Made by a program: the position numbers and the translations under genes. DNA of 64,000 nucleotides. Origin: an uncultured Chlorobiaceae bacterium. GTDB lineage: Bacteria > Bacteroidota > Chlorobiia > Chlorobiales > Chlorobiaceae. The notes below the pieces were generated by a model. That model did not search any database. It was given only the letters and a program-made list of their open reading frames with translations, and was not told the origin of the DNA. Shown piece by piece: positions 1 to 64,000 of the stretch (the first letter of the stretch is position 1; the number at the start of each line of letters is the position of its first letter). Where the stretch lies: contig CAJAJL010000100.1 in the NCBI GenBank assembly GCA_903940125.1, forward strand, positions 1 to 64,000. The letters are read 5' to 3'.

Positions 1-1
1 A

Positions 2-427
2 ACCCGAAAGGAGCATCAGGAGCGCTATGAAGCCAAACTCAGTTTAGTACGAATACTCTATAAACGACACTGGGATAAACAACGAGTCATCGACTTGTTT
101 AAGGTCATAGATTGGTTAATGACATTGCCGGTATGGTTGGAAACACAGATCTGGCAAGCAATAGAAACAATTGAGGAGCATAAAAGCATGAAATACATCA
201 CCAGCGTAGAAAGAATCGCTATAGCCAAAGGCCGTGTAGAAGGTCGCGTAGAAGGTGAATCGAAGCTTCTAAAAAGACTATTGGAACGTCGTTTTGGCGC
301 TTTACCTGCATGGGCAACAGAGAAGTTAAGCACTGCCACGGAACCGGCATTAGACGCTTGGGGCGAAGCAATTCTGACCGCACCAACACTTGAAGCCGTT
401 TTCAACTCCGACGCCACCCAAAAATAA
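2..427 (+). CDS. Rpn/DUF4351-type nuclease, C-terminal part (5' end outside window)
   Basis: The frame is open from base 2, with no stop before 427, so only the last 141 codons are visible. The pattern KRHWDKQR, then VIDWLMTLP, then a closing segment with LLKRLLERRFG resembles the C-terminal half of Rpn-family PD-(D/E)XK proteins (recombination-promoting nuclease / putative transposase) and their DUF4351 tail. Members are thought to cut DNA and promote RecA-independent recombination. The N-terminal nuclease motifs lie outside the window, so activity cannot be judged. These genes are often multi-copy and mobile. The assignment is from remembered family pattern, not a search. Confidence 0.7.
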   Translation, partial: TRKEHQERYEAKLSLVRILYKRHWDKQRVIDLFKVIDWLMTLPVWLETQIWQAIETIEEHKSMKYITSVERIAIAKGRVEGRVEGESKLLKRLLERRFGALPAWATEKLSTATEPALDAWGEAILTAPTLEAVFNSDATQK

Positions 428-550
428 AATTGATAGGGTATAGTTGGTTTAGAATGAGAAAAAAATGCGTTTGACAACAGAACATCAACACCATCTGTTA
501 ATTCTCAATGCGTCGCATGCTGCCATCGAATGACCAAAATCTGAAAAAGA

Positions 551-856
551 CTACTGCGTTATTTCTTCTTGAACCCTGTATACCTCAAGGTTTTCACCCT
601 TCTCTTCGACCTCTTTTACCCATCTTGGTTTTGGACCTCTGCCTCCCCAAATTTCAAACTCACTTTTCCTGTACTTAATTGTTGAGGCGGATCGAGGGGC
701 TTTTTCCCGTTTCTGAAGCTCTTCAGTACTGATATTGTAAGCAAACATTTTTGATATAATATCCGCTATAGCACCTCGTTTGTCATTTTTAAAAACTTCA
801 TCTGCCTCTTTTTGAAGTTCGGCTATTTGAGCTTTGATCTCTGTAAGTCTCGTCAT
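551..856 (-). CDS. H-NS family nucleoid-associated protein
   Basis: The 101-residue protein has an N-terminal coiled-coil region (MTRLTEIKAQIAELQKEAD) and a C-terminal segment with KYR, then WGGRGPKPRWV, matching the H-NS DNA-binding motif (xGRGxxPxW). H-NS proteins bind AT-rich DNA in the minor groove and silence foreign genes. The start was placed at the ATG at 856 because the family begins at the coiled coil; a longer frame to 961 adds 35 unrelated residues. There is no strong Shine-Dalgarno. It sits beside the Rpn-type gene and may belong to an accessory patch. The family call is fairly secure; the targets are unknown. Confidence 0.8.
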   Translation of the reverse strand: MTRLTEIKAQIAELQKEADEVFKNDKRGAIADIISKMFAYNISTEELQKREKAPRSASTIKYRKSEFEIWGGRGPKPRWVKEVEEKGENLEVYRVQEEITQ

Positions 857-1096
857 ATTCAGTGTTGTTAATATTTTATTATGGCATCCCCCAGATTCGG
901 AAGCCAATGTATTGAAAAGAGATGTTGAATTGCAAATAAACTCTGTCACAGTCACCAACACTGGACTTTAAATAACGGTTCCTTTTCTGCCGGTATTATG
1001 CTCCACCTTGGGTCATTTCAATGGGAATCCATATTTTATGGAGTTGAGTATGCGTATTGAGGTCGAACGGAAATCAAAATATTGAAGGACGTAGAT

Positions 1097-1852
1097 ATGA
1101 ATCATAAAATTGCCATCATAACCGGCGGAAGCCGTGGTCTCGGAGCGAATGCAGCCCTTAAACTGGCCGCCCGTAATACGGATCTGATTATCACCTACAA
1201 ACAGAACAAGACCGCTGTCGATGAGGTCGTTTCCAGTAGTATAAAGCTGGGTGCACGTGCGACTGCATTGTATTTCGATGCTGGCTCTGTTGCAGGAATA
1301 CCTGCCTTTGTTGCCCAGGTGCAGGAAACTCTGGCCCAATGGGGAGTAGAACGCTTTGATATCCTTGTCAACAACGCAGGAATGGGTATCCATACGGCAT
1401 TTTCTGATGTGACGGAAGCTCAGTTTGACGCTCTTATGAATGTTCACTTGAAAAGTGTTTTCTTCCTGACCCAGGCGCTTGTGCCGCTGATGGCCGATGG
1501 CGGACGGATACTCAATGTCTCTTCCGGTCTTGCCCGCTTTGCTTTGCCGGGATATTCCGTATACGCCTCTATGAAGGGTGCCGTTGAAGTGCTTACCAGA
1601 TACCTTGCCAAAGAGCTTGGTCACCGTGGAATCTCGGTTAATGTTCTGGCACCGGGAGCAATAGCAACAGACTTTGGAGGAGGGAATGTCCGTGACAACA
1701 AACAAATTAACTCATTCATTGCTTCTCAAACGGTATTGGGGCGTGTCGGTCTTCCGGACGACATTGGCGATCTTATTGCAGCCCTGGTTTCTGACGACTG
1801 CCGATGGGTAAATGCCCAGCGTATTGAAGCGTCCGGCGGTATGTTTCTCTGA
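1097..1852 (+). CDS. SDR-family NAD(P)-dependent oxidoreductase (FabG-like)
   Basis: This is a 251-residue classical short-chain dehydrogenase. Visible motifs are the dinucleotide-binding TGGSRGLG (residues 9-16), NNAG (92-95), the catalytic serines near 142-143 and YASMK (Tyr156, Lys160). The APGAIATDF segment follows at the usual place. The start at ATG 1097 is preferred over the upstream TTG 1084 because GAAGGAC lies a few bases before it. The enzyme reduces or oxidises a carbonyl/alcohol with NAD(P)H; the substrate cannot be told from sequence. It stands alone, with no pathway neighbours, so a FabG role in fatty-acid synthesis is not supported by context. Confidence 0.88.
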   Translation: MNHKIAIITGGSRGLGANAALKLAARNTDLIITYKQNKTAVDEVVSSSIKLGARATALYFDAGSVAGIPAFVAQVQETLAQWGVERFDILVNNAGMGIHTAFSDVTEAQFDALMNVHLKSVFFLTQALVPLMADGGRILNVSSGLARFALPGYSVYASMKGAVEVLTRYLAKELGHRGISVNVLAPGAIATDFGGGNVRDNKQINSFIASQTVLGRVGLPDDIGDLIAALVSDDCRWVNAQRIEASGGMFL

Positions 1853-2137
1853 GATGATGTTTGCTGTCGATCACCTTGATATCAAAATTACTGCAAAAGT
1901 TTCAAGCATTTCTTCCCTCTTTTGATTTTGACATCATGAATCAAAATCTAACAGACTATCCTTTATCAAATCCTTTATGTCATATATGTTTAAAATGTAT
2001 TAATGATTCGAAAAAACATTTTTTTGCTGTTATATTTATTTATTTTATATATTGTCAGTATATGGCATAGAGGTTAAAGCAGGGTTGTGTAGAGGGTTTA
2101 TTTTTCCACTTTTTTAACAAACAAAACGACAAGTCAA

Positions 2138-2560
2138 ATGAGAAAAAATTTTATCGCCGGCATGATTGTTTCACTTGCAATGACAGGACTGTTTGGTGGC
2201 GTTTCTTTCGCCTCTGACAATGCTGCAGAAGTAAAAGCTGAAAAGAAAGCAGAGATCAAGGCTGAGGTAAAAGCTGATAAGAAAGCAGAGAAAAAGGCAG
2301 ACAAGAAGGCAGAGATCAAAGCAGATTTGAAATCTGATATCAAAGCTGAAAAAAAGTCTGAAAAGAAGGAAGAGATCAAAGCAGAAGAAAAAGTTGAAAA
2401 GAGAGCTGTAAAAAGAGCTGAGCTGAGGGATGAGCAGAAAGCTGAAAGAAAGGCAGCGAAAAGAGCTCACAGAAAAGCCAGGAAACTAAGAAAAGCAAGG
2501 ATAGTGGAAAAAAAGGCTGATGCTAAAGCAGCTGAAGCTAAAGTCGAAGCTGGCAAGTAA
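2138..2560 (+). CDS. Lys/Ala-rich exported protein
   Basis: The 140-residue protein starts with a signal peptide (MRKNFIAGMIVSLAM, cleavage probably after VSFAS) followed by more than 100 residues made almost only of Lys, Ala, Glu, Asp and Arg, in repeats of the type KAEKKAEIKAEVKAD. It should form a long, highly charged helix or coiled coil in the periplasm or on the cell surface. No enzyme motif is present. Its DNA is purine-rich, which gives long false frames on the other strand. A rho-independent terminator follows at 2605-2638. A similar Lys/Ala-rich exported protein is encoded at 12748-13146. Function unknown. Confidence 0.7.
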   Translation: MRKNFIAGMIVSLAMTGLFGGVSFASDNAAEVKAEKKAEIKAEVKADKKAEKKADKKAEIKADLKSDIKAEKKSEKKEEIKAEEKVEKRAVKRAELRDEQKAERKAAKRAHRKARKLRKARIVEKKADAKAAEAKVEAGK

Positions 2561-2604
2561 TATTGCATTGGCCGTTCAAATAAACAGCCATCGGTATAGC
2601 TGAC

Positions 2605-2638
2605 AAAAAAAGCCCCTTCGCAAGTCGGGGCTTTTTTT
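2605..2638. terminator. Bidirectional rho-independent terminator
   Basis: AGCCCC (2611-2616) pairs with GGGGCT (2627-2632). The stem is flanked by seven As on the left and seven Ts on the right, so it can act on both strands. It lies between the converging genes 2138-2560 (+) and 2642-3112 (-). Confidence 0.9.
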
Positions 2639-2641
2639 CAG

Positions 2642-3112
2642 TCATCGCTGCAAGCAATGCAGCCCTCTTTTTTCCGCCTTCCAGTAAACACAATCCAATG
2701 GGAACGATGGGCATATTTCCAGATACTCACCGGACACTTTTGAGATGATGAGAGGATGCCCTGCACTCTTTTGCAGACATTCCTCTGCCTCTTCGATTGT
2801 AGCCATCCTCGCATGTCCGTTCGCTGCCATTTCTACGGCAAGTTCGTTGAGAAAAACTGATTCCGTAAAGACCGATTCCGGATGAAGAACCCTGCAAACT
2901 CGTTCGCCAATTGCTATGGACCTGGCGTTTCGGATGTATTCTGCTGCCTGATTGAATGACAGAATCAGAGGTTCAAACTCGCTGATATTTTTATGCAGGC
3001 GCAGACCTTTTTCATCTGCAGTAAGCGCCCCCTCCGTGGAATCAAATAAGTGAAGCGCTTTCCTTATGCTTTCAAGTATAAAGCCCCCGGTATAATCCTC
3101 AATAGTTCCCAT
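2642..3112 (-). CDS. Hypothetical protein, 156 residues
   Basis: I do not recognise the family. The protein is soluble-looking, with no signal peptide or membrane segment. The C-terminal quarter holds several cysteines (EECLQ, EICPSFPLDC, GLHCLQR), which could bind a metal or form disulfides, but the spacing fits no motif I know. Codon use resembles the neighbouring genes and the frame ends right at the bidirectional terminator, which supports a real gene. It is transcribed divergently from the HMCES-like gene at 3194, with 81 bases between them. Confidence 0.6.
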   Translation of the reverse strand: MGTIEDYTGGFILESIRKALHLFDSTEGALTADEKGLRLHKNISEFEPLILSFNQAAEYIRNARSIAIGERVCRVLHPESVFTESVFLNELAVEMAANGHARMATIEEAEECLQKSAGHPLIISKVSGEYLEICPSFPLDCVYWKAEKRGLHCLQR

Positions 3113-3193
3113 AGTAATGGGTAGGTTGCAGTTATAATTTTTGTAATATTTATTTATAAAAGTTTATCCCGTAAAGGCAAAACATATTACACA

Positions 3194-3898
3194 ATGTGCG
3201 GTCGATTCGGATTCTTTGAACTTAAGTATTTCATCCAGCAACTTCATCAGTATGAACTTCCTTTTGTCGAAGAGCAGGAGATGGATTTTTCAGCGAACTA
3301 CAACATTGCCCCCGAGACTGATATTGTTGCTCTGCTGGGTGACCAGAGCCAGTATACCCTCACATTGGCCTTCCGGGGAATTATTCCGCACTGGGCAAAG
3401 TCAATGCCGAAGGTACGTCCAATCAATGCTCGAGCTGAAACGCTTGCCGTTAAGCCATACTTCCGCCACATGCTGAACAGGACGCACTGCATCATTCCTG
3501 CAAGCGGATTCTATGAATGGAAACAAATAAGCCAGAGCAGAAAGCAACCTTTCTATATTCATCGGGTGGATGGAAAACCCATGGCTTTCGCAGGATTGTG
3601 GGATATCTGGAAGGCGGATGCCAGTGCAGCACCGGTTGTTTCGTGCGCTATCATCACCACAGATGCCAACCTTGAGATGAAATTTGTGCATGACCGCATG
3701 CCTGTTATTCTTGAGCCGGAACACTGGAAAAAGTGGCTGGATGCCGCCAGTTCAAAAGCAGGAGAGTTGCTGCTGCCCGCAAAAGATGGTTCGCTTGATA
3801 TCTATCCAGTCTCAAAAAACGTCAACAATCCGCACTACAGCCAGCACGATTGTATAGTACGTTACGAGCAAAGCGATAATGCCGGAGAGCTGTTTTAG
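3194..3898 (+). CDS. SOS response-associated peptidase (HMCES/YedK family)
   Basis: This 234-residue SRAP-domain protein shields abasic sites in single-stranded DNA by forming a stable thiazolidine crosslink through the N-terminal cysteine. Key residues are visible: Cys2 after removal of Met1 (MCGRFGFF), Asn78 in RPINARAE, Glu108 in GFYEW and His166 in VHDRMP. The length is normal for bacterial YedK. The start is fixed by the catalytic MC at the N-terminus. No SOS operator could be identified by eye in the 81-base upstream gap. The family call is secure. Confidence 0.93.
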   Translation: MCGRFGFFELKYFIQQLHQYELPFVEEQEMDFSANYNIAPETDIVALLGDQSQYTLTLAFRGIIPHWAKSMPKVRPINARAETLAVKPYFRHMLNRTHCIIPASGFYEWKQISQSRKQPFYIHRVDGKPMAFAGLWDIWKADASAAPVVSCAIITTDANLEMKFVHDRMPVILEPEHWKKWLDAASSKAGELLLPAKDGSLDIYPVSKNVNNPHYSQHDCIVRYEQSDNAGELF

Positions 3899-3972
3899 GG
3901 AGGAATAACAGATATTTTAAAGAAAAATCGTATCCTTGGCATCAAGCAAACAACATCTTTACAGCCAGAATT

Positions 3973-4857
3973 ATGAACATACTCGAGCCAAATAATACCG
4001 CCATCGGTTTTCGAAATATCGTTAAAAAAGAAATTAACAAAGAGGGATATAAAATTAATGTTGTCGGCTTTCTTGCGTCCGAAGACCCCGCATCCATAAC
4101 CTACTCCGAATACGCACGTAATGGATGCGAAGATGTCGGCATTGTCTTTAATTTGATCACAGTTAACCCGGATTCGATCAAGCGGATATTATTAGAAGCA
4201 AATAGTGATAAAGACATTCATGGAATATTCATCTATTACCCTGTCTGGAACGATTATCGGGATGCCGAAATTCGGAATATGGTCTCTCCGCATAAGGATG
4301 TGGAAGGGCTTACCTCATACTGGATAAGCAAACTTTATGCTAATGATCGTTTTGATGACACAGAACAACGAAACAAGGCGATACTTCCGTGCACCCCGCT
4401 GGCAATTATTAAATTGCTGGAAGAAACGGAAGCCTACATGCAATTTGGACTGCCTTTCAAAGGACAAACTGTCACTATTTTTAATCGTTCAGAAGTTGTT
4501 GGAAAGCCGCTTGCCTATATGCTTTCCAATGATGGTGCAAAAGTTTATTCCTTTGACGTCAATGGCGGTATTGTAGTTGATATTTCGAACACTCAGCAGG
4601 AAGGTATCGCTGTGACTCGCGCCGATGCATTAAAACAATCTGATATTGTCATAACAGGAGTGCCGTCCAGAAACTTCGACAAAATCAGGGCAGATGAATT
4701 GAAACCGGGAGCGATTTGCCTTAATTTTTCTTCAGTGCAGAATTTTGAACTGGATGCAAAGGAAACGGCGAGTCTCTACATTCCCCGAGTTGGTACTATG
4801 ACAGTGGCTATGTGTATACGTAATGCATTACAGCTCTACCGCAATTATCATCAATAA
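3973..4857 (+). CDS. MTD1-like NAD-dependent methylenetetrahydrofolate dehydrogenase (FolD superfamily)
   Basis: The 294-residue protein has the FolD fold: the substrate segment DPASITYSEYA (38-48), ILPCTPLAI (137-145), the dinucleotide segment NRSEVVGKPLA (171-181), VVITGVPS-like IVITGVPS, and a C-terminal VGTMTVAM. In bifunctional FolD the substrate segment is Y-x-x-x-K, where Lys is needed for cyclohydrolase; here that position is Ala48. The NRS in place of GRS/GAS, and the general pattern, resemble as I remember it yeast Mtd1, an NAD-dependent dehydrogenase without cyclohydrolase activity. It would oxidise 5,10-methylene-THF to methenyl-THF in one-carbon metabolism. No folate gene is adjacent. 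Confidence 0.82.
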   Translation: MNILEPNNTAIGFRNIVKKEINKEGYKINVVGFLASEDPASITYSEYARNGCEDVGIVFNLITVNPDSIKRILLEANSDKDIHGIFIYYPVWNDYRDAEIRNMVSPHKDVEGLTSYWISKLYANDRFDDTEQRNKAILPCTPLAIIKLLEETEAYMQFGLPFKGQTVTIFNRSEVVGKPLAYMLSNDGAKVYSFDVNGGIVVDISNTQQEGIAVTRADALKQSDIVITGVPSRNFDKIRADELKPGAICLNFSSVQNFELDAKETASLYIPRVGTMTVAMCIRNALQLYRNYHQ

Positions 4858-4870
4858 AAATAACTTGATG

Positions 4871-6409
4871 TCAGGTATGTGGCATGACGCTGTTATTATA
4901 TTCCTTGAATTCTGAACGGCTCATCAGGGCGCTGACTACCCAGTCATTCGCAGTACTGTTGAGCAGACTTCCGCAGAACGAACACTTGATATCAAGCGTA
5001 TCTTTGACAGGCCCACCACAGGAAGGACAATTATGTTGATAGATTGAGCCCTTTCCGGCACCAGCCTGAGCATCGCGGGTCAGACAAATGACATCTTCCT
5101 GCGTCATAATGTCCGGATCAACCAGTTTCACCCTGTTGTTCGAAATCTGCACTCTCTGGATCGAGCAAATGATCGCAAAGATGAGGATATTTTTATTTTC
5201 CTTCTTCTGCACCCCAATGAGCGTTACCTTGTTCAGGAAAATACGATTGAAAATCTCCTGATTTTTTTCAAGTTTTGGAGCAAGCTGCCGGAATAATTCA
5301 TCTGAAACAAACCTGCGCATAACCGAAGGATCATGCATGGCTTTTGCAGTCATGATCTGCATGTATGCATTTGAAGCCTTGTCCTCAACCAGTTGAACTG
5401 AAAAATCGCCATAAACTGATACCATGTCATGTATTTTTGTTTTCAGATCACCAGGCTTATCTGAAAACACATCAATTCGGTAGTAATCATCTTTTTGGGT
5501 AATTTCGGAAAGTATCCAGTCGAACTCCCCGGAGTTGATCATTGCATTACAATGTGTACATTTGCAAACCTCGCCTATATGCTCCGGCAGGGGAGCGCTG
5601 CAATTCGGACATTTGTCTGAATCGTAGATGTCTTTTTTCGGTGCTCCGCGCTTGCGGATGAAAGACCAGAACTCGATAAAATCCTGTAAACCTTCTTCGT
5701 CCAGCTCATGGTTCAGAGCACATTCGAACTTATCGTCCATGCTGGCTTCAATGCCAACCTGCATAATATCATACAGGCCGTCCTGTTCGATCCTGTCGAT
5801 CCATATATTAGCAATGTTTATATTGCTTAAAGGGTTTGTCTGCTGAAGAAGCTTCATCATCTTGAACTGGGTGTTGAAGCGCTGATAGACACCGTCCGTA
5901 ATGAACCTGCGCATGTGGTTCATATTTTGTTCAGACCAGGATGTCTGAACTTCAATGAAGGCTTTGTTGACCTTCATCAAGAACTCGGATAAATCAAAGT
6001 TCGGATTCGCTGCAGAAAATTCTTTCCATCCATCGACTTGTTCAACAGACTTTTTTTCGTTGCTGACCATCGACGAGTTCGAAGCAATCGAACCTTTCTT
6101 GAAAAATAAAATAACTCGGAAGAGCAGGTAGAGGAGTGCAATGAGTATAATAAGTGTAAACAATGAAGAAAAATCGAAATGGCTTGATCCCCCATAGGAG
6201 GTGCCATGACTTACGCCTCCACCTGAGGAATGTCCCCAGCCGGAGGATCCGCCACTACTGTGTCCGCTTCCTCCGCTATGGCTTCCTCCGCCATGACTTC
6301 CGCCTCCACCGCCCCCGGCCCGGGCAAACAGCTCCTCACTGAAAAAAGGAATACCAAGAACGGTAAGGGCGATAAGGCAAAGGAACTTTAAAACGTCGTT
6401 GAATCGCAT
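4871..6409 (-). CDS. Tim44-like domain protein with two zinc ribbons
   Basis: The 512-residue protein starts with a signal/anchor segment (residues 5-28), then a Gly/Ser/His-rich linker (31-77), a transmembrane helix (about 81-103) and two tandem Tim44-like regions. Each is followed by a four-cysteine zinc ribbon (CPNC...CTHC near 265-285 and CPSCGG...CSFCG near 463-480). The repetition of Tim44-like plus ribbon suggests internal duplication. Tim44-like domains bind membranes or lipids. The next gene downstream on the opposite side of the promoter direction, SPFH at 6418, lies 8 bases upstream, so both are one operon. A membrane-stress or scaffold role is inferred; the biochemical role is unknown. 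Confidence 0.75.
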   Translation of the reverse strand: MRFNDVLKFLCLIALTVLGIPFFSEELFARAGGGGGGSHGGGSHSGGSGHSSGGSSGWGHSSGGGVSHGTSYGGSSHFDFSSLFTLIILIALLYLLFRVILFFKKGSIASNSSMVSNEKKSVEQVDGWKEFSAANPNFDLSEFLMKVNKAFIEVQTSWSEQNMNHMRRFITDGVYQRFNTQFKMMKLLQQTNPLSNINIANIWIDRIEQDGLYDIMQVGIEASMDDKFECALNHELDEEGLQDFIEFWSFIRKRGAPKKDIYDSDKCPNCSAPLPEHIGEVCKCTHCNAMINSGEFDWILSEITQKDDYYRIDVFSDKPGDLKTKIHDMVSVYGDFSVQLVEDKASNAYMQIMTAKAMHDPSVMRRFVSDELFRQLAPKLEKNQEIFNRIFLNKVTLIGVQKKENKNILIFAIICSIQRVQISNNRVKLVDPDIMTQEDVICLTRDAQAGAGKGSIYQHNCPSCGGPVKDTLDIKCSFCGSLLNSTANDWVVSALMSRSEFKEYNNSVMPHT

Positions 6410-6417
6410 AATATCAA

Positions 6418-7425
6418 TTACAGTTGTGCAAGAATCTGCTGCTTTTTCGTATCGTATTCTTGTTGGTTGATGAGGTTGTTGTCAAGCATCTGTTTCAATT
6501 TGCTCAGCTTGGCCACAGGATCTTCAACTGCTGTCTGGGGTGCATTTATGTTGGTCATCATGCCAGCCATTGCCTGACCCATTCCAACACCTGCACCAAG
6601 ACCAACTCCCATGCCAGCCACTCCGCCCTGGTTCTGGGCCGCATCTCGAAGAGCTGCTAACTGTTGAACCTGAGTAAAATTCAAACCTACGGCCTGTGCC
6701 GCCTGTGCTTCAGCCTGCATATCCGCAATACGTTGCACTCGGTGCTTTGTATCATCATCAAAATCAGTATTTTCGACACGAAAATCCTTAATTTCGAAAC
6801 CAAGTGTCAGAAAAATCGGAGCTACCTTTTCCTTCAATCCATCAGCAATTTCATTCCTGTTGGCATCAATTTCATTGTATCCGAACTTGGCTTCAGCAAG
6901 AAAATCCGTCAGGGGCTGGATAAGCCTTGCCACTATGACAAGACGGAGTTCATCAACGGCAAACTCATCCTTCTGACCCATAACATTAATGAAGAAACTT
7001 CCCGGATCTGAAATACGAAAAGAGAAATTTCCAAAACCTTTCACCCCGACAGGAAACTTGTACTGCGGATCGATATATTTCACTGGCCCGGGTGTACCCC
7101 AACCCTGATTCAAAATCTCAGCTGTCCGGAAAAAATAGATCCCGACCTTGTGCTCACTCTTGAACGCCTGCATGAATTTTGTGATCGTAGTCCAGAAGGG
7201 GATGTTTTCTGTTTTCAAATCTATCATACCGGGTTCGGTAATAACAGCTTGCGGTTTACCCTCATAAACAAAGATCGCGCCTTGTCCGGGACCAACAATA
7301 AGTTTCGACGCATTTTTGATTTCATCCCCATTATCCGTCCATCGTTGGAAAAGAACATCCGCAGCAGGATTTTTCCATTCAATGACCGATCGTAATTGCC
7401 CTGTGACTGAATTCCAAAACGACAT
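6418..7425 (-). CDS. SPFH domain protein with C-terminal SHOCT-like segment
   Basis: The 335-residue protein resembles the 'virion core protein'/YdjI group of SPFH (band 7) proteins. An SPFH core (about 35-240) is followed by a Gly/Met-rich stretch (GGVAGMGVGLGAGVGMG) and a C-terminal SHOCT-like helical hairpin (LSKLKQMLDNNLINQQEYD). SPFH proteins assemble on membranes into microdomain scaffolds. In Bacillus the YdjI relative works with PspA and membrane-anchored partners; here the likely partner is the adjacent Tim44-like zinc-ribbon protein in the same operon. No pspA is in the window. Family call good, role inferred. Confidence 0.82.
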   Translation of the reverse strand: MSFWNSVTGQLRSVIEWKNPAADVLFQRWTDNGDEIKNASKLIVGPGQGAIFVYEGKPQAVITEPGMIDLKTENIPFWTTITKFMQAFKSEHKVGIYFFRTAEILNQGWGTPGPVKYIDPQYKFPVGVKGFGNFSFRISDPGSFFINVMGQKDEFAVDELRLVIVARLIQPLTDFLAEAKFGYNEIDANRNEIADGLKEKVAPIFLTLGFEIKDFRVENTDFDDDTKHRVQRIADMQAEAQAAQAVGLNFTQVQQLAALRDAAQNQGGVAGMGVGLGAGVGMGQAMAGMMTNINAPQTAVEDPVAKLSKLKQMLDNNLINQQEYDTKKQQILAQL

Positions 7426-7525
7426 ATAAAGCCCCCTGTTATTACGTTTAATGTATACAGTAGTTTATCAGCGATTTCCATTCGATTTGCCTTGCATTGC
7501 TGAAATCTCTTTTTTGAGGTAAGAT

Positions 7526-7702
7526 ATGGCTTCTTACCCTTTCTATGAAAAAATAGCAACTCCACCATTGAAGAAAAAGGCCATGGGGATGAGCTCAACG
7601 TTCATGGAAGCACCACAGAAGACGATTTCAAAACAAGCAGCAGAAATAGATGGTACTTGGGAGTTTTACGGAACCGATGCAGGTTTTACTCGAATTCTAT
7701 GA
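7526..7702 (+). CDS. Small ORF, 58 residues, with strong ribosome binding site
   Basis: A 58-codon frame begins at ATG 7526 and is preceded by TTTTTGAGGTAAGAT, a strong Shine-Dalgarno at good spacing. It begins MASYPFYEKIATPPLKKKAM and ends in an aromatic-rich segment (GTWEFYGTDAGF). It has no signal peptide or membrane helix. It lies on the plus strand between two minus-strand genes, and its last 17 bases overlap the 3' end of the biotin carrier gene. I do not recognise it. The ribosome binding site and lack of any competing gene in 7426-7685 support it; conservation is untested. Confidence 0.5.
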   Translation: MASYPFYEKIATPPLKKKAMGMSSTFMEAPQKTISKQAAEIDGTWEFYGTDAGFTRIL

Positions 7703-8081
7703 GAGCCTGGCCGCTTTTTACTGCCTCTCCCTGTGAAGCCATGATCTTTTTGACGGTTCCATCCGAATGGGCTGTTATATTTGTCTCCATCTTCATGGCT
7801 TCCAGCACGACAAGCAGATCGTCTACCTGAAGCTTTTGTCCAACCTGGACATTAACACGCTGCACAATCCCTGCAATGGGACTACGGCAGACCTTATTGT
7901 CTGGCAGACCGTCTGAAACGGGCTGTATTGCAAGTGGTTGGGGCGAGGGTGTGACAACCTGCTTCGACTGAATGGTAGAGGTCAGTGCCTGGAATGAGTC
8001 CGGCGTCCGAATTTCCTCTCCTTCCAGTACCTCTACGTCAACAATATATTTATTTCCGTCTATGGTCAAGATCAATTGCAC
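7686..8081 (-). CDS. Biotin carboxyl carrier protein (transcarboxylase 1.3S-like)
   Basis: The 131-residue protein has a Pro/Gln-rich linker (about 40-60) and a C-terminal biotinyl domain with EAMKMET, where Lys97 is the biotinylation site. The start is GTG 8081, with AAGGA nine bases upstream. It is the last gene of the minus-strand cluster 5S-like, 12S-like, small subunit, biotin carrier. The carrier would shuttle carboxybiotin between the two carboxyltransferases. No biotin carboxylase gene is in the cluster, which favours transcarboxylation between CoA ester and keto acid over ATP-dependent carboxylation. A shared carrier for an unlinked biotin carboxylase is the alternative. Confidence 0.88.
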   Translation of the reverse strand: MQLILTIDGNKYIVDVEVLEGEEIRTPDSFQALTSTIQSKQVVTPSPQPLAIQPVSDGLPDNKVCRSPIAGIVQRVNVQVGQKLQVDDLLVVLEAMKMETNITAHSDGTVKKIMASQGEAVKSGQALIEFE

Positions 8082-8092
8082 GGTATGATTCC

Positions 8093-8302
8093 TTATTTAG
8101 TGGTGCTGAAAGTATGGGATGACTGTATGGAGACGCGACCCTGTTGTGACCAGGAACTTGGTCCCTGATTACTGATGAAGCGGGCCCTGCGGATCCGGAC
8201 GTTCTTTCCCAGATAGGCCGCGATGGCAGCCGACATGATGGCCAAAAGCTCCTGAGTTATTTTGGGCTCATTGGTTATAGGCTCAGAGATGGGTGTTTCC
8301 AT
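8093..8302 (-). CDS. Small OadG/MmdD-like subunit lacking the membrane helix
   Basis: The 69-residue protein contains ITQELLAIMSAAIAAYLG and a basic RIRRARF segment followed by WSQQGRVSIQSS, which matches the C-terminal part of oxaloacetate decarboxylase gamma / methylmalonyl-CoA decarboxylase delta chains. In sodium pumps this part follows a membrane helix; here that helix is missing. Such short soluble versions accompany acyl-CoA carboxyltransferases and probably help assemble the complex. It lies 10 bases after the 12S-like gene and 11 bases before the biotin carrier, in one operon. Confidence 0.75.
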   Translation of the reverse strand: METPISEPITNEPKITQELLAIMSAAIAAYLGKNVRIRRARFISNQGPSSWSQQGRVSIQSSHTFSTTK

Positions 8303-8312
8303 TGGAATAGAG

Positions 8313-9857
8313 TTATAGTGGAATCAGGCCGTGTTTCTTCTGAGGCCTGAATTCCCGTTTGGAATGGAGAAAATCGAGCGACATGGCCAGATAGCGGCGT
8401 GTCTCAGCCGGCTCGATGATGTCATCCACCTGAAAGTGAGCGGCTGCGGCATAAGGTGTGGCAAAGGTTTCGCGATACTCCTTGACCAGTTCCTGGCGGC
8501 GCACTGCGGGATCATCCGATTTTTTGATCTCGTTACGAAAGATAACGTCTACAGCACCATCGGCGCCCATAACGGCAATTTCGGCTGAAGGCCATGAAAC
8601 TACTCTATCGGCATCCAGGTCTTTGCTGCACATGGCCAGATAGGCTCCACCATAGGCTTTTCGGAGTACAACCGTGATTTTTGGTACGGTGGCGGCAGCG
8701 TAAGCAAAGAGCATCTTGGCACCATGTCGGATGATTCCCCCATACTCCTGTTCGACGCCAGGCAGAAAGCCGGGGACATCGACAAAGGTAATGAGCGGTA
8801 TGTTGAAGGCATTGCAGAATCGGATGAAGCGGGCGGCCTTATCCGAAGCATTGATGTCGAGCACGCCAGCCATCACATTGGGCTGGTTGGCAACAATACC
8901 TACTGCGCGTCCCTGAAGCCGTGCAAAGCCAATAACGATGTTGGGGGCAAATGAGGACTGCACCTCCATTAAATCGGCTTTATCCACGATATGGCCTATG
9001 ACTTCACGGACGTCGTACCGCTGTTTCGGGTCAAGGGGAATAACAGTGTTAAGACGTTTGTCAGGGATGATAATATCGTCCGCCTCCAACTGGGGTGAGT
9101 CCTCAAGATTGTTTGAAGGGAGAAATGACAATAAGCGTTTGCAGATGGCAATGGCATCCAGATCATCTTCAGCAATGAAGTGAACCACACCGGAGTTATT
9201 CATCTGAGCAATTGGCCCCCCCAGCTCTTCGGTGGTAACCACTTCTCCGGTTACTGCCTTGATGACCGAGGGACCGGTAATGAACATCCGTGCCGCACGG
9301 GTCTGGATGATGAAGTCGGTCAGGGCCGGGCTGTATGCAGCACCACCGGCACAGGGGCCGCAGATGATTGAAATTTGCGGCACGACGCCTGAAAGCATGA
9401 CGTTGTTGTAAAAGACTTTACCATAGCCGGAAAGACTGTCGATCCCCTCCTGGATACGGGCACCGCCTGAGTCGTTGATCATGACGAAGGGTGAGCCTGT
9501 CTTGAGCGAAGACTGCATCATCTGTACTATTTTATTACAGTGCGCCTCACCGGCTGAGCCACCGACAACGGTGAAATCCTGGCTGGCAACATGCACAAGT
9601 CTTCCGCTGATACTGCCGGCTCCAGTGACCACGCCATCTGCTGCCAGCTCCTTGTCCGTCATTCCGAAGTTTGTGCAGCGGTGTTTTGCAAAAAGTCCCG
9701 ATTCCTGAAAACTGTCCTGATCGAGGAGTGCGCCGATGCGCTCACGTGCGCTTAGACTGCCTGCTTCGTGTTGGCGATCGATCTTGTCCTGCCCGCCTCC
9801 CGATTGCAATTTTTCCTTTCGCTGGTTCAGATCCTGTACTATCTCTTCAATATTCAT
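8313..9857 (-). CDS. Acyl-CoA carboxyltransferase (methylmalonyl-CoA carboxytransferase 12S / propionyl-CoA carboxylase beta)
   Basis: The 514-residue protein has the full length of the crotonase-fold carboxyltransferase family. Two oxyanion segments are visible: SGGARIQEG and CGPCAGGAAY in the N-terminal domain, and FVDVPGFLPG and RKAYGGAYLAM in the C-terminal domain. The substrate is probably propionyl-CoA/methylmalonyl-CoA, by family resemblance. It transfers CO2 between biotin and the acyl-CoA. Neighbours are the pyruvate/oxaloacetate carboxyltransferase upstream and the small subunit and biotin carrier downstream. Together they make a transcarboxylase set (EC 2.1.3.1 type). The start ATG 9857 fits the family N-terminus. 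Confidence 0.92.
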   Translation of the reverse strand: MNIEEIVQDLNQRKEKLQSGGGQDKIDRQHEAGSLSARERIGALLDQDSFQESGLFAKHRCTNFGMTDKELAADGVVTGAGSISGRLVHVASQDFTVVGGSAGEAHCNKIVQMMQSSLKTGSPFVMINDSGGARIQEGIDSLSGYGKVFYNNVMLSGVVPQISIICGPCAGGAAYSPALTDFIIQTRAARMFITGPSVIKAVTGEVVTTEELGGPIAQMNNSGVVHFIAEDDLDAIAICKRLLSFLPSNNLEDSPQLEADDIIIPDKRLNTVIPLDPKQRYDVREVIGHIVDKADLMEVQSSFAPNIVIGFARLQGRAVGIVANQPNVMAGVLDINASDKAARFIRFCNAFNIPLITFVDVPGFLPGVEQEYGGIIRHGAKMLFAYAAATVPKITVVLRKAYGGAYLAMCSKDLDADRVVSWPSAEIAVMGADGAVDVIFRNEIKKSDDPAVRRQELVKEYRETFATPYAAAAHFQVDDIIEPAETRRYLAMSLDFLHSKREFRPQKKHGLIPL

Positions 9858-9894
9858 GGTGTCCCGACTCTATCTCTGATTATCATATTTATAA

Positions 9895-11394
9895 CTACTG
9901 GTAGGGTGTTACAGTCACCTTGTGCTGCCGGCCGCTCAGGGTCACGGAGTAGGTGATGGGACCGGTGATTGCCCCCTGATGACCTTCAGCAGGTTGCGTT
10001 TCCGATTCACCTGTCGCAGGGTTACGTCCAAGGTTTCGAGGACCTTCGTGTCGTTCGGCAAAAAATTTTGGTGCCACCTGTGGAAACATGGCATAGGTCA
10101 GCACATCTTCAGTTGTACCGTTGCATCCAGTAATGGCCAGAGCTGAAGAACGGAGCTTGTCCCACTCCGGTTTCAGAAGATTTGCAGGACGGCAGTGGAT
10201 CGGTTTTTTGTGGGCATGCTCGTGTGCCATTTTCACGACGTCCGGATTTTTTTCGCCAGGTACGGCACCGTAATAGCCGAGCATGAGATCAGCAAATTCG
10301 CCAGTCAATACCTTGTATCTTCCCATGAGGACATTAAGCACTGCCTGGGTACCGACGATCTGGCTGCTGGGGGTCACAAGGGGAACATATCCTGTATCCT
10401 TTCGGACAAGCGGGATCTCCTCCAGTACCTCTTTCATCCGATCGCCGGCACCCTGCTGCTTCAGCTGATTTTCCATATTGGAAAGCATGCCACCGGGGAT
10501 CTGGCTCTTGAAAATCTCAGTCTCAACGCCGGTAACTTGTGAAAGAAACTCGCTGTAACGTCCCAGCACCGTCATGAAATGTCTCTTTACTCTCTGTACT
10601 TTTTCCATGTTGACCCTGGTGGTGTAGCCTGTGCCTTCCAGCATTTCAATAAAGCTTTCCGTGGGGTTGTGCCCCGGTCCAAGACTCATGGAACTGATTG
10701 CGGTATCCACGCAATCCACTCCGGCCTCAACAGCCTTCATCAGGCTGACCAGCGTAACACCGGTGGTGGCATGAACATGGAGATGCACCCGAAGATCATC
10801 TCCACAGGCCTCTTTAATTCCTTTTACCAGATCATAAGCTGCCTGAGGCTTGATGAGGGCCGCCATATCCTTGATGCAGAGTGAGTCGACCCCCATATCC
10901 TGAAGCCTGCGGGCCTGGTCGACAAAAAGCTGTGTAGTGTGAATGGGACTGACAGTATAACAGATTGTCCCCTGAGCATGTCCTCCGGCTTTCTTGACAG
11001 CACGTACCGAGGTCTCTATATTTCGCAGGTCATTGAGTGCGTCAAAAATGCGGAAGACGTCCATGCCGTTTTCTGCTGACTTGTTGCAGAATCGTTCCAC
11101 CACCTCATCCTGGTAGTGTCGATACCCCAGAAGATTCTGACCGCGCAACAGCATCTGCAATGGGGTTTTTGGCATCAGCCGCTTGAAGGTGCGCAAACGT
11201 TCCCACGGGTCCTCGTTCAGAAAGCGGATGCATGAATCATAGGTAGCGCCACCCCAGCATTCCAGTGACCAATAGCCGGCATCGTCGAGGTCTGCACAGG
11301 CTCCGGTCATATCTTCAATTCCAAGTCTGGTGGCAATCAGACTCTGGTGTGCATCCCGAAGGGCAAGTTCGGTAATATCAATGATTCTGTTTAT
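9895..11394 (-). CDS. Pyruvate/oxaloacetate carboxyltransferase (transcarboxylase 5S-like, PycB)
   Basis: The TIM-barrel carboxyltransferase begins DITELALRDAHQSL and has the catalytic lysine in CIKDMAAL and the metal-binding HLHVHATTG. It ends after the linker (SVTLSGRQHKVTV) and lacks a biotin domain, which is instead encoded by the gene at 7686. It would move CO2 between carboxybiotin and pyruvate, giving oxaloacetate. Start: the only optimally placed codon after the strong AAGGAG at 11402-11407 is ATA at 11394. The nearest in-frame standard start upstream is TTG 11457, without a good ribosome site, giving a 520-residue form with 21 odd extra residues. I prefer ATA. Confidence 0.88.
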   Translation of the reverse strand: MNRIIDITELALRDAHQSLIATRLGIEDMTGACADLDDAGYWSLECWGGATYDSCIRFLNEDPWERLRTFKRLMPKTPLQMLLRGQNLLGYRHYQDEVVERFCNKSAENGMDVFRIFDALNDLRNIETSVRAVKKAGGHAQGTICYTVSPIHTTQLFVDQARRLQDMGVDSLCIKDMAALIKPQAAYDLVKGIKEACGDDLRVHLHVHATTGVTLVSLMKAVEAGVDCVDTAISSMSLGPGHNPTESFIEMLEGTGYTTRVNMEKVQRVKRHFMTVLGRYSEFLSQVTGVETEIFKSQIPGGMLSNMENQLKQQGAGDRMKEVLEEIPLVRKDTGYVPLVTPSSQIVGTQAVLNVLMGRYKVLTGEFADLMLGYYGAVPGEKNPDVVKMAHEHAHKKPIHCRPANLLKPEWDKLRSSALAITGCNGTTEDVLTYAMFPQVAPKFFAERHEGPRNLGRNPATGESETQPAEGHQGAITGPITYSVTLSGRQHKVTVTPYQ

Positions 11395-11407
11395 GGTAAC
11401 TCTCCTT
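11392..11407 (-). promoter_or_regulatory. Strong Shine-Dalgarno followed by apparent AUA start codon
   Basis: On the minus strand AAGGAG (11407-11402) is followed after seven bases by ATA (11394-11392), then codons for NRIIDITELALRD, the expected N-terminus of the carboxyltransferase. No ATG, GTG or TTG is in frame at a usable distance from this site. AUA is a very rare start codon and would lower translation. Confidence 0.55.
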
Positions 11408-11574
11408 GATGATGTTAAATGTATGCAACCATAGACTATCCTGAAAATTTTTCGCAAATTAAATCGGAAAAACCACAGCTTTCTACACCGTTACATCCGG
11501 TTTTTTTAAGGATAATCAGATTATCAAAATTCTGGGAGAATATAATAAATCAGGATTGGAATAAAGTATTTTAT

Positions 11575-12603
11575 TTATTGTTTAGTTTTCCAGACGGTTT
11601 TAAATTCCTGAGCCATATTAACAAGCTTCCATTTGTTTACCGTTAGAGAATCTCTCCATTCAGGCACTGAATCTCCATGATATGGAGGGTATGCATATTC
11701 TCGCATTGAATCATTATGATTGAGAAGTAACTCAATATTAGGGTATTTATTTGTTGATGTTAAGTGGAACATACCAAAGTCGCCACTAGTATTTCCAAAA
11801 GCAAATACAGGTTTTTTACCGATTTGTGAATAAATATTTATACTTTTTCCGTCTTTATCATCTTTAGAAGGGAAAATGCCTTTATGGATAACAAATAATG
11901 TTTCATGATCGCTTGGCGTATAAACGGGTTTTAAAATCTGATGGGTGCCGATAAGATGTGCCCGGTCCAAATTGATTATCTGCGGACAAACACTCCATAT
12001 TACCCCTTGCATTGAACCTGATACAATATAAACAGTAAATTTATTCTGCTTCAAATAACTTATCAATTCAAGCATTGGCTGATAAAACATATTTGCCAGA
12101 ATGATATTATATTTTTTATCCTTTGTTTTTGTTAAATAAGAACGAGCCGAATGTACATAAGTTTCATGGTCAACTCCTTCGTAAGCTTTCCAGACCATTG
12201 AGTCAATATAGTTATAGTAAGGTGCTTTACTGAAGTTAATCCAGTTGTTTATAACTGATGTATCCGCAGGGTTTGCTTCAAGTTTTTTTGCGTATTGATA
12301 TTCTGGATAGGTTAATAATTCCGGATTTTTTGCGGATTTCCGGTTTAAACCGTCAATAGCAGCATACATTTCAAACCACAAAGGCGCTTCGCAAGCGATA
12401 GTGCCATCCATATCAAAAACAGCAATACGATCTTCAACAGGGATATTCTTTTTTGCTTTGTTAACAAAATCTAAAATTGTTTTTTTAATTGGGGTATTAT
12501 TCCAGGAAGGAATTGGGTCGCAGTTTGCTTTTTCGCCATAAAACAAGCAGCAAAGCATTATAGCTGCAAATAATGTCAGACAATAAAAATTATTCTTTTT
12601 CAT
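11575..12603 (-). CDS. Exported HAD-family phosphatase
   Basis: The 342-residue protein starts at ATG 12603 with a signal peptide (FYCLTLFAAIMLCCLFYG). The HAD motif I is FDMDGT, motif II lies in VSGSMQGV and motif IV in FGNTSGDFGMF. The arrangement fits the SerB-like/phosphorylcholine-phosphatase side of the superfamily, which dephosphorylates small molecules; the true substrate is unknown. A longer frame to 12735 adds 44 residues without signal-peptide logic and was rejected. The gene is noticeably AT-rich compared with the transcarboxylase genes next to it, which suggests different ancestry. Confidence 0.8.
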   Translation of the reverse strand: MKKNNFYCLTLFAAIMLCCLFYGEKANCDPIPSWNNTPIKKTILDFVNKAKKNIPVEDRIAVFDMDGTIACEAPLWFEMYAAIDGLNRKSAKNPELLTYPEYQYAKKLEANPADTSVINNWINFSKAPYYNYIDSMVWKAYEGVDHETYVHSARSYLTKTKDKKYNIILANMFYQPMLELISYLKQNKFTVYIVSGSMQGVIWSVCPQIINLDRAHLIGTHQILKPVYTPSDHETLFVIHKGIFPSKDDKDGKSINIYSQIGKKPVFAFGNTSGDFGMFHLTSTNKYPNIELLLNHNDSMREYAYPPYHGDSVPEWRDSLTVNKWKLVNMAQEFKTVWKTKQ

Positions 12604-12673
12604 ATATTGGTTCCGTATTCGGCGACAGGAAGATGTTGATGCTTGAGATGTATGCAAGTGCATTTCACAATAC

Positions 12674-12713
12674 ATAGAGCAGCAAAAGGTAACTTTTCCT
12701 TTTGCTGCTCTAT
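12674..12713. terminator. Perfect 16-bp hairpin, possible terminator
   Basis: ATAGAGCAGCAAAAGG (12674-12689) pairs perfectly with its complement at 12698-12713 around an 8-base loop. It lies between two minus-strand genes, downstream of the Lys/Ala-rich gene and upstream of the HAD gene. There is no T-run on either side, so a standard rho-independent terminator is not certain. A second short inverted repeat, CCGGAGA...TCTCCGG, follows at 12715-12744. Confidence 0.5.
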
Positions 12714-12747
12714 GCCGGAGAGTACCGGTAATCATGTCTCCGGGTAA

Positions 12748-13146
12748 TTATTTCTTGTTGTCTTTGTACCTCATATCGGGAGTTCCGTCTTTCTTGGTAG
12801 GTCCCGCAGGTTTAGCTTTATTCTTATTCTGCTTGTATCGCATGTCGGGAGTTCCATCCTTCTTGGTCGGCCCTGCAGTGCTCCCCGAAGGCTTTGCTGA
12901 TGGTTTTGTCTCCGTGATTTTATCGGTTTTGACAGCTGGCTTTACGACGGGTTTTGCAAGCGCTTTCTCGGCAGGTTTCGAGGCTGCTTTCTCGACAGGT
13001 TTTGTGGTTTCTTTTTTCACAGCCTTCACCTGTTCGGTTTTTGCCGTGGCCTTTTTTTCCTCTTTCTTTTCAGCGAAGGTTTTCGTCGGACAAAATACAG
13101 TGGTTGCGAAGAAAACCATGATCATCAAAAGTGCTGATTTTTTCAT
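12748..13146 (-). CDS. Lys/Ala-rich exported protein with two C-terminal GPTKKDGTPDMRYK repeats
   Basis: The 132-residue protein has a signal peptide (SALLMIMVFFATTVF, cleavage near TFAE), then a Lys/Ala/Pro-rich middle (KPVEKAASKPAEKALAKPV) and two copies of AGPTKKDGTPDMRYK separated by 23 residues. The same short motif occurs, as I recall, at the C-terminus of exported proteins in Bacteroidota/Chlorobiota. It has no enzyme motif. The low-complexity middle resembles the protein at 2138-2560. A structural or envelope-binding role is only a guess. Confidence 0.72.
   Translation of the reverse strand: MKKSALLMIMVFFATTVFCPTKTFAEKKEEKKATAKTEQVKAVKKETTKPVEKAASKPAEKALAKPVVKPAVKTDKITETKPSAKPSGSTAGPTKKDGTPDMRYKQNKNKAKPAGPTKKDGTPDMRYKDNKK
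12764..12878. repeat. Two direct DNA copies encoding the GTPDMRY motif
   Basis: Two near-identical stretches of about 46 bases start at 12764 and 12833, 69 bases (23 codons) apart. They differ mainly at third codon positions (GTACC/GTATCG, CCGTCT/CCATCC), which shows selection on the peptide instead of a recent DNA duplication. Confidence 0.75.
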
Positions 13147-13294
13147 GATTTTGTTTTTTTTGTTGAAAAAGAGTCAATAGTTGACAGGATTAGCTTACAG
13201 GGTAACTTCCAGCAGCTTCTTGGGACTTTGCAATTTAAATTTACACATTATTTTACATAAAAAAGGACAGGAGTATCATTCAGGATTGATCAGT

Positions 13295-13861
13295 TTATAT
13301 TCCAAACCAGGCAAGCACGCCAAACACAACGCCGATGCTGGCACACGTTAAACTTGCATACTTAAGCCATTTACGGCGTGTAAGGATGGTAATTGCTGCA
13401 AGTGAAATAGCTATTTGAAGCATCGTTACTCCAGTAGCCCATCGATGGTGAGAATGCATAAACTTTTCTGAATGTTCATCGGCCTCAAGAGAGAGTTTTT
13501 CTGTGGCTTCAGCTTTCTTTTTAATCTCTGCTTTTTCAGCGATGTAACGGGCAACATCATTTTTTTTCTTCTCCTGCTCGTTGCTTGATGTCACTTTTGT
13601 GGCAAGCTCTGCAATGTTTTGTTTACTGCTTTTTGCTTGATAATAATTCCATTGATTAGCAGCTTCTGTCTTCCTGATGGCAGCTTCATTTTTCATCATT
13701 ATGGCTTCACTCAGCGTAAAACTGGCTTCGTAAGAGAGCAAGGCTCCAAGAGTGGCCATGATCGCAGTCATGACGGCAATCTGGTTATTGAACCCTTTCC
13801 CTTCTTCGCCGCCTTCCAATACCTCTTCGTGTGGTCCTTTCACTTCAAATTCTTCACCCAT
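13295..13861 (-). CDS. DUF4337 membrane protein
   Basis: The 188-residue protein has an N-terminal membrane helix (QIAVMTAIMATLGALLSYEA), a long charged helical region (about 60-130, rich in Lys, Glu and Ala) and two C-terminal membrane helices (MLQIAISLAAITIL and the GVVFGVLAWFGI end). This is the layout of the DUF4337 family. The start has AAAAGGAGTCTACA before the ATG at 13861. The function of the family is unknown; the topology suggests a coiled-coil domain held against the membrane at both ends. Confidence 0.82.
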   Translation of the reverse strand: MGEEFEVKGPHEEVLEGGEEGKGFNNQIAVMTAIMATLGALLSYEASFTLSEAIMMKNEAAIRKTEAANQWNYYQAKSSKQNIAELATKVTSSNEQEKKKNDVARYIAEKAEIKKKAEATEKLSLEADEHSEKFMHSHHRWATGVTMLQIAISLAAITILTRRKWLKYASLTCASIGVVFGVLAWFGI

Positions 13862-13954
13862 TGTAGACTCCTTTTCTTGTTGTTCATGTCAGCAGAGAAA
13901 ATAATGACAGAACGGTAATAATGAAACATCAGGTATCGAGAGACCGTATCACTG

Positions 13955-14503
13955 TTATCGATTGTAGTATGAAATAAGAGATGCCTTTGCGATGGCATGT
14001 TGATTGAGCATAAATCCAACCAAAGCAGGAGAAGTTTTTTCATCAACATCCAATGCCGGGGTGTTGAGAGCATAAACCGTAAAGATGTACCGATGAGGTT
14101 TGTCGCCTACGGGAGGACAAGCACCGCCAAATCCAGCCTTACCATAATCTGTCAAACTTTGAACACTCCCTTTAGGCGCCAGCCCTTTTTGAGGATTACC
14201 CGCATCTTTTTTAAGTTCATAGGTGTTTGATGGAATGTTCACTATAACCCAATGCCACCAGCCGCTTCCTGTTGGTGCATCAGGGTCATAGACCGTTACT
14301 GCGAAGCTTTTTGTATCGTGAGGTGCATTGATCCATTTCAGGGAGGGTGAGATATTTTTTCCAGTGCATCCAAATCCTGAAAATACCTGCTCTTCTGTCA
14401 GCTGTCCTTTTAAATCGTCACTTTTCAAGGTGAATTCTTCGCCACGGGCGTTGCCGACACCGATAAACGCCAGCATAAACACAATAAAAACCAGTTTTTT
14501 CAT
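13955..14503 (-). CDS. YbhB/YbcL family Raf-kinase-inhibitor-like (PEBP) protein, exported
   Basis: The 182-residue protein has a signal peptide (KKLVFIVFMLAFIGVGNA) and the PEBP fold segments YDPDAPTGSGWWHWVIVN and a downstream GACPPVGDKPHRY, which form the anion-binding pocket. The start at ATG 14503 is chosen for its GGAGGAAATACC ribosome site; a frame to 14554 adds 17 residues. Bacterial members are small-molecule or phospholipid-binding proteins of unclear role. It stands alone, divergent from ogt. Confidence 0.9.
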   Translation of the reverse strand: MKKLVFIVFMLAFIGVGNARGEEFTLKSDDLKGQLTEEQVFSGFGCTGKNISPSLKWINAPHDTKSFAVTVYDPDAPTGSGWWHWVIVNIPSNTYELKKDAGNPQKGLAPKGSVQSLTDYGKAGFGGACPPVGDKPHRYIFTVYALNTPALDVDEKTSPALVGFMLNQHAIAKASLISYYNR

Positions 14504-14600
14504 GGTATTTCCTCCGTTGTTGTGTTGATTATTGTATGAACAGGTGGTTTGCATGCTCTTTTTTTATGCAAGCTAAGTAACATACTTATTATGCCGAAAA

Positions 14601-15080
14601 ATGAATAAAAACCTTTTTCTTTATTATCAAAAGACTGATATAGGCCGTGTTGGCATAGCAGAATGCGGAGGGTCAATATCCAACCTCCTCTTAGATGCAA
14701 GTTCTCCTTTGCCGGACGCACAACTCTTTGAAACAAAACTTATTGCAGAGGCGTTTCAGCAGTTGAACAGTTATCTTTCTGGAAAGCTGAAACAATTTTC
14801 AATACCTCTCACCTTTTCAGGGACAACGTTCACGCAGCATGTCTTGAGAATACTGTGTACGATTCCCTATGGAACCACGGTTACATACAGGGATGTTGCG
14901 GCAACTGCAGGAAACTCGCTTGCGGTCCGGGCTGTAGGTATGGTGAATCACAGGAATTCCATTCCATTGTTCATTCCCTGTCATAGAGTTATAGGTAGTG
15001 ATGGCTCTCTAACCGGCTATAGAGGCGGGCTGGCATTGAAAAAACAGCTGCTTGAGCTCGAAAAGAGGTTCCGTCAATAA
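14601..15080 (+). CDS. ogt: Methylated-DNA-protein cysteine S-methyltransferase
   Basis: The 159-residue protein repairs O6-methylguanine by transferring the alkyl group to its own cysteine. The active site is PCHRV, followed by GSDGSLTGYRGGLALKKQLL, and the helix-turn-helix segment contains IPYGTTVTYRDVA. The size fits the Ogt type without an Ada domain. The short N-terminal domain is typical. It is transcribed divergently from the PEBP gene with about 100 bases between them. Confidence 0.93.
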   Translation: MNKNLFLYYQKTDIGRVGIAECGGSISNLLLDASSPLPDAQLFETKLIAEAFQQLNSYLSGKLKQFSIPLTFSGTTFTQHVLRILCTIPYGTTVTYRDVAATAGNSLAVRAVGMVNHRNSIPLFIPCHRVIGSDGSLTGYRGGLALKKQLLELEKRFRQ

Positions 15081-15439
15081 CCTTTTCCATATAGCTGTTT
15101 TCCGGTATGCAACATACCCTGTTAAGGGGATTTTGATACTTGTGTTTATTGCTAAATTGAGAACAATAAAAGTTAACAGGGAGAATAACCGTTATGATCT
15201 CAAAATATTTATCAAAATTCTTATGTTGTTGAGACGTATGAGTTAATTTAGACAATAAAGTTTTTGTGCTGAAAGAGTACTTGATTATTTCAACAAGTTG
15301 ATAATGAAGCCGATTCTTACTGTCAAAGGATCGGCTTTTGGTATTTTTTTACATGCCGGTAGATTTCTGGAACCGAATTATCCGGGTTAACATCGAATGA
15401 TGGGTTGAACAGGTTTTCTGTGGATAAATAAAATGATCT
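15081..15439. other. Intergenic region, 359 bases
   Basis: No convincing gene is seen. The region is AT-rich and contains a terminator-like hairpin at 15307-15339. It should hold the promoter of the RND efflux operon in its last 100 bases, but no operator or regulator gene could be recognised. Confidence 0.5.
15307..15339 (+). terminator. Rho-independent terminator
   Basis: AAGCCGAT (15307-15314) pairs with ATCGGCTT (15330-15337), followed by TTGGTATTTTTTT. It lies 226 bases after ogt, so it may end the ogt transcript or a short unannotated transcript in the gap. Confidence 0.75.
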
Positions 15440-16609
15440 ATGAATAAAAAACTGCGAAACAGGGTTGTCAGGATATCGGTGGTTATTGGAATGTGTATAC
15501 CGGTACTCTTTTATGGTTGTGGACCTGAAAAAGATGGTAAAAACGCCGCGATGAAGGAAAAGCCTGCCTTGCCGGTTATGACAGTTAAGCTCTCCGATGC
15601 AACGGTTACAACATTTTATTCAGCTCTTCTCGAAGGAAAAGTCAATGTTGAAATCCGTCCTCAGGTTGATGGTACACTCCAGACAATCTATGTCGACGAA
15701 GGTTCCCTGGTCAAAGCGGGTCAGTCGCTTTTTAAAATAGAAGATCGGGTTTACCGTGAGCAGTATAACAGTGCGTTGGCATCACAACATGCTGCTGAAG
15801 CGAAGCTTGTTGTCGCCAGACTTGATGAGGAAAAACTTGTTCCGCTTGTGCAGAATAAGGTGATCTCTGAAATTCAGCTGAAAACCGCCAGGGCAAATAC
15901 TCATGCAGCTCAAGCTGCTGTAGAACAGGCAAAAGCCGCTGCTCGTTCTGCACAGGTGAATCTTGATTATACAGTCATTAAAGCACCCGTAAGCGGTTAT
16001 ATCGGTAAGATACCGTTACGCCTTGGCAGTCTGGTCAGCAAAAATCAGAGTGCCTGGCTTACTCTCCTCAGTGATGTCAGTGAAGTCTATGCCTATTTCA
16101 GCATGAGTGAAAATGACTTTATGCATTTTCGCCAGCAGTATGCAGGCGTGACTATACAGGATAAGTTGCGGCAGGTTTCCCCTGTCTCATTGGTACTGTC
16201 GGACGGCAGCCTGTATACTGAAAAAGGCGTAATAGGTTCCGTAAGCGGTCAGTTTGATCAAACAACGGCATCAGTCAGGATCAGGGCGGTTTTCCCAAAT
16301 CCACATGGCCTTCTGCGTTCGGGCAATACTGGAAAAGTAGTGATTGAGTCACTCTCCCGTAAGGCACTGCTTGTACCTCAGGCGGCGACCGTTGAGCTGC
16401 AGGACAAGGTCTTTGTGTTTGTGCTTGGCAAAGGCAACAGTGTGAAGAAGCAGGTCGTTACGGTTTCCGGGAAAAGTGGTAATAATTTTATTGTGAGTAC
16501 CGGTTTGAAACCCGGGGACACCATTCTGACTGCAGGTGTTGAGAAAATACAGGACGGAACGGTTATTACGCCAGTTAAAAATGCAGCAGCAGGGGAGGTT
16601 CGTAAATAA
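15440..16609 (+). CDS. RND efflux periplasmic adaptor (AcrA/MexA type), lipoprotein
   Basis: The 389-residue membrane-fusion protein has a lipobox (LFYGCGP, Cys near 27), so it should be lipid-anchored in the inner membrane. Barrel-sandwich halves flank a coiled-coil hairpin (VEIRPQVDGTLQTIYVDEG ... LDYTVIKAPVSGYIGKIPL). It joins the pump at 16670 to the outer-membrane channel at 19911. These three genes form one operon in the order adaptor, pump, channel. No TetR or MarR regulator is adjacent. The substrate is unknown; the pump type suggests hydrophobic drugs or bile-salt-like compounds. Confidence 0.94.
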   Translation: MNKKLRNRVVRISVVIGMCIPVLFYGCGPEKDGKNAAMKEKPALPVMTVKLSDATVTTFYSALLEGKVNVEIRPQVDGTLQTIYVDEGSLVKAGQSLFKIEDRVYREQYNSALASQHAAEAKLVVARLDEEKLVPLVQNKVISEIQLKTARANTHAAQAAVEQAKAAARSAQVNLDYTVIKAPVSGYIGKIPLRLGSLVSKNQSAWLTLLSDVSEVYAYFSMSENDFMHFRQQYAGVTIQDKLRQVSPVSLVLSDGSLYTEKGVIGSVSGQFDQTTASVRIRAVFPNPHGLLRSGNTGKVVIESLSRKALLVPQAATVELQDKVFVFVLGKGNSVKKQVVTVSGKSGNNFIVSTGLKPGDTILTAGVEKIQDGTVITPVKNAAAGEVRK

Positions 16610-16669
16610 TGCCCAGCGCAGTAATACTCTACTTGCATCAGGATTTGTCAGAGCTAAACGCACCTATCC

Positions 16670-19600
16670 ATGTTTGAACGATTTATTTCAAGGCCGGTTC
16701 TGGCAACCGTTATTTCTGTTATTCTGGTTATCCTTGGTGTTGTCGGTATCTACCAGTTGTCGATTACCCGGTTTCCTGACATTGCGCCTCCGAGCGTTGC
16801 TGTCAGTGCAAGTTATCCTGGAGCCAGCGCTGAAACCGTTGGTCGCTCTGTAGCACCTCCGCTTGAAGAAGCGATCAACGGCGTTGAAAACATGACCTAC
16901 ATGACCTCAACATCCGCCAATGATGGCTCTCTCTCCATTACAGTCTTTTTCAAGCAGGGCACCAATGCAGACCAGGCCGCTGTTAATGTGCAGAACCGTG
17001 TTGCCCAGGCTGCAAGCAGGCTGCCTGCGGAGGTCAACCAGATAGGTATTTCGACCGTCAAGCGCCAGAACAGTCAGATCATGCTCATCAATCTGGCAAG
17101 CAATGTAAAAGCGTTTGATCAGATCTTTCTGCAGAACTATGCCAAAATCAATATTGTCGACGATTTGTCGAGGGTTCCCGGTGTCGGTCAGGTTTCAGTG
17201 TATGGCAATCTTGATTACTCCATGCGTATATGGCTAAGGCCTAAGCAGATGGCTGCATATAATGTTACACCTCAGGAAGTTTCAGCGGCCATACAGAGTC
17301 AGAACCTCGAAGCTGCTCCCGGATCATTCGGTGAGAACAGTAATGAGGCCATGCAGTATGTCATGAAGTATAAAGGTAAATATCCCTATCCTGGCGATTA
17401 TGAGCAGATTGTAATTCGGGCCAATCCCGATGGTACCCTGCTCAAACTCGGCGATATTGCCCGTGTTGAGTTTGGTGCCTATCGTTATACGGTTGATACC
17501 AAAGCAAATGGACAGTCGGCAGTGGTTCTTGCAGTATATCAGGCTCCAGGATCGAATGCCAATGAGGTTGAAACAGGGCTTCGCAAAGTTTTGAAAAAGG
17601 TATCTGCTTCTTTTCCTGAAGGTATAAGTTATGCTATTCCATTCAGCTCCAAGAAGGTTGTCGATGAGTCGATCGAACAGGTGTTACACACCCTTATTGA
17701 AGCATTTATTCTGGTATTTCTTGTTGTATTTATCTTTCTTCAGGATCTGCGTTCAACCATTATTCCTGCAATTGCCGTTCCGGTTGCTATTATCGGAACC
17801 TTCTTTTTTATGAATCTTTTCGGGTTTTCTATTAATGTACTGACACTTTTCGGACTGGTGCTTGCAATCGGTATTGTTGTTGATGATGCTATTGTGGTGG
17901 TAGAGGCTGTCCATGCCAAAATGGAGCAGAATCATTATCCCTCAAAGATCGCTACAGTTTCAGCTATGCGGGAGATAACAAAAGCAATTGTCACTATCAC
18001 CCTTGTAATGGCATCGGTGTTTCTGCCAGTAGGTTTTCTTCAGGGTTCTACCGGAGTTTTCTACAGGCAGTTTGCGTTTACTCTTGCCATAGCCATTCTG
18101 ATTTCAGCTGTCAATGCATTGACGCTGAGTCCGGCACTCTGTGCTCTGTTTCTTCACGATCTTCATCAGGAGGGGAGTGTGGGGAAGCACGAGAAACTGA
18201 AGCGCTTCGGTGAATTCGGACATCGATTTTTTTCAGGGTTCAATACCAGCTTCAGTGCTTTAAAAAGCAGATATCTCGGTACTCTGGTGTTTTTGATTCG
18301 AAACAGAAAGCTGACCTATACTCTTCTTGCCTTGATGATCGGGCTCTCCTTCTGGATGTTCAAGACCATGCCGACCGGATTTATTCCTGATGAAGATAAC
18401 GGGTTTGTGATTGTTTCAGTCACCCTGCCGCCGGGAGCTTCATTTGCCCGTACCCAGATCGCGATGGACAATGCCGCAAAAACCTTGCGTACATTGCCGG
18501 CAATAGAAAAAGTGTTATCAATATCGGGTATCAATGTCCTCTCTCGAAGTTCATCACCATCCTCAGGCCTTCTCTTTGTTCAGCTCAAAGACCATAAGGA
18601 GCGGGGATCTGATGGGAACATAAAGAAGATTCTTGCAACAATATCCAGGAAACTCAGTAACCGGGAAGGATCTTTTTTTGCACTTTCGCAGCCGACAGTT
18701 CCTGGTTTCAGCACGGTTGGAGGTCTTGAATTTGTGCTGCAGGACCGCAGTGGGGGAAGTCTTGATAAGTTTGGCAGTATAGCTCAGGGGTTTATTAGCG
18801 AACTGATGAAACGCCCGGAAATCGGTTTTGCGTTTACCACATTCAAGGCAACATTTCCACAGTATGAACTTCAAGTTGACAATATCAAAGCAGCTCAACT
18901 CGGAGTCAATGTCAGAGATTTATTGACGGTACTTCAGGCTTACTATGGCAGCATGCAGGCATCGGATTTAAATCGTTTTGGCAAGTACTACCGGGTAGTA
19001 ATTCAATCGGAACCTGGAGATCGCGCCGAGCCATCATCACTGAACAGCATGTTTGTAAAAAATTCAAGCGGCGCAATGGTGCCGGTCAGTTCAGTGATCA
19101 CCTTGAAACGAGTTTATGGCACAGAGTCGGTTGACCATTTCAATCTCTTTAATGCGATTGCAATCAACGCAGTAGTCAAACCCGGGTCAAGTACCGGCCA
19201 GGCAATCAAGGCGGTTGAAGAGGTTTCCAGAACCACTCTTCCTTCAGGCTTCACCTACGATTGGAAAGGCCAGAGTCGTGAAGAAATTGAATCAACCGGC
19301 GGACTGCTCCTTATTTTTATGCTTTCAGTCGTGTTTGTTTACTTTCTGCTTGCGGCGCTTTATGAGAGCTACCTGCTTCCTCTTGCAGTCATGTTCTCAA
19401 TTCCCACAGGGTTGCTTGGAGTATTTCTCGGGATTAAACTGGCCGGTATCGAGAACAATATTTATGTGCAGGTCGCGGTCATTATGCTTATTGGGTTACT
19501 TGCAAAGAATGCAATTCTTATCGTTGAATTTGCCCTGCAGCGCAGGGTTGAAGGTAAATCTCTTTCGGCAGCAGCCATAGCTGGTGCAAAGGCAAGGTTA

Positions 19601-19858
19601 CGTCCGATTCTCATGACCTCGCTCGCTTTTATTGCGGGACTTCTGCCTCTTCTTTTTGTTTCCGGACCTACGGCACAGGGTAACCACTCAATTGGTGCTG
19701 CGGCTATAGGTGGTATGTTTGTTGGAATGGTACTTGGTATTTTTGTTGTGCCCGTCCTCTTTATCACCTTCCAGTATCTTCAGGAAAGTATCTCCGGTCC
19801 TGCTGCAGCTATTGTGGAAGCAGGGGATCTACTTGATGCGATGATGCAAAAGGATTAA
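16670..19858 (+). CDS. RND multidrug efflux permease (AcrB/HAE1 type)
   Basis: The 1062-residue inner-membrane proton antiporter has the expected length and repeats: N-terminal helix (LATVISVILVILGVVGIYQL), porter domain, helices 2-6 with LTLFGLVLAIGIVVDDAIVV, where the DD is the proton-relay pair, and the second half with helices from LLLIFMLSVVFVYFLLAAL onward. It lies 60 bases after the adaptor gene. The HAE1 class transports amphiphilic compounds. It differs from the heavy-metal pump at 50749, which belongs to the HME class. Confidence 0.96.
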   Translation: MFERFISRPVLATVISVILVILGVVGIYQLSITRFPDIAPPSVAVSASYPGASAETVGRSVAPPLEEAINGVENMTYMTSTSANDGSLSITVFFKQGTNADQAAVNVQNRVAQAASRLPAEVNQIGISTVKRQNSQIMLINLASNVKAFDQIFLQNYAKINIVDDLSRVPGVGQVSVYGNLDYSMRIWLRPKQMAAYNVTPQEVSAAIQSQNLEAAPGSFGENSNEAMQYVMKYKGKYPYPGDYEQIVIRANPDGTLLKLGDIARVEFGAYRYTVDTKANGQSAVVLAVYQAPGSNANEVETGLRKVLKKVSASFPEGISYAIPFSSKKVVDESIEQVLHTLIEAFILVFLVVFIFLQDLRSTIIPAIAVPVAIIGTFFFMNLFGFSINVLTLFGLVLAIGIVVDDAIVVVEAVHAKMEQNHYPSKIATVSAMREITKAIVTITLVMASVFLPVGFLQGSTGVFYRQFAFTLAIAILISAVNALTLSPALCALFLHDLHQEGSVGKHEKLKRFGEFGHRFFSGFNTSFSALKSRYLGTLVFLIRNRKLTYTLLALMIGLSFWMFKTMPTGFIPDEDNGFVIVSVTLPPGASFARTQIAMDNAAKTLRTLPAIEKVLSISGINVLSRSSSPSSGLLFVQLKDHKERGSDGNIKKILATISRKLSNREGSFFALSQPTVPGFSTVGGLEFVLQDRSGGSLDKFGSIAQGFISELMKRPEIGFAFTTFKATFPQYELQVDNIKAAQLGVNVRDLLTVLQAYYGSMQASDLNRFGKYYRVVIQSEPGDRAEPSSLNSMFVKNSSGAMVPVSSVITLKRVYGTESVDHFNLFNAIAINAVVKPGSSTGQAIKAVEEVSRTTLPSGFTYDWKGQSREEIESTGGLLLIFMLSVVFVYFLLAALYESYLLPLAVMFSIPTGLLGVFLGIKLAGIENNIYVQVAVIMLIGLLAKNAILIVEFALQRRVEGKSLSAAAIAGAKARLRPILMTSLAFIAGLLPLLFVSGPTAQGNHSIGAAAIGGMFVGMVLGIFVVPVLFITFQYLQESISGPAAAIVEAGDLLDAMMQKD

Positions 19859-19910
19859 GAAGGGTCAGTGAAGACCTCACGATGAATAATGTTTGATTAA
19901 GAGTTTATTT

Positions 19911-21320
19911 ATGATAAAAAAAGCGAATGGTTTTTTCCTGGCATGCATATGCTTTCTGATATTTTGCACTCTCGGGGCATGCGGTGTTACCCATGAATAC
20001 AAACAAACTGAAATAGCTTTTCCAGCCGGTTATCGCGGGGAAGTGCATTCGGGATCACAAGCTGAGTCTGATACGGTTATGGCATTGTTGCCGTATAGGA
20101 GCTTTTTTGCAGATCCCACACTGCGAGCGCTTATTGACACTGCGGTAGTCAACAATATTGACCTTCAGGCTGGATTGAAAAATATTGATATTGCCCGCCA
20201 GACCCTCAATGCAGCAAAGCTTGGTAATCTTCCGACGCTGAATGTTTCAGTCCAGAATACTCGAACCAATCCATCTGAAAACGGGGTTCAGACAACTCGT
20301 CAGGACTTTATCGCTTCAGCATCATCTTCATGGGAAGCTGATATCTGGGGAAAAATAAGAAGCAGGAAAAAATCGGCGCTTGCCGCATACCTCAAGACGC
20401 AGGAAGCCGCAAAGGCAGTCCGAACCAGACTTGTCGCCGATGTGGCATCAGGATATTACAATCTTCTTATGCTCGATGAGCAGCTGGATATTTCAAGAAA
20501 GAATCTGGCACTCGCCGATACAACACTGAAAATGATCGGGTTTCAATACACTGCCGGTCAGGTAACCTCGCTCGCTGTTCAGCAGCAGGAGGCTTCAAGG
20601 CAGTCAATAGCATTGTCAATACCGGTGATTGAACAGAAAATAACGATACAGGAAAATGCCCTCAGCACTCTTTGCGGTAGAATGCCCGGCACGATTTTTC
20701 GCGAAAGATCTTTAATCAGTATTAAAGTCGCTGATGATTTTCCGTCTGGTATTCCTTCGGCACTGCTTCAGAACCGCCCGGATGTTCGTGCTGCAGAGAT
20801 GGCCGTCAGAATCGCTCATGCCGATATGGGTGAAGCAAAAGCAAGCCTCTATCCAATGGTTACTATTACGGCGACCGGTGGATTAGACGCATTAAAATCC
20901 AGCAACTGGTTTACGACACCCGGTTCTCTGTTCAGCTTGATACAGGGAACAGTTCTTCAGCCGGTTTTTCAGCGAGGTCAGTTAAAGGCCAGATATGAAC
21001 AGTCAAAAATAAAGCGCGAGCAGTCGGAACTTGAATTCAAGCAGTCGGTGCTTAAGGCCGTAGAGGAGGTATCCAACGCCCTGGTGCAACTCGAAAAGAT
21101 AAAATTACAGGAGGTTATCGCTGAAGAAAGGGTCGCAACGCTTCAGAAGGCGGTTGCCAATGCAGGAATGCTTTTCCAAAGTGGCATGGCTACTTATCTT
21201 GAAGTCATTATCGCGCAAACCAATGCGCTGCAGGCAGAACTCAACCTTGCTGATATACGGCGACAGCATCTATCAGTCAAGGCGGAGCTTTATCGTTCGT
21301 TAGGTGGAGGATGGAGGTGA
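19911..21320 (+). CDS. RND efflux outer-membrane channel (OprM/NodT family lipoprotein)
   Basis: The 469-residue protein has a lipoprotein signal (ACICFLIFCTLGACGV) and two OEP repeats typical of TolC-like channels, with the marker segments SSWEADIWGKIRSRKKSALA and LLQNRPDVRAAEM. The start ATG 19911 puts the signal peptide at the N-terminus; TTG 19893 would add six residues. It closes the operon 15440-21320, 52 bases after the pump. Confidence 0.93.
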   Translation: MIKKANGFFLACICFLIFCTLGACGVTHEYKQTEIAFPAGYRGEVHSGSQAESDTVMALLPYRSFFADPTLRALIDTAVVNNIDLQAGLKNIDIARQTLNAAKLGNLPTLNVSVQNTRTNPSENGVQTTRQDFIASASSSWEADIWGKIRSRKKSALAAYLKTQEAAKAVRTRLVADVASGYYNLLMLDEQLDISRKNLALADTTLKMIGFQYTAGQVTSLAVQQQEASRQSIALSIPVIEQKITIQENALSTLCGRMPGTIFRERSLISIKVADDFPSGIPSALLQNRPDVRAAEMAVRIAHADMGEAKASLYPMVTITATGGLDALKSSNWFTTPGSLFSLIQGTVLQPVFQRGQLKARYEQSKIKREQSELEFKQSVLKAVEEVSNALVQLEKIKLQEVIAEERVATLQKAVANAGMLFQSGMATYLEVIIAQTNALQAELNLADIRRQHLSVKAELYRSLGGGWR

Positions 21321-21327
21321 GGGGGAG

Positions 21328-21954
21328 TTACCATTCGATGTCGATATCGTACGATGTCAATAAGCCGGTAACCCCCGGTATTGAAAATCTTGCTTTCCTG
21401 ATACGGTTTATTTCCGGATTGATTGAATAATTAAAAGCTGATCGGAAATCTGCTTTTTCGAGATTTGTATGCATGAATGTGGTCCGCAGAAGATCACAAT
21501 TTTCAAATGCAGCGCCATTCAAGTCAACTTCTGAAAAATCAGCTTCTTGCAGATTACAGTTTTTAAACCGTGTATTTTTTAGTTTCAGCTTGTAAAAAAC
21601 AGCAAGTTTCAATATGCAGCTTTCAAAATCGAGCTGCAGCAGAAATTCTTTACACTGATTGAACTGTACGCCAAGGAGTTTACAGTTCATAAATTTCACA
21701 TTCTGCAGACTTGTGTTTTTAAGTGTCGCCAGTGTGCAGTCGCAGTTATTGAACGAACAGCTTCGGAATATAATGCCCGACAGATCTGTGCTGTTCAGGT
21801 TACAGCTCTTGAACGTACACTCTTCATAAACACCTGCGGCCAGCAGGTTGTCTTTAAAGGTGATTTTCTCAAAAATCATGTTTTCAGTGAGTTGCGTGTT
21901 CATGGGCATAACATACGATTCGTAATCTTTTGCTGCAAAATGTAAACCGTTCAC
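21328..21954 (-). CDS. Pentapeptide repeat protein
   Basis: The 208-residue protein consists largely of pentapeptide repeats A(D/N)LXX-like units with many Cys and Asn (FKSCNLNSTDLSGIIFRSC, KNCNLQEADFSEVDLNGA), which form a right-handed quadrilateral beta helix. Some members mimic DNA and protect gyrase, but most have no known role. It converges with the efflux operon, 8 bases from the channel gene. Nothing in the sequence points to a specific partner. Confidence 0.9.
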   Translation of the reverse strand: MNGLHFAAKDYESYVMPMNTQLTENMIFEKITFKDNLLAAGVYEECTFKSCNLNSTDLSGIIFRSCSFNNCDCTLATLKNTSLQNVKFMNCKLLGVQFNQCKEFLLQLDFESCILKLAVFYKLKLKNTRFKNCNLQEADFSEVDLNGAAFENCDLLRTTFMHTNLEKADFRSAFNYSINPEINRIRKARFSIPGVTGLLTSYDIDIEW

Positions 21955-22082
21955 CTGATGGAAATACCATGCAAAAAGCTGGACGATTGATTAACAGGCA
22001 TGAACGGTTATCGCGGCACAAATGTTCATTAATAAGGCTTTAAAGTATAAAAAACAGTTTCAGGATAAAGGAGTATGGCCTT

Positions 22083-22883
22083 ATGGTTTCGTCGATCTAT
22101 AACGCAACAGTTATCGGTAAAATCATCGTCAATCCGGATCTCATGATTATTCAGATCAGTACCGATGAACCGAAGAGTGAGTTTGAAGCCGGTCAGCATA
22201 CGTTGCTTGGCCTCTATGGTTTTGAGAAGCGTTCTTCCAATTCAGCAATTGAGTCGTTTCCCGCTGACCATGACCAGCTTATTAAAAGACCCTACTCAAT
22301 CGCTTCAGCAAAGGGTGAGACCCGACATTTCGAGTTTTACATTTCACAGGTGAAATCCGGTCAGCTGACCCCACGGTTGTTTAATCTCAACATCGGAGAC
22401 CGTGTATATGTCGGAACAAAGATTTCTGGAATTTTCCGGCTTGATGAAACGCCCGATGGAACGGACATCATCATGGTTGCCACAGGCACTGGGATTGCGC
22501 CCTATATAAGTTTTTTACGATCCAGCATTGTCGATCGGCCCGAAAGTAAAATTGTCGTTATCCAGGGTGCTGCCCGCCGCTGGGATCTCGGTTATTACAG
22601 TGAGTTGACATTTCTCGAAAAGAGCTATGCCAATTTTTTCTATGTGCCGACACTGACCGATCCTGATGATCGATGGGAGGGCTATCAGTTATGTATTGAA
22701 GATTTGCTGCGAAAAGATATTCTGCAGAATGAATTCAACATTACACCAGACCCTGAGCGGACTCGCTTTTTTGTAACAGGAAAACCTGAAATGGTAGGGC
22801 ATGTATCGGAATGGCTGCATGATTTTGGCTACGAAAAGCACCACCCCGATAATCCCGGAGAGATGTATGTCGAGGAATTCTGA
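22083..22883 (+). CDS. fpr: Ferredoxin-NADP reductase (Fpr, bacterial subclass)
   Basis: The 266-residue flavoprotein has the FAD-binding RPYSIAS and the NADP-binding ATGTGIAPYISFLR segments, then the C-terminal YVEEF tail of bacterial Fpr enzymes. It moves electrons between reduced ferredoxin or flavodoxin and NADP. Green sulfur bacteria are known for a thioredoxin-reductase-like FNR, so this plant-type enzyme is likely an extra one. An AGGAG lies upstream of ATG 22083. The gene is not linked to the ferredoxins at 34794-35328. Confidence 0.88.
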   Translation: MVSSIYNATVIGKIIVNPDLMIIQISTDEPKSEFEAGQHTLLGLYGFEKRSSNSAIESFPADHDQLIKRPYSIASAKGETRHFEFYISQVKSGQLTPRLFNLNIGDRVYVGTKISGIFRLDETPDGTDIIMVATGTGIAPYISFLRSSIVDRPESKIVVIQGAARRWDLGYYSELTFLEKSYANFFYVPTLTDPDDRWEGYQLCIEDLLRKDILQNEFNITPDPERTRFFVTGKPEMVGHVSEWLHDFGYEKHHPDNPGEMYVEEF

Positions 22884-22912
22884 ACCAGCCCTTTCTTTAC
22901 GCTCTTAAAGGG

Positions 22913-23251
22913 TTAATAGTCGTCGGAAAAGGTGTCCTTATCTCGGGCCCCATACTTTTCCTCAAGTGACTCAATCCAGAATCCACCACCAGTGAAAGAT
23001 ACCATTGTTCCCCAAATCATGTGTTCGTATAATCCGCAATCACTCGGCAAAGTTCTTCCGTTTGACCGGATTCCTCTGTTAATGATGGAAGTGACAAACA
23101 TCTCATTCATGGAATCGTTTTCATACTCTATCCCCTCAGGAGCATAAGTGCCGATTATGTCCAGTGCGTCATTCCAGTCTGCCCAGCAAAAACAATTCAG
23201 GTCATTGTTAGACTCTACACGCATGATAATCTCTTTCAGCGTAGTCATCAT
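22913..23251 (-). CDS. Hypothetical protein, 112 residues
   Basis: The family is not recognised. The protein is acidic, soluble-looking and rich in Trp and Asp (CFCWADWNDALDIIG, MIWGTMVSFTGGGFWIESLEE). The ATG at 23251 is preceded by GGAGAGATAACG, a good ribosome site. No signal peptide or membrane segment is seen. It lies between the FNR gene, with which it converges, and the tRNA. Confidence 0.65.
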   Translation of the reverse strand: MMTTLKEIIMRVESNNDLNCFCWADWNDALDIIGTYAPEGIEYENDSMNEMFVTSIINRGIRSNGRTLPSDCGLYEHMIWGTMVSFTGGGFWIESLEEKYGARDKDTFSDDY

Positions 23252-23373
23252 CGTTATCTCTCCGTTCAGTCATCATAATTTATACGTAAAAAAATTTGAA
23301 CGCTGAAACAGAACAGTTCGTTCAATACTATAGGTGAATGGGGGAAAGTTGTTTCGGTTCTTCAATTTGCAGG

Positions 23374-23447
23374 TGGACAATAGTGGATTCGAACCACTGA
23401 CCTTTCGCGTGTGAAGCGAACGCTCTAACCAGCTGAGCTAATTGTCC
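23374..23447 (-). tRNA. tRNA-Val (anticodon CAC)
   Basis: The reverse complement folds as a full cloverleaf. The acceptor GGACAAT pairs with ATTGTCC with discriminator A, the D-arm is GCTC...GAGC, the anticodon arm is TTCGC-TTCACAC-GCGAA, and the T-arm is AGTGG-TTCGAAT-CCACT. The anticodon CAC reads GUG. The 3' CCA is not encoded. No integrase or duplicated tRNA end was seen nearby. Confidence 0.95.
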
Positions 23448-23609
23448 TTACAACATCAGGTGCTGATGAAAAAAATCAAAAAAAAGAACATTGAGGATAG
23501 GTTGGATAGATTTTTTTGTATTGGCATGATATGGTACTAATTCAAAAAATATAGTTATTTTTCATAATAAATTTCTGAAATTTCCTGGATCACAATAATC
23601 CTCAAAAAG

Positions 23610-23810
23610 ATGATTCCAAACCCAGTCAAAGTCGCTGCTCCCGCAATTCTTCTTGCTCCGGTTGCGGTGCCTATTCTTCAAGGTCTTACAGGTATTGCTG
23701 TTGTTGGTCTTGGTCTGTTTGCAGCAGGTACTATAGTCAGCAAGACGGTAAAAGCGTTTACAGGTAGTCAGCAACCCCTGATAAGGAAAGAGGAATACCC
23801 TGAAGACTGA
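23610..23810 (+). CDS. Small membrane protein, 66 residues
   Basis: The short protein is hydrophobic for most of its length (VAAPAILLAPVAVPI and IAVVGLGLFAAGTIV), probably one hairpin or two membrane helices, with a charged C-terminal tail (IRKEEYPED). The alternation of Pro, Val and Ala and good codon use support a true gene. AAAAAG precedes the ATG. I do not recognise the family. It lies between the tRNA and the PAP2 gene. Confidence 0.55.
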   Translation: MIPNPVKVAAPAILLAPVAVPILQGLTGIAVVGLGLFAAGTIVSKTVKAFTGSQQPLIRKEEYPED

Positions 23811-23888
23811 CTTGTACACTTCCTGTACACTATTTATCAGTGAGAAGGCCATCCATACTGACAAGTCATTATACTACTTATCGTAGTT

Positions 23889-24434
23889 ATGCGACATTGT
23901 ATTAATCGTGCGAATATCTCGGTCGTAATGTTACTGTTTTGTCTCATTTTCAGTGATGCAGCTGAAGCAAACGACGGCGTTGAGACTGCGGGCAACATTA
24001 TCCAGCTTGTTTTACCGGCCAGCGCAACTGGCTTGACTCTTGCCAGTCATGATCAGGAAGGGTTCATACAGCTCACGGAATCAGGTATTCTAACGCTGGG
24101 CATCACCTATGGATTGAAATATACAATCTCCGAAACGCGTCCGAATGGTGGTCAACACTCCTTTCCATCAGGTCATAGTTCAACCTCTTTTGCCTCCGCA
24201 GAGTTTATCCGCGAACGTTACGGATGGAGTTGCGGAATTCCAGCTTATCTTGCTGCATCATTTGTCGGTTACAGTCGGGTTGAATCCAAAGAGCACTACA
24301 CACGTGATGTCATAGCTGGCGCCCTCATTGGTATCGGGAGCAGCTTGCTGTTTACATCACCGAATACGCAATGGAACGCTCATCCTTTAGTTGGCAGCTC
24401 ATTCTACGGTATAGGCCTGAGTCGTAATTGGTAG
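23889..24434 (+). CDS. PAP2-family phosphatase, exported
   Basis: The 181-residue protein starts with a signal peptide (VVMLLFCLIFSDAAEA) and has the PAP2 signature: KYTISETRPNGG (motif 1), PSGHSS (motif 2) and SRVESKEHYTRDVIAG (motif 3) with the catalytic histidines. PAP2 enzymes remove phosphate from lipid phosphates or undecaprenyl pyrophosphate. There are few membrane helices, so this is a compact, probably periplasmic or envelope-attached member. No operon partner is obvious. Confidence 0.88.
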   Translation: MRHCINRANISVVMLLFCLIFSDAAEANDGVETAGNIIQLVLPASATGLTLASHDQEGFIQLTESGILTLGITYGLKYTISETRPNGGQHSFPSGHSSTSFASAEFIRERYGWSCGIPAYLAASFVGYSRVESKEHYTRDVIAGALIGIGSSLLFTSPNTQWNAHPLVGSSFYGIGLSRNW

Positions 24435-24511
24435 ACAACGCCTGAAACCTTCTGTCATCGCCGTTGGTTATACTGGTATGCAACAGCCACACTAACTAAT
24501 AGCAGCAAACG

Positions 24512-25525
24512 ATGCCGGTCAGTGGAAAACAGAGTATTGTCAGGATTCAAGAGATAATTGCAGTGGGTTTACTGCTTGCTCATCTTCTTCTTTTATCTGC
24601 ATGTACACGTAATAATCTCTCTTTCCCTGCAGATACGCCTCGTTTGATTGCTCAAACGGAGAACAGAAGTATGACGTATAACAAATTGTCTGCCGACGAA
24701 GAGCGGGTGATTGTCCACAAAGGAACTGAACAGCCTTTCACTGGTAAATACTATTTGAATAAGGAGAAGGGGAGCTATCTCTGCAGGCGTTGTGATGCAC
24801 CTCTTTTTCGTTCATCCGCTAAGTTTGAGTCGGGCACTGGCTGGCCAAGCTTTGATGATGCCATTGAAGGTGCTGTCCAGCAGATTCCTGACGCCGATGG
24901 CCGGCGTACTGAAATAGTATGCGCACAGTGCGGTGCACATCTTGGCCATGTTTTTTTCAGTGAAGGTTTTACATCTAAAAATGTTCGTCATTGTGTTAAC
25001 TCTGTTTCCCTGAATTTTCTGCCGGAAGCAGTTGCTGCAACACAAACAGAAAAGGCAGTTTTTGCTGGAGGATGCTTTTGGGGCGTTGAGTACCATTTCA
25101 GTAAACTAAAGGGAGTGCTCTCCGTCAAATCCGGTTATACGGGCGGAGTGACCGATCATCCATCGTACAAACAGGTTTGTACCGGCACAACAGGACATGC
25201 TGAAGCAATCGAGGTTGTGTTTGATCCGTCACTGGTCAGCTATGAAACTCTTGCAAAACTCTTTTTCGAAATTCACGATCCGACCCAGTTGAATCGTCAG
25301 GGTCCGGATATCGGAACACAATACCGGTCTGCAGTTTTTTACACAAATGAAGAGCAGAAGAAGTCGGCTGAAAAACTTATTGCAGTGTTAAAGACTAAAG
25401 GATTCAATGTTGTAACGAGCGTCGAAAAAGCCGCAACATTCTGGGATGCTGAGGCTTACCATCAGGATTATTACCAGAAGAACGGTCATCAACCCTACTG
25501 CCACATCTATCAGAAAAGGTTTTAG
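24512..25525 (+). CDS. msrBA: MsrB-MsrA fusion methionine sulfoxide reductase, lipoprotein-like N-terminus
   Basis: The 337-residue protein reduces both R- and S-methionine sulfoxide. An N-terminal signal with a lipobox (LLLLSACT) is followed by MsrB (about 55-170) with two zinc CxxC pairs (CRRC, CAQC) and the catalytic RHCVNSVS, then MsrA (about 185-335) with GGCFWGVEYHF and the closing YHQDYYQKN. The signal places repair in the periplasm or at the membrane. The order B-A is one of the known fusion orders. A nonamer repeat cluster follows 16 bases after the stop. Confidence 0.93.
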   Translation: MPVSGKQSIVRIQEIIAVGLLLAHLLLLSACTRNNLSFPADTPRLIAQTENRSMTYNKLSADEERVIVHKGTEQPFTGKYYLNKEKGSYLCRRCDAPLFRSSAKFESGTGWPSFDDAIEGAVQQIPDADGRRTEIVCAQCGAHLGHVFFSEGFTSKNVRHCVNSVSLNFLPEAVAATQTEKAVFAGGCFWGVEYHFSKLKGVLSVKSGYTGGVTDHPSYKQVCTGTTGHAEAIEVVFDPSLVSYETLAKLFFEIHDPTQLNRQGPDIGTQYRSAVFYTNEEQKKSAEKLIAVLKTKGFNVVTSVEKAATFWDAEAYHQDYYQKNGHQPYCHIYQKRF

Positions 25526-25541
25526 TCGAGTCAAGGGTATA

Positions 25542-25577
25542 AGGTCCTATAGGTCTGATAACTCCTGTAGGACCCAT
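25542..25577. repeat. Four-unit 9-nt tandem repeat, copy a
   Basis: Four nonamers read in order AGGTCCTAT, AGGTCTGAT, AACTCCTGT, AGGACCCAT, followed by TCTT. They lie between msrBA and the converging gene at 25586. The same four-unit structure is at 50261 and 56702. Confidence 0.75.
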
Positions 25578-25585
25578 TCTTGCTT

Positions 25586-25930
25586 CTACTTCAAGCACTC
25601 TTTGATTTTCGCAATAAGTTCATCAAGGTGAGCCACACCGTCAATCTCCTTTTTCGAAAGAAGTATCTCTGTCTCTTCATTTTGACGAAGAATTACAGGA
25701 TAATCGAATTGCATACCGTATTTTTTCTCAAACTCATCCCGGTGAAGGAACTCCATTTCGATTGGAGAACTTTCTCTGAAGACTCTCCATGCCTGTTTTT
25801 CAGTGAAGGTATCGAACGTAAGCTGGCAGAGACCGCACGAGTAGCTCCCGGGGCTTATGATCTTATGGCCGATATCAAAAAGACCGCTGATGGGACCGCT
25901 GTCGGCGTTGTAGACAAAGATAAGTTTCAT
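25586..25930 (-). CDS. Hypothetical protein, 114 residues
   Basis: The family is not named by me. The protein starts MKLIFVYNADSG and contains a CxxC pair in SYSCGLCQLTFD and a charged C-terminal half. It has no membrane segment. The start ATG 25930 is preferred because the frame up to 25999 adds 23 residues of no family character. It is the last gene in the direction of the LOG, GT2 and chlorophyll synthase genes, 81 bases after LOG. Confidence 0.7.
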   Translation of the reverse strand: MKLIFVYNADSGPISGLFDIGHKIISPGSYSCGLCQLTFDTFTEKQAWRVFRESSPIEMEFLHRDEFEKKYGMQFDYPVILRQNEETEILLSKKEIDGVAHLDELIAKIKECLK

Positions 25931-26011
25931 ATTGCTCTTATTGTTGGATTGCATTGAACACATGCTTAAGAAACACAGTTTCTGCCCATGAGGTTCCACT
26001 CCTTTTTTCTT

Positions 26012-26554
26012 TCAGTGCATCAGCAGCACTTCCAGCACTTCCTGAATGGTATCGCAGATCGTGTAATATTTTCCATATTGATCAGTTATCATATGTTCAT
26101 CAGCAATACGGTTAAAAAACATAAGCAGGGGATTCCAGAATCCGTTCACATTCAGCAGGATGATCGGTTTGTGATGGTGACCCAGATGTTTCCATGTGAT
26201 AACTTCAATCAGTTCATCAAGAGTACCGAACCCGCCGGGCAGAACAAGATAGGCCTCTCCCAATTCCGCAAGCTTCATCTTGCGCTCGTGCATGGTCTCA
26301 ACCACAAGCAGTTCACTCAGTCCGTAATGGGCAACCTCCCGTTCTTCAAGAAACCTCGGTATGATGCCTCTGACCGTTCCGCCATTTTTCATGACGGCGT
26401 CAGCGATGCAGCCCATCAAACCTACCCGGCCTCCACCAAAGACCAGCCCGATACTTCGCTTTGCAAATTCCTTTCCAAGATTTGCTGCGGCAGTAAAATA
26501 TTCTCGGGGAGCGAGATTGCTTGAACTGCAGTATACGGTTACGGTTGCAATCAT
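26012..26554 (-). CDS. LOG-family (TIGR00730) Rossmann-fold nucleotide phosphoribohydrolase
   Basis: The 180-residue protein has FGGGRVGLMG and the signature PGGFGTLDE with downstream WKHLG, as in the LOG/YvdD family. Members cleave nucleoside monophosphates, releasing the base from AMP or cytokinin nucleotides. The start is ATG 26554, six bases after the GT2 stop, so the gene is in one operon with GT2 and the chlorophyll synthase. The physiological substrate in this organism is unknown; the older label 'lysine decarboxylase' is wrong for this family. Confidence 0.9.
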   Translation of the reverse strand: MIATVTVYCSSSNLAPREYFTAAANLGKEFAKRSIGLVFGGGRVGLMGCIADAVMKNGGTVRGIIPRFLEEREVAHYGLSELLVVETMHERKMKLAELGEAYLVLPGGFGTLDELIEVITWKHLGHHHKPIILLNVNGFWNPLLMFFNRIADEHMITDQYGKYYTICDTIQEVLEVLLMH

Positions 26555-26560
26555 TGAAAG

Positions 26561-27190
26561 CTAATAATTAAGGGTGATGCTGTCTTCGGCGCGCCGGTAT
26601 ACATAAGTTTTCGGATCGTCTATTTTCTGTACTGAAAAAAGCGCTGAAGCTCTCTCCCATAAATCAGTATCCTCGGCGTAATCAAGCTCCCTGAACCCCT
26701 CAAGGGAAAAAAAGAGCTCCCGTTTTCCAAAAAAAGTTCCACCAAGGATACACTCCCTGATATGAACAAGCTTGTCGGTATTATAGCAGTCTTTGACCCA
26801 GATGTCTTCATCGCAGAGAAATCCTCCGGAAAGCAGGGCAATCTCCTGATGCTCTTCAAGAATTTCCATTCTTGATTCGAGATGGTTACTCAGATAATGA
26901 TCATCACTGTCAAGAAAGGTGATATAGCGACCAAAAGATGCCTGTATACCCGCATTGCGTGAGAGTGCGGTTTTTCTGTTCTTATGCTTCAAGTAACGGA
27001 TATTCGGAAATTTCTCAATATAAGAGTTAAGAATTTCAGACGTATTATCCGAGCTTCCATCATCGACAATAATAAGCTCCCAGTTATCGAAAGACTGCGC
27101 GATAACGCTTTGGAGAGCATTTTCCAGATGATGTGCCCGGTTAAAAGTAGGTATAATCACCGATATATCCGGTCTGTAGCTGAATTTCAT
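26561..27190 (-). CDS. Glycosyltransferase family 2
   Basis: The 209-residue protein is a short GT-A enzyme: SVIIPTFNRAHHLENAL at the N-terminus, VDDGSSDNT and the metal-binding DSDD (FLDSDDHYL). It has no membrane helix. It transfers a sugar from a nucleotide donor to an unknown acceptor. Its ATG overlaps the stop of the chlorophyll synthase gene by four bases (27187-27190), a sign of translational coupling. This pairing suggests, but does not prove, a pigment-linked role. Confidence 0.88.
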   Translation of the reverse strand: MKFSYRPDISVIIPTFNRAHHLENALQSVIAQSFDNWELIIVDDGSSDNTSEILNSYIEKFPNIRYLKHKNRKTALSRNAGIQASFGRYITFLDSDDHYLSNHLESRMEILEEHQEIALLSGGFLCDEDIWVKDCYNTDKLVHIRECILGGTFFGKRELFFSLEGFRELDYAEDTDLWERASALFSVQKIDDPKTYVYRRAEDSITLNY

Positions 27191-28194
27191 GGTCTGGAGG
27201 CTTTTATCGCGAATGCACAGAGCAGCATGCCCGCAACAAGAAAATTCTGAGCAATTGCATTATAGCGCACATCCATTGTGCCTGGTGAACGGATAAGAGA
27301 AAACTGCATAAAAAATTGAGGAATAATCAGCAAGCCGACAATAATTCCATAGAAGTTCTGGCCGATGATAAACATAGTGCCTGCCGCCAGAAGCTGACCT
27401 GTATTAATGAGCACTGCTGCCAGTATTGCCGCGTTGGTTTCTCCGAATACCACAGGGAGGGTTCTGATGCCGTTTTGCCGGTCGCCCTCAATTGATTTAA
27501 AATCATTTATCGTCATGGTGCCTGTGCTCGAAAGAGTAAAAAGTCCTGCCACAATAAGTGAAGGCTGAAGCGAGGCAAGTGTAAAAGTCGGGTTATAAGC
27601 GATTTCCCCCGCTATCCAGGGTATGATCAGGTATGAAATCGCGACGATGATATTTCCTGCCCAGAGTCGTTTTTTCAGCTTTATAGGGTTCGCACTGTAG
27701 AGGTGTGCATTAATAATGCCGATGATGACATACAATCCTATAAGTGGATGAATCAGATAACCGGTAATAACGGAAAGCACCGACCAGATGGCAATCAATA
27801 TGGTGGCATTTTTCAGAGACATGGCTCCGCCGGGTATCGGACGGTTTGGTTCGTTGATTTCATCAAGATCACGGTCAAAATAGTCGTTCAGCATCTGGCA
27901 GGTGCCACTTGCAAGAGGTCCTGTAAGGAGCATGCCGAGCATGAATTTTATGCCGAAAATCTTATTCCATCCGAAAGCACCGCTTGCAACAGCACCGCAG
28001 AGAAAGCTCCACATGACCGGAATCCAGGTAACCGGCTTGAGAAACCGGATAATGAGAGCAAGTTTGGAGACGTTTTCGGCAGGCATTGATCTTGCAGGAA
28101 CCAGCTTTCTGACACTCAATGGCGTTTCAAACTCTTCGTTATCAGGTAGCGACTGACGCTCAGAATTGTTATTAAAACGAAAATCACTCACCAT
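27187..28194 (-). CDS. bchG: (Bacterio)chlorophyll synthase, UbiA prenyltransferase family
   Basis: The 335-residue integral membrane protein attaches a polyprenyl tail to (bacterio)chlorophyllide. The two Asp-rich motifs are NDYFDRDLDEINEPNRPIPGG and NDFKSIEGDR, typical of the BchG/ChlG/BchK group, and seven to nine membrane helices surround them. Green sulfur bacteria carry three paralogs (for bacteriochlorophyll a, chlorophyll a and bacteriochlorophyll c/d/e), and I cannot decide which this is; the symbol is provisional. The charged 45-residue N-terminus is unusual for the family. It heads the operon with the GT2 and LOG genes. Confidence 0.85.
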   Translation of the reverse strand: MVSDFRFNNNSERQSLPDNEEFETPLSVRKLVPARSMPAENVSKLALIIRFLKPVTWIPVMWSFLCGAVASGAFGWNKIFGIKFMLGMLLTGPLASGTCQMLNDYFDRDLDEINEPNRPIPGGAMSLKNATILIAIWSVLSVITGYLIHPLIGLYVIIGIINAHLYSANPIKLKKRLWAGNIIVAISYLIIPWIAGEIAYNPTFTLASLQPSLIVAGLFTLSSTGTMTINDFKSIEGDRQNGIRTLPVVFGETNAAILAAVLINTGQLLAAGTMFIIGQNFYGIIVGLLIIPQFFMQFSLIRSPGTMDVRYNAIAQNFLVAGMLLCAFAIKASRP

Positions 28195-28411
28195 TACTGA
28201 CTTAGGTTTGAAAAATAGTGCCGGTATGAAAATAACATGTAAAACTAAAGAAAGGAATCAGACTGCTTCAAAACTGACAAGTTTATGTTGAATACACTGA
28301 AATATCATGAGGATTTTTTATAAACTGAGTAAACAGGCTGAATTATCGAGTATAACGCTCGGTGTGACTGTTGGTTTATTTTCAGACAATCATTTTAAAG
28401 GGATATACTCC

Positions 28412-28873
28412 ATGCCAGGTCCAGGTTTGCTTAAGGATATGCAGAAGACTTTTCTGTTTCATGCCATTGCCGCTCATTTCAGTAACGGGCTGATTCCAGT
28501 TGCAGTACTCTACCTTCTGTTGACCCTTTCAACAGGGAGCACTTATTTTGAACACACCGTCGAACATCTTATTCTCATAGTGGTACTGGCAATTCCTGTC
28601 TCTTTTTTGTCAGGCATAAACGACTGGAAAAAGAAGTATCGTGCGGCCAGGGCACCTATCTTTATAAAAAAAATCAGACTTTCATGTCTGCTCTTTGTTC
28701 TCTGTGTTTCAGCTGTTGGGATCAGGCTCAGCGTTCCTGACGTGATGAATCGCCAAGGCATTGAACACTGGCTCTATCTTGCGCTTCTATTGTCAATGCT
28801 TCCGGTTGTCACGCTTCTTGGTCACTATGGAGGCAAGCTTTCTGCCCAGCCTAAACCGCCCCAAAAACCCTGA
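28412..28873 (+). CDS. DUF2231-like four-helix membrane protein
   Basis: The protein has four predicted membrane helices. The pattern of the DUF2231 family is visible: an early HFSNGLIPVAVLYLLL helix with a His, a GINDWKKKYR loop after helix 2, and a final LLGHYGGKL. The start is placed at ATG 28412, after AAAGGGATATACTCC; an in-frame ATG at 28307 adds 35 residues with no ribosome site. The conserved histidines suggest heme or metal binding, which is only inference. It stands alone. Confidence 0.6.
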   Translation: MPGPGLLKDMQKTFLFHAIAAHFSNGLIPVAVLYLLLTLSTGSTYFEHTVEHLILIVVLAIPVSFLSGINDWKKKYRAARAPIFIKKIRLSCLLFVLCVSAVGIRLSVPDVMNRQGIEHWLYLALLLSMLPVVTLLGHYGGKLSAQPKPPQKP

Positions 28874-29062
28874 TGTACAGTGAGCTTTTTTATAAGCCAT
28901 AATTTTGTTTCACACAAAACCAAGAAGAATAAGGTGTAATAAATTAGGAATAAAGGCTGTAAATACTATAAATATTCTGTATTCTTAAAAAATCCTTAAA
29001 AAATAATTTGCTGATTATTATGACAATGGTTAAACTTTGTTTGATGCAGGTTAAAGATACCA

Positions 29063-29086
29063 CAGAGAGAAATCTCTGCTTCTTTT
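29063..29086 (+). terminator. Possible terminator hairpin
   Basis: CAGAGA (29063-29068) pairs with TCTCTG (29073-29078) around a GAAA tetraloop, followed by CTTCTTTT. The stem is only 6 bp and a longer T-run comes 15 bases later, so the call is weak. Confidence 0.4.
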
Positions 29087-29243
29087 AACGGAGGTTTTTT
29101 TTCAAAATCCCTCTCAGTTTATTCATTACGTTCATTTGTGTTCAAAGCGTAATCTTCAGGCGATTGTCCATAGGGTGTGATTTGTTTGATCTAACATTGC
29201 GTTCCCTTGTATGGAAAGTTTTATGCTTATAAAGGATTTACCT

Positions 29244-29263
29244 TTTCGGTAATATTGCCGAAA
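29244..29263. promoter_or_regulatory. Palindromic operator-like site
   Basis: TTTCGGTAATATTGCCGAAA is a palindrome except for one T/G pair in the arms. A related half-site, TTTCGGGTAAT, occurs about 20 bases further on. It lies about 230 bases before the cytochrome-porin start. The size and symmetry fit binding by a dimeric repressor; which one is unknown. Confidence 0.4.
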
Positions 29264-29491
29264 GTAAAATTTACGTTATAATTTTCGGGTAATCATATCC
29301 CGTTATGGCTTTTCTTGCGCAGAGTCTGAGTCAATACTTGTATTATTTTCAGAAATTCATAGAGCATCGTTTCATATGATTTGAGTAATAGATCGCTTTT
29401 TTCAGCCGATAGAGGTAGTGTTCTTTTCAGGGGGAGCATAGCTTTTTTATAAGTATGCTGTTATTGATTTAATCACATAAACGGAGAGACA

Positions 29492-30892
29492 ATGACAATG
29501 GATGCCGGACCGGTTTCGGTCAGTACAAAAAAGAACAGGTGTAGATTTATTGTTCTTATCTGCAGTGCGGTATTGCTTATCGTTTTATCAGCTCAGGATA
29601 GTTTTGCCTTGCCGGTGTTCGCACGAAAATACCATACTGCGTGTTCAACCTGCCATATCGCGTTTCCTGCCCGGAATGGTTTTGGTGAAGCCTTCCGCAA
29701 TAATGGATACCGCTTCCCTGATGGCACCGATGAGGATATGGTGAAGGAAGAGCCCATCAAGCTTGGTTCAGAAGCCTATAAGGATGTTTTTCCTGATGCG
29801 ATCTGGCCATCCGATCTGCCCAATATGCCCTCTCTTGGATTCCTTGCAAAAAGTGGTGCTTCGATGACCAGAAACTCGGCTACTGGAAAGTACAGGGACG
29901 TAGGTGTTGACGAGGAACTGAATATTTTCTTTTCCGGTACCATAACCAAACAATTGAGTTATATCGGCGATCTGAATATTGATGGCGGAAACTATGGCCC
30001 AGATGCAGCAACCACAACATTGGGACGTCTGCAGTTCGTCTGGACTTTCAAGCCGGGGTTAAGTGTTGCATGGGGCACGGTCGGTTTTCCAGAACAGTTT
30101 GACTTGATTTCGACGCGTGCAGGTACTGACAAGGATGGCTATGCCGCAAGTCTGCCGAATCCAAACAGGGGTATTGAATTGAGAATAGCTGGCAATACCG
30201 GTGCCTGTGGCGGATATTCAATTCTAGCAGGAATTGGTCGGAATTCTGAAGTCGGTAATACTGATAGTAATGGCAATGATCTTGCGAATGCCAATATTGC
30301 CGATACAAGATTTGTCAGGGCAACCTGGAAGATCGGCGGAAATGGATTGTTGAGCGGTGTAGGCGGTTCGTATGGAGTTCAGGCTATAGGAATGGATGAC
30401 TCCATAACTTTTGGTGTCGATTATGTCAACTCCGGTCAAGGAGCAAACACTGGCTCAGAAGATTGGATTGATGGTCTTACCAAAACGGCATACTCTGGAG
30501 ACGTAAGGATCAATTACGGTCCGGTGCGTGCTGTAGCCCAGTATGCCCGTTTTAATGAGGTGCTTAATGCATTGCCGTTGCCTGGAGCCGCTGAGGATGG
30601 TTCTGATATCGCCAGAGGTGGTTTTAATTATGGTAAACGAACAGCACTCTCTCTTGAGGCGGATTACTGGATTTATCCATGGCTTTTTGGACTTGTTCGT
30701 TACGAGCATCTGCAGGATAATCTCAACGGCAGGATCAATAAGGTTATTCCCGGTATTGGTGTCCTGCTCAGACCAAATGTCAAGTTTGGGGTAGAGTATG
30801 TTTCTGTTTCGAAAGATGCTGCAGCAGAGGCCTCTGTGGCAGGCCAGGCGGCAGAAAACTCAATAAATCTCTACACTCAGGTAGGTTTTTAA
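29492..30892 (+). CDS. Outer-membrane cytochrome-porin, Cyc2-like
   Basis: The 466-residue protein has a signal peptide ending near SFA (residue 39), then a single c-type heme site CSTCH (51-55) within ALPVFARKYHTACSTCH and FGEAFRNNGYRFP, followed by about 390 residues of alternating, Gly/Asn-rich beta-barrel sequence ending in a terminal Phe. This is the plan of Cyc2, the fused cytochrome-porin that oxidises Fe(II) at the outer membrane and is found in photoferrotrophic Chlorobium. Similar cytochrome-porins with other substrates exist, so iron oxidation is inferred. GGAGAG precedes ATG 29492; a terminator follows at 30936. Confidence 0.75.
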   Translation: MTMDAGPVSVSTKKNRCRFIVLICSAVLLIVLSAQDSFALPVFARKYHTACSTCHIAFPARNGFGEAFRNNGYRFPDGTDEDMVKEEPIKLGSEAYKDVFPDAIWPSDLPNMPSLGFLAKSGASMTRNSATGKYRDVGVDEELNIFFSGTITKQLSYIGDLNIDGGNYGPDAATTTLGRLQFVWTFKPGLSVAWGTVGFPEQFDLISTRAGTDKDGYAASLPNPNRGIELRIAGNTGACGGYSILAGIGRNSEVGNTDSNGNDLANANIADTRFVRATWKIGGNGLLSGVGGSYGVQAIGMDDSITFGVDYVNSGQGANTGSEDWIDGLTKTAYSGDVRINYGPVRAVAQYARFNEVLNALPLPGAAEDGSDIARGGFNYGKRTALSLEADYWIYPWLFGLVRYEHLQDNLNGRINKVIPGIGVLLRPNVKFGVEYVSVSKDAAAEASVAGQAAENSINLYTQVGF

Positions 30893-30935
30893 CAGTTTTT
30901 GTTGTTCTTTGCTGGTTGTGTGTTGTGTGGAAAAG

Positions 30936-30989
30936 GCGTGTTTTCAATACCGGAGTATCCTCCGGCATTGGGGGCACGCTTTTTTTTTG
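30936..30989 (+). terminator. Rho-independent terminator of the cytochrome-porin gene
   Basis: GCGTG (30936-30940) pairs with CACGC (30975-30979), enclosing a second hairpin CCGGAG/CTCCGG (30950-30965), and is followed by ten Ts. Confidence 0.85.
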
Positions 30990-31055
30990 TCCAAAACCAT
31001 TAACTTAATTTATCGTACGTTACTGCATTAATCATAACCATAACGTCATGCTTTC

Positions 31056-31682
31056 ATGCTCGACAATCATGTTTTTCTGACATTTTTTACCACCTCAGTC
31101 ATTCTTGCCCTCTCTCCAGGTCCCGATAACCTTTTCGTCATGGCACAGTCAGCCCAGAAGGGGCGCCTGTCCGGTCTGTTCGTTACTCTTGGTCTGGCAA
31201 CAGGTCTCATCGGTCATACTATTGCTGTTGCCTTCGGTCTTGCCGCTATTGTTCGTACTTCGACACTGGCGTTCAGCGTTCTGAAATTGATCGGTGCTGC
31301 ATATCTTCTTTATCTTGCCTGGAAGGCTTTCAGGGCTGGTGCTGCAACAGCGAACAAAGACGAGGTACAGACACTTTCGAGGGCAAATCTCTACAGGAGG
31401 GGGATCATTATGAATCTTACGAATCCCAAGGTATCTCTTTTTTTTATGGCTTTTCTGCCGCAGTTTGCCGATCCCCGGCACGGTTCAATGATACTTCAGT
31501 TTTTTCAACTGGGTTGTGTTTTCATTATGGCGACTATGCTTGTCTTCAGTCTTATTAGTTTTATTGCCGGTGGATTCGGTGAGAAGTTCAGCAACTCTGC
31601 TCTTGCACAGAAAATTGTCAACCGAACAGCTTCTGCAGTATTTCTCGGGCTTGCTGTTAAGCTGGCTCTATCAGAACGTTAA
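31056..31682 (+). CDS. LysE/RhtB-family amino acid exporter
   Basis: The 208-residue inner-membrane protein has six predicted helices and the family signature near the N-terminus (ALSPGPDNLFVMAQSAQKG). The later LTNPKVSLFFMAFLPQF is also typical. Members export amino acids such as threonine, homoserine or lysine; the substrate cannot be told. It lies 12 bases before the Rieske-flavodoxin gene on the same strand, so the two may be cotranscribed. Confidence 0.92.
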   Translation: MLDNHVFLTFFTTSVILALSPGPDNLFVMAQSAQKGRLSGLFVTLGLATGLIGHTIAVAFGLAAIVRTSTLAFSVLKLIGAAYLLYLAWKAFRAGAATANKDEVQTLSRANLYRRGIIMNLTNPKVSLFFMAFLPQFADPRHGSMILQFFQLGCVFIMATMLVFSLISFIAGGFGEKFSNSALAQKIVNRTASAVFLGLAVKLALSER

Positions 31683-31694
31683 ACCGTTATAATC

Positions 31695-32807
31695 ATGCAA
31701 TACATTCCTCTTATTCCCCTCTCGGAGCTTCCGGAAAACACCCATAAATCAGTAAAAAACGGCAACAGAACGATTGCGCTGTTTCATTACGAAGGAATTA
31801 TATCTGCGCTTGACCACGCCTGTATCCATAAAGGGGGAGATCTGGGGGAGGGTTTCATCCAGATACTTGATGACCGGGAGCATTATGTTGCCTGTCCCTG
31901 GCATGGATGGCAGTACAACCTGAAAACCGGTAAAGCTCCTCATGATTACAAGGATCGGCAGGCACTCTACGATGTCATTCTGCAGAACGGCATGATTTGC
32001 GTGTCGGAAAAACCGGTGACAGATGCTTACAGGGCCGAACACGAATCTGATCCCCTGGCCGACTTGAGGAGCCTAAACTATCAAACTACAGCTACCTCTC
32101 TCAATGTCCTTGGAATTTCTACTACAAATATGAATTCCGATCTTCCGAGGCCTTCAACCTCAGAGACAGCATTGCAGAACGCTCTTGATATAGCGGTTTC
32201 AAAATTTGGTGCTCAAACGAAAATGATCAAACTCCGTGAGTTGAACTTTCGTCATTGTGAAGGCTACTACAGTCGTCATGAGAAAGCTTGCACATGGCCG
32301 TGTTCCATTTCAGAAATGGATGCAAATGATGGTATGAATGAAATTTACCGTTCCATTGTATTGTGGGCGGACGCCGTTATCCTTGCAACTCCAATCAGAT
32401 GGGGGAATGCATCGTCGCTTTATTACAAGATGGCAGAACGGCTCAATACTGTCCAGAACCAGATTACTATAAACGATAAGGTGCTTATTAAAAACAAAGT
32501 GGTATCGTTTATCATAACCGGTGGCCAGGACAATGTTCAGGGTGTTGCAGGACAGCTTAACTCATTTTTTGCTGATCTTGGTTTTACCTTTCCACCCTTC
32601 AACTATCTCGGCTGGAGCAGAGGCTGGATAGCCGAAGATATGGAAAACAATTACACCCGTTTTTTTAAGAACCGCTATGTTAAGCGATCAGTTATTGATC
32701 TGGTCACCAATACGGTCAAACTGGTCCAGCAAATCAAGCAGATGGATGTCTCTCATCTTCAAGCCCCGAAGCCGAAAATATCTGAGGCAGGAAGTCTTTC
32801 TGAATAG
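31695..32807 (+). CDS. Rieske [2Fe-2S] domain fused to NADPH-dependent FMN reductase (flavodoxin fold)
   Basis: The 370-residue protein joins two redox modules. Residues about 1-105 form a Rieske ferredoxin with ligands Cys43, His45, Cys67 and His70 (CIHKGG and CPWHGWQY). Residues about 133-330 form a flavodoxin-like domain of the NAD(P)H-dependent FMN reductase/WrbA kind, with LGISTTN near the phosphate loop and ATPIRWGNASSLYYKM in the flavin/ligand region. No signal peptide is present, so it is cytoplasmic. The fusion suggests electron transfer between flavin and the cluster. Substrate and partner are unknown. Confidence 0.85.
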   Translation: MQYIPLIPLSELPENTHKSVKNGNRTIALFHYEGIISALDHACIHKGGDLGEGFIQILDDREHYVACPWHGWQYNLKTGKAPHDYKDRQALYDVILQNGMICVSEKPVTDAYRAEHESDPLADLRSLNYQTTATSLNVLGISTTNMNSDLPRPSTSETALQNALDIAVSKFGAQTKMIKLRELNFRHCEGYYSRHEKACTWPCSISEMDANDGMNEIYRSIVLWADAVILATPIRWGNASSLYYKMAERLNTVQNQITINDKVLIKNKVVSFIITGGQDNVQGVAGQLNSFFADLGFTFPPFNYLGWSRGWIAEDMENNYTRFFKNRYVKRSVIDLVTNTVKLVQQIKQMDVSHLQAPKPKISEAGSLSE

Positions 32808-32909
32808 AGAGAGTTAAAAGATATTCGCTGCCGGGCTTGATGCTTGCTTTTTATGACAAAATTAATTACAATCAAAAGTACATAACATAATACAATATTT
32901 AAGATTTGT

Positions 32910-33152
32910 ATGGGTAGTATCAATTTCGAAGAAGATATAAGGCCGTTGTCCGAATTTCGCGCTAATACGGCATCTATGGTGAAACAGGTCAAAAAGACTG
33001 GGCGTCCTATGGTGCTGACTCAGCATGGGAAAAGTACTGTAGTCATTCTTGATGTCGGCCATTACCAGTCTATGGTATCAAGCATTGAACAGGCCAAAGG
33101 GGTTAATGCCGCTTCAGTCTCAAGTGTACTGACGTCTGCTCTGAAACTGTAA
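32910..33152 (+). CDS. Phd/YefM-family antitoxin, apparently orphan
   Basis: The 80-residue protein has the Phd/YefM pattern: IRPLSEFRANTASMVKQVKK, then GRPMVLTQHGKSTVVILDVGHYQ. The antitoxin binds DNA and neutralises a RelE- or Doc-type toxin. No toxin gene follows; the next frame is the D,D-carboxypeptidase, and the previous one is the Rieske fusion. It may therefore regulate a toxin encoded elsewhere or be a relic. Confidence 0.82.
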   Translation: MGSINFEEDIRPLSEFRANTASMVKQVKKTGRPMVLTQHGKSTVVILDVGHYQSMVSSIEQAKGVNAASVSSVLTSALKL

Positions 33153-33184
33153 GTACCTTTATTTTGATTGAAATAATTGATTTG

Positions 33185-34354
33185 ATGATATTCACGATGC
33201 TTCCCTCACTGAAACATGCGATTCGTTTCTGCAGGAAACTTTTTCCTGTCTGCCTGCCGCCCATAGCAAAAATTTTTACACTTTTTTCTGTTTCCCTCAT
33301 AATATTGCCTTTTTCTCTGCTTGCCAGGACGGAGGATGAGTCATTTTGCTCTTCAGAACCGATAAGTTCCTATATCCTCAAGGAGACAGGCTCCTCGTCA
33401 CTCCTGATGGCAAAGGATATTGACAGGCCGGTCTCTCCTGCGAGCCTGACAAAAATTCTGACCTGTACCATAGCAATTGAAAGCGGCAGGCTTGAACATG
33501 ACGTGCTGATTACGGAAGAGTCAACGATGGTTGAACCTTCAAAAGCCGGCTTCAAGACTGGTGAAAAAATCAAGCTTCTCAATCTGGTCAAAGCAGCTAT
33601 GGTCAATTCAAGTAACGATGCCGCATTTGCCATAGCCATATATCTTTCCGGCAATATTGATTCCTTTGCATCCGCCATGAACACAAAGGCAAAAATGATC
33701 GGAATGAAAAACTCCAGATTTACCAATCCTGCGGGTTTTGATAAAGGCATTTATGCGGGCAATACCTCTACAGCCGGTGATCTTTTGCGCCTTACTGAAT
33801 ACGCGGTAAAAAACCCTGTTTTTAACGAAATAGCACGTCTTGACAAGGCTGTTTTCACCGAGGAGACAACCCATAAGGTATATTGTCTGAAAACCCACAA
33901 CAAACTTCTCGATAAATACCCTTATGCAGTTGGCATCAAAACCGGTTTTACCAATAAGGCTGGCGGGTGTCTTATAGCCAGAGCTATCAAGAATAACAAG
34001 GATATTCTTCTGGTGATGCTTAACGCCAGAACTGATCGATGGAGTGTTGCTGAAAACATGTTTGATATGGCTTTTTTAGGCAGCAAACCCGACCCGGCGT
34101 TGATATTTCAAACATCCAATCGTGATACCGGTCGTGCGGAAGTTGTCTCTCCGAGAAAGACCGGCAATAGAAAGTACCATGTAACTAAGGCGGTTTTGAG
34201 GTCGAAAAGACATATGTTAGCCCTTTCCAGATCAAGTCATAAGGTCAAGAGGAATACCCTTGCTTTATCGCATTCAGGCAGGAAGCTCAAAAAGCATGAT
34301 CTTGCTTTCTCAAAACAAGTCAGAAAAAATAAAAAGAGGATATCTCTTTCCTGA
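33185..34354 (+). CDS. D-alanyl-D-alanine carboxypeptidase (PBP5/6, DacF type) with basic repeat tail
   Basis: The 389-residue enzyme trims the terminal D-Ala of peptidoglycan stem peptides. Active-site motifs are SLTK (87-90), SSN (142-144) and KTG (252-254), numbered from the ATG at 33185. A hydrophobic segment (LFSVSLIILPFSLLA) near the N-terminus serves as signal or anchor. The start is uncertain, as ATG 33197 is also possible and neither has a clear ribosome site. The usual C-terminal domain is short; instead there is a strongly basic tail of three 14-residue repeats (see 34205). Confidence 0.88.
   Translation: MIFTMLPSLKHAIRFCRKLFPVCLPPIAKIFTLFSVSLIILPFSLLARTEDESFCSSEPISSYILKETGSSSLLMAKDIDRPVSPASLTKILTCTIAIESGRLEHDVLITEESTMVEPSKAGFKTGEKIKLLNLVKAAMVNSSNDAAFAIAIYLSGNIDSFASAMNTKAKMIGMKNSRFTNPAGFDKGIYAGNTSTAGDLLRLTEYAVKNPVFNEIARLDKAVFTEETTHKVYCLKTHNKLLDKYPYAVGIKTGFTNKAGGCLIARAIKNNKDILLVMLNARTDRWSVAENMFDMAFLGSKPDPALIFQTSNRDTGRAEVVSPRKTGNRKYHVTKAVLRSKRHMLALSRSSHKVKRNTLALSHSGRKLKKHDLAFSKQVRKNKKRISLS
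34205..34330 (+). repeat. Three 42-base coding repeats, basic tail of the D,D-carboxypeptidase
   Basis: The three units encode KRHMLALSRSSHKV, KRNTLALSHSGRKL and KKHDLAFSKQVRKN, in register at 14 residues, consensus K-R-x-x-L-A-L-S-x-x-x-R-K-x. The DNA has diverged at third positions, so the repeat is old and kept at the protein level. Confidence 0.75.
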
Positions 34355-34388
34355 GTTGAAAGGCTCTTCCAAATAATACTCATATCGA

Positions 34389-34691
34389 ATGATCAGGCAT
34401 ATTGTAATGTGGCGACTCAGGGATAATGCACATGGTAACGATCGTCAAACCAATGCATATCTCATCAAGGAAAAACTTGAGGCACTTCGGGGAAAAATGC
34501 AGGGAATGACAGCTCTTGAAGTTGGAATTGATTTCAGCAGGAGTGAAAGTTCAGGTGATGTGGTGTTATATAGTGAATTCGTGAACAGGGAGGCTTTAAA
34601 AACCTATCAGGCACATCCTGAACACTTGGCATTGATTCCATTTATCGGTGATGCGACTACAGAACGAAGGATTGTTGATTACGAGGTTTAA
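34389..34691 (+). CDS. Dabb-family (stress-responsive A/B barrel) protein
   Basis: The 100-residue protein has the dimeric alpha-beta barrel pattern with an N-terminal MIRHIVMWRL strand, a helix, and a C-terminal YQAHPEHLALIPFI segment. The family includes stress-induced proteins and small enzymes with unclear substrates. No catalytic residues can be pointed out. It ends just before the bidirectional terminator at 34737. Confidence 0.85.
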   Translation: MIRHIVMWRLRDNAHGNDRQTNAYLIKEKLEALRGKMQGMTALEVGIDFSRSESSGDVVLYSEFVNREALKTYQAHPEHLALIPFIGDATTERRIVDYEV

Positions 34692-34736
34692 TCTTTCCTC
34701 CGCTGAAACACGGGTTTTCAACACAACATAAGAAAT

Positions 34737-34772
34737 AAAAAAAGCGGATGTCTGAAAAACATCCGCTTTTTA
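34737..34772. terminator. Bidirectional rho-independent terminator
   Basis: GCGGATGT (34744-34751) pairs with ACATCCGC (34759-34766), with an A-run before and a T-run after. It separates the Dabb gene (+) from the ferredoxin gene (-). Confidence 0.92.
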
Positions 34773-34793
34773 TGTTGAGAATCGGTTTTGGGT

Positions 34794-34982
34794 TTATCCC
34801 TGAACGATGCACTCTGCAGGGCAGACTGCAGAGCAGGCTGGAGAGTCAGAATATCCAACGCATTCGGTGCAGGTTGCAGCATCGATGACATAAACATCAT
34901 CACCGGCAGAAATCGCATTGACCGGACAATCTGGTTCACAGGCTCCGCAGTAGGTACATTCTTCAGTAATGTAGAGTGCCAT
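34794..34982 (-). CDS. 2[4Fe-4S] ferredoxin, Chlorobium type
   Basis: The 62-residue protein has two cluster-binding motifs, CTYCGACEPDCP and CTECVGYSDSPACSAVCP. The second has the eight-residue insert between the second and third cysteines typical of Chlorobium ferredoxins. These small, low-potential carriers take electrons from the type I reaction centre to pyruvate synthase, 2-oxoglutarate synthase and FNR. A nearly identical gene lies just upstream at 35140, so the pair arose by tandem duplication. Each ends in a similar (A/V)(E/D)CI segment. Confidence 0.95.
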   Translation of the reverse strand: MALYITEECTYCGACEPDCPVNAISAGDDVYVIDAATCTECVGYSDSPACSAVCPAECIVQG

Positions 34983-35139
34983 ATTAAATTCCTCGCTTAA
35001 TAGTTTGAAAAATTAGAAAGAAAGAACGATTCGGGTGAATTTCGATTAATATAAGATTTTTTTTTAGCTCAAAAAAAACCTCTTCTCACTAAGGGCTTAT
35101 TTTAAGCGGATGAGCATTGTTAAGGGAATTACCGTATAC

Positions 35140-35328
35140 TCAGACTTTGATGATGCAGTCAACGGGGCAGACAGCGACGCATGCCGCTTCATCATGAAAG
35201 CCGATGCAGTCAATACAGATGGTTTCATCGATGTCATAACACTCTTCACCCGGGGTAATAGCACTTACAGGACATTCAGGTTCGCATGCCCCGCAATATG
35301 TGCAGCTGTCAGTAATTCTATGTGCCAT
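35140..35328 (-). CDS. 2[4Fe-4S] ferredoxin, Chlorobium type (paralog)
   Basis: The 62-residue protein has CTYCGACEPECP and CIDCIGFHDEAACVAVCP, the same plan as the neighbour at 34794. The start is ATG 35328 (MAHRITDSC), the family N-terminus; the frame to 35421 adds 31 residues with no ferredoxin character. The two genes are 157 bases apart with the same orientation and may be cotranscribed, or have separate promoters, which would allow different expression. Confidence 0.95.
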   Translation of the reverse strand: MAHRITDSCTYCGACEPECPVSAITPGEECYDIDETICIDCIGFHDEAACVAVCPVDCIIKV

Positions 35329-35454
35329 GTTATTTTTTTGATTAGAATTGATAAGAGCTGATGTTAGCGAAAAAAACTTATTACTACTATCCCAATACTT
35401 CAGATGATGTGAACCCTGCATTTGAAAGCAAAGTTACGAAATCTGTCGGGATTT

Positions 35455-36414
35455 TTATTCCTGTTCATGGATTTCGTATGCGTTGATGATATCCCGGACA
35501 AGCTTGTGGCGCACAACATCGGTTTTGTCAAGGTAGACAAAGGATATTCCCTTAATATCTTTCAGGATCTTCGGAGAATGAGTAAGACCTGAATCGAAAT
35601 CCTTAGGAAGATCAATCTGGGTGACATCGCCCGTAATGATCGCTTTAGAATTGACTCCTAATCTAGTCAGGCACATTTTCATCTGCTTGTTCGAGGCATT
35701 CTGGGCTTCATCAAGAATAATAAAAGAATTGTTCATTGTTCTTCCTCGCATGTAGGCAAGAGGCACAATTTCAATGACACGCTGTTCCGTAAGGAGTTTC
35801 AGCTTTTCAGCAGTCAGCATGTCCTGAAGCGCATCATACAGTGGTCGAAGATAAGGGTCTATTTTCTGAGCGAGATCGCCCGGGAGAAAACCCAGACTTT
35901 CACCGGCTTCAACGGCCGGTCTTGCAAGAACAATTCTCTTGACTCTTTTTGCTTTCCATGCTGCGACCGCTATGGCAACTGCAGTATAGGTTTTTCCCGT
36001 TCCGGCAGGTCCTATGGCAAACATGATGTCGTTTGTTTTCGCCTCAGCAACCATTCGCCGTTGGCCGTTCGTTTTGGCTCTGACGGTATAATCCGGTGAG
36101 ATGACTATGATATCCTCATCACCCATAGGAGACGCTATCGGCCGGGGGGAAGGGGAGAGGGCAAGATTGATCAGCGCATTCAGATCAGTGTCAAGCACTT
36201 CACCGTGTTTGTTGGCAAGCAGAATCATCTCACTGAAAATCTGTTCAAGCAGTGCGACCCCATCGCGGCTTCCCCGGATGGTGATCTGAGTTCCGCGAGC
36301 AGTTATCTGCATCTCGGAAAACTCATTTTTAATTTTTTTCAGGAGAGAATCATAGGGACCAAAAAGAATGACAGGTTCAATGCCCTGAATATCGATTGTT
36401 TTTTCTGTGGTCAA
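35455..36414 (-). CDS. phoH: PhoH-family ATPase
   Basis: The 319-residue protein has a KH-like N-terminal region, then the P-loop GPAGTGKTYTA and the Walker B segment IILDEAQNAS. PhoH-like proteins are ATPases linked to RNA metabolism and, in some bacteria, phosphate starvation. The start is TTG at 36414 (MTTEKTIDI), since no ATG is near; no strong ribosome site is visible. hldD lies 18 bases upstream on the same strand, so they form an operon. Confidence 0.9.
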   Translation of the reverse strand: MTTEKTIDIQGIEPVILFGPYDSLLKKIKNEFSEMQITARGTQITIRGSRDGVALLEQIFSEMILLANKHGEVLDTDLNALINLALSPSPRPIASPMGDEDIIVISPDYTVRAKTNGQRRMVAEAKTNDIMFAIGPAGTGKTYTAVAIAVAAWKAKRVKRIVLARPAVEAGESLGFLPGDLAQKIDPYLRPLYDALQDMLTAEKLKLLTEQRVIEIVPLAYMRGRTMNNSFIILDEAQNASNKQMKMCLTRLGVNSKAIITGDVTQIDLPKDFDSGLTHSPKILKDIKGISFVYLDKTDVVRHKLVRDIINAYEIHEQE

Positions 36415-36432
36415 AATAGAGATGGTTATGCA

Positions 36433-37428
36433 TTATAAATCAGATCGCCCTATATCAAAATACGGATTACTGGAGGAGAGGTAGTCCTGCACATACTCTT
36501 TTATGCCATTTTCAAGCGAAGTGAAAGTTTCGCTGAATCCTGCAGAATGAAGTTTGGTCATGTCCGCACAGGTATGATACTGGTATTTATCACGCAAGGT
36601 TTTCGGCATGGGTATGTAGTTGAGAGAGGGCTGACGGTCTAATGCGGAAAAGGTGGCTTTGGCAAGGTCTTTGAAGCTTCTTGCTGTTCCGGTTCCGACA
36701 TTGAAGATGCCTGTTACTGAAGGGTTTTCAAGCATCCATGCCATTATCCGGGTACAATCTCTGACATAGATGAAATCCCTCAACTGTTCGCCATCAAGGT
36801 AGTCAGGTCTGTGCGATTGAAACAGGTTTAACAATCCTTTTTCGTGTATCTGGTGGAACGCTTTATACACCACACTGCTCATATCCCCTTTGTGATATTC
36901 ATTCGGCCCGTAGACATTAAAGAACTTCAAACCGGCGGCTTTGTCCAGAATCTGGTTTTTCACCGCCCAGCGGTCAAAAAGATGTTTGGAGTAGCCATAC
37001 ATATTGAGAGGACGGAGCATGTCCAGTCCTTCAATAGTATCTTCGTAACCGTTGGAACCGTCCCCATAGGTCGCTGCGCTTGATGCGTAAAGTAATCGTA
37101 CATCATGCTCCATGCAGAAGGCTGCAATTTTTTTCGAAAAGCCGAAATTATTGTTCAGCAGGTGATCCGCATCGGTTTCAGTTGTCGAACTGTTCGCACC
37201 CATGTGGATGATGGCGGAGATACCCTTGAGGGCGTTCCTTTCGAGCAGGTCAGGCAAAAGATCCTTGGGGATAAAATCTGTAAAATGAAGCCCGGAGAGA
37301 TTGCGCCATTTTTCAGTGGTTGTAGAACCTAAATCGTCCACGACGACAATATCCTCTTCACCGTTGCGGTTGAGTTCCCAAAGCATGGCACTGCCGATAA
37401 ATCCCGCTCCGCCGGTGATAATGATCAT
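36433..37428 (-). CDS. hldD: ADP-L-glycero-D-manno-heptose 6-epimerase
   Basis: The 331-residue extended SDR enzyme makes the heptose donor for lipopolysaccharide core. The NAD(P)-binding TGGAGFIGSAM is at the N-terminus and the catalytic YGYSK near residue 142. The VVDDLGSTTTEKWRNL segment and the DFIYVRDC segment are typical of HldD, separating it from GalE. It supports a Gram-negative envelope with heptose-containing LPS. Confidence 0.92.
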   Translation of the reverse strand: MIIITGGAGFIGSAMLWELNRNGEEDIVVVDDLGSTTTEKWRNLSGLHFTDFIPKDLLPDLLERNALKGISAIIHMGANSSTTETDADHLLNNNFGFSKKIAAFCMEHDVRLLYASSAATYGDGSNGYEDTIEGLDMLRPLNMYGYSKHLFDRWAVKNQILDKAAGLKFFNVYGPNEYHKGDMSSVVYKAFHQIHEKGLLNLFQSHRPDYLDGEQLRDFIYVRDCTRIMAWMLENPSVTGIFNVGTGTARSFKDLAKATFSALDRQPSLNYIPMPKTLRDKYQYHTCADMTKLHSAGFSETFTSLENGIKEYVQDYLSSSNPYFDIGRSDL

Positions 37429-37490
37429 GAGGAAAAAGGTATAAATATTAATGCAGGTACGTCGAATATAAAGAGGCGGGTATTAAAACA

Positions 37491-37520
37491 AAAGGCCGCT
37501 TATGATAATAAGCGGCCTTT
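37491..37520 (-). terminator. Rho-independent terminator of the sigma-factor gene
   Basis: GGCCGCTTAT (37494-37503) pairs with ATAAGCGGCC (37508-37517) around GATA. On the minus strand it is followed by TTTTGTTTTAA, 13 bases after the stop of the gene at 37533. Confidence 0.9.
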
Positions 37521-37532
37521 CAGGAAAAGAGG

Positions 37533-37955
37533 TCAGGCTGAAGCTTGAAGCAGTCCATCGTTTGCCAGAAGTTTCCTGCCCCAGTAGAGCCACAATCTCA
37601 CGGTATCAATCGGTTTGCCGACTATGTCGGAGATCTCTCTATGTTGAAGGCCCGATATTTCACTTAACAGCACAGAAAGTTTAATATCGGCTGCCCACTG
37701 CCTGAGCGATTCTATCGGCTGAAGGTGAGTCTTACAGATTTTGCCGCTTATACAGAAATCAGCGTGTTGTCCAAACTGGTCAACATAGCACTTCCTGAAC
37801 GTTTTAAGCAAGTCGGACTCCCTTGTCCTGGTGTTTGCAAAGAGATAAGTTTTGTTGACCAGGTCATGAGATACATTTTCGCTTCCAGTCATCCAGTAGG
37901 CAAGGCTGTATATATCATCGAGAAGATCAAGAGGTGTTTTTTTAATGTGTTTCAT
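37533..37955 (-). CDS. Small ECF-like RNA polymerase sigma factor
   Basis: The 140-residue protein has a region 2-like segment (IYSLAYWMTGSENVSHDLV) and a region 4-like helix-turn-helix (LSEISGLQHREISDIVG, then VRLWLYWGRKLL), joined by a short linker with three cysteines (CYVDQFGQHADFC, then GKICK). It is shorter than usual ECF factors (about 170-200), with part of region 2 reduced. AAAGGAGAGATT precedes the ATG. No anti-sigma gene is adjacent. The cysteines could sense redox state; this is a guess. Confidence 0.75.
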   Translation of the reverse strand: MKHIKKTPLDLLDDIYSLAYWMTGSENVSHDLVNKTYLFANTRTRESDLLKTFRKCYVDQFGQHADFCISGKICKTHLQPIESLRQWAADIKLSVLLSEISGLQHREISDIVGKPIDTVRLWLYWGRKLLANDGLLQASA

Positions 37956-38129
37956 AATCTCTCCTTTATATTGGATTATTCTTGTCCTGTTTTAATTTAT
38001 AAAAAAAATGAGGATTGTCCAGACTTTTTTCATGAATTGTGTGAAAAAGATGTTTTTTTTAAACATGTTCATAGCCATTGTTGGCTTTTTCTTATTGTCT
38101 TTAAAGATTTTTACCTATACAGGTGCATC

Positions 38130-39197
38130 ATGCAAAAAGATATCAGGCGTCTTCTGAATCCGGCATTACAGAATATTGCAACATACAAGGTTGAAGGCGG
38201 ACAGCAGGCCGAGATAAAACTGAATCAGAACGAAAGCCCGTTTGACCTGCCTATGTGGCTCAAGGAAGAGATTATCAGTGAGTTTATCAAAGAGTCATGG
38301 AACCGTTACCCTGATATTCTACCATACAGAGGGATGAAGTCCTATGCTGATTTTCTTGGCATTCCGCCTGATTCAGTGATGATGAGTAACGGATCAAATG
38401 AGATGCTTTATACCATATTTCTTGCATGCCTTGGGCCTGGCAGAAAAGTTCTGATTCCCGAACCATCGTTTTCGCTCTACGAAAAAATTGCACTGCTTCT
38501 CCAGTCTCGTATTGTCAGTGTTCCCATGCTTCCATCTCTTGATTTCGATACTGATGCCATTCTTCGCGCAGCACGTGATGAGCATGTTGATTTTATTGTT
38601 CTTTCTACACCGAACAATCCAACCAGTAAATCCCTGACTTTTGATGAAGTTCGTCTCATCGCAGAATCCTGTGACGCCATTGTGCTTGTTGACGAAGCAT
38701 ATATCGAGTTTTCCCGCCAGCGTTCCGTGCTTGAACTGATCGACGGATTACCGAATCTTGTTGTTCTCCGCACAATGTCAAAGGCGCTGGCTCTTGCAGG
38801 CATCCGGATTGGTTTCGCGATTGCGAATCCGTTGCTGATGACCGAGCTTGCCAAACCGAAAATTCCTTTTGCATCCGGCAGACTTGCCGAAATAACATTG
38901 ACGCATGTGCTTCATAATTATTCACTGGTTAATGATGCTGTATCGTATATTCTACATGAACGTGATAAAATATACAGCGAACTGCTTTCAATTGATGGTA
39001 TTGAACCTTTGCTGAGTGATACCAATTTTTTGATTATCAGAATCCGGGATGCAGCTGCGGTTTTCAAAAGCCTTCAGGGCGAGGGCATACTGGTCCGCAA
39101 TGTCTCAGGCTACCGTCTTATGGACAACTGTCTTCGATTTAATGTCGGGCTTGTTGAGGAAAACCAGCGTCTTATAAAAAAACTCCGGACAATTTAG
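38130..39197 (+). CDS. hisC: Histidinol-phosphate aminotransferase
   Basis: The 355-residue PLP enzyme converts imidazole acetol phosphate to histidinol phosphate in histidine synthesis. It shows LNQNESPFDLP near the N-terminus, NGSNEML (phosphate binding), STPNNPT, VDEAYIEF and the PLP lysine in MSKALALAGIRIGF (Lys218). The start ATG 38130 with AGGTG upstream gives the family N-terminus; the open frame from 37725 is antisense to the sigma gene and was rejected. The TrmH gene starts one base after its stop. Confidence 0.93.
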   Translation: MQKDIRRLLNPALQNIATYKVEGGQQAEIKLNQNESPFDLPMWLKEEIISEFIKESWNRYPDILPYRGMKSYADFLGIPPDSVMMSNGSNEMLYTIFLACLGPGRKVLIPEPSFSLYEKIALLLQSRIVSVPMLPSLDFDTDAILRAARDEHVDFIVLSTPNNPTSKSLTFDEVRLIAESCDAIVLVDEAYIEFSRQRSVLELIDGLPNLVVLRTMSKALALAGIRIGFAIANPLLMTELAKPKIPFASGRLAEITLTHVLHNYSLVNDAVSYILHERDKIYSELLSIDGIEPLLSDTNFLIIRIRDAAAVFKSLQGEGILVRNVSGYRLMDNCLRFNVGLVEENQRLIKKLRTI

Positions 39198-39198
39198 C

Positions 39199-39741
39199 AT
39201 GCAGGTGTTCAGAAAGCTGCATGGGTCAGAAATGAGTCGGTTGAGTGCGGAGCAATATGCCGGAATTGCGAAGCACCCCATTGTATTGATGCTGCATAAT
39301 ATCCGAAGCATGTGGAATGTTGGATCCATGTTTCGCACAGCTGATGCAGCAGGCATTGAAAAAATTATCCTTTCTGGTTATACGGCAACCCCGCCGCGAA
39401 AAGAAATTGAAAAAACCGCACTTGGAGCTCAGGAAACCGTTGTCTGGGAGTATCATGCCGATCCTCTTGAGGCGATTTTCAGCATGAAAAAAGAAGGGAT
39501 AAAAATCTGTGGACTTGAGATCACTGAAGGGAGCCGCCCTTATACTGCGATGGGCTCCGGTTTTTTTCCGCTCTGTCTTGTCGTTGGTAATGAAGTTGAC
39601 GGTCTTGAAAACGAAGTGCTCGCATTGTGTGATGAGGTGCTTGAAATTCCGCAGTATGGCACAAAACATTCGCTCAATGTTGCTGTTGCAGCTGGTATTG
39701 CTTTGTTTGAAATGGTGAAAGTTTTTAGGAATGGCGTGTAA
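39199..39741 (+). CDS. TrmH/SpoU-family RNA methyltransferase
   Basis: The 180-residue SPOUT enzyme 2'-O-methylates tRNA or rRNA with S-adenosylmethionine. The knot motifs are NVGSMFRTADAAG, VVGNEVDGL and SLNVAVAAGIALFE. It lacks the extra N-terminal RNA-binding domain of RlmB-like proteins. It follows hisC by one base and is probably translated from the same mRNA. The exact RNA target is unknown. Confidence 0.92.
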   Translation: MQVFRKLHGSEMSRLSAEQYAGIAKHPIVLMLHNIRSMWNVGSMFRTADAAGIEKIILSGYTATPPRKEIEKTALGAQETVVWEYHADPLEAIFSMKKEGIKICGLEITEGSRPYTAMGSGFFPLCLVVGNEVDGLENEVLALCDEVLEIPQYGTKHSLNVAVAAGIALFEMVKVFRNGV

Positions 39742-39805
39742 CTTTTTGCTTTTTGTTGTTGTTTTGTTTACTTAAGAGATCAAATGTTTATAACCGCGGT
39801 TTTCC

Positions 39806-40636
39806 ATGCTTCATTACAAGACATACGAGTTGGATGACTCCAATGCCCCTTGGGTCGTTTTTGTTCATGGCGCCGGAGGTAGTTCTTCAATCTGGTTTTT
39901 ACAGATCAAGGAGTTCATCAGGCATTTCAATGTCCTGCTTGTCGACCTGAGAGGTCATGGCAAGTCAAAAGCCCTGGCAGCTCATAAGGAGGATCGTCAT
40001 TACGATTTCGAGGATATTACCCGTGATATCATCGAAGTGCTCGACTCCCTCAATATTCAGAAAGCCCACTTCATCGGCATATCACTTGGAACCATACTTA
40101 TCCGCAATCTTAGCGAAATTGCTCCCGACAGGGTCAGCTCAATGGTTATGGGTGGTGCCATCATTAGACTTAACATCAGGGCAAAGGTTCTGGTTACCCT
40201 TGGAAACATGTTCAAGAGGGTGGTTCCCTATATGTGGCTCTACAGCTTTTTTGCCTGGATTATCATGCCAAGTGAACGACATAAAAAATCGAGACTCCTT
40301 TTTGTCAACGAAGCAAAAAAAGTCGCTCAGAAAGAGTTCATGCGCTGGTTCCGTCTGACCTACGAGATAACCCCGCTTTTAAAATACTTTGAAGAAAAAG
40401 ATACAGCCATTCCTACGCTCTACCTTATGGGTGAAGAAGACCATATGTTTCTACCCGCTGTCCGCTATATCATTACACGCCATACCAACTCCTGGCTTGA
40501 GGTGATCGTTAACTCCGGTCATGTCTGCAATGTCGACCAACCGAGGGAGTTCAATGCCCGGGCTATTTCCTTTCTGAAAAAAATGTCCGATGGAGATACA
40601 CTTGATAAATCAACGATGAAGCTTGCTGCATGCTAA
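39806..40636 (+). CDS. Alpha/beta hydrolase
   Basis: The 276-residue protein has the oxyanion segment HGAGGSSSIW (21-30), LVDLRGHGKS, the nucleophile elbow GISLG (Ser93) and a C-terminal SGHVCNVDQP with the catalytic His. A lid region with aromatic residues (MWLYSFFAWIIMP) may bind a hydrophobic substrate. The substrate is unknown. Its end overlaps the end of pth by four bases (converging genes). Confidence 0.9.
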   Translation: MLHYKTYELDDSNAPWVVFVHGAGGSSSIWFLQIKEFIRHFNVLLVDLRGHGKSKALAAHKEDRHYDFEDITRDIIEVLDSLNIQKAHFIGISLGTILIRNLSEIAPDRVSSMVMGGAIIRLNIRAKVLVTLGNMFKRVVPYMWLYSFFAWIIMPSERHKKSRLLFVNEAKKVAQKEFMRWFRLTYEITPLLKYFEEKDTAIPTLYLMGEEDHMFLPAVRYIITRHTNSWLEVIVNSGHVCNVDQPREFNARAISFLKKMSDGDTLDKSTMKLAAC

Positions 40637-41205
40637 AGAGCAGGCTTGTTGAAATTGTTCATGGCGTGCTCGATGCCGTTGATTGCAAAATCAAGGGCAG
40701 CATCTCCGCAAACAGGTAGTATCTTCTTCATTACTGCATTTTCCTCCTCGCTGAACTTCCCGAGTACAAACGATGAAAAGGAACTCAAAGGCTGCTCATC
40801 AAGCCTTATGCCTATCCTCATCCGGGCGAACTCTTCGCTTCCAAGACATTCAATAATGTGTTTCAGTCCATTCTGTCCACCGGCAGATCCTTTCGCACGG
40901 ATGCGTATTGAACCCGATGGGAGGTTGAGATCATCACAAATCACAAGGATATCTTTCCGCTCTATTTTATAGAAATTCATGGCGGCTACAACCGCATGAC
41001 CAGACAGGTTCATATAGGTCATTGGCTTCAGCAGGATCACCGATTCCTTTCTGTGAATAAGTTTTGCACTGAGGTATTTTCCTTTCCCCCTGCTGAATCC
41101 TGCCCCGAAAGAGGCCGCAATTGCTTCAACAACATCAAAACCGATGTTGTGCCGGGTACCGTTATATTGTGATTCAGGATTTCCAAGACCTGCGATAAGT
41201 TTCAT
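40633..41205 (-). CDS. pth: Peptidyl-tRNA hydrolase
   Basis: The 190-residue enzyme frees tRNA from prematurely released peptidyl-tRNA. It shows GLGNPESQYNGTRHNIGF (catalytic His19), KPMTYMNLSG and CDDLNLPSG, and the usual length. The start ATG 41205 fits the family. The frame stays open upstream to 41580 and contains an in-frame ATG at 41316 whose product would add a lipoprotein-like segment; I consider the short form real. Confidence 0.93.
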   Translation of the reverse strand: MKLIAGLGNPESQYNGTRHNIGFDVVEAIAASFGAGFSRGKGKYLSAKLIHRKESVILLKPMTYMNLSGHAVVAAMNFYKIERKDILVICDDLNLPSGSIRIRAKGSAGGQNGLKHIIECLGSEEFARMRIGIRLDEQPLSSFSSFVLGKFSEEENAVMKKILPVCGDAALDFAINGIEHAMNNFNKPAL

Positions 41206-41477
41206 AACACAAAAGCTGAATCCGGGGGAATCTACCGGTTTTTTATTCAGAAACGAGAAAAGCGAACAGCCAGGAATATAGTTGAGGAAAAGCAGAATCA
41301 GTAAAAAAACCTTCATCTTGATTCTGCCGAAAAAGGTGGCGGCATCTGACCAAAAAATAAGTGTGCAAGCCTTAAGAACTTCTACAAAAAGGTATTGAGA
41401 TTCCTGAAAAAAGTTGCAAATTATAGCTTCCTGATGTAGACAGGGTTGTTCCTTGTTATGATTTAGCTGACAACATT

Positions 41478-41498
41478 TTTTTCTTGAGTCAAGAAAAA
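41478..41498. promoter_or_regulatory. 21-base perfect palindrome just before the pyrophosphatase start
   Basis: TTTTTCTTGA, a central G, then TCAAGAAAAA. It ends two bases before GTG 41501 and 17 bases before ATG 41516. It could be an operator or an mRNA hairpin affecting initiation, as no clear Shine-Dalgarno is present. Confidence 0.45.
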
Positions 41499-41515
41499 CA
41501 GTGAAAAAAAAAGCA

Positions 41516-43996
41516 ATGAAAAAATCGTTAAAAGTAACATGGTTATCCAGAATTGTTTCTATTCTGGGAGGTCTCGGCATTGTTTTGCAGGCTCAAAATG
41601 CGTTTGCAAGCGAGGCCGATTTGTTGTTGCCTGATTTACATTCGGTGTCATTCCTTGGTGGAATACCCGGAAGTACTCTCCTCTTGTGGGGTCTTGCAGT
41701 CTGTCTGTTCGGTATGGTCTTCGGTATCATTCAGTACATCGGAATTCGCAAGCTTCCCGTTCACAGCGCCATGCGTGAGATCAGCGAACTGATCTATGCA
41801 ACCTGCAAAACCTACCTGATAACGCAGGGAAAATTTATTCTTGTCCTCTGGGTTCTTATCGGAGCAATTATTGTCGCCTATTTCGGTTGGCTTCGACACC
41901 TGCCGGCGATCAAGGTCATTTTCATTCTTGTCGCCAGTCTTATCGGTATTCTCGGAAGTTATATCGTTGCCTGGTTCGGCATGAGGATCAACACCTTTGC
42001 GAACTCCAGAACAGCATTCGCAAGCCTTGGCGGAAAGCCATTCCCGACCTATGCAATTCCCCTCAGAGCAGGTATGAGTATCGGTATGCTGCTGATCAGC
42101 ATCGAGCTCTTCGTCATGCTCTGCATCCTTCTTTTCGTACCTCGCGACTTTGCAGGCCCATGCTTTATCGGCTTCGCAATCGGTGAATCTCTCGGCGCTT
42201 CAGTGCTGCGTATTGCCGGTGGTATCTTTACAAAGATTGCAGACATTGGATCCGATCTGATGAAGATCGTTTTCAAGATCAAGGAAGATGACGCCCGTAA
42301 TCCTGGCGTTATTGCCGACTGCGCCGGCGACAATGCCGGTGACTCTGTTGGTCCTACTGCAGACGGTTTTGAAACATACGGTGTTACCGGTGTGGCCCTT
42401 ATTTCATTCATTCTTCTGGCCATCAAGGCACCCGAAGTGCAGATCATGCTGCTTGTCTGGATCTTCGCCATGCGTCTTGTGATGATTCTTGCAAGCGCCT
42501 TCTCTTACTGGGCCAATGCTGCCTTTGCCAAAATGAAGTACAGCAATGCCGATGAGATGAACTTCGAGAAGCCTCTGATCACTCTTGTCTGGCTTACCTC
42601 GATTGTTTCAATCATCCTTACCTATATAGCATCCTTCTACCTTATCAGCACACTCGGCGATGGCACCATGTGGTGGAAGCTTGCTTCGATCATCACCTGC
42701 GGAACGATTGCCGGTGCACTTATTCCTGAGCTGGTGAATCGCTTTACCTCCACAGAGTGCGCTCATGTTCGTAACGTCGTACAATGCTCCAAAGAGGGAG
42801 GCGCAGCCCTGAACATTCTTGCAGGTCTTGTTGCTGGTAATTTCAGTGCCTACTGGATGGGTCTTGCCATTGTCGGTTTGATGGGTGCCGCCTACGGCCT
42901 CAGTACTCTCGGCATAGCTACTCTCGGTTTGACTCCTGAGCTGATTGCTTCACACGGCCTTCTTACTGTTGGTCTTACAAAGGTGATCATGCTTGCACCT
43001 TCGGTCTTTGCTTTCGGTCTTGTCGCTTTCGGATTCCTCAGCATGGGTCCTGTTACCATCGCTGTAGATTCCTATGGCCCGGTTACGGACAACGCACAGT
43101 CTGTATACGAGCTCTCGCTTATCGAAACTCTTCCGAATATCAAGAGCGAGATTCAGAGGGATTTCGGCTTCCAGCCTGACTTTAATAATGCCAAAAGATA
43201 CCTCGAAGCAAACGACGGCGCAGGCAACACTTTCAAGGCAACCGCAAAACCAGTGCTTATCGGTACTGCTGTGGTCGGTTCTACCACGATGATCTTCTCG
43301 ATCATTATGATCCTGACCAACGGTCTTGCTGATACAGGTGCAATTGCAAAGCTCTCAATCCTTTCTCCTCCGTTCCTTCTTGGCCTCATGATGGGCGGTG
43401 CAATCATCTACTGGTTCACCGGTGCTTCAATGAACGCCGTCACAACGGGAGCATACTACGCAGTGGAATTTATCAAGAACAACATCAATCTTGACAGTTC
43501 CGTTGAAAAAGCATCGATTGAGGACAGCAAGAAGGTTGTTGAAATCTGTACCAAGTTTGCACAGAAAGGCATGATCAACCTCTTTCTTACAGTTTTCTTT
43601 ACGACGCTTGCATTCGCCTGTCTCGACTCATTCTTCTTCATTGGTTACCTGATCTCCATTGCGCTTTTCGGTCTCTATCAGGCCATCTTCATGGCCAATG
43701 CCGGTGGTGCATGGGATAACGCGAAGAAGATTGTTGAAACTGAACTCAATGCCAAGGGTACTCCGCTTCATGATGCCTCTATTGTGGGAGATACGGTCGG
43801 CGATCCTTTCAAGGACACCTCTTCGGTTGCTTTGAACCCGATCATCAAGTTCACCACGTTGTTTGGTCTCCTTGCCATCGAGCTTGCTATCGAACTTCCT
43901 CCTCAGCTTGCACTCTCTCTGGCAGCAATCTTCTTTGCTCTCTCGCTGGTCTTTGTACACCGCTCCTTCTTCTCCATGAGAATCAAGGTGGACTGA
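41516..43996 (+). CDS. hppA: Membrane-bound ion-translocating pyrophosphatase
   Basis: The approximately 826-residue pump hydrolyses PPi and moves H+ (or Na+). Substrate motifs are GDNAGDSVGPTADGFETYG and GDTVGDPFKDTSS. An N-terminal signal-like segment (ILGGLGIVLQAQNAFASE) and an insert between DNAQSVYELS and the NTFKATAKP motif make it longer than common enzymes (about 690). The Lys in NTFKA (codon at 43235) replaces the Ala of K+-dependent enzymes, predicting K+ independence. Divergent Na+-regulated H+-pumps of this kind are known from Chlorobium limicola. GTG 41501 is an alternative start. Confidence 0.92.
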   Translation: MKKSLKVTWLSRIVSILGGLGIVLQAQNAFASEADLLLPDLHSVSFLGGIPGSTLLLWGLAVCLFGMVFGIIQYIGIRKLPVHSAMREISELIYATCKTYLITQGKFILVLWVLIGAIIVAYFGWLRHLPAIKVIFILVASLIGILGSYIVAWFGMRINTFANSRTAFASLGGKPFPTYAIPLRAGMSIGMLLISIELFVMLCILLFVPRDFAGPCFIGFAIGESLGASVLRIAGGIFTKIADIGSDLMKIVFKIKEDDARNPGVIADCAGDNAGDSVGPTADGFETYGVTGVALISFILLAIKAPEVQIMLLVWIFAMRLVMILASAFSYWANAAFAKMKYSNADEMNFEKPLITLVWLTSIVSIILTYIASFYLISTLGDGTMWWKLASIITCGTIAGALIPELVNRFTSTECAHVRNVVQCSKEGGAALNILAGLVAGNFSAYWMGLAIVGLMGAAYGLSTLGIATLGLTPELIASHGLLTVGLTKVIMLAPSVFAFGLVAFGFLSMGPVTIAVDSYGPVTDNAQSVYELSLIETLPNIKSEIQRDFGFQPDFNNAKRYLEANDGAGNTFKATAKPVLIGTAVVGSTTMIFSIIMILTNGLADTGAIAKLSILSPPFLLGLMMGGAIIYWFTGASMNAVTTGAYYAVEFIKNNINLDSSVEKASIEDSKKVVEICTKFAQKGMINLFLTVFFTTLAFACLDSFFFIGYLISIALFGLYQAIFMANAGGAWDNAKKIVETELNAKGTPLHDASIVGDTVGDPFKDTSSVALNPIIKFTTLFGLLAIELAIELPPQLALSLAAIFFALSLVFVHRSFFSMRIKVD

Positions 43997-44052
43997 GACT
44001 AACCATTCAAGAGCACTTACTCTCTGAGGGTAAAGCTTTATTTCAACACGGG

Positions 44053-44073
44053 GCCGCAGCAATGCGGCTCTTT
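44053..44073 (+). terminator. Terminator-like hairpin after hppA
   Basis: GCCGCA (44053-44058) pairs with TGCGGC (44063-44068) around GCAA... followed by TCTTTGTATT. The T-run is interrupted. Confidence 0.6.
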
Positions 44074-44113
44074 GTATTGACATTTTTTCAGGATGAAGGC
44101 ATATACCGATACG

Positions 44114-44133
44114 TGTCGATGCCTGTCGATGCC
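44114..44133. repeat. 10-base direct repeat
   Basis: TGTCGATGCC occurs twice head to tail (44114-44123, 44124-44133), then a third partial TGTC. No function is apparent. Confidence 0.6.
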
Positions 44134-44441
44134 TGTCACTTGAGTGGTTGACGCGGATTCTTCCGATGGAGTTTCATGACGTTCTGGTCGTTATTTATTT
44201 AGGATTATAGGCTCAATAAGTGTATTCTTATATATTAAGTATATATATAATGTGGTTATTTTAAGTAAATTAATTATAATTTATAGATAGAAGGACAAGG
44301 TATCACTATTATTTGTTTTGTATGAATTCAAAATGGTATGGAATGCTGACATGTGAAAAGTGATTCATGGGTACTGCAGTGCATTTTACATGTACTTATG
44401 TAGCGAACGTATGGTAATATTGGAAATAAGGGGAAATCATC

Positions 44442-45029
44442 ATGAACAAAAACAAAACCTTGTCAGGGGACTTCACAAAACTGCGTCAAAAGGCTGAAAA
44501 ACGTATTAACGCATTACCTCACAAGCAAATCCGGAGTTATACTTCATCACCGGAGGATATGCATCGGCTTATTCATGAGTTGGCAATACACAAAATTGAA
44601 CTTGAAATACAGCAGGATGAGCTGCTTCAGTCGAGGGGAGAACTTGAAGAGAGTCTGGAACGGTACATCGAGTTATATGACTTTTCGCCTTTGGGTTATA
44701 TGACGCTTGCCAGGGATAGTACAATTCTTGAGGTCAACCTTAAGGCAGCGAAAATGCTCGGAGTGGATCGCCCACTTTTGAAGGCCGATCATTTTGTCAG
44801 GTTTGTTGCAGCTGAAGAGAGTTCTGTTTTTAATGCAATGCTCGAAAAAGTTTACACCAGCGGAAAGCCTGAGTATTGTGAGGTTTTGCTTGAGCATAAT
44901 GATGCAATTCAACGGCAAACGTTGGTTCGCCTTGATGGTGTTGTCAGTAACGATGGCCAGGAATGTCAAATTACTCTTTTGGAGCTGGGAACCGCGCGGA
45001 AAGTGGCCAGAAAAAATGAGTTATTCTGA
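44442..45029 (+). CDS. PAS-domain protein without output domain
   Basis: The 195-residue protein starts with a helical segment (HELAIHKIELEIQQDELLQS) that often precedes PAS domains in sensor kinases, then one PAS domain (about 75-185: YIELYDFSPLGYMTLARDST ...). It ends after PAS with no histidine kinase, GGDEF or other output. It may be a single-domain sensor that works with a separate partner, or the remaining N-terminal part of a kinase. No kinase remnant is seen downstream before DUF4403. Confidence 0.82.
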   Translation: MNKNKTLSGDFTKLRQKAEKRINALPHKQIRSYTSSPEDMHRLIHELAIHKIELEIQQDELLQSRGELEESLERYIELYDFSPLGYMTLARDSTILEVNLKAAKMLGVDRPLLKADHFVRFVAAEESSVFNAMLEKVYTSGKPEYCEVLLEHNDAIQRQTLVRLDGVVSNDGQECQITLLELGTARKVARKNELF

Positions 45030-45090
45030 AATTGGCTGAGCAATTTTCAGGGAATGTACAATAGCTTTTTATTCTGAATGATGGATCATA

Positions 45091-46566
45091 ATGAAAAGAT
45101 TATTCATTATAATCGGGCTTATATTTGTTCTTGTCTTATCAAGCCTTTTTTATTTATTTGAGATACATCGAATAAATAAAAGAAAACCTCCGGCTGCTGT
45201 AACGGAAGTCTATACAATTGATATTCCTCAATCAACTTTTAATTTCCGCATCAAATATGGAATTAAAGATCTTGCTGATTATTTAAACAAAAAAATAAAC
45301 GGCAGATTTTTAGAAAAAAAGATTTGTATTGAAAAAAATAATAAAGAAGAAATTTATTTAACTCTTACTAAAAATGATAAAATCACCATTGCTAAAAAAG
45401 GTGCAGAACTTGTTTGTACTTTTCCGGTAACTGTTGATGCAAAACTTGAAAACAGCAAATATGGGAAATTTTTAACAGGATTGGTAAAGCCAATTCATTC
45501 AAGCCTTATCATTACGTTATCAACACCGGTTAAAATAGATAATAAGTGGAATATTACAACTCGCTTCAAAATAAAAAAATATCAGTGGGTTGAAAAACCA
45601 GTTTTACAAATAGGACCGTTTAAGAAAAGTATAGAAAGCAGGCTTGATGATGTAATAAATGAAAATAGCTATGCATTAACAACTTTGCTTGATAAAGAGA
45701 TATACAAAGCCGCAACACTGAAACCTACGTTTACAAAAATATGGTCCGATCTGCAGGAACCAATTCTGATCAGCAGCAAACCCGGTAAAATCTGGATAAA
45801 GTTTATCTGCAGTGATATAAAAGGTAAAATGATTCTAACACCGTCAAACATCATTTGTATTACTAATATGCATGCAAAAACGTTTATTTTGACGGATTCT
45901 ACTGCGCAAGTACAACAAAAATCCTTGCCTGAATTTAAAGTACTGAAACAGGAGGATGAAGCGGATAAATCAAATATTTACATATATGCATTTACTTCTT
46001 TTGAGGAAATTAATAAACAGTTAAACAGATTGCTTAAGGGAAAAACTTTTTCAGCAAAAGGTCACTCTCTTGTTATTAAAGAAATACAAGCATATTCATC
46101 AACGAGTGGATTGTCTGTCAAGGTGCTTACTGATAAAAATGATGATTTGGTGGCAAGCGGTCATTTAATATTTGATGTTCCAACCAAAACCTTAAAAGTA
46201 CAAAATTTTGATTTTGCACTTGCTCCAAAAAGTAGATTTATAAGTTTAGGTGATGATTTCTTTCATCATGCCATAAGAGATTCTATTGCAGCAAAGCTTG
46301 TTATTAATCTTGATACATTGATCGGAAAGGTTCCGAATATAATTAATAAAGCAATAGAAAAAGAAAAAGCCGGAAAAGTTATAGATCTTATTTTCAGTAA
46401 TATGGAAATAAAACAATGTGGTATTTTAATGGGCAAAGAAAAAATACATTTAATAATAAATGTTGGCGTTGAGGCAAGCATTAAATTAAAAAAAATACAA
46501 ACAGGTACAGTTATAAGGATAAAAGACAAGTCAAAAAAGTCAAATAAACATCGTCCAATTACTTGA
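45091..46566 (+). CDS. DUF4403 family protein, membrane-anchored, AT-rich
   Basis: The 491-residue protein has an N-terminal membrane anchor (LFIIIGLIFVLVLSSLFYLF) and a long periplasmic part rich in Lys, Ile and Asn. The repeated lipocalin/SMP-like strands (LNKKINGRFLEKK, then the central WDL-type region) match DUF4403. The base composition is clearly more AT-rich (many AAA/ATA/TTA codons) than in hppA or mscL, pointing to transfer, perhaps from Bacteroidota. Function unknown; a lipid-binding role has been discussed for related folds. Confidence 0.78.
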   Translation: MKRLFIIIGLIFVLVLSSLFYLFEIHRINKRKPPAAVTEVYTIDIPQSTFNFRIKYGIKDLADYLNKKINGRFLEKKICIEKNNKEEIYLTLTKNDKITIAKKGAELVCTFPVTVDAKLENSKYGKFLTGLVKPIHSSLIITLSTPVKIDNKWNITTRFKIKKYQWVEKPVLQIGPFKKSIESRLDDVINENSYALTTLLDKEIYKAATLKPTFTKIWSDLQEPILISSKPGKIWIKFICSDIKGKMILTPSNIICITNMHAKTFILTDSTAQVQQKSLPEFKVLKQEDEADKSNIYIYAFTSFEEINKQLNRLLKGKTFSAKGHSLVIKEIQAYSSTSGLSVKVLTDKNDDLVASGHLIFDVPTKTLKVQNFDFALAPKSRFISLGDDFFHHAIRDSIAAKLVINLDTLIGKVPNIINKAIEKEKAGKVIDLIFSNMEIKQCGILMGKEKIHLIINVGVEASIKLKKIQTGTVIRIKDKSKKSNKHRPIT

Positions 46567-46824
46567 AAATCGGTTAAATATTTGATAATACATTACATTT
46601 ATCTGTATAAATAACAGTCGTTTTCAATGAAATATTTTGAAAATTCAGCGCAATTATTTATATTTTAGATCTAATTCCACCTTTGATTATCGGTGGCCAT
46701 TCCGAGCATGTTCAAGGAGATTACCGTCAGAATACCAGTACCTGCGGGAAAAGACTTCTTTGTGAACAGAAAAAAATACATAGATCAGCATTGGTTTCTT
46801 TGAATATTATCAGGAGCACCATGT

Positions 46825-47280
46825 ATGTTGAAAGAGTTTAAAGAGTTTGCTGTAAAAGGAAATGTCATTGATATGGCTGTCGGTATAATTGTTGGCGGAG
46901 CTTTTGGCACCATAGTCAATACCTTGGTTTCACAGGTACTTATGCCGCCATTGGGATTACTGGTAGGTGGAGTGGATTTTTCAAATCTCTATATCGTTTT
47001 GAAAGATGGCGCTAAGGCAGCAGCCCCATATGCTGTGCTTGCCGATGCTAAGGCAGCTGGTGCAGTGACCATCAATTACGGGCTTTTTCTGAATTCTGTG
47101 ATCAGTTTTTTGATTATGGTGTTTGCTGTTTTTCTGCTCGTAAAAGCAATTAACACCTTACGTCGCGAGGAAAAACCGATTCCTAAGGCCCCTCTGACAA
47201 AGGAATGTCCATATTGTCTCAGCATTGTTCCACTCAAGGCCACACGCTGTTCTGCCTGTACGTCAGAAATAGGAAAATAG
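46825..47280 (+). CDS. mscL: Large-conductance mechanosensitive channel
   Basis: The 151-residue channel releases solutes on osmotic down-shock. It shows [27 protein letters not shown] (first helix region, in two parts), the second helix [19 protein letters not shown], and a C-terminal zinc-ribbon-like [18 protein letters not shown] tail known in part of the family. AGGAG lies eight bases before ATG 46825; the overlapping ATG at 46821 gives a six-codon frame. Confidence 0.95.
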
Positions 47281-47494
47281 CCGCTGCAAAGCACCAATGT
47301 TTGATGGCTGAGATGCAGACTGTCATCTTATAGTTAAGTAATAGAATTATTTCTGTTTTTTATGTTGTAAATAAAGCGTGAAAGTTTTGCTTTTTTGCGT
47401 GTATTAATATTTTGTTAAACTTTTTTTAAGAAAAGATGTTGTATCGTACAGTAAGAGCGAGCATATCCCCATTATTGCAATATTTTGAGTAGTT

Positions 47495-47965
47495 ATGAAA
47501 AATATCATCATAGGTTTAGGATTACTGGTTTCAATTATTTTTATCGATACCAGAACATGTGAAGCTGAACTTTATGTTCAGATTCGTAATCACGCAAAGT
47601 ATAATGAGGCAAAAGCATCATTTGTGCCATCGAGTCAGGGATGGGGTGAGATAGTACGTATTTACAACAGTGACCGGTTAAGTAAACACTCATCTTCCAA
47701 AAATATTATAACAAGAGAAGTCAGGTTAAATATCATTGAAGCCTCAGATCTTTTAATGTTGCATGTGACTCCCAAAGGTCAGAATGATGCTGCTGTAAAC
47801 AAAGTGATTAAAGTTCACAAAATGATCATAAGCAAAGAGATCGCTAAATATAGTGTAGGTATAAATTCTGAAATCATCGTGCCCGAACAGCTCGCAAAAG
47901 TTGAAGAAGATACTAAAGAACAGATAAAGATATCGGTGAAATTCAGTCACCCGGATAAACACTGA
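47495..47965 (+). CDS. Exported hypothetical protein, 156 residues
   Basis: The protein has a signal peptide (IIIGLGLLVSIIFIDTRTCEAE) and a soluble remainder rich in Lys, Ile and Val. I do not recognise the family. The middle (NIITREVRLNIIEASDLLML) looks like beta strands. It converges with copA, 20 bases away. A relation to copper handling is not supported by any motif. Confidence 0.6.
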   Translation: MKNIIIGLGLLVSIIFIDTRTCEAELYVQIRNHAKYNEAKASFVPSSQGWGEIVRIYNSDRLSKHSSSKNIITREVRLNIIEASDLLMLHVTPKGQNDAAVNKVIKVHKMIISKEIAKYSVGINSEIIVPEQLAKVEEDTKEQIKISVKFSHPDKH

Positions 47966-47984
47966 TTCAAAATTCAGCCACTCT

Positions 47985-50234
47985 CTACAGCTTTTTTGTT
48001 TTAAGTCGAAGTGAATTGCTCACCACCGAAACACTGCTTCCAGCCATGGCAAGCCCCGAAAAAACCGGATTAAGAACAATTCCCCAAAACGGGTATAAAG
48101 CTCCGGCTGCAAGCGGAATGCCGATAATGTTATAGATAAACGCCCAGAAAAGGTTCTGGCGTATCACCCTCATGGTGGCGCGCGAAAGAGTGATTGCCTG
48201 GGCAACCTTACGGATATCACCCTTGAGCAGGGTAATGCCGGCAGACTCAATGGCAACATCAGTTCCGGTAGCCATAGCAATCCCTGCATCAGCCTGAGCA
48301 AGAGCTGGAGCATCGTTGATGCCGTCTCCAACCATGGCAACCTTTTTTCCTTTTGTCTGTAGTTCTTTAACTTTTATTGCCTTTTCCTGCGGCAGCACCT
48401 CGGCAATTACCTCATCAATGCCAACTTGTTCTGCCATGAAGGTGGCCGCTAACCGGTTGTCGCCAGTCAGCATGATAACCCTGACCCCTCTTTTGTGCAG
48501 TGCGTCGACAGCCCTCTTTGCATCTTTTTTGACGGTATCGCTCAAAGCAATCAACCCTGAACATATTCCGTTTTTTTCAATGAGGACGACACTTTTTCCT
48601 TCCTTTTGCAGCCTGTTAACTTCAGCCATGTTTTTTTCAGCCTCAATCGGCTTTCGAACGCTCACGGCAACGGTATCAATAAGAGCCGAAACGCCGACGC
48701 CCTCAAGTGATTCAAATGCAGTAATGTCGCTTAAGGTGATCTGCTGTTCTTTGGCTTCCTCAACAATTGCCTGAGCAAGAGGATGTTCCGACCGGTTTTC
48801 AACACTGGCTGCCAGTTGCAAAAGGGAAGCAGGACTGCTGTCACTGTCAAGGGTGATGATATCGGAAACCTTCAGATTGCCCGTAGTCAGCGTCCCTGTT
48901 TTATCAAACACCACCGTATCAACCGAACTGAGCTTCTCAAGGCTTTCAGCATTCCTGATAAGGATGCCATACTCAGCCCCTTTCCCGATACCTACAATGA
49001 TTGCCGTCGGTGTCGCCAGACCAAGCGCGCAGGGACAGGCAATCACCAGAATGCCGATAAGGCCGGAGATGGCAAAGGGAAGTGCAACAGAAAAGCCAAG
49101 AATAAACGAGCCGACAGTCAGCCATATGATGAACGTCGCCAATGCAAGAAGCAGGACAACAGGAACAAAAATCCCGGCAATTTTATCGGCCATGTTCTGT
49201 ATTGGAGCTTTCGACCCCTGGGCATCTTCAACCATCCTTATAATACGCGCAAGCAGCGTCTCAGAACCAACCTTCGAAGCGGTAAACGTAAACGATCCCT
49301 GTTTATTGATGGTCCCTCCGATGACCTGATCGCCCGCCTTTTTATCAACCGGTATCGATTCTCCGGTCACCATTGATTCATCAAGAGACGAATACCCCTG
49401 GGTAATGATGCCGTCAACAGGAATTTTCCCCCCGGGTTTGACAATAACGAGATCGCCTGATCTCACCTCATCCACAGCAATATCCATCTCCTTTCCCTCT
49501 CGTATCACAAGCGCCGTTTTAGCCTGCAGGCCTATCAGCTTTTCGATAGCTTCACCGGTCTTCATCTTTGAACGCGCCTCAAGATATTTCCCCAGCAGCA
49601 CAAAGCCAATCACCACTATGGTAACATCGAAATAGGTATAGTGGGGTATATGCAGCAACTCTCTTGCGGAGGGAATCAGCGTCACAACAGCACTGTACAA
49701 ATAAGCTGTCAGTGTCCCGATGCCGATCAGCGTATCCATGCTCGCCGCTCCGGTTTTAACGTACATCGATATTCCATGCAGAAATGGAGCACCTATCCAG
49801 AACACCATATAGGTGGCAATAACCATGGAGAGAAGATTGAACAACTCCATCGAAATCGGCAGGTGCGGGATAAAAGAGAAAAACATTGAACCGGTATCCC
49901 ACATCATAAGGATAAACACCAGCAGAGCCACCGGCAGAGCAAACCGCACCTTGCTCAGTTGCGCCTGAAGCTCAATCTCCTTTTCCGCCTTCAAACTGAG
50001 AGCATTACCCCTCTCTTCCATTTCTTCAGCACTGAAGGTATAGCCATATTTGCCGATGACATCATTAACTGCCTCCGCCGACAGCGCACTGCCATCAAAC
50101 TCAAGCTTAGCTCTCTCAGTAGCAAGATTGACACTAACCTCAGCAATCCCCTCAACCTTCGAAAGCTTCTTGGTAATAATCGCCGCACAACTCGCACAGT
50201 GCATCCCCTTCACGCTGTAAGTCCTACTCGTCAT
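47985..50234 (-). CDS. copA: Copper-exporting P1B-type ATPase
   Basis: The 749-residue pump exports Cu(I) from the cytoplasm. One N-terminal metal-binding domain has GMHCASC (Cys13, Cys16). The membrane metal site is ACPCAL, the phosphorylation site is DKTGT, and SEHPLAQAIVEEA holds the class-specific HP motif. It is the last gene of the copper operon, 73 bases after the cupredoxin gene; a nonamer repeat cluster occupies that gap. Confidence 0.96.
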   Translation of the reverse strand: MTSRTYSVKGMHCASCAAIITKKLSKVEGIAEVSVNLATERAKLEFDGSALSAEAVNDVIGKYGYTFSAEEMEERGNALSLKAEKEIELQAQLSKVRFALPVALLVFILMMWDTGSMFFSFIPHLPISMELFNLLSMVIATYMVFWIGAPFLHGISMYVKTGAASMDTLIGIGTLTAYLYSAVVTLIPSARELLHIPHYTYFDVTIVVIGFVLLGKYLEARSKMKTGEAIEKLIGLQAKTALVIREGKEMDIAVDEVRSGDLVIVKPGGKIPVDGIITQGYSSLDESMVTGESIPVDKKAGDQVIGGTINKQGSFTFTASKVGSETLLARIIRMVEDAQGSKAPIQNMADKIAGIFVPVVLLLALATFIIWLTVGSFILGFSVALPFAISGLIGILVIACPCALGLATPTAIIVGIGKGAEYGILIRNAESLEKLSSVDTVVFDKTGTLTTGNLKVSDIITLDSDSSPASLLQLAASVENRSEHPLAQAIVEEAKEQQITLSDITAFESLEGVGVSALIDTVAVSVRKPIEAEKNMAEVNRLQKEGKSVVLIEKNGICSGLIALSDTVKKDAKRAVDALHKRGVRVIMLTGDNRLAATFMAEQVGIDEVIAEVLPQEKAIKVKELQTKGKKVAMVGDGINDAPALAQADAGIAMATGTDVAIESAGITLLKGDIRKVAQAITLSRATMRVIRQNLFWAFIYNIIGIPLAAGALYPFWGIVLNPVFSGLAMAGSSVSVVSNSLRLKTKKL

Positions 50235-50260
50235 ATCTGAGTATTTATCTCTCTCTTTAT

Positions 50261-50296
50261 AAGTACTATAGGTACCATACGTCCTATAGTACCTAT
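50261..50296. repeat. Four-unit 9-nt tandem repeat, copy b
   Basis: The units are AAGTACTAT, AGGTACCAT, ACGTCCTAT and AGTACCTAT, followed by TCTT. They fill the gap between copA and the cupredoxin gene. Confidence 0.8.
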
Positions 50297-50307
50297 TCTT
50301 ACAAACT

Positions 50308-50703
50308 TCACTTCACAACAATAACCCCGCGGTTCACTCCCATAGCACAGGTAATCTTATAAGAACCCGGACGCGTCGGGGTAAATTCCATTATAATTTT
50401 TTTCCCCTTGATAATCGGTTCAGGCTTGTCCCACAATCCCGGCACCATGATGGTATTCATGCATCCTGTGGCTGTATCCAGAGGATTCACTTCCAGGCGT
50501 ACTCTTTCACCTGTTTTTACGGTGAAAGTATTTGGAGCCATATTTTTGGCATTCGAATAGAGTACGGTAAAAGTTTTGACGCCGCTGTTTTGAGATGCGG
50601 CCGCCTTTCCGGTGTTTCCCGTTGAACCCGGGTCTGCCGCAAAGGATGCCGATGGCGAAGCAAGGGCAAAGAGCGCTATAATGCTTAGTGTTATATTCTT
50701 CAT
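50308..50703 (-). CDS. Exported cupredoxin-domain protein
   Basis: The 131-residue protein has a signal peptide (LSIIALFALASPSASFA), a short linker and a cupredoxin domain with TGCMNTIMVPG and the C-terminal YKITCAMGVNRGV, where Cys and Met may bind copper. It resembles the cupredoxin modules often linked with CopA and CusB. It sits between the pump gene cusA (45 bases) and copA, so it probably acts as a periplasmic copper carrier in place of CusF. Confidence 0.82.
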   Translation of the reverse strand: MKNITLSIIALFALASPSASFAADPGSTGNTGKAAASQNSGVKTFTVLYSNAKNMAPNTFTVKTGERVRLEVNPLDTATGCMNTIMVPGLWDKPEPIIKGKKIIMEFTPTRPGSYKITCAMGVNRGVIVVK

Positions 50704-50748
50704 GGTATTGAATCTCCTTTGATTGGTCTGATGTTATACTTCAAATGT

Positions 50749-53700
50749 TCAGAGTTTCATGCCCGAATGGTGCAGCCGGCCCTTTTTAAGATCACGTGTC
50801 TTCATCAGCACAAAGATCACCGGGGTCATAATAAGGACATGCACTGCGGAGGAGATCATCCCCCCGATCATTGGCGCCGCAATAGGTTTCATCACATCGG
50901 CACCCGTACCAGCTGACCACATGATTGGAATCAGCCCCAGGAGTGCAACCGCAACTGTCATAAGTTTCGGCCTCAGCCGGAGGACCGCACCTTCAAATGC
51001 CGCATCGTAGATATCCTGTTCACTACATGGTCCGTTGACGAGTTTCTTGTCCAGCGCCTCGTGCAGGTAAATCACCATCACAACCCCTGTCTCAACTGCG
51101 ATTCCATAGAGCGCAATAAACCCGACCCAGACCGCAACAGAGAGGTTATACCCCAGAGCCGAGACCAGATAAACACCTCCAACAAGAGCGAAGGGCACCG
51201 AGAGCATCACCATGGAGGCTTCTATTGCAGAATGGAAGGTGAAGAAGAGAAGAATGAAGATAATTATCATTCCCAGTGGTATCAGAACCTGCAGTCGTGC
51301 CTTGGCCCGAATCTGGTTCTCCCACTGTCCCGACCATGTCACGTAATAACCAGCTGGCAGTTTAAGCTTTTGTTCTAGAACCTGTTTCGCCTCGGTTACA
51401 AAGCCGCCCATATCACGACCACGAACATTAAGATAAACCAGTGAACGCAGCAGCCCTCCCTCGCTGTTGATCTCAGGCGCACCGGTGGAGATTTTCAGCT
51501 TTGTTACAAGCGAAAGGGGAATCTGTGTGCCCTCCATACCCCCCACCAGAATGCGCCGGATGGCATCAACATTGTCCCGGTAGTCTCGCAGGTAGCGGAT
51601 TCGGATGGGGAAGCGGTTGCGTCCTTCAACCGTGGTCGACAGCATCTCGCCGCCGAGTGCTGTCTCTATCACATCCTGTATATCTCCCACACCGACCCCG
51701 TAGCGGGCTGCTGCCCGGCGATCAATATCGATGTCCAGATAGTTGCCGCCGGTGACCCGTTCAGCCACCACGTCGGCTGCTCCGTTGATCGGTTTGAGAA
51801 TTGTTTCAGCCTGAATGGCAAGAACCTTGAGCACATTCAGGTCATTGCCGAAAATCTTCACTCCAAGGTCAGTGCGCACACCGGTCGAGAGCATGTTGAT
51901 ACGGTTGATGATCGGCTGGGTCCATCCGTTGCGTACCCCTGTCTGTTGCAGTTTTGAGTCCAGTTCTGCAACAATGTCAGCCTTTGTCATTCCGACACGC
52001 CATTGTTCTTTCGGCTTGAGAATGATGATACTCTCAAACATGGATACCGGAGCCGGATCAGTAGAGGTTTCTGCTCTGCCAACTTTGCCGAGCACATGCT
52101 CAACCTCCGGCACACTTTTAATGATGGTGTCCTGCACCATAAGGATTCGTTTGGCCTCCGTTATGGAGACGTTCGGCAGGGTTACCGGCATATAGAGCAG
52201 CGAACCTTCATCAAGTGGCGGCATAAACTCCGAACCGAGATTCATGAACAAAGGTACTGCAATGGCGAGAGCCAGCAGGTTAAGGGCAATAGTGGTTTTC
52301 TTCCATTTCAGCACCCAGCGGATAACGGGGGAATAGAGTTTAATGAAAAAGGTCGAAACCGGATTTGAGCTTTCCGGAGGCATCTTGCCGCGCATGAAAA
52401 AGTACATCAGTACCGGTACAAGCGTGATAGCAATAATGGCTGACCCCATCATCGAAAAGGTCTTGGTGAAAGCCAGCGGGTGGAACAGTTTACCCTCCTG
52501 TCCCTCCAGCATGAAGACCGGTACAAAAGAGAGAACAATAATGGCCAGAGAGAAAAATATCGCCCTGCCGACCTGTTTGGCAGATGTAATTATGACCTCC
52601 AGCCGTTTTGTGGCTCTTTCCTCAGGCGGCATCTCCGATAGGTGGCGATAGCAGTTCTCCACCATAATAACCCCCGCGTCAACCAGCACGCCGATTGCAA
52701 TGGCTATACCTCCGAGCGACATGATATTCGATGTCACTCCCATAAGCTTCATGGTGATAAACGCAATCAGCACCGAAATCGGCAGGGTGATCACAATTAC
52801 CAGCGCACTTGGAAAGTGAAGCAGAAAGACAAGAATCACAAGAGAGACAACAATTGATTCTTCCAGCAGATTCTCCTTCAGGGTATCCACAGCCCTCGAT
52901 ATCAGGTCAGAGCGGTCATAGGCGACCTTTATCCTGACACCCGGAGGCAATCCCTTCTCCAGTTCCGTTATTTTTGTCTTTACCCGGTCAATGACCTCTT
53001 TGGCATTTTCCCCATACCGCATCACAACAATACCGCCAACCTTCTCCCCCTCACCGTTCATCTCCAGCAGGCCGCGTCGTATGGTTCCGCCAATCTGAAC
53101 AGTACCAAGATTTTTCAGAAAGACAGGAGTCCCGCGCATGTCTGCTCCGACAACAATGTTCTCCAGGTCAGCTTTCGATTTCACATATCCGCTTCCCCGT
53201 ATCAGGTACTCGGCATCCGCCTGTTCAATCAGTCGCCCTCCCACATCCTTGTTTGAAGCCTTGACCGCCTCCATCACTTTGCCCACCTTGATGCCGTATG
53301 CAAAGAGTTTGTTCGGGTCAAGATCAATCTGATACTCTCGCACAAATCCGCCGATTGAGGCAACCTCGGCCACTCCCTGCACCGTGTTGAGCTGGTAGCG
53401 CACAAACCAGTCCTGCAGGGTTCTGAGCTGCTCCAAGTCATATCCCTTACCCTCAATGGTGTACCAGAACACATGCCCTACACCGGTCCCGTCAGGACCC
53501 AGCGTTGGAACCACCCCCGATGGCAGGAGCGATGCAGCGTAGTTCAGCCGCTCAAGCACACGGGTTCGTGCCCAGTAAATGTCAGCCTTGTCCTCAAAAA
53601 TCACATAGATCATGGAGAAACCGAAGGCACTCGATGCTCTAACGGCACGAACCTGCGGCAGTCCCTGCAGGTTGACTGCCAGGGGGTAGGTCACCTGGTC

Positions 53701-53886
53701 TTCCACCACCTGCGGCGACCGGCCCGGATAGTCTGTAAAAACGATCACCTGGTTGTCGGACAAATCAGGAATGGCATCTACCGGTGTGTTATAGACCGAC
53801 CATCCTCCCCAGGCAATGACAAGGGCAAAGAACATCAGCACAATAACCCAGTTTCGGGCGGAATACTCTATAATCTTTTCTATCAT
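50749..53886 (-). CDS. Heavy-metal RND efflux pump (CusA/CzcA family)
   Basis: The 1045-residue proton-driven pump belongs to the HME class: DAIPDLSDNQVIVFTDYPG at the N-terminus, GVLVDAGVIMVENC in helix 4, and the C-terminal FIALYGIAVETGVVMV. It exports Cu(I)/Ag(I) or divalent metals; the copA and cupredoxin neighbours favour copper. Its start overlaps the stop of cusB by four bases. The operon order is outer-membrane, adaptor, pump, cupredoxin, CopA. Confidence 0.95.
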   Translation of the reverse strand: MIEKIIEYSARNWVIVLMFFALVIAWGGWSVYNTPVDAIPDLSDNQVIVFTDYPGRSPQVVEDQVTYPLAVNLQGLPQVRAVRASSAFGFSMIYVIFEDKADIYWARTRVLERLNYAASLLPSGVVPTLGPDGTGVGHVFWYTIEGKGYDLEQLRTLQDWFVRYQLNTVQGVAEVASIGGFVREYQIDLDPNKLFAYGIKVGKVMEAVKASNKDVGGRLIEQADAEYLIRGSGYVKSKADLENIVVGADMRGTPVFLKNLGTVQIGGTIRRGLLEMNGEGEKVGGIVVMRYGENAKEVIDRVKTKITELEKGLPPGVRIKVAYDRSDLISRAVDTLKENLLEESIVVSLVILVFLLHFPSALVIVITLPISVLIAFITMKLMGVTSNIMSLGGIAIAIGVLVDAGVIMVENCYRHLSEMPPEERATKRLEVIITSAKQVGRAIFFSLAIIVLSFVPVFMLEGQEGKLFHPLAFTKTFSMMGSAIIAITLVPVLMYFFMRGKMPPESSNPVSTFFIKLYSPVIRWVLKWKKTTIALNLLALAIAVPLFMNLGSEFMPPLDEGSLLYMPVTLPNVSITEAKRILMVQDTIIKSVPEVEHVLGKVGRAETSTDPAPVSMFESIIILKPKEQWRVGMTKADIVAELDSKLQQTGVRNGWTQPIINRINMLSTGVRTDLGVKIFGNDLNVLKVLAIQAETILKPINGAADVVAERVTGGNYLDIDIDRRAAARYGVGVGDIQDVIETALGGEMLSTTVEGRNRFPIRIRYLRDYRDNVDAIRRILVGGMEGTQIPLSLVTKLKISTGAPEINSEGGLLRSLVYLNVRGRDMGGFVTEAKQVLEQKLKLPAGYYVTWSGQWENQIRAKARLQVLIPLGMIIIFILLFFTFHSAIEASMVMLSVPFALVGGVYLVSALGYNLSVAVWVGFIALYGIAVETGVVMVIYLHEALDKKLVNGPCSEQDIYDAAFEGAVLRLRPKLMTVAVALLGLIPIMWSAGTGADVMKPIAAPMIGGMISSAVHVLIMTPVIFVLMKTRDLKKGRLHHSGMKL

Positions 53887-55139
53887 TTCAGTTGGGATTC
53901 AGAGTCAATAAGGTATCCGCCCGATACTGCCACCTTGTCGCCTGACTGGAGGCCCGATAAAATTTGAACTTTTTCGCCCGACTGCTGCCCGAGCTGAACC
54001 GTCCGTGATTCAAACATGCCGGGTGAACTTTCGACCCAGACAACCTGTCGCTTGCCGGTATTCATGACTGCTGTTGCAGGAACGACAAGAGAAGGGGAGA
54101 GCGGCACCCTGATGATCGCATTGACGAACATCTCTGGCTTCAGTTTCATGCCGGGGTTAGCCAGCTCAACACGCGCCTTGACTGTTCTGGTCTTTGGATC
54201 GAGAAATGGATAGACAAATGCTATCCGGCCGGTTGAAGGCTTGTCGGGGAAAGACTGTGAGCGTATTTCCACCTGCTGGCCTGGGTGAATATTCGAAACT
54301 TCATTCTCATAGATCTCCATTTCAACCCAGACGCTGGAGAGGTCGGCAATGTTGAAGAGAGCCTCGCCCATATTGACATATTGTCCCTGCTGAACCATTT
54401 TTTCAATGACAATGCCTGAAAAAGGCGAATAAATCGGAATTCTGATATTCGGCTTACCGCTCTTTTCAAGTTCCGAAATCTGACTCTCCTTGACCCCGAA
54501 GAGCAGCAGCCGCTGTCTGGCCGATGCCACCAGGCCTTCACCATTCTGTGAAATGGAAGCGATCGGTGAACTCTTCAGCTGTTCACGGCTTTTAAGGGCG
54601 AGCAGGTACTCCTGCTGCGTGGCAACAAGGTCAGGGGAGTAGATCTCCGCCACAGGTTTCTCTTTACTGACGAAGGCTCCGACACTGTTGACATTCAATT
54701 TCTCAAGGCGTCCGGCAATCCATGCGGTGACTTTAGCTTGTCGCGACTGGTTGTACTGCACAATGCCGACAGCGTTGATCTCCTTGTTCAGGGTTTCGGT
54801 TGTTGCCTCTGCCGTGGCGACATTTGCCATGATGCGCTGTTTCTCAGACAGCGAAACGTGTTCATGCAAGTCAGCCTGCTGTTGTTGTCCCGCTGGCTTG
54901 GCGACTCCTGTTGCAGCACTGTCAATTTTCTTGATCAGTTCCATGCCGCATACCGGACAGAGGCCGGGCTTATCTTTAATGATGTAAGGATGCATGGAAC
55001 AGGTATAGAGCTGCTTGACAGGTGCTTGAGCAGTTGTTTTGCGGCCTTCTCTATTGTGCCACAGAAACCAGCCTCCGCCGGCAGCAATTGCGACTAGAAT
55101 AATTACCAGAGGAATTGCAAATTTTTTGTTCAGTGCCAT
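53883..55139 (-). CDS. Heavy-metal RND adaptor (CusB type) with heavy-metal-binding domain
   Basis: The 418-residue membrane-fusion protein has an N-terminal membrane anchor (IPLVIILVAIAAGGGWFLW), a heavy-metal-binding domain (45-71) with YTCSMHP and CPVCGMELIKK, and then adaptor domains (VNSVGAFVSKEKPVAEIYSP, IYSPFSGIV). The domain may load metal into the pump. It follows the outer-membrane gene by 19 bases and overlaps cusA by four. Confidence 0.94.
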   Translation of the reverse strand: MALNKKFAIPLVIILVAIAAGGGWFLWHNREGRKTTAQAPVKQLYTCSMHPYIIKDKPGLCPVCGMELIKKIDSAATGVAKPAGQQQQADLHEHVSLSEKQRIMANVATAEATTETLNKEINAVGIVQYNQSRQAKVTAWIAGRLEKLNVNSVGAFVSKEKPVAEIYSPDLVATQQEYLLALKSREQLKSSPIASISQNGEGLVASARQRLLLFGVKESQISELEKSGKPNIRIPIYSPFSGIVIEKMVQQGQYVNMGEALFNIADLSSVWVEMEIYENEVSNIHPGQQVEIRSQSFPDKPSTGRIAFVYPFLDPKTRTVKARVELANPGMKLKPEMFVNAIIRVPLSPSLVVPATAVMNTGKRQVVWVESSPGMFESRTVQLGQQSGEKVQILSGLQSGDKVAVSGGYLIDSESQLK

Positions 55140-55158
55140 GACTCTCAGGTTGGTATTG

Positions 55159-56484
55159 TTAATTATTTGGATGTTCAGATGCCGCTGCTGTCGGTAATGC
55201 TGTCACATCACTTCCCACCACAGCTTCAAGCTGTGCAATCTTCATCATATATTCAGCCTTCGACTCATACAGTTCCCGCTCGTAGTTGAACAGGTTCATC
55301 CTGCTGTCGAGCAGCGTCAGAAAATCCACCTTGTTGACCCTGTAACTGATGAGTGCCGATTCCAGTGATTGTTCCGACTGAGGGATGATACCTCCGCTGT
55401 AAAGCTCAACCTGTTGACGACGTCGGTCAAGCTGGGCAAGGATGTCGTTGATGGTGTAGCTGATGCTGTTCTTCAAGGCATTGAGCTCTTCAGTGGCCAT
55501 GGTTGTTTCAAACGTTGATTCGGCCACCATTGCGCGGCGTTTCTGCTGCTGGATGGGCAGGTTGAAGGAGAGGCCGACACTGAACATGTTGTAACCTGGG
55601 TCGGTGGTCATGCCAGTTGTTATCGGCTCGCGGAACATATACTCTGCGGAGAGGTTGAAATCAGGATACGACTCTTTTTTTGCCAGGCTGCGCGATGCTT
55701 GAGCCTTGTTGACGAGACTCGCCAGACTTTTCACCTGAGGGCGATTGTTAAGAGCGGCCTCGTTCAGTTGTTCCTGGCTCATTAAGACGCGGGGGAGCGT
55801 GAAATCAGCAAACGCTCCGATCGGTGTATTGCCCTGTCGATAGGTAAGGTAGTTAAGGTTGGCTTCCAGGCTTTTGCGTTGCTGCTGCAGCGAAATCTGC
55901 ATGTCGAGCATCTTCGACTTTTCAAGCCCAGCCTTATAGATATCCTGCTGCACTCCCTGACCGACTGAGTATTTCAACTCATTAATGGTGAGAAAATTAG
56001 AAAGAATTTTCAGGTTTTTGTCAATAATCCTGAGCATCTTGTTCACGGCCCAAAGCTGGTAATAGTTCTCCTTCACCATTTTTGTCAACTCAAGCTTGCG
56101 CTCCTCAAACGCCCACTTGTAAGACTCCGCTTCACTCAAAGCTGCTTTTTCCCGCAGAGCCCGCTTTCCCCAGAAGGGGAGTTGCTGCGATATGCCGACT
56201 ACCTTGGCGGAGGTTGAGTCCAGGTTAAAAACTCCGGGTTCCCGGGTCAGCATGTTCTGCAGTCTGAACATCACCATCGGGTCATCGAGCGCCCTTGATT
56301 GCTTTGCCTTACTGGCAAACATCTGCCACCGGGCTTCCGAAGCCTTCAATTCGGGGTTGCTGGTGAGTGCGGTGGTAACAAGAGCCGCAATGTCTTCCGC
56401 CGGCACTTCCACCTCTGCCGACCATGCAAATGCAGGTACAAGAGATAACAGAATAAATAAGGCAAATATGAGACGCTTTTTCAT
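55159..56484 (-). CDS. TolC-family outer-membrane factor (CusC-like)
   Basis: The 441-residue protein has a signal peptide (FALFILLSLVPAFAWSA) and two OEP repeats, and forms the outer-membrane duct for the metal pump. Typical segments include ALTSNPELKASEARW and LNNRPQVKSLASLV. It is the first gene of the copper operon. No CsoR, CueR or CusRS gene is adjacent, so the regulator must be elsewhere. Confidence 0.93.
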   Translation of the reverse strand: MKKRLIFALFILLSLVPAFAWSAEVEVPAEDIAALVTTALTSNPELKASEARWQMFASKAKQSRALDDPMVMFRLQNMLTREPGVFNLDSTSAKVVGISQQLPFWGKRALREKAALSEAESYKWAFEERKLELTKMVKENYYQLWAVNKMLRIIDKNLKILSNFLTINELKYSVGQGVQQDIYKAGLEKSKMLDMQISLQQQRKSLEANLNYLTYRQGNTPIGAFADFTLPRVLMSQEQLNEAALNNRPQVKSLASLVNKAQASRSLAKKESYPDFNLSAEYMFREPITTGMTTDPGYNMFSVGLSFNLPIQQQKRRAMVAESTFETTMATEELNALKNSISYTINDILAQLDRRRQQVELYSGGIIPQSEQSLESALISYRVNKVDFLTLLDSRMNLFNYERELYESKAEYMMKIAQLEAVVGSDVTALPTAAASEHPNN

Positions 56485-57019
56485 AGGACTTCGTGACGAT
56501 AAGTTGTCGATCTACATCTATATAACATAAAGCGTGCCATTCCCCGTTCATCGCGGTACTATTGAGCTAAGCTATCCAAGGATGGTAAATTATGGAGAAT
56601 ATTCTTCACCCGAAGCAGAATAATCCTCACAGCGGCTCAAATTCTCCCCAGTTATCCCGAACTCCCGTGAGGGATCTCCCCCCACCAACCCAATCTTTTA
56701 TAAGTCCTATTGGCCCTATAAGTCGTATCAGCCCTATTCCCTCCAGCTAATGGTTTGATTTGGTCGTCGGAGGAATAATGGTAAAGAAATTTCGACGCAA
56801 GTTTTCCTTTCAGCAACTACTACCAACTCAAAGATCATTCTGTTGGTTTTGAAGAGAATACGTTTTAAATTCATCAAGATAAGTATGTGAGAAGCTTTTT
56901 ATATGGTGTATTTTAAACTGTTCACAGTTTCATTAACCTTTACAATAAGGCTTCCTTTAATTTGTGTTGCTTTGGAGTTTCCCTTTCCTTGTATTTGATA
57001 AATTATCAGGATAATCAGG
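56485..57019. other. Divergent promoter region between the copper operon and the defence region, 535 bases
   Basis: No convincing gene. The third nonamer repeat cluster is at 56702-56737. A 24-codon frame with GGAGGAATA before its ATG (56778) begins MVKKFRRKFS and has no support beyond that. The rest is AT-rich and should hold promoters of cusC (leftward) and the DUF6978 gene (rightward). Confidence 0.5.
56702..56737. repeat. Four-unit 9-nt tandem repeat, copy c
   Basis: The units are AAGTCCTAT, TGGCCCTAT, AAGTCGTAT and CAGCCCTAT, followed by TCCC. They lie about 218 bases upstream of cusC. Confidence 0.8.
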
Positions 57020-57463
57020 ATGAGTTTTATTTTAACACAGCAAGAGGCCGACGACTTGCTTGGCATTGAAAAGCATTACTTCGGTAATGATCTGTTTACT
57101 TTTCCAAGCCTTGGGGGCGCGTTAAGAATCTTGTTGCATTCTGGGGACTCCCGTGAAGAGTTTAGCTTTGATATTACACGCAGTTGTATTGTGTTAACGA
57201 AAAACACATTTCAAACTCGAGCTAAAAAAACGATTGTTCTTGCACGTATTGATATAGGCGGTGCTCCTCACAGAAATCCTGACGGGGAGGAAATTTTATG
57301 CCCTCATCTTCATGTTTATCGAGAAGGTTATGGTGATAAATGGGCAATACCTGTACCTGGAAATTTTTCTAAAAGTATGACCGTTTGGCAGATTATGAAT
57401 GAGTTTATGGATTATTGTAAAGTGATTATCAAACCGATTATCCATGAGGAGTTATTCACATGA
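57020..57463 (+). CDS. DUF6978-like protein
   Basis: The 147-residue protein has the pattern I associate with DUF6978: an N-terminal [15 protein letters not shown], then [32 protein letters not shown] and a C-terminal helix. No catalytic residues are known. It has no signal peptide or membrane helix. Its stop overlaps the start of the DUF1828/DUF1829 gene by four bases (ATGA), so they are translated together. Similar pairs occur in Firmicutes. Next to a restriction system, a role in phage defence is possible but untested. Confidence 0.7.
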
Positions 57464-58230
57464 TTAATGAAATGAATGTATTGATTGATAAATACGCTCT
57501 ATGGCTCAAAGATAAGACTGTTGTCAAAAAAATTCGAGAAGACTGGATCGAGATAACGACTCCACACATTGATCGCCATAACGACTGTTTACAAATTTAT
57601 GCTCGTAAAGATGGTAATGGATATATGCTCACCGATGATGGGTATACCATTAGTGATCTTCTGGGATCAGGTTGCCAACTCGACAGCCCAAAGCGTCAGG
57701 ATCTGTTGAGCACAACTTTGGCAGGCTTTGGCGTTCATCTCGAAAAAGATCAATTGATAGTGCATGCATCCCTTGATAATTTTTCAATAAAAAAGCACAA
57801 TATTATCCAGGCAATGCTGGCGGTAAATGATCTTTTTTACTTGGCATCACCGTTTGTTGCAAGCCTGTTTGTTGAAGATGTAACAAATTGGCTTGATCTT
57901 TCAGATATTCGTTATACACCAAAAGTTAAGTTTACGGGTAAAAGTGGTTATGATCATATGTTTGACTTTGTGATACCGAAATCAAGAAAACAGCCTGAGC
58001 GGATTGTTCAGGCTATTTCTAACCCCAGGAAAGAAACGGCAGAAGCGCTGGTGTTTAAATGGTTAGATACAAAAGATACAAGGGGAGGGTCCGATTCTCG
58101 ACTTTTTGTTTTTCTCAACGATAAAACATCGATCGTATCGCCATCAGTAGTTGACGCATTAAGAAATTACGATCTTGAACCGGTTCTTTGGTCTAACAGG
58201 GAGCTCTCTCGGGAAGTATTGGTAGCATGA
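57460..58230 (+). CDS. DUF1828 + DUF1829 domain protein
   Basis: The 256-residue protein has an N-terminal DUF1828 region with [33 protein letters not shown] and [14 protein letters not shown], and a C-terminal DUF1829 region with [12 protein letters not shown] and [11 protein letters not shown]. Both domains are of unknown function and often found in prophages and islands. The charged conserved core (D, H, D, K) could be enzymatic. The gene is coupled to DUF6978 and converges with res, sharing its last 64 bases with the res 3' end. Confidence 0.82.
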
Positions 58231-60851
58231 GCAAGCTGCTCGGATAGGCTTTCGCCTTTATTGTTTCTTTTTTCGGCAAGAAGAAATACTCCTTTGCCAT
58301 CGCTCTTGGCAGCCCACAGTTCACCGATATTTTTCTTTTCCTTGCTGTCGTCATTGGTCACGTAGGGTTCGCCTTTGTATTCCACAACCAAAATTCGATC
58401 ATCGTCAAGCAGTGCAACAAAATCAGGATAGAAGCGGTCGGTTGAAGTCGGCAGCCAGAAGGATGTTTTCTGACGCCCTGACAGGTTGCGAATCCAGTAT
58501 TTCACTTTTGGGAGATTGTCGATCAACTGCGCACAATCGAATTCTTCTCCTTCGCCTTTCAGTTCACCAATACTGCCGAAAAAATGTTTCTTGAATTGAT
58601 AGCGTCCAGAATAAAACCAAGACGCCGGGTAAGGGCGGTTATCGAAAGCAAACCCGTTAGCAAAAGAGGTTTCAACGGATATTTCAGGATTAGGGACAAA
58701 CAAAAAAGTCTGGTAGTCTCGCGCATAAGCCTGTTGGCGGTATGCCAAAATCTTCTGCATCGTCACCTTAGCAAGCTGGTATTTGAACCGCAACAAGTCA
58801 TGTAACGGAATGTTGCGCTGCTCCATGAGGTAGGCAACCAGTTTCCGGCAAAACTCTAACAGCACGTGCTGGGTAATGTCAGGCTGGCGGCATTGGATGT
58901 CAAGCCAACGGGAAAGTGCCAAGTCCGTCCAGTCCAGTTTTAATGCGCCAATTTCAAGCTGAGTGTTTTGATCGAGGGCATGATAAACGACTTTATCTTC
59001 CTGTAAGTTTACTTCCCACCGCTGAGAGGTTTCTTTGATAGAAAATTCTGTTGCAGTGAGTTCTGCAGGGCAAGTGTTCAACGTCCAGTTTCCAAGGTCG
59101 AGGATCAACTCTTCATCAGCAAATTCTAACTCTCCCTGCACGTTCAGGAATAAACGTGGTACAGCAAATTTTTCGCCTCGCATGACAGGAGCAATGCTGT
59201 TGTGGTGTGTAATGCGGTGACGGTTCACCGAAGCGCAAAAGGCTCCGTGTCGTTCAGCAGGAACAGCGTCAACAAGACGTTTTTCAAGCTCTTCGGAGAT
59301 TTCGCCCTGAACAGTCAAGGTAAAGGTGCCGTCCGGTTGCGTTACCACTTGAACACGCTCTGCAACATCAAGAGGGAGTCCGCTGAAATCAGGCGCACTG
59401 TCCAAAGTTTCGATGAGAACGGGAGGTTGATTAAACAAGCTGCCTGTTGCCGCAAATCCCTCAAGGCTATACTGCTGCCGTGTCACAATCGAAGCTGCAG
59501 CCTCGTCCGGTTCAAAGCCCATTTTCTGTACAAGCGTATCGGTCAAGGCTCTAGCGCCCTCCCCAAAGCGAGGGCTGGAAACATGGGTATAGGCACGATT
59601 CAATGCCTCGTTCGGTCTGGTTTGAGCATAGGGCATTCGTAAAATACGCCCTAAAAGCTGCTCAATATCCGTTGCGCTGGCGATGTTCGCCACGGAACAC
59701 AAAACGTAGGCAAAAGAACAATCCCACCCCTCTTTGAGCGCTTCAACGGTGATGATAAATTCAACAGTGCAGGCCGGATCGAAAAGGTTTATAGCGTCAA
59801 GTTCGCGTTGCTCTCCGGTAGCTACGGCGATTTTTTCTGGTGCGATATTCTCGTTCTCGATCAGGTATGTTTTCAGAACGGACACAGTCACTTCCTGCCC
59901 TTGGTCCTGTGCCTGAAAAAGCGTTAGGGGGCGGATATAACGCGGGTCGCTCTTTGCTGTTTCTGCCAGTCGCGCACGAGTCTCTATCGCGTCATGCACG
60001 GCGGAACGCCAGTCGGGGTGCTCGGTCAGGATGATCGGCAGCTTAATCATCTCCGCCGCCTTCACCTCGGCAGCGGAAGCCCGAAACAAAACATTGCTTC
60101 CATTTTTCGGATCGGTGTTCGGTGTTGCGGTAAATTCGACAATGCAAGATGGTCGCAAAGCGGCAAGCATATCGAAAGAGAGATTGGTTCCCGCTTTGTG
60201 CGCCTCGTCCACGATAACAAGGGGACGGTGAAAGGCCATGAGGTTGACGAAGGAAAACTTGATCTTGCCGTCCTCACGACGTTCCAGCCCTGCCATGTTT
60301 TCGGGGATATGGGCAAAGTGCGGTTCAAAGTTTTCAGAATGCGAATATGCTTTTCGTCCGTCTGGGTTGCTCGTGCGTAGGCTCTGGATCGTGGCAACGA
60401 TCACGGTAACTCTGTCGGTAAGGTCTTGCGGCCTGATCTGGTCAATCTCGCTAATATCGAACACAGACACACGCCCGTCAAAAGCATCGTCAATTGCGGC
60501 ACGGTATGGATGAGAGGGTTTCTTCAATGCCTCTGCCGTCTGCTTGCGGATGGTGCCGGTTGGCACAAGCCACAACACGACGGGGAAATCCCGCTCAAGA
60601 TAAGAGCGACCTGCAACAGCTATAGCGTGCGCTGCTAACAGGGTTTTTCCACCGCCGGTCGGCAAGCGGAAGCAAACATTCGGCACACCCCGAAGATTCT
60701 GAATGGTGCGGTAAGGAGGGAGAGGCTTGTCTGGCCTCTGCTCCCGCACGGTCTGTATAAAGGCTTGCTCTGGATCGCTCGAAATACGAGCACGATCAAG
60801 ATAAGCAGCAAGGGTATCCAGAGCGCTGCGTTGAAAGTTTTTGAGTTCCAT
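58167..60851 (-). CDS. Type III-like restriction subunit Res (helicase-nuclease)
   Basis: The 894-residue protein has a superfamily 2 helicase core: PTGGGKT (64-70), [15 protein letters not shown], and later [10 protein letters not shown] and [12 protein letters not shown]. The C-terminal nuclease site is [19 protein letters not shown] (Asp810, Glu824, Lys826). It starts 12 bases after mod. The last 22 codons overlap the DUF1829 gene on the other strand; that tail ([12 protein letters not shown]) looks unlike the rest and may be a read-through extension. It cuts DNA with the Mod subunit after ATP-driven movement. Confidence 0.92.
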
Positions 60852-60863
60852 ATATTTTGGCTC

Positions 60864-62372
60864 TTATCGTGCTTTAATCTCATAAGGGATTTGCCGGAAG
60901 GTAATGCCCTCGCTGCTCAAGCGTTCTCTGCTCAAGCGGCAACCTTCCCCGAAAATGATTTTTGCCCCGTCATGGAAGGGCAAACCGGACAAAACTTTTG
61001 AGGTTAAAATATTACCACCGTTCGGTCTCTTGTCGCCCAAGATGCCGTTAAATAAAAGATAGTATCCGACTCCCTCGTGACTTCCTAAGTAAGGGGAATC
61101 AGCTTGACCGGAATAGGGAATGCCCGTTTCAAGAAACCAAATATGAGCCGCCAAGGGCGCAAACCGAACACCTGTTGTAACATGCCCGTTTTCATCAAAC
61201 ACAGGAACACCCAAACGGTAAAAACGGAATCCGCCGCCGCCTTTCCATCCCACGGCTTCGGAAATGCCGCCCTGTTCGCCTTCTATAACCTTACGCAAGC
61301 GCGGTGCACAATGAGTCATGGCATGGTCGCCCATTTCAATACCGATATATCGCCTGCCCATTTTGTGGGCCACTGCTGCCGTCGTACCGGAGCCAAGGAA
61401 TGAGTCAAGAACAAGATCATTAGAGTTTGAAGCAACGTGAATAATACGTTGAATTAAGCGTTCTGGCTTCGGTGTAGTAAAAGCATCTTCTGCACCAAAA
61501 ATCGCGTTTATCTCTTTTTTGGCCTCTTGATTGTGTCCAACTTCATCATTTGGCCACCAAGTCCATGCGGAAACCCCTTCATGCTCAAATAAAAAAGTTT
61601 TGCGGCGAGGAACTCCTTTCCCATCCTTGCCAAACCAAATTCTGTTGTCGGCAACCAAGTTCAAAAATACGCTTTCAATATTTTTCCAACACATGCCTTC
61701 TGGCGGTTTATGTTGAACCCCCGCAGGGGTGGTAATCGTGTACATTTGGTTTGGTCGATAACCTTGGGCAGAATAGTCGGAAGAAACCCAACGCCCCTTG
61801 GGATCGTTATCTGGATTCTTGTAATTTTTTAGCTGTTTTTCTGTGAGTGACAATTTATTTAGCTCAATGCATTCGTCCTTCTTCGCATAAACCAATATGT
61901 GATCGTTAGCATCACCAAGCTTGAGGCGGGCATCTGGAGAAGTTCTTTTTTGCCAAACCACATTTGCTACAAAATTTTTACGCCCGAATGTCTCGTCCAT
62001 TATAACCTTCAGGTAGTGAGCTTCGTTGTCGTCAATCGTTACCCAAATGCTCCCGTCCTCTGATAAAAGACTGCGCAACATCTCAAGGCGAGGATACATC
62101 ATGGCCAGCCACTGAGTATGCTCAAGATTGTCGTCATAATGCTCAAAAGCGCTGCGGGTGTTATAGGGTGGGTCTATAAAGATGCATTTCACTTTTCCGG
62201 CATAGTAAGGGAGCAAAGCCTTCAGCGCATCGAGGTTATCACCCTGTATCAACATATTCTGGGTGTCACGGTCGCCCCAAGAAAACTCTCTTACCTCCTC
62301 TATCAAGCGGTAGGGAGTATGTATAGCGGTTTGAATATCCTGCTCTCTGGTAAGCCAGTGCAAAAGCGGCAT
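60864..62372 (-). CDS. Type III-like DNA methyltransferase Mod (adenine-N6, beta class)
   Basis: The 502-residue enzyme has DPPY (67-70) before FLGSG (325-329), the motif order of beta-class N6-adenine methyltransferases. The region between (about 140-300) would be the target-recognition domain and is complete. It modifies the host sites that Res would cut. The target sequence cannot be read from the protein. It is the first gene of the mod-res operon, transcribed away from HigBA. Confidence 0.93.
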   Translation of the reverse strand: MPLLHWLTREQDIQTAIHTPYRLIEEVREFSWGDRDTQNMLIQGDNLDALKALLPYYAGKVKCIFIDPPYNTRSAFEHYDDNLEHTQWLAMMYPRLEMLRSLLSEDGSIWVTIDDNEAHYLKVIMDETFGRKNFVANVVWQKRTSPDARLKLGDANDHILVYAKKDECIELNKLSLTEKQLKNYKNPDNDPKGRWVSSDYSAQGYRPNQMYTITTPAGVQHKPPEGMCWKNIESVFLNLVADNRIWFGKDGKGVPRRKTFLFEHEGVSAWTWWPNDEVGHNQEAKKEINAIFGAEDAFTTPKPERLIQRIIHVASNSNDLVLDSFLGSGTTAAVAHKMGRRYIGIEMGDHAMTHCAPRLRKVIEGEQGGISEAVGWKGGGGFRFYRLGVPVFDENGHVTTGVRFAPLAAHIWFLETGIPYSGQADSPYLGSHEGVGYYLLFNGILGDKRPNGGNILTSKVLSGLPFHDGAKIIFGEGCRLSRERLSSEGITFRQIPYEIKAR

Positions 62373-62712
62373 AGTGGTCGATCTTCTAAATCAAATAATA
62401 TAATTCGTTATCGCCACAACTTCTCAAACCTTGCCGATTCCTGATAAAAAAAGTGCCCATCTGAGTTCAAACATTATATATCGCTCATGACTATCTGTAT
62501 TTATGATAGTTACATGCCTTATTGATGCAAGTGGTGAGACATTCATAACGAGCACTTTCTTCAAGAAACCCCTCGCCGAACTCAATCTTTCTCTGCACTG
62601 TGCAACCCTCAGTTTTCCAATTTCCTACAGTATTTGAATATCTTCTTTGATTGTTGTTGTTCCCGATACGGGAACGTTGTACATTGCAATCAAACGATAT
62701 CCACATGAAACG
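62373..62712. other. Divergent region between mod and higB, 340 bases
   Basis: No gene is seen; a frame on the minus strand (62491-62706) lacks a ribosome site and family character. Promoters of mod (leftward) and higBA (rightward) should lie here. The higBA promoter is usually repressed by HigA binding a palindrome, but none was obvious. Confidence 0.45.
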
Positions 62713-63006
62713 TTGAGAGTCATTTCAAGGAAAACACTCGTAGATTTCTGGACGAGGCATAAAGATGCTGAACAGCCCTTGAAAGCTTGGTTTAAAGAAG
62801 CTGAAAAAGCATGCTGGCAGTCGCCTGATATTCTTAAGCATCGTTATCCTTCTGCGAGTATTCTAAGCCACAATCGGGTAGTGTTTAACATTAAAGGCAA
62901 TAAGTATCGCCTGATAACAATGATTAATTTTGACTATGGGCAGGTATTCATCCGTTTTGTCGGTACTCATGCTGAATACGATATCATAGATGCAACGACA
63001 ATTTAG
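62713..63006 (+). CDS. higB: HigB-family toxin (mRNA interferase)
   Basis: The 97-residue protein begins (TTG)RVISRKTLVDFWTRH, then DAEQPLKAWFKEAEKA and ends with MINFDYGQVFIRFVGTHAEYD, the pattern of ribosome-dependent HigB toxins that cut translated mRNA. The TTG at 62713 matches the family N-terminus. The antitoxin gene follows 13 bases later. Gene order toxin-antitoxin is that of higBA. Confidence 0.88.
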   Translation: MRVISRKTLVDFWTRHKDAEQPLKAWFKEAEKACWQSPDILKHRYPSASILSHNRVVFNIKGNKYRLITMINFDYGQVFIRFVGTHAEYDIIDATTI

Positions 63007-63019
63007 AACTGAGTGTGAT

Positions 63020-63376
63020 ATGGAAATTAAACCAATAAAGAGCGAGCTGGATTACAAGGATGCTCTTCAGCGTATGGAGGTGATTTTTTCAGCCAAACCT
63101 GGTACAGAAGAAGGTGATGAACTCGAAATCCTTGGTATTTTGATCGAGCAGTATGAAGAAGCCAATTTTCCCTTTGATCTCCCAGATCCTATAGAAGCAA
63201 TTATGTTTCGAATGGATCAGATGAATCTTAATCAACGGGATTTGACAAAAATAATCGGCTCCAAAAGCCGGGCAAGTGAAATCATGAACCGCAAAAGACC
63301 TCTTTCAATCCGCCAAATCCGAACACTGCAAAAAACGCTCAACATCCCAGCAGAAGTCCTGCTCAGAGAGTATTGA
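63020..63376 (+). CDS. higA: HigA-family antitoxin (HTH)
   Basis: The 118-residue protein has an N-terminal region for toxin binding and a C-terminal XRE-type helix-turn-helix (MNLNQRDLTKIIGSKSRASE, then IMNRKRPLSIRQ). It neutralises HigB and represses the operon. The start ATG 63020 lies 13 bases after higB. Confidence 0.9.
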   Translation: MEIKPIKSELDYKDALQRMEVIFSAKPGTEEGDELEILGILIEQYEEANFPFDLPDPIEAIMFRMDQMNLNQRDLTKIIGSKSRASEIMNRKRPLSIRQIRTLQKTLNIPAEVLLREY

Positions 63377-63390
63377 GACTTTTGCTGAGC

Positions 63391-63675
63391 CTACGGCTGA
63401 AAATCTATGTGTGGCTTTACTCCAAAAACAGCTCCGACACGGCGTAGAAAAGCCAGACTGACGTTTCTGTAAGTTCCTGATTCCAGGCGGGAAATAGCGG
63501 CTTGTGACGTATGTGCCAAGCGCGCAAGTTCTTTTTGAGTCATGCCGGCATTTATGCGGAGGTGGATAATTTTTTTTGAAACCTCAAATCCCTCTTCGAG
63601 AGCGTCATATTCTTTTTTAACAGCTTCGTCCTTGAGATTCTCTGCCAGCAGGTCGTTAAAATTAGTTGTCTTCAT
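63391..63675 (-). CDS. XRE-family antitoxin of a second toxin-antitoxin module
   Basis: The 94-residue protein has an XRE helix-turn-helix (MTQKELARLAHTSQAAISRLE) and the HigA-like N-terminal region NFNDLLAENLKDEAVKKEYD. The stop of the toxin gene overlaps its start by four bases (63672-63675). It converges with higA, 14 bases away. The toxin upstream is frameshifted, so this antitoxin may no longer have an active partner. Confidence 0.88.
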   Translation of the reverse strand: MKTTNFNDLLAENLKDEAVKKEYDALEEGFEVSKKIIHLRINAGMTQKELARLAHTSQAAISRLESGTYRNVSLAFLRRVGAVFGVKPHIDFQP

Positions 63676-64000
63676 GGTGTCTTTTCCTCTATAAAAATCT
63701 TTCGTAGTTTTTGAGCCTTTTCAATTTCACCTTGATCTGTTTTCATCTCTTTTTTTATGTAGCCTGAAGTCACTACATACAGGGTGTTCTTATGATGGAA
63801 GTAAAATATTCTGCAAATATCGGTACCCAACTTTGACACGTAATTTTTTAAGACCACCGGTGCCGACTAATGTTTTTGAATGTGGTTCACAGAGCTTGAA
63901 GCCGAATTCTTGGAGAAGTTCAATTGCTCGCAATGCTTTCGCCCGGAGTTTCGGGGAGAGCGAACTAATGAAATCATGGGCTGGCCCCATGACTTCAACA
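63672..64000 (-). pseudogene. RelE/HigB-like (Gp49 family) toxin, frameshifted and cut by window end
   Basis: Two overlapping frames together give one toxin of the phage-derived Gp49/HigB-like family. The first (from beyond 64000 down to about 63832) has SSLSPKLRAKALRAIELLQE and KTLVGTGGLKKLRVK; the second (to 63672) continues LGTDICRIFYFHHKNTLYVV and KTDQGEIEKAQKLRKI. The join needs removal of one base at AAAGTTGGG near 63830. It could be an inactivating mutation, a sequencing error or, less likely, programmed frameshifting. The N-terminus is outside the window. Confidence 0.75.

Follow-up and report, generated by a model that had tools for sequence, protein, structure and literature searches.

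Methylorubrum extorquens divides the two steps of FolD between separate enzymes, the NADP-dependent dehydrogenase MtdA and the cyclohydrolase FchA. Clostridium perfringens reportedly combines FolD with FchA and Fhs, going by the title of Aluri 2016. The MTD1 enzyme of Saccharomyces cerevisiae (structures 1edz and 1ee9) is said to be a monofunctional dehydrogenase in the titles of Barlowe and Appling 1990 and Wagner 2005. Taken singly, the fold family, MTD1, and FchA are already known; the literature searched describes no bacterial MTD1 family and no pairing of such enzymes with FchA that replaces FolD, and KEGG-type annotation may note part of this arrangement.

According to excerpts from two papers, the catalytic set of the human enzyme comprises Tyr52, Lys56, Gln100, and Asp125, of which Lys56 and Gln100 work jointly, and Lys56 may pass a proton in the cyclohydrolase step (PMC3368264, PMC6443876). 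The excerpted part of a computational study of MTHFD2 sees no noticeable catalytic role of the lysine in the dehydrogenase step and neither proves nor excludes one in the cyclohydrolase step (PMC9173628). A 2024 survey describes MTD1, in the passage concerned, as a fungal duplicate, the likeliest orthologue of FolD/MTHFD2, that accompanies ADE3/MIS1 (PMC11064299). The same passage gives MTD1 only a cyclohydrolase function in vitro and then describes the dehydrogenase reaction; the cyclohydrolase wording looks like a slip, since the titles cited there say dehydrogenase.

The window, a DNA stretch of 64,000 nucleotides from an uncultured Chlorobiaceae bacterium, contains an open reading frame with the start codon ATG and the stop codon TAA that encodes a protein of 294 residues (Table 1). 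Both Pfam THF_DHG_CYH domains score above their cut-offs in this protein, PF00763 with 60 bits (cut-off, 32.8) and PF02882 with 61.7 bits (cut-off, 27). The NCBIfam cut-offs for FolD are not reached; of the 25 models listed out of 30 matched, none comes close to its threshold, and the top score is 86.6 bits where 423 would be required. A phmmer search of the PDB returns the yeast enzyme (1edz/1ee9) at 4e-61 over residues 14 to 292 and, as the second-ranking entry, the FolD structure 6ape at 6e-16; the resemblance to MTD1 noted in the sequence-only reading is therefore real. The identity with yeast MTD1 is ∼40% over 271 columns. The gene is under purifying selection as judged from its codons, with dN/dS values of 0.13 to 0.16 against five of nine compared relatives, the other four showing saturated dS. 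Foreign contamination of the contig is ruled out by copies with 84 to 89% identity in other Chlorobiaceae genomes.

Table 1. Positions in the window of the MTD1-like gene and of the parts of it discussed in the text
Feature	Position	Strand	Basis
MTD1-like 5,10-methylene-THF dehydrogenase gene (putative function)	3973..4857	+	ORF, PF00763 and PF02882, yeast MTD1 nearest in PDB, AlphaFold model
Y44-S-E-Y-A48 at the FolD YxxxK position, catalytic Lys replaced by Ala	4102..4116	+	Residue alignment of 80 relatives
Tyr88 where FolD has its second catalytic residue (human Gln100)	4234..4236	+	Residue alignment
KDVEG, with the pterin-binding Asp109 (human Asp125) retained and a FolD Asp replaced by Glu111	4294..4308	+	Residue alignment
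NRSE cofactor-loop motif in common with yeast MTD1 (FolD: GRS)	4483..4494	+	Residue alignment
Longer segment after the cofactor loop, with a strand ending in Asp195 and an extra strand before TGVPS (likely NAD-selecting)	4540..4653	+	Alignment, model

The active site of the window protein retains Tyr44 and Asp109 of the human set and carries Ala48 and Tyr88, so that neither of the conserved catalytic residues Lys and Gln of FolD is present. The claim of a missing FolD lysine is confirmed and extends to the relatives: at this position, none of 80 related loci has lysine, 70 have threonine, and 10 have alanine, and yeast MTD1 has threonine. This variation across the relatives, together with the dN/dS values, rules out a sequencing slip as the origin of Ala48. 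Glutamine is likewise found in 0 of the 80 at the second position, where all relatives and yeast MTD1 have tyrosine; the FolD side of the comparison consists of 7 usable rows of 17, and all 7 contain glutamine there. Asp109 and Glu111 occur in 80 of 80 relatives, the glutamate also in yeast MTD1.

In the cofactor loop, Asn171, Arg172, and Ser173 are invariant among the 80 relatives and Glu174 is found in 74 of them, and yeast MTD1 has all four. The segment after the loop measures 36 to 58 residues in 55 members of the family and 24 residues, counted by eye, in human MTHFD1; it has 48 residues in yeast MTD1 and 36 or 38 in 51 of the 55 bacterial members. Asp195, present in all 80 relatives and in yeast MTD1, closes the strand that usually selects NAD. 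An AlphaFold model of the window protein, built from 32 bacterial sequences and with a mean pLDDT of 94.5, contains strands at residues 190 to 195 and 198 to 202. This pair and the long segment appear to correspond to the inserted strands in the nucleotide domain of the 1edz structure. The model matches 1edz best among structures (Z score, 38.6; root mean square deviation, 1.8 Å; 292 aligned residues), followed by human MTHFD2 with a Z score of 32.4. On the basis of one conserved aspartate (Asp195), NAD is the most likely cofactor.

Yeast MTD1 is the closest described system for the window protein, with the loss of Lys and Gln, the NRSE motif, Asp195, the long segment, and the top structural match in common. 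The bifunctional FolD, the DC domain of MTHFD1, and MTHFD2 agree with the window protein in fold, in domain order, and in the folate-site residues Tyr and Asp, but their identity with it is 21 to 28% by structural alignment, the Lys and Gln are lost in the window protein, and FolD and MTHFD1 are set apart from it by a long, fully supported branch. In a tree that includes 11 FolD sequences, Campylobacter FolD, and human MTHFD1 (MTHFD2 and the FolD rows L109, L111, and L112 being left out), a branch of length 2.89, supported at 100/100, divides yeast MTD1 and the bacterial MTD1-like proteins from all of these. The phylogeny proposed along with the sequence-only reading thus places the window protein with MTD1 and outside FolD. 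A grouping of yeast MTD1 with human MTHFD1 is rejected (AU test, p = 1.9e-52). Yeast MTD1 is drawn as the sister of all sampled bacterial members, a placement that is not firm at 87/90; its grouping with either of two single bacterial lineages is not rejected (AU p values of 0.23 and 0.45). A quick tree of 74 rows reproduces both this split and the placement of yeast MTD1 (97, starred). Both trees contain long branches and represent eukaryotic MTD1 by one fungal sequence. By this phylogeny, fungal MTD1 has a bacterial sister family.

A pattern scan across species genomes of bacteria and archaea finds 89 relatives, the best 80 of which were analyzed; as the best-scoring relatives from one scan, they form a sample biased toward the window protein. 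They comprise 26 loci from Chlorobiaceae/Chlorobiales and 54 others, with hosts that include Paludibacterium, FCPU426, Achromatium, Desulfuromonadales, Bacteriovorax, Vibrio, many further gammaproteobacteria, Sorangium, and two actinomycetes. The family is consequently not mainly eukaryotic, contrary to the view of MTD1 as an enzyme of eukaryotes from which the sequence-only reading started, and is found in several bacterial phyla. An MTD1-like profile (E value up to 1e-40) matches 29 of 394 genomes in the phylum of the window; since all 29 are Chlorobiaceae, a gain of the gene in this family by transfer is suggested. Among 194 evenly drawn genomes from the order of another host, G075, 185 have a PF02882 match of FolD strength (E value up to 6e-40), G075 itself has one of only 2.5e-15, two genomes have weaker matches, and six have none; this count covers the strength of PF02882 per genome and leaves out MTD1-like copies beside FolD. 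A protein search of a plasmid collection yields 278 records, all below 60% identity; the best 20 of the 278 include no MTD1-like protein, have identities of 25 to 29%, and are of the FolD type where annotated.

Many of the relatives show a second gene beside the first. In 47 of the 80 loci, the stop codon of the MTD1-like gene is overlapped or followed, at −57 to +10 bp, by the start of an FchA-like gene in the same orientation. Locus L103 adds a partner recognized by Pfam, which brings the loci with an overlapping or directly following gene for an FchA-type cyclohydrolase to 48 of 80. Reading-frame starts are the first possible ones and the overlaps are upper limits; in three loci the sequence stops within 600 bp, so that further FchA genes may be missed. 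The partner is a stand-alone FTCD_C protein (PF04961 above the cut-off in seven of seven tested), and one such protein matches the methenyl-THF cyclohydrolase 7vg4 in the PDB at 4e-42 and FTCD at 3e-25. The FchA model is the sole NCBIfam match of five of five partners tested, but its equivalog cut-off of 275 bits is unreached in all five (95 to 192 bits), which makes the partner FchA-like and not a certified FchA. Clustering of the reading frames around the 80 loci, with 20 proteins scanned, reveals no catabolic one-carbon operon; the scanned neighbors include SIS, NUDIX, transglutaminase, abhydrolase, PRA isomerase, fumarase, sulfotransferase, and other proteins.

FolD tends to be missing where the partner gene is present. 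Among 86 Chlorobiaceae genomes, 15 contain the MTD1-like gene and FchA, adjacent in 15 of 15 and with canonical FolD in 0 of 15. Another 13, including the window genome, contain the MTD1-like gene and FolD without FchA, and in 55 canonical FolD is the only one of the three genes. The FolD-less group includes the culturable Chlorobaculum thiosulfatiphilum DSM 249 (L043), and four of its genomes consist of one contig each with a listed completeness of 99%. Where Chlorobiaceae lack FolD, nothing but the MTD1-like genes scores above the Pfam cut-off of the dehydrogenase family. The two genomes without a PF02882 match are only 66 and 81% complete, and one contains an apparent N-terminal fragment of FolD. 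A metagenome-assembled genome (MAG) with a listed completeness of 99%, G148 (L046/L123), has the MTD1-like gene and no match to FolD, FchA, or Fhs, and barring an assembly gap, the pairing of MTD1-like protein and FchA does not explain it. Since FolD is absent from all 15 pair-bearing Chlorobiaceae and retained in 13 of the 14 MTD1-like genomes without FchA, the MTD1-like protein and FchA together appear to replace FolD. Fhs has no match in 85 of the 86 genomes, and the sole match is a fragment of 111 residues, which leaves the oxidation of methylene-THF as the only route to formyl-THF seen in Chlorobiaceae.

Across the family as a whole, 50 genomes divide into 26 with FchA and without FolD, 22 with FolD and without FchA, 1 with both, and 1 with neither; 24 of the 50 are Chlorobiaceae that overlap the set of 86, and 28 further loci stand outside this count. 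The genomes compared are mostly MAGs. FchA lies on a different contig from the MTD1-like gene in G068, and G086 has FolD plus an FTCD_C domain in an 819-residue frame elsewhere. On the tree, FchA and FolD each change eight times. Six independent pairs on firm branches give four to five that agree, none contrary, and the rest without a difference (median p, 0.125). The pattern is striking and clustered on the tree, and its statistical independence is limited. One MAG, G008, contains two MTD1-like copies (C43 and C63; L007 and L044), one of them overlapped by an intact FchA gene, and on a third contig, C86 (L122), broken FTCD_C pieces with stop codons; since this MAG is listed with 7% contamination, two strains are possible.

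The window genome belongs to the group that keeps FolD. A complete canonical copy with the motif YVRNK, the second folD that the sequence-only reading proposed to look for, lies elsewhere in the genome (G000:C124), and no match to FTCD_C/FchA is found there. The separation of dehydrogenase and cyclohydrolase that had been put forward for this gene is accordingly supported by the many relatives in which FchA adjoins and FolD is gone, and is not exclusive in the window genome. The gene is preceded by an SRAP gene in the same orientation and followed by a Tim44-like gene in the opposite one, and Pfam identifies no folate genes among the neighbors. Eight window neighbors compared with the reading frames of the 80 loci have matches only in L024, L025, L026, L028, and L029, and in L026 the Tim44-like gene is likewise directly downstream of the MTD1-like gene. 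A scan for promoters and terminators around the gene gives sites about equal to shuffled sequences or fewer. Farther away, positions 2138-2560 (+) hold a reading frame of 140 residues with, by eye, a signal-like start and then a low-complexity stretch made up of Lys, Ala, and Glu. Positions 7686-11457 (−) encode a biotin carrier and a carboxyltransferase by Pfam and a third protein that resembles, by eye, a pyruvate/oxaloacetate carboxylase subunit; L024 and L025 likewise have the biotin carrier and carboxyltransferase close to their MTD1-like genes.

The window protein is quite probably a dehydrogenase-only bacterial MTD1, likely NAD dependent, of a family in which the pair with FchA replaces FolD in relatives and which stands beside FolD in the window lineage. 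It would oxidize 5,10-methylene-THF to 5,10-methenyl-THF. The cyclohydrolase step would have been lost with Lys and Gln, the two FolD residues tied to it, since both are gone; we infer this loss strongly and do not take it as fact, because the MTHFD2 study, in its excerpted part, left the role of the lysine unsettled (PMC9173628). In many relatives, the next and usually overlapping fchA gene would supply the cyclohydrolase, and the pair would supplant FolD. In the window lineage, the MTD1-like protein would probably add an NAD-linked dehydrogenase, with the methenyl product hydrolyzed by the retained FolD. Catalytic activity, the preference for NAD, and this hand-over are what we infer from the residues, the gene pairing, and the FolD/FchA pattern described above.

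A fast-evolving FolD that keeps both steps, with another residue in the role of the lysine, would have the same fold and both Pfam domains, and the MTHFD2 computation, in the part excerpted, with no lysine role in the dehydrogenase step and an unsettled one in the cyclohydrolase step, leaves room for it (PMC9173628). Such an enzyme is distinctly unlikely here, as Lys and Gln are missing in all 80 relatives and in yeast MTD1, which is described as monofunctional, and the separate cyclohydrolase gene adjoining in 48 of 80 would be needless. A non-folate relict or regulatory paralogue acting on another substrate might be expected where the gene could be dispensable, as in the window lineage with its complete FolD and no FchA, or among the Chlorobiaceae at large, 55 of 86 of which have FolD without an MTD1-like gene. 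It is nonetheless very improbable: Tyr44 and Asp109 are retained, dN/dS is 0.13 to 0.16, and the MTD1-like gene is the only family match above the Pfam cut-off in FolD-less Chlorobiaceae.

A dehydrogenase-only enzyme dependent on NADP, like MtdA of methylotrophs, would have a different redox meaning. FchA partners the NADP-dependent MtdA in Methylorubrum, and FolD shares the Arg172 of the NRS motif, so that the window protein might contact the phosphate. This reading is unlikely in view of Asp195, which closes the second strand in all 80 relatives and in the NAD-dependent yeast MTD1, a position at which the FolDs aligned have CHS or similar residues. The dehydrogenase-only MTD1 preferred here resembles the M. 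extorquens system in using two enzymes for the two FolD steps, with the same cyclohydrolase family, and differs in that the dehydrogenase belongs to the MTD1 family. C. perfringens also joins an FchA-type cyclohydrolase and a dehydrogenase of the FolD fold in one bacterium, but it keeps FolD beside FchA and Fhs, whereas FchA occurs here without FolD and, in Chlorobiaceae, without Fhs. Yeast MTD1 has a multifunctional C1-THF synthase at its side, and FolD takes the corresponding place for the window protein; unlike the yeast enzyme, the family described here is bacterial, is often linked to fchA, and appears to replace FolD.

A broader scenario can be offered tentatively, and it is rather doubtful. 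A mobile MTD1-fchA operon may have displaced FolD in several unrelated bacterial lineages, so that formyl-THF formation would yield NADH in place of NADPH, and the fungal MTD1 may have been acquired from this family and not have arisen from a eukaryotic FolD. The window lineage would be intermediate or reverted, with fchA lost and FolD kept.

FolD is regarded as a near-universal housekeeping enzyme and drug target. The bacterial sister family given to fungal MTD1 differs from the fungal duplicate described in the passage of the 2024 survey (PMC11064299). If the replacement of FolD is true, genome annotation and metabolic models for these bacteria may misassign the enzyme, its redox cofactor, and possibly the sensitivity to inhibitors. 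The consequences of NADH versus NADPH would be testable in the green sulfur bacteria, since these include close relatives with either arrangement.

What the first reader, a model, noticed from the sequence alone, without database searches (positions are those of the whole stretch)
29492..30892. Cyc2-like outer-membrane cytochrome-porin in a green sulfur bacterium
Seen: signal peptide, one CSTCH heme site in the context ALPVFARKYHTACSTCH ... FGEAFRNNGYRFP, then a beta-barrel-like C-terminus ending in Phe. Known: Cyc2 fused cytochrome-porins oxidise Fe(II) outside the cell and are found in photoferrotrophic Chlorobium. Inferred: this strain may take electrons from Fe(II) or another extracellular donor. 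The protein is not an obvious Cyc2 ortholog, so it may be a new branch.
Basis: partly seen in the sequence, partly recalled or inferred. Interest (0 to 1): 0.8.

Follow-up and report, generated by a model that had tools for sequence, protein, structure and literature searches.

The report
Cyc2-like heme porin, non-canonical branch
This gene encodes an outer-membrane barrel with one heme, a relative of the iron-oxidising protein Cyc2 but on a separate branch that in many bacteria sits beside a blue-copper protein, so this lake green sulfur bacterium may exchange electrons with something outside the cell, though iron as the donor is not shown.

Summary
Window 29492-30892 (+) encodes a 466-aa protein under purifying selection: signal peptide, one CSTCH heme site and a predicted 16-stranded porin barrel ending in Phe. 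It carries the published Cyc2 signature AXPXFAR[Q/K][T/Y] (ALPVFARKY), but PXL is replaced by P-x-R.

The Cyc2 interpretation is only partly supported. Chlorobia hold four porin-cytochrome families. Family D (FARQT, PXL) is canonical Cyc2 and is absent from this genome. The window protein is family A (28 of 98 Chlorobia genomes). It belongs with paralogs B and C to a FARKY superfamily spread over Ignavibacteria, Calditrichota, Acidobacteria and others (probably FeGenie 'cluster 3'), and the AU test rejects grouping A with D (p 9e-7). Trout Bog Chlorobium MAGs carry A, B and D, probably the 'three Cyc2 homologs' already reported there.

In other phyla the FARKY porin is followed directly by a type-1 copper cupredoxin (18 of 23 loci), often with Rieske/cytochrome b genes. 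In this genome paralog B lies in such an operon, and family A is directly followed by the cupredoxin in three relatives. The best reading is an outer-membrane one-heme conduit trading electrons with a periplasmic cupredoxin. Donor and electron direction are unproven.

The parts
29492..30892 (+). Family A FARKY-type cytochrome-porin gene, 466 aa
   Evidence: ORF and translation; 27 further intact Chlorobiaceae homologs; dN/dS 0.07-0.13
29492..29608 (+). Predicted signal peptide, residues 1-39, likely cut at SFA|LP
   Evidence: read from sequence: basic n-region, hydrophobic h-region, small residues at the cut; helix 14-33 in the model
29606..29632 (+). Cyc2 signature ALPVFARKY, residues 39-47 (AXPXFAR[Q/K][T/Y])
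   Evidence: sequence; signature defined in PMC8406198; P41, R45, K46 and Y47 invariant in the FARKY set
29642..29656 (+). Single heme c attachment site CSTCH, residues 51-55
   Evidence: sequence; both Cys and the His invariant in 52 homologs
29666..29674 (+). P-A-R, residues 59-61, in place of the PXL of canonical Cyc2
   Evidence: P.R in all A, B and C rows scored; P.L in all D and most non-Chlorobia FARKY rows
29681..29719 (+). Conserved FGEAFRNNGYRFP, residues 64-76
   Evidence: nearly invariant
29720..29830 (+). Conserved linker or plug segment, residues 77-113 (DEDMVKEEPIKLG..YK..FP.AIWPSD.PNMP), longer than in canonical Cyc2
   Evidence: alignment A1; aligned to gaps in family D
29831..30889 (+). 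Porin barrel, 16 predicted strands, residues 114-466, C-terminal Phe
   Evidence: AlphaFold2; Foldseek to OmpF/OmpC/OmpU
30959..30974 (+). Terminator-like hairpin with T tract downstream of the gene
   Evidence: consensus scan; weak, but fits a single-gene transcript

Best explanation
The gene encodes an outer-membrane fused monoheme cytochrome c and 16-stranded porin of the wide Cyc2 superfamily, but of its FARKY branch, not the FARQT branch that holds the Cyc2 of photoferrotrophic Chlorobium. Most likely mechanism: the heme-bearing N-terminal domain plugs the periplasmic mouth of the barrel. A small redox-active outside partner (Fe2+, reduced humic or other shuttle, possibly a sulfur species) enters the pore and gives up an electron to the heme. 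The electron passes to a periplasmic cupredoxin with a type-1 copper site, and from there to cytochrome c and the photosynthetic or cytochrome bc-type chain. Shown here: anatomy, fold prediction, phylogeny, neighbourhood. Inferred: electron transfer, cupredoxin as partner of family A in this strain (where the gene stands alone), direction inward, and the outside donor.
For: Motif and heme site. 16-strand barrel. Homology to canonical Cyc2 over about 360 columns, E 3e-17. A is its own clade sister to B and C, inside a FARKY superfamily separated from FARQT sequences with support 100; AU test rejects A with D at p 9e-7. Cupredoxin with C-x-x-H-x-x-M directly downstream of the porin in 18 of 23 non-Chlorobia loci. 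Own paralog B lies in an operon porin-Rieske-ferredoxin-cyt b-cyt b-octaheme-cyt c-cupredoxin, separate from a second cytochrome b gene elsewhere in the genome. Family A is directly followed by the cupredoxin in G036, G040 and G043, and by a broken copy in G077. Three cupredoxin copies in the window's genome. Cupredoxin presence tracks families A/B in 86 Chlorobiaceae genomes (34 both, 3 A/B only, 2 cupredoxin only, 47 neither) and not D; 0 of 12 D-only genomes have it.
Against: In the window and in most relatives family A is not in an operon with any redox gene. Much of the cupredoxin co-occurrence comes from paralog B's operon and was not corrected for shared ancestry; three A carriers (G008, G009, G055) have no cupredoxin found. 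The cytochrome domain is modelled with low confidence, so its plug position is not established. The genome has dsrA, so it need not depend on an extracellular donor. No member of the FARKY branch examined here has known biochemistry.
Confidence: 0.6

Rival explanations
1. It is a working Fe(II) oxidase that makes this strain a photoferrotroph: a functional equivalent of Cyc2 despite its different branch.
For: Signature motif and architecture of Cyc2; one cluster-3 homolog, Cyt572, oxidises Fe(II) according to PMC7029218; Trout Bog GSB-A and GSB-B, which carry A, B and D, are inferred to use extracellular donors.
Against: Canonical family D is absent from this genome. Presence of A and D is independent across 98 genomes (8 both, 20 A only, 14 D only; Fisher p 0.42). 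PXL is lost. dsrA is present. FARKY relatives occur in lineages not known as iron oxidisers.
Confidence: 0.25
2. The conduit runs outward: quinol electrons pass through a bc-type complex and cupredoxin to the porin-cytochrome and on to an outside acceptor such as Fe(III) or humics, used for example in the dark.
For: The FARKY operon in other phyla carries its own Rieske/cytochrome b and a FAD/Fe-S oxidoreductase; Ignavibacteriales in PMC8478452 carry both iron oxidation and reduction genes and are described there as heterotrophs.
Against: Green sulfur bacteria need electron donors for CO2 fixation; known Cyc2 proteins work inward; no direct evidence of direction either way.
Confidence: 0.2
3. 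The heme serves as a redox sensor or gate of an otherwise ordinary substrate porin, with no role in electron supply.
For: Lone gene without partners in most genomes; barrel resembles general diffusion porins.
Against: Conserved cupredoxin and bc-type neighbours of the wider family and of one A subclade.
Confidence: 0.1

Closest known systems
Cyc2 cluster 1 (Mariprofundus ferrooxydans PV-1 Cyc2; Chlorobium ferrooxidans-type Cyc2, here family D)
   Same: Signal peptide, single heme c with the AXPXFAR[Q/K][T/Y] signature, 16-strand porin, about 420-470 aa; profile homology E 3e-17.
   Different: FARKY not FARQT; P-x-R not PXL; extra conserved linker; separate clade, AU p 9e-7 against grouping with D. 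The partner next to D is a small c-type cytochrome, whereas the FARKY partner is a cupredoxin.
Cyc2 cluster 3 homologs of FeGenie / McAllister 2020 (includes Leptospirillum Cyt572)
   Same: Probably where FARKY proteins are filed: the DeMMO study reports cluster 3 genes dominating sites where Ignavibacteriales carry iron-oxidation genes, and the DeMMO6 Ignavibacteriales locus L134 is of FARKY type.
   Different: Family A is a Chlorobia-specific subclade with P-x-R; no cluster 3 HMM or Cyt572 sequence was available to test the assignment.
Paralog B in the same genome (C36, 415 aa)
   Same: Same FARKY/P-x-R type, full-length homology, 37% identity over residues 14-356.
   Different: B sits in a Rieske/cytochrome b/octaheme/cytochrome c/cupredoxin operon; A stands alone here.
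MtrAB / PioAB / MtoAB porin-multiheme complexes
   Same: Outer-membrane electron conduit made of a barrel and heme.
   Different: One heme in the same polypeptide and 16 strands, instead of a 26-strand barrel around a separate decaheme protein.

Membership tests
Cyc2 family (definition of PMC8406198) | Signal peptide | tested here: met
   Read from sequence, residues 1-39; no SignalP available
Cyc2 family (definition of PMC8406198) | Single CXXCH | tested here: met
   CSTCH 51-55, only one; invariant in 52 homologs
Cyc2 family (definition of PMC8406198) | AXPXFAR[Q/K][T/Y] upstream of CXXCH | tested here: met
   ALPVFARKY; definition
Cyc2 family (definition of PMC8406198) | PXL motif 4 aa downstream of CXXCH | tested here: not met
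   PAR at that position; P-x-R in all A, B and C rows scored, P-x-L in family D
Cyc2 family (definition of PMC8406198) | At least 365 aa with 16-strand porin barrel | tested here: met
   466 aa; 16 strands, pTM 0.78; Foldseek to 16-strand porins
Cyc2 family (definition of PMC8406198) | Sequence homology to a characterised Cyc2 | tested here: inconclusive
   Profile homology to Chlorobium family D, E 3e-17; no biochemically characterised Cyc2 sequence was at hand
Cyc2 family (definition of PMC8406198) | Fe(II) oxidation with suitable redox potential | not testable with these tools
   needs protein biochemistry
Cyc2 cluster 1 (neutrophilic iron oxidisers, photoferrotrophic Chlorobium) | Placement in the clade of Chlorobium FARQT Cyc2 | tested here: not met
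   A + D as one clade rejected, AU p 8.8e-7; bipartition support 100. That family D is cluster 1 rests on the literature
Cyc2 cluster 3 | Best match to the cluster 3 HMM, or grouping with Cyt572 | not testable with these tools
   FeGenie HMMs and Cyt572 not held; indirect support from PMC8478452
MtrAB/PioAB porin-multiheme conduit | Separate multiheme cytochrome inserted in a barrel of about 26 strands | tested here: not met
   one heme site, 16 strands, no multiheme neighbour of the window gene

The most novel reading that the evidence does not exclude
Lake green sulfur bacteria carry a second kind of outer-membrane electron conduit, independent of canonical Cyc2: FARKY porin-cytochromes (A and B) feeding a dedicated cupredoxin and an additional cytochrome bc-type complex. 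It was inherited from a module shared with Ignavibacteria, Calditrichota and Gemmatimonadales, and lets strains without cluster 1 Cyc2 take electrons from reduced humics, Fe(II) or neighbouring cells.
Probability: 0.35. Interest if true: 0.7.

Novelty: new variant of a known kind. Interest (0 to 1): 0.45.

Why it matters
Cyc2 presence is used as a genomic marker of iron oxidation. This case shows that a Cyc2-signature protein in a Chlorobium genome can belong to a deep separate branch with another motif (P-x-R), another distribution and another partner (cupredoxin and bc-type complex instead of a small c-type cytochrome). Calling every such homolog Cyc2 would overstate photoferrotrophy. It also gives a concrete, testable electron route for humic-lake green sulfur bacteria suspected of extracellular electron uptake without canonical Cyc2.

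Tried and rejected
Pfam, NCBIfam and PDB sequence searches with the protein and with its family alignment gave nothing useful. Search for a conserved operon partner of family A in 20 relatives: neighbours differ between lineages, so local neighbours in the window (UbiA-type prenyltransferase, LysE transporter, Rieske/FMN-reductase fusion) were rejected as partners. Canonical Cyc2 (family D) in the window's own genome: absent, only N-terminal matches to the A and B porins. Co-occurrence of A with D: none. Plasmid collection: no relative of A; only short matches to proteobacterial Cyc2-like proteins for D, used as outgroup. The promoter scan was not above chance. The papers reporting Trout Bog transcription (10.1111/1462-2920.16314) and the Boreal Shield Chlorobia (10.1038/s41396-020-0725-0) are not held, so which homolog is highly transcribed is unknown here.

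Full report
Observation. The ORF at 29492-30892 (+) encodes 466 aa. It is a real, selected gene: intact homologs at 51-89% identity in 27 further Chlorobiaceae genomes and dN/dS 0.07-0.13.

Structure. AlphaFold2 with 32 and then 52 homologs gave 16 strands from about residue 114 to the end (pTM 0.70 and 0.78). Foldseek finds 16-stranded general porins (OmpF, OmpC, OmpU). The heme domain (residues 35-112) is modelled with low to moderate confidence, so a plug position follows from the published Cyc2 model (PMC8406198), not from this model.

Four families in Chlorobia. Searching 98 Chlorobia genomes with the window protein and with a canonical Chlorobium Cyc2, plus all-against-all BLAST, gives A (window type, 28 genomes), B, C and D. 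D reads ATPVFARQT..C..CH...P.L and is present in 22 genomes. It matches the cluster 1 Cyc2 that the literature places in Chlorobium, including C. phaeovibrioides and P. luteolum; one D genome, G025, is a single contig of 2,364,842 bases, which I recall as the size of the P. luteolum DSM 273 chromosome. The window's genome (98.6% complete) has A, B and C but no D.

Phylogeny. In a 104-row tree A is one clade (99), A+B+C join, and all FARKY proteins are split from FARQT proteins with support 100. A careful 43-row tree agrees, and the AU test rejects A with D (p 8.8e-7). Long branches separate the FARQT groups from the rest, so distances there are uncertain. Profile comparison still links FARKY and FARQT families over 360 columns (E 3e-17). 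Chlorobia FARKY proteins have P-x-R where Cyc2 has PXL; most other FARKY proteins keep P-x-L.

Link to published work. Each holds A, B and D. PMC12285243 says both Trout Bog Chlorobium populations encode three Cyc2 homologs, one transcribed far more than other donor oxidoreductases. These are probably A, B and D, so proteins of this family have already been counted as Cyc2 homologs; which one is highly transcribed could not be learned here. PMC8478452 assigns cluster 3 to most Cyc2 genes at sites where Ignavibacteriales carry iron genes, so FARKY is probably cluster 3; this was not tested directly. PMC8406198 itself calls cluster 3 function the most uncertain.

Neighbourhood. Around A in the window there is no redox partner, and flanks differ between lineages. 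In non-Chlorobia loci the FARKY porin is directly followed by a cupredoxin of about 200 aa with C-x-x-H-x-x-M in 18 of 23 cases, often with a histidine kinase/NtrC pair, a FAD/Fe-S oxidoreductase, Rieske and cytochrome b genes. The own paralog B lies in an operon porin-Rieske-ferredoxin-cyt b-cyt b-octaheme-cyt c-cupredoxin with ResB/CcsA-like genes upstream; the Pfam copper-binding match of its cupredoxin is E 6.6e-7. A second cytochrome b gene lies on contig C121. The genome holds three such cupredoxins. In G036, G040 and G043 the cupredoxin follows A directly (gaps 82-248 bases), and a broken copy does so in G077. Cupredoxin and A/B co-occur (34/3/2/47, p 4e-18), partly because the cupredoxin belongs to the B operon and without correction for ancestry; it does not track D, and 0 of 12 D-only genomes have it.

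Mechanism. The most likely reading is an outer-membrane one-heme conduit that passes electrons to a periplasmic cupredoxin. Inward flow from a small extracellular donor fits a phototroph that needs reductant, but outward flow is not excluded. Fe(II) as the donor is possible but not indicated more than reduced humics: the genome lacks canonical Cyc2 and has dsrA.

Verdict. Observation confirmed. Interpretation partly supported: Cyc2-like in build, not the photoferrotroph Cyc2, and a distinct branch with a different partner. Moderate interest.

Noticed in passing
L005 8017-15950 (own contig C36): Paralog B heads an operon with Rieske, ferredoxin, two cytochrome b parts, an 873-aa octaheme protein, cytochrome c and a cupredoxin: an extra cytochrome bc-type complex next to a porin-cytochrome, besides another cytochrome b gene on contig C121.
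   Followed up: partly
L126, L129, L130, L133, L134, L143, L153, L154, L169: In Ignavibacteria, Calditrichota and Gemmatimonadales MAGs the FARKY porin-cytochrome gene is followed by a cupredoxin and, in most of these loci, flanked by a histidine kinase/NtrC regulator pair and/or a FAD/Fe-S oxidoreductase, Rieske and cytochrome b.
   Followed up: partly
L006 7476-9487 (own contig C46): Third paralog C (IPSWGRKY...CLMCH) beside a small divergent c-type cytochrome similar to the one beside canonical Cyc2 in other strains.
   Followed up: partly
L038 3089-4981 and several C loci (L067, L068, L073): A thioredoxin-like protein and a DUF3570 protein follow canonical Cyc2 (D) and also some C genes.
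   Followed up: no
window 31695-32807: A Rieske-type ferredoxin domain fused to an NADPH-dependent FMN reductase-like domain, 370 aa; function unclear.
   Followed up: no
window 24512-25525: Fused methionine sulfoxide reductases (SelR plus PMSR domains) in one polypeptide; looks ordinary.
   Followed up: no
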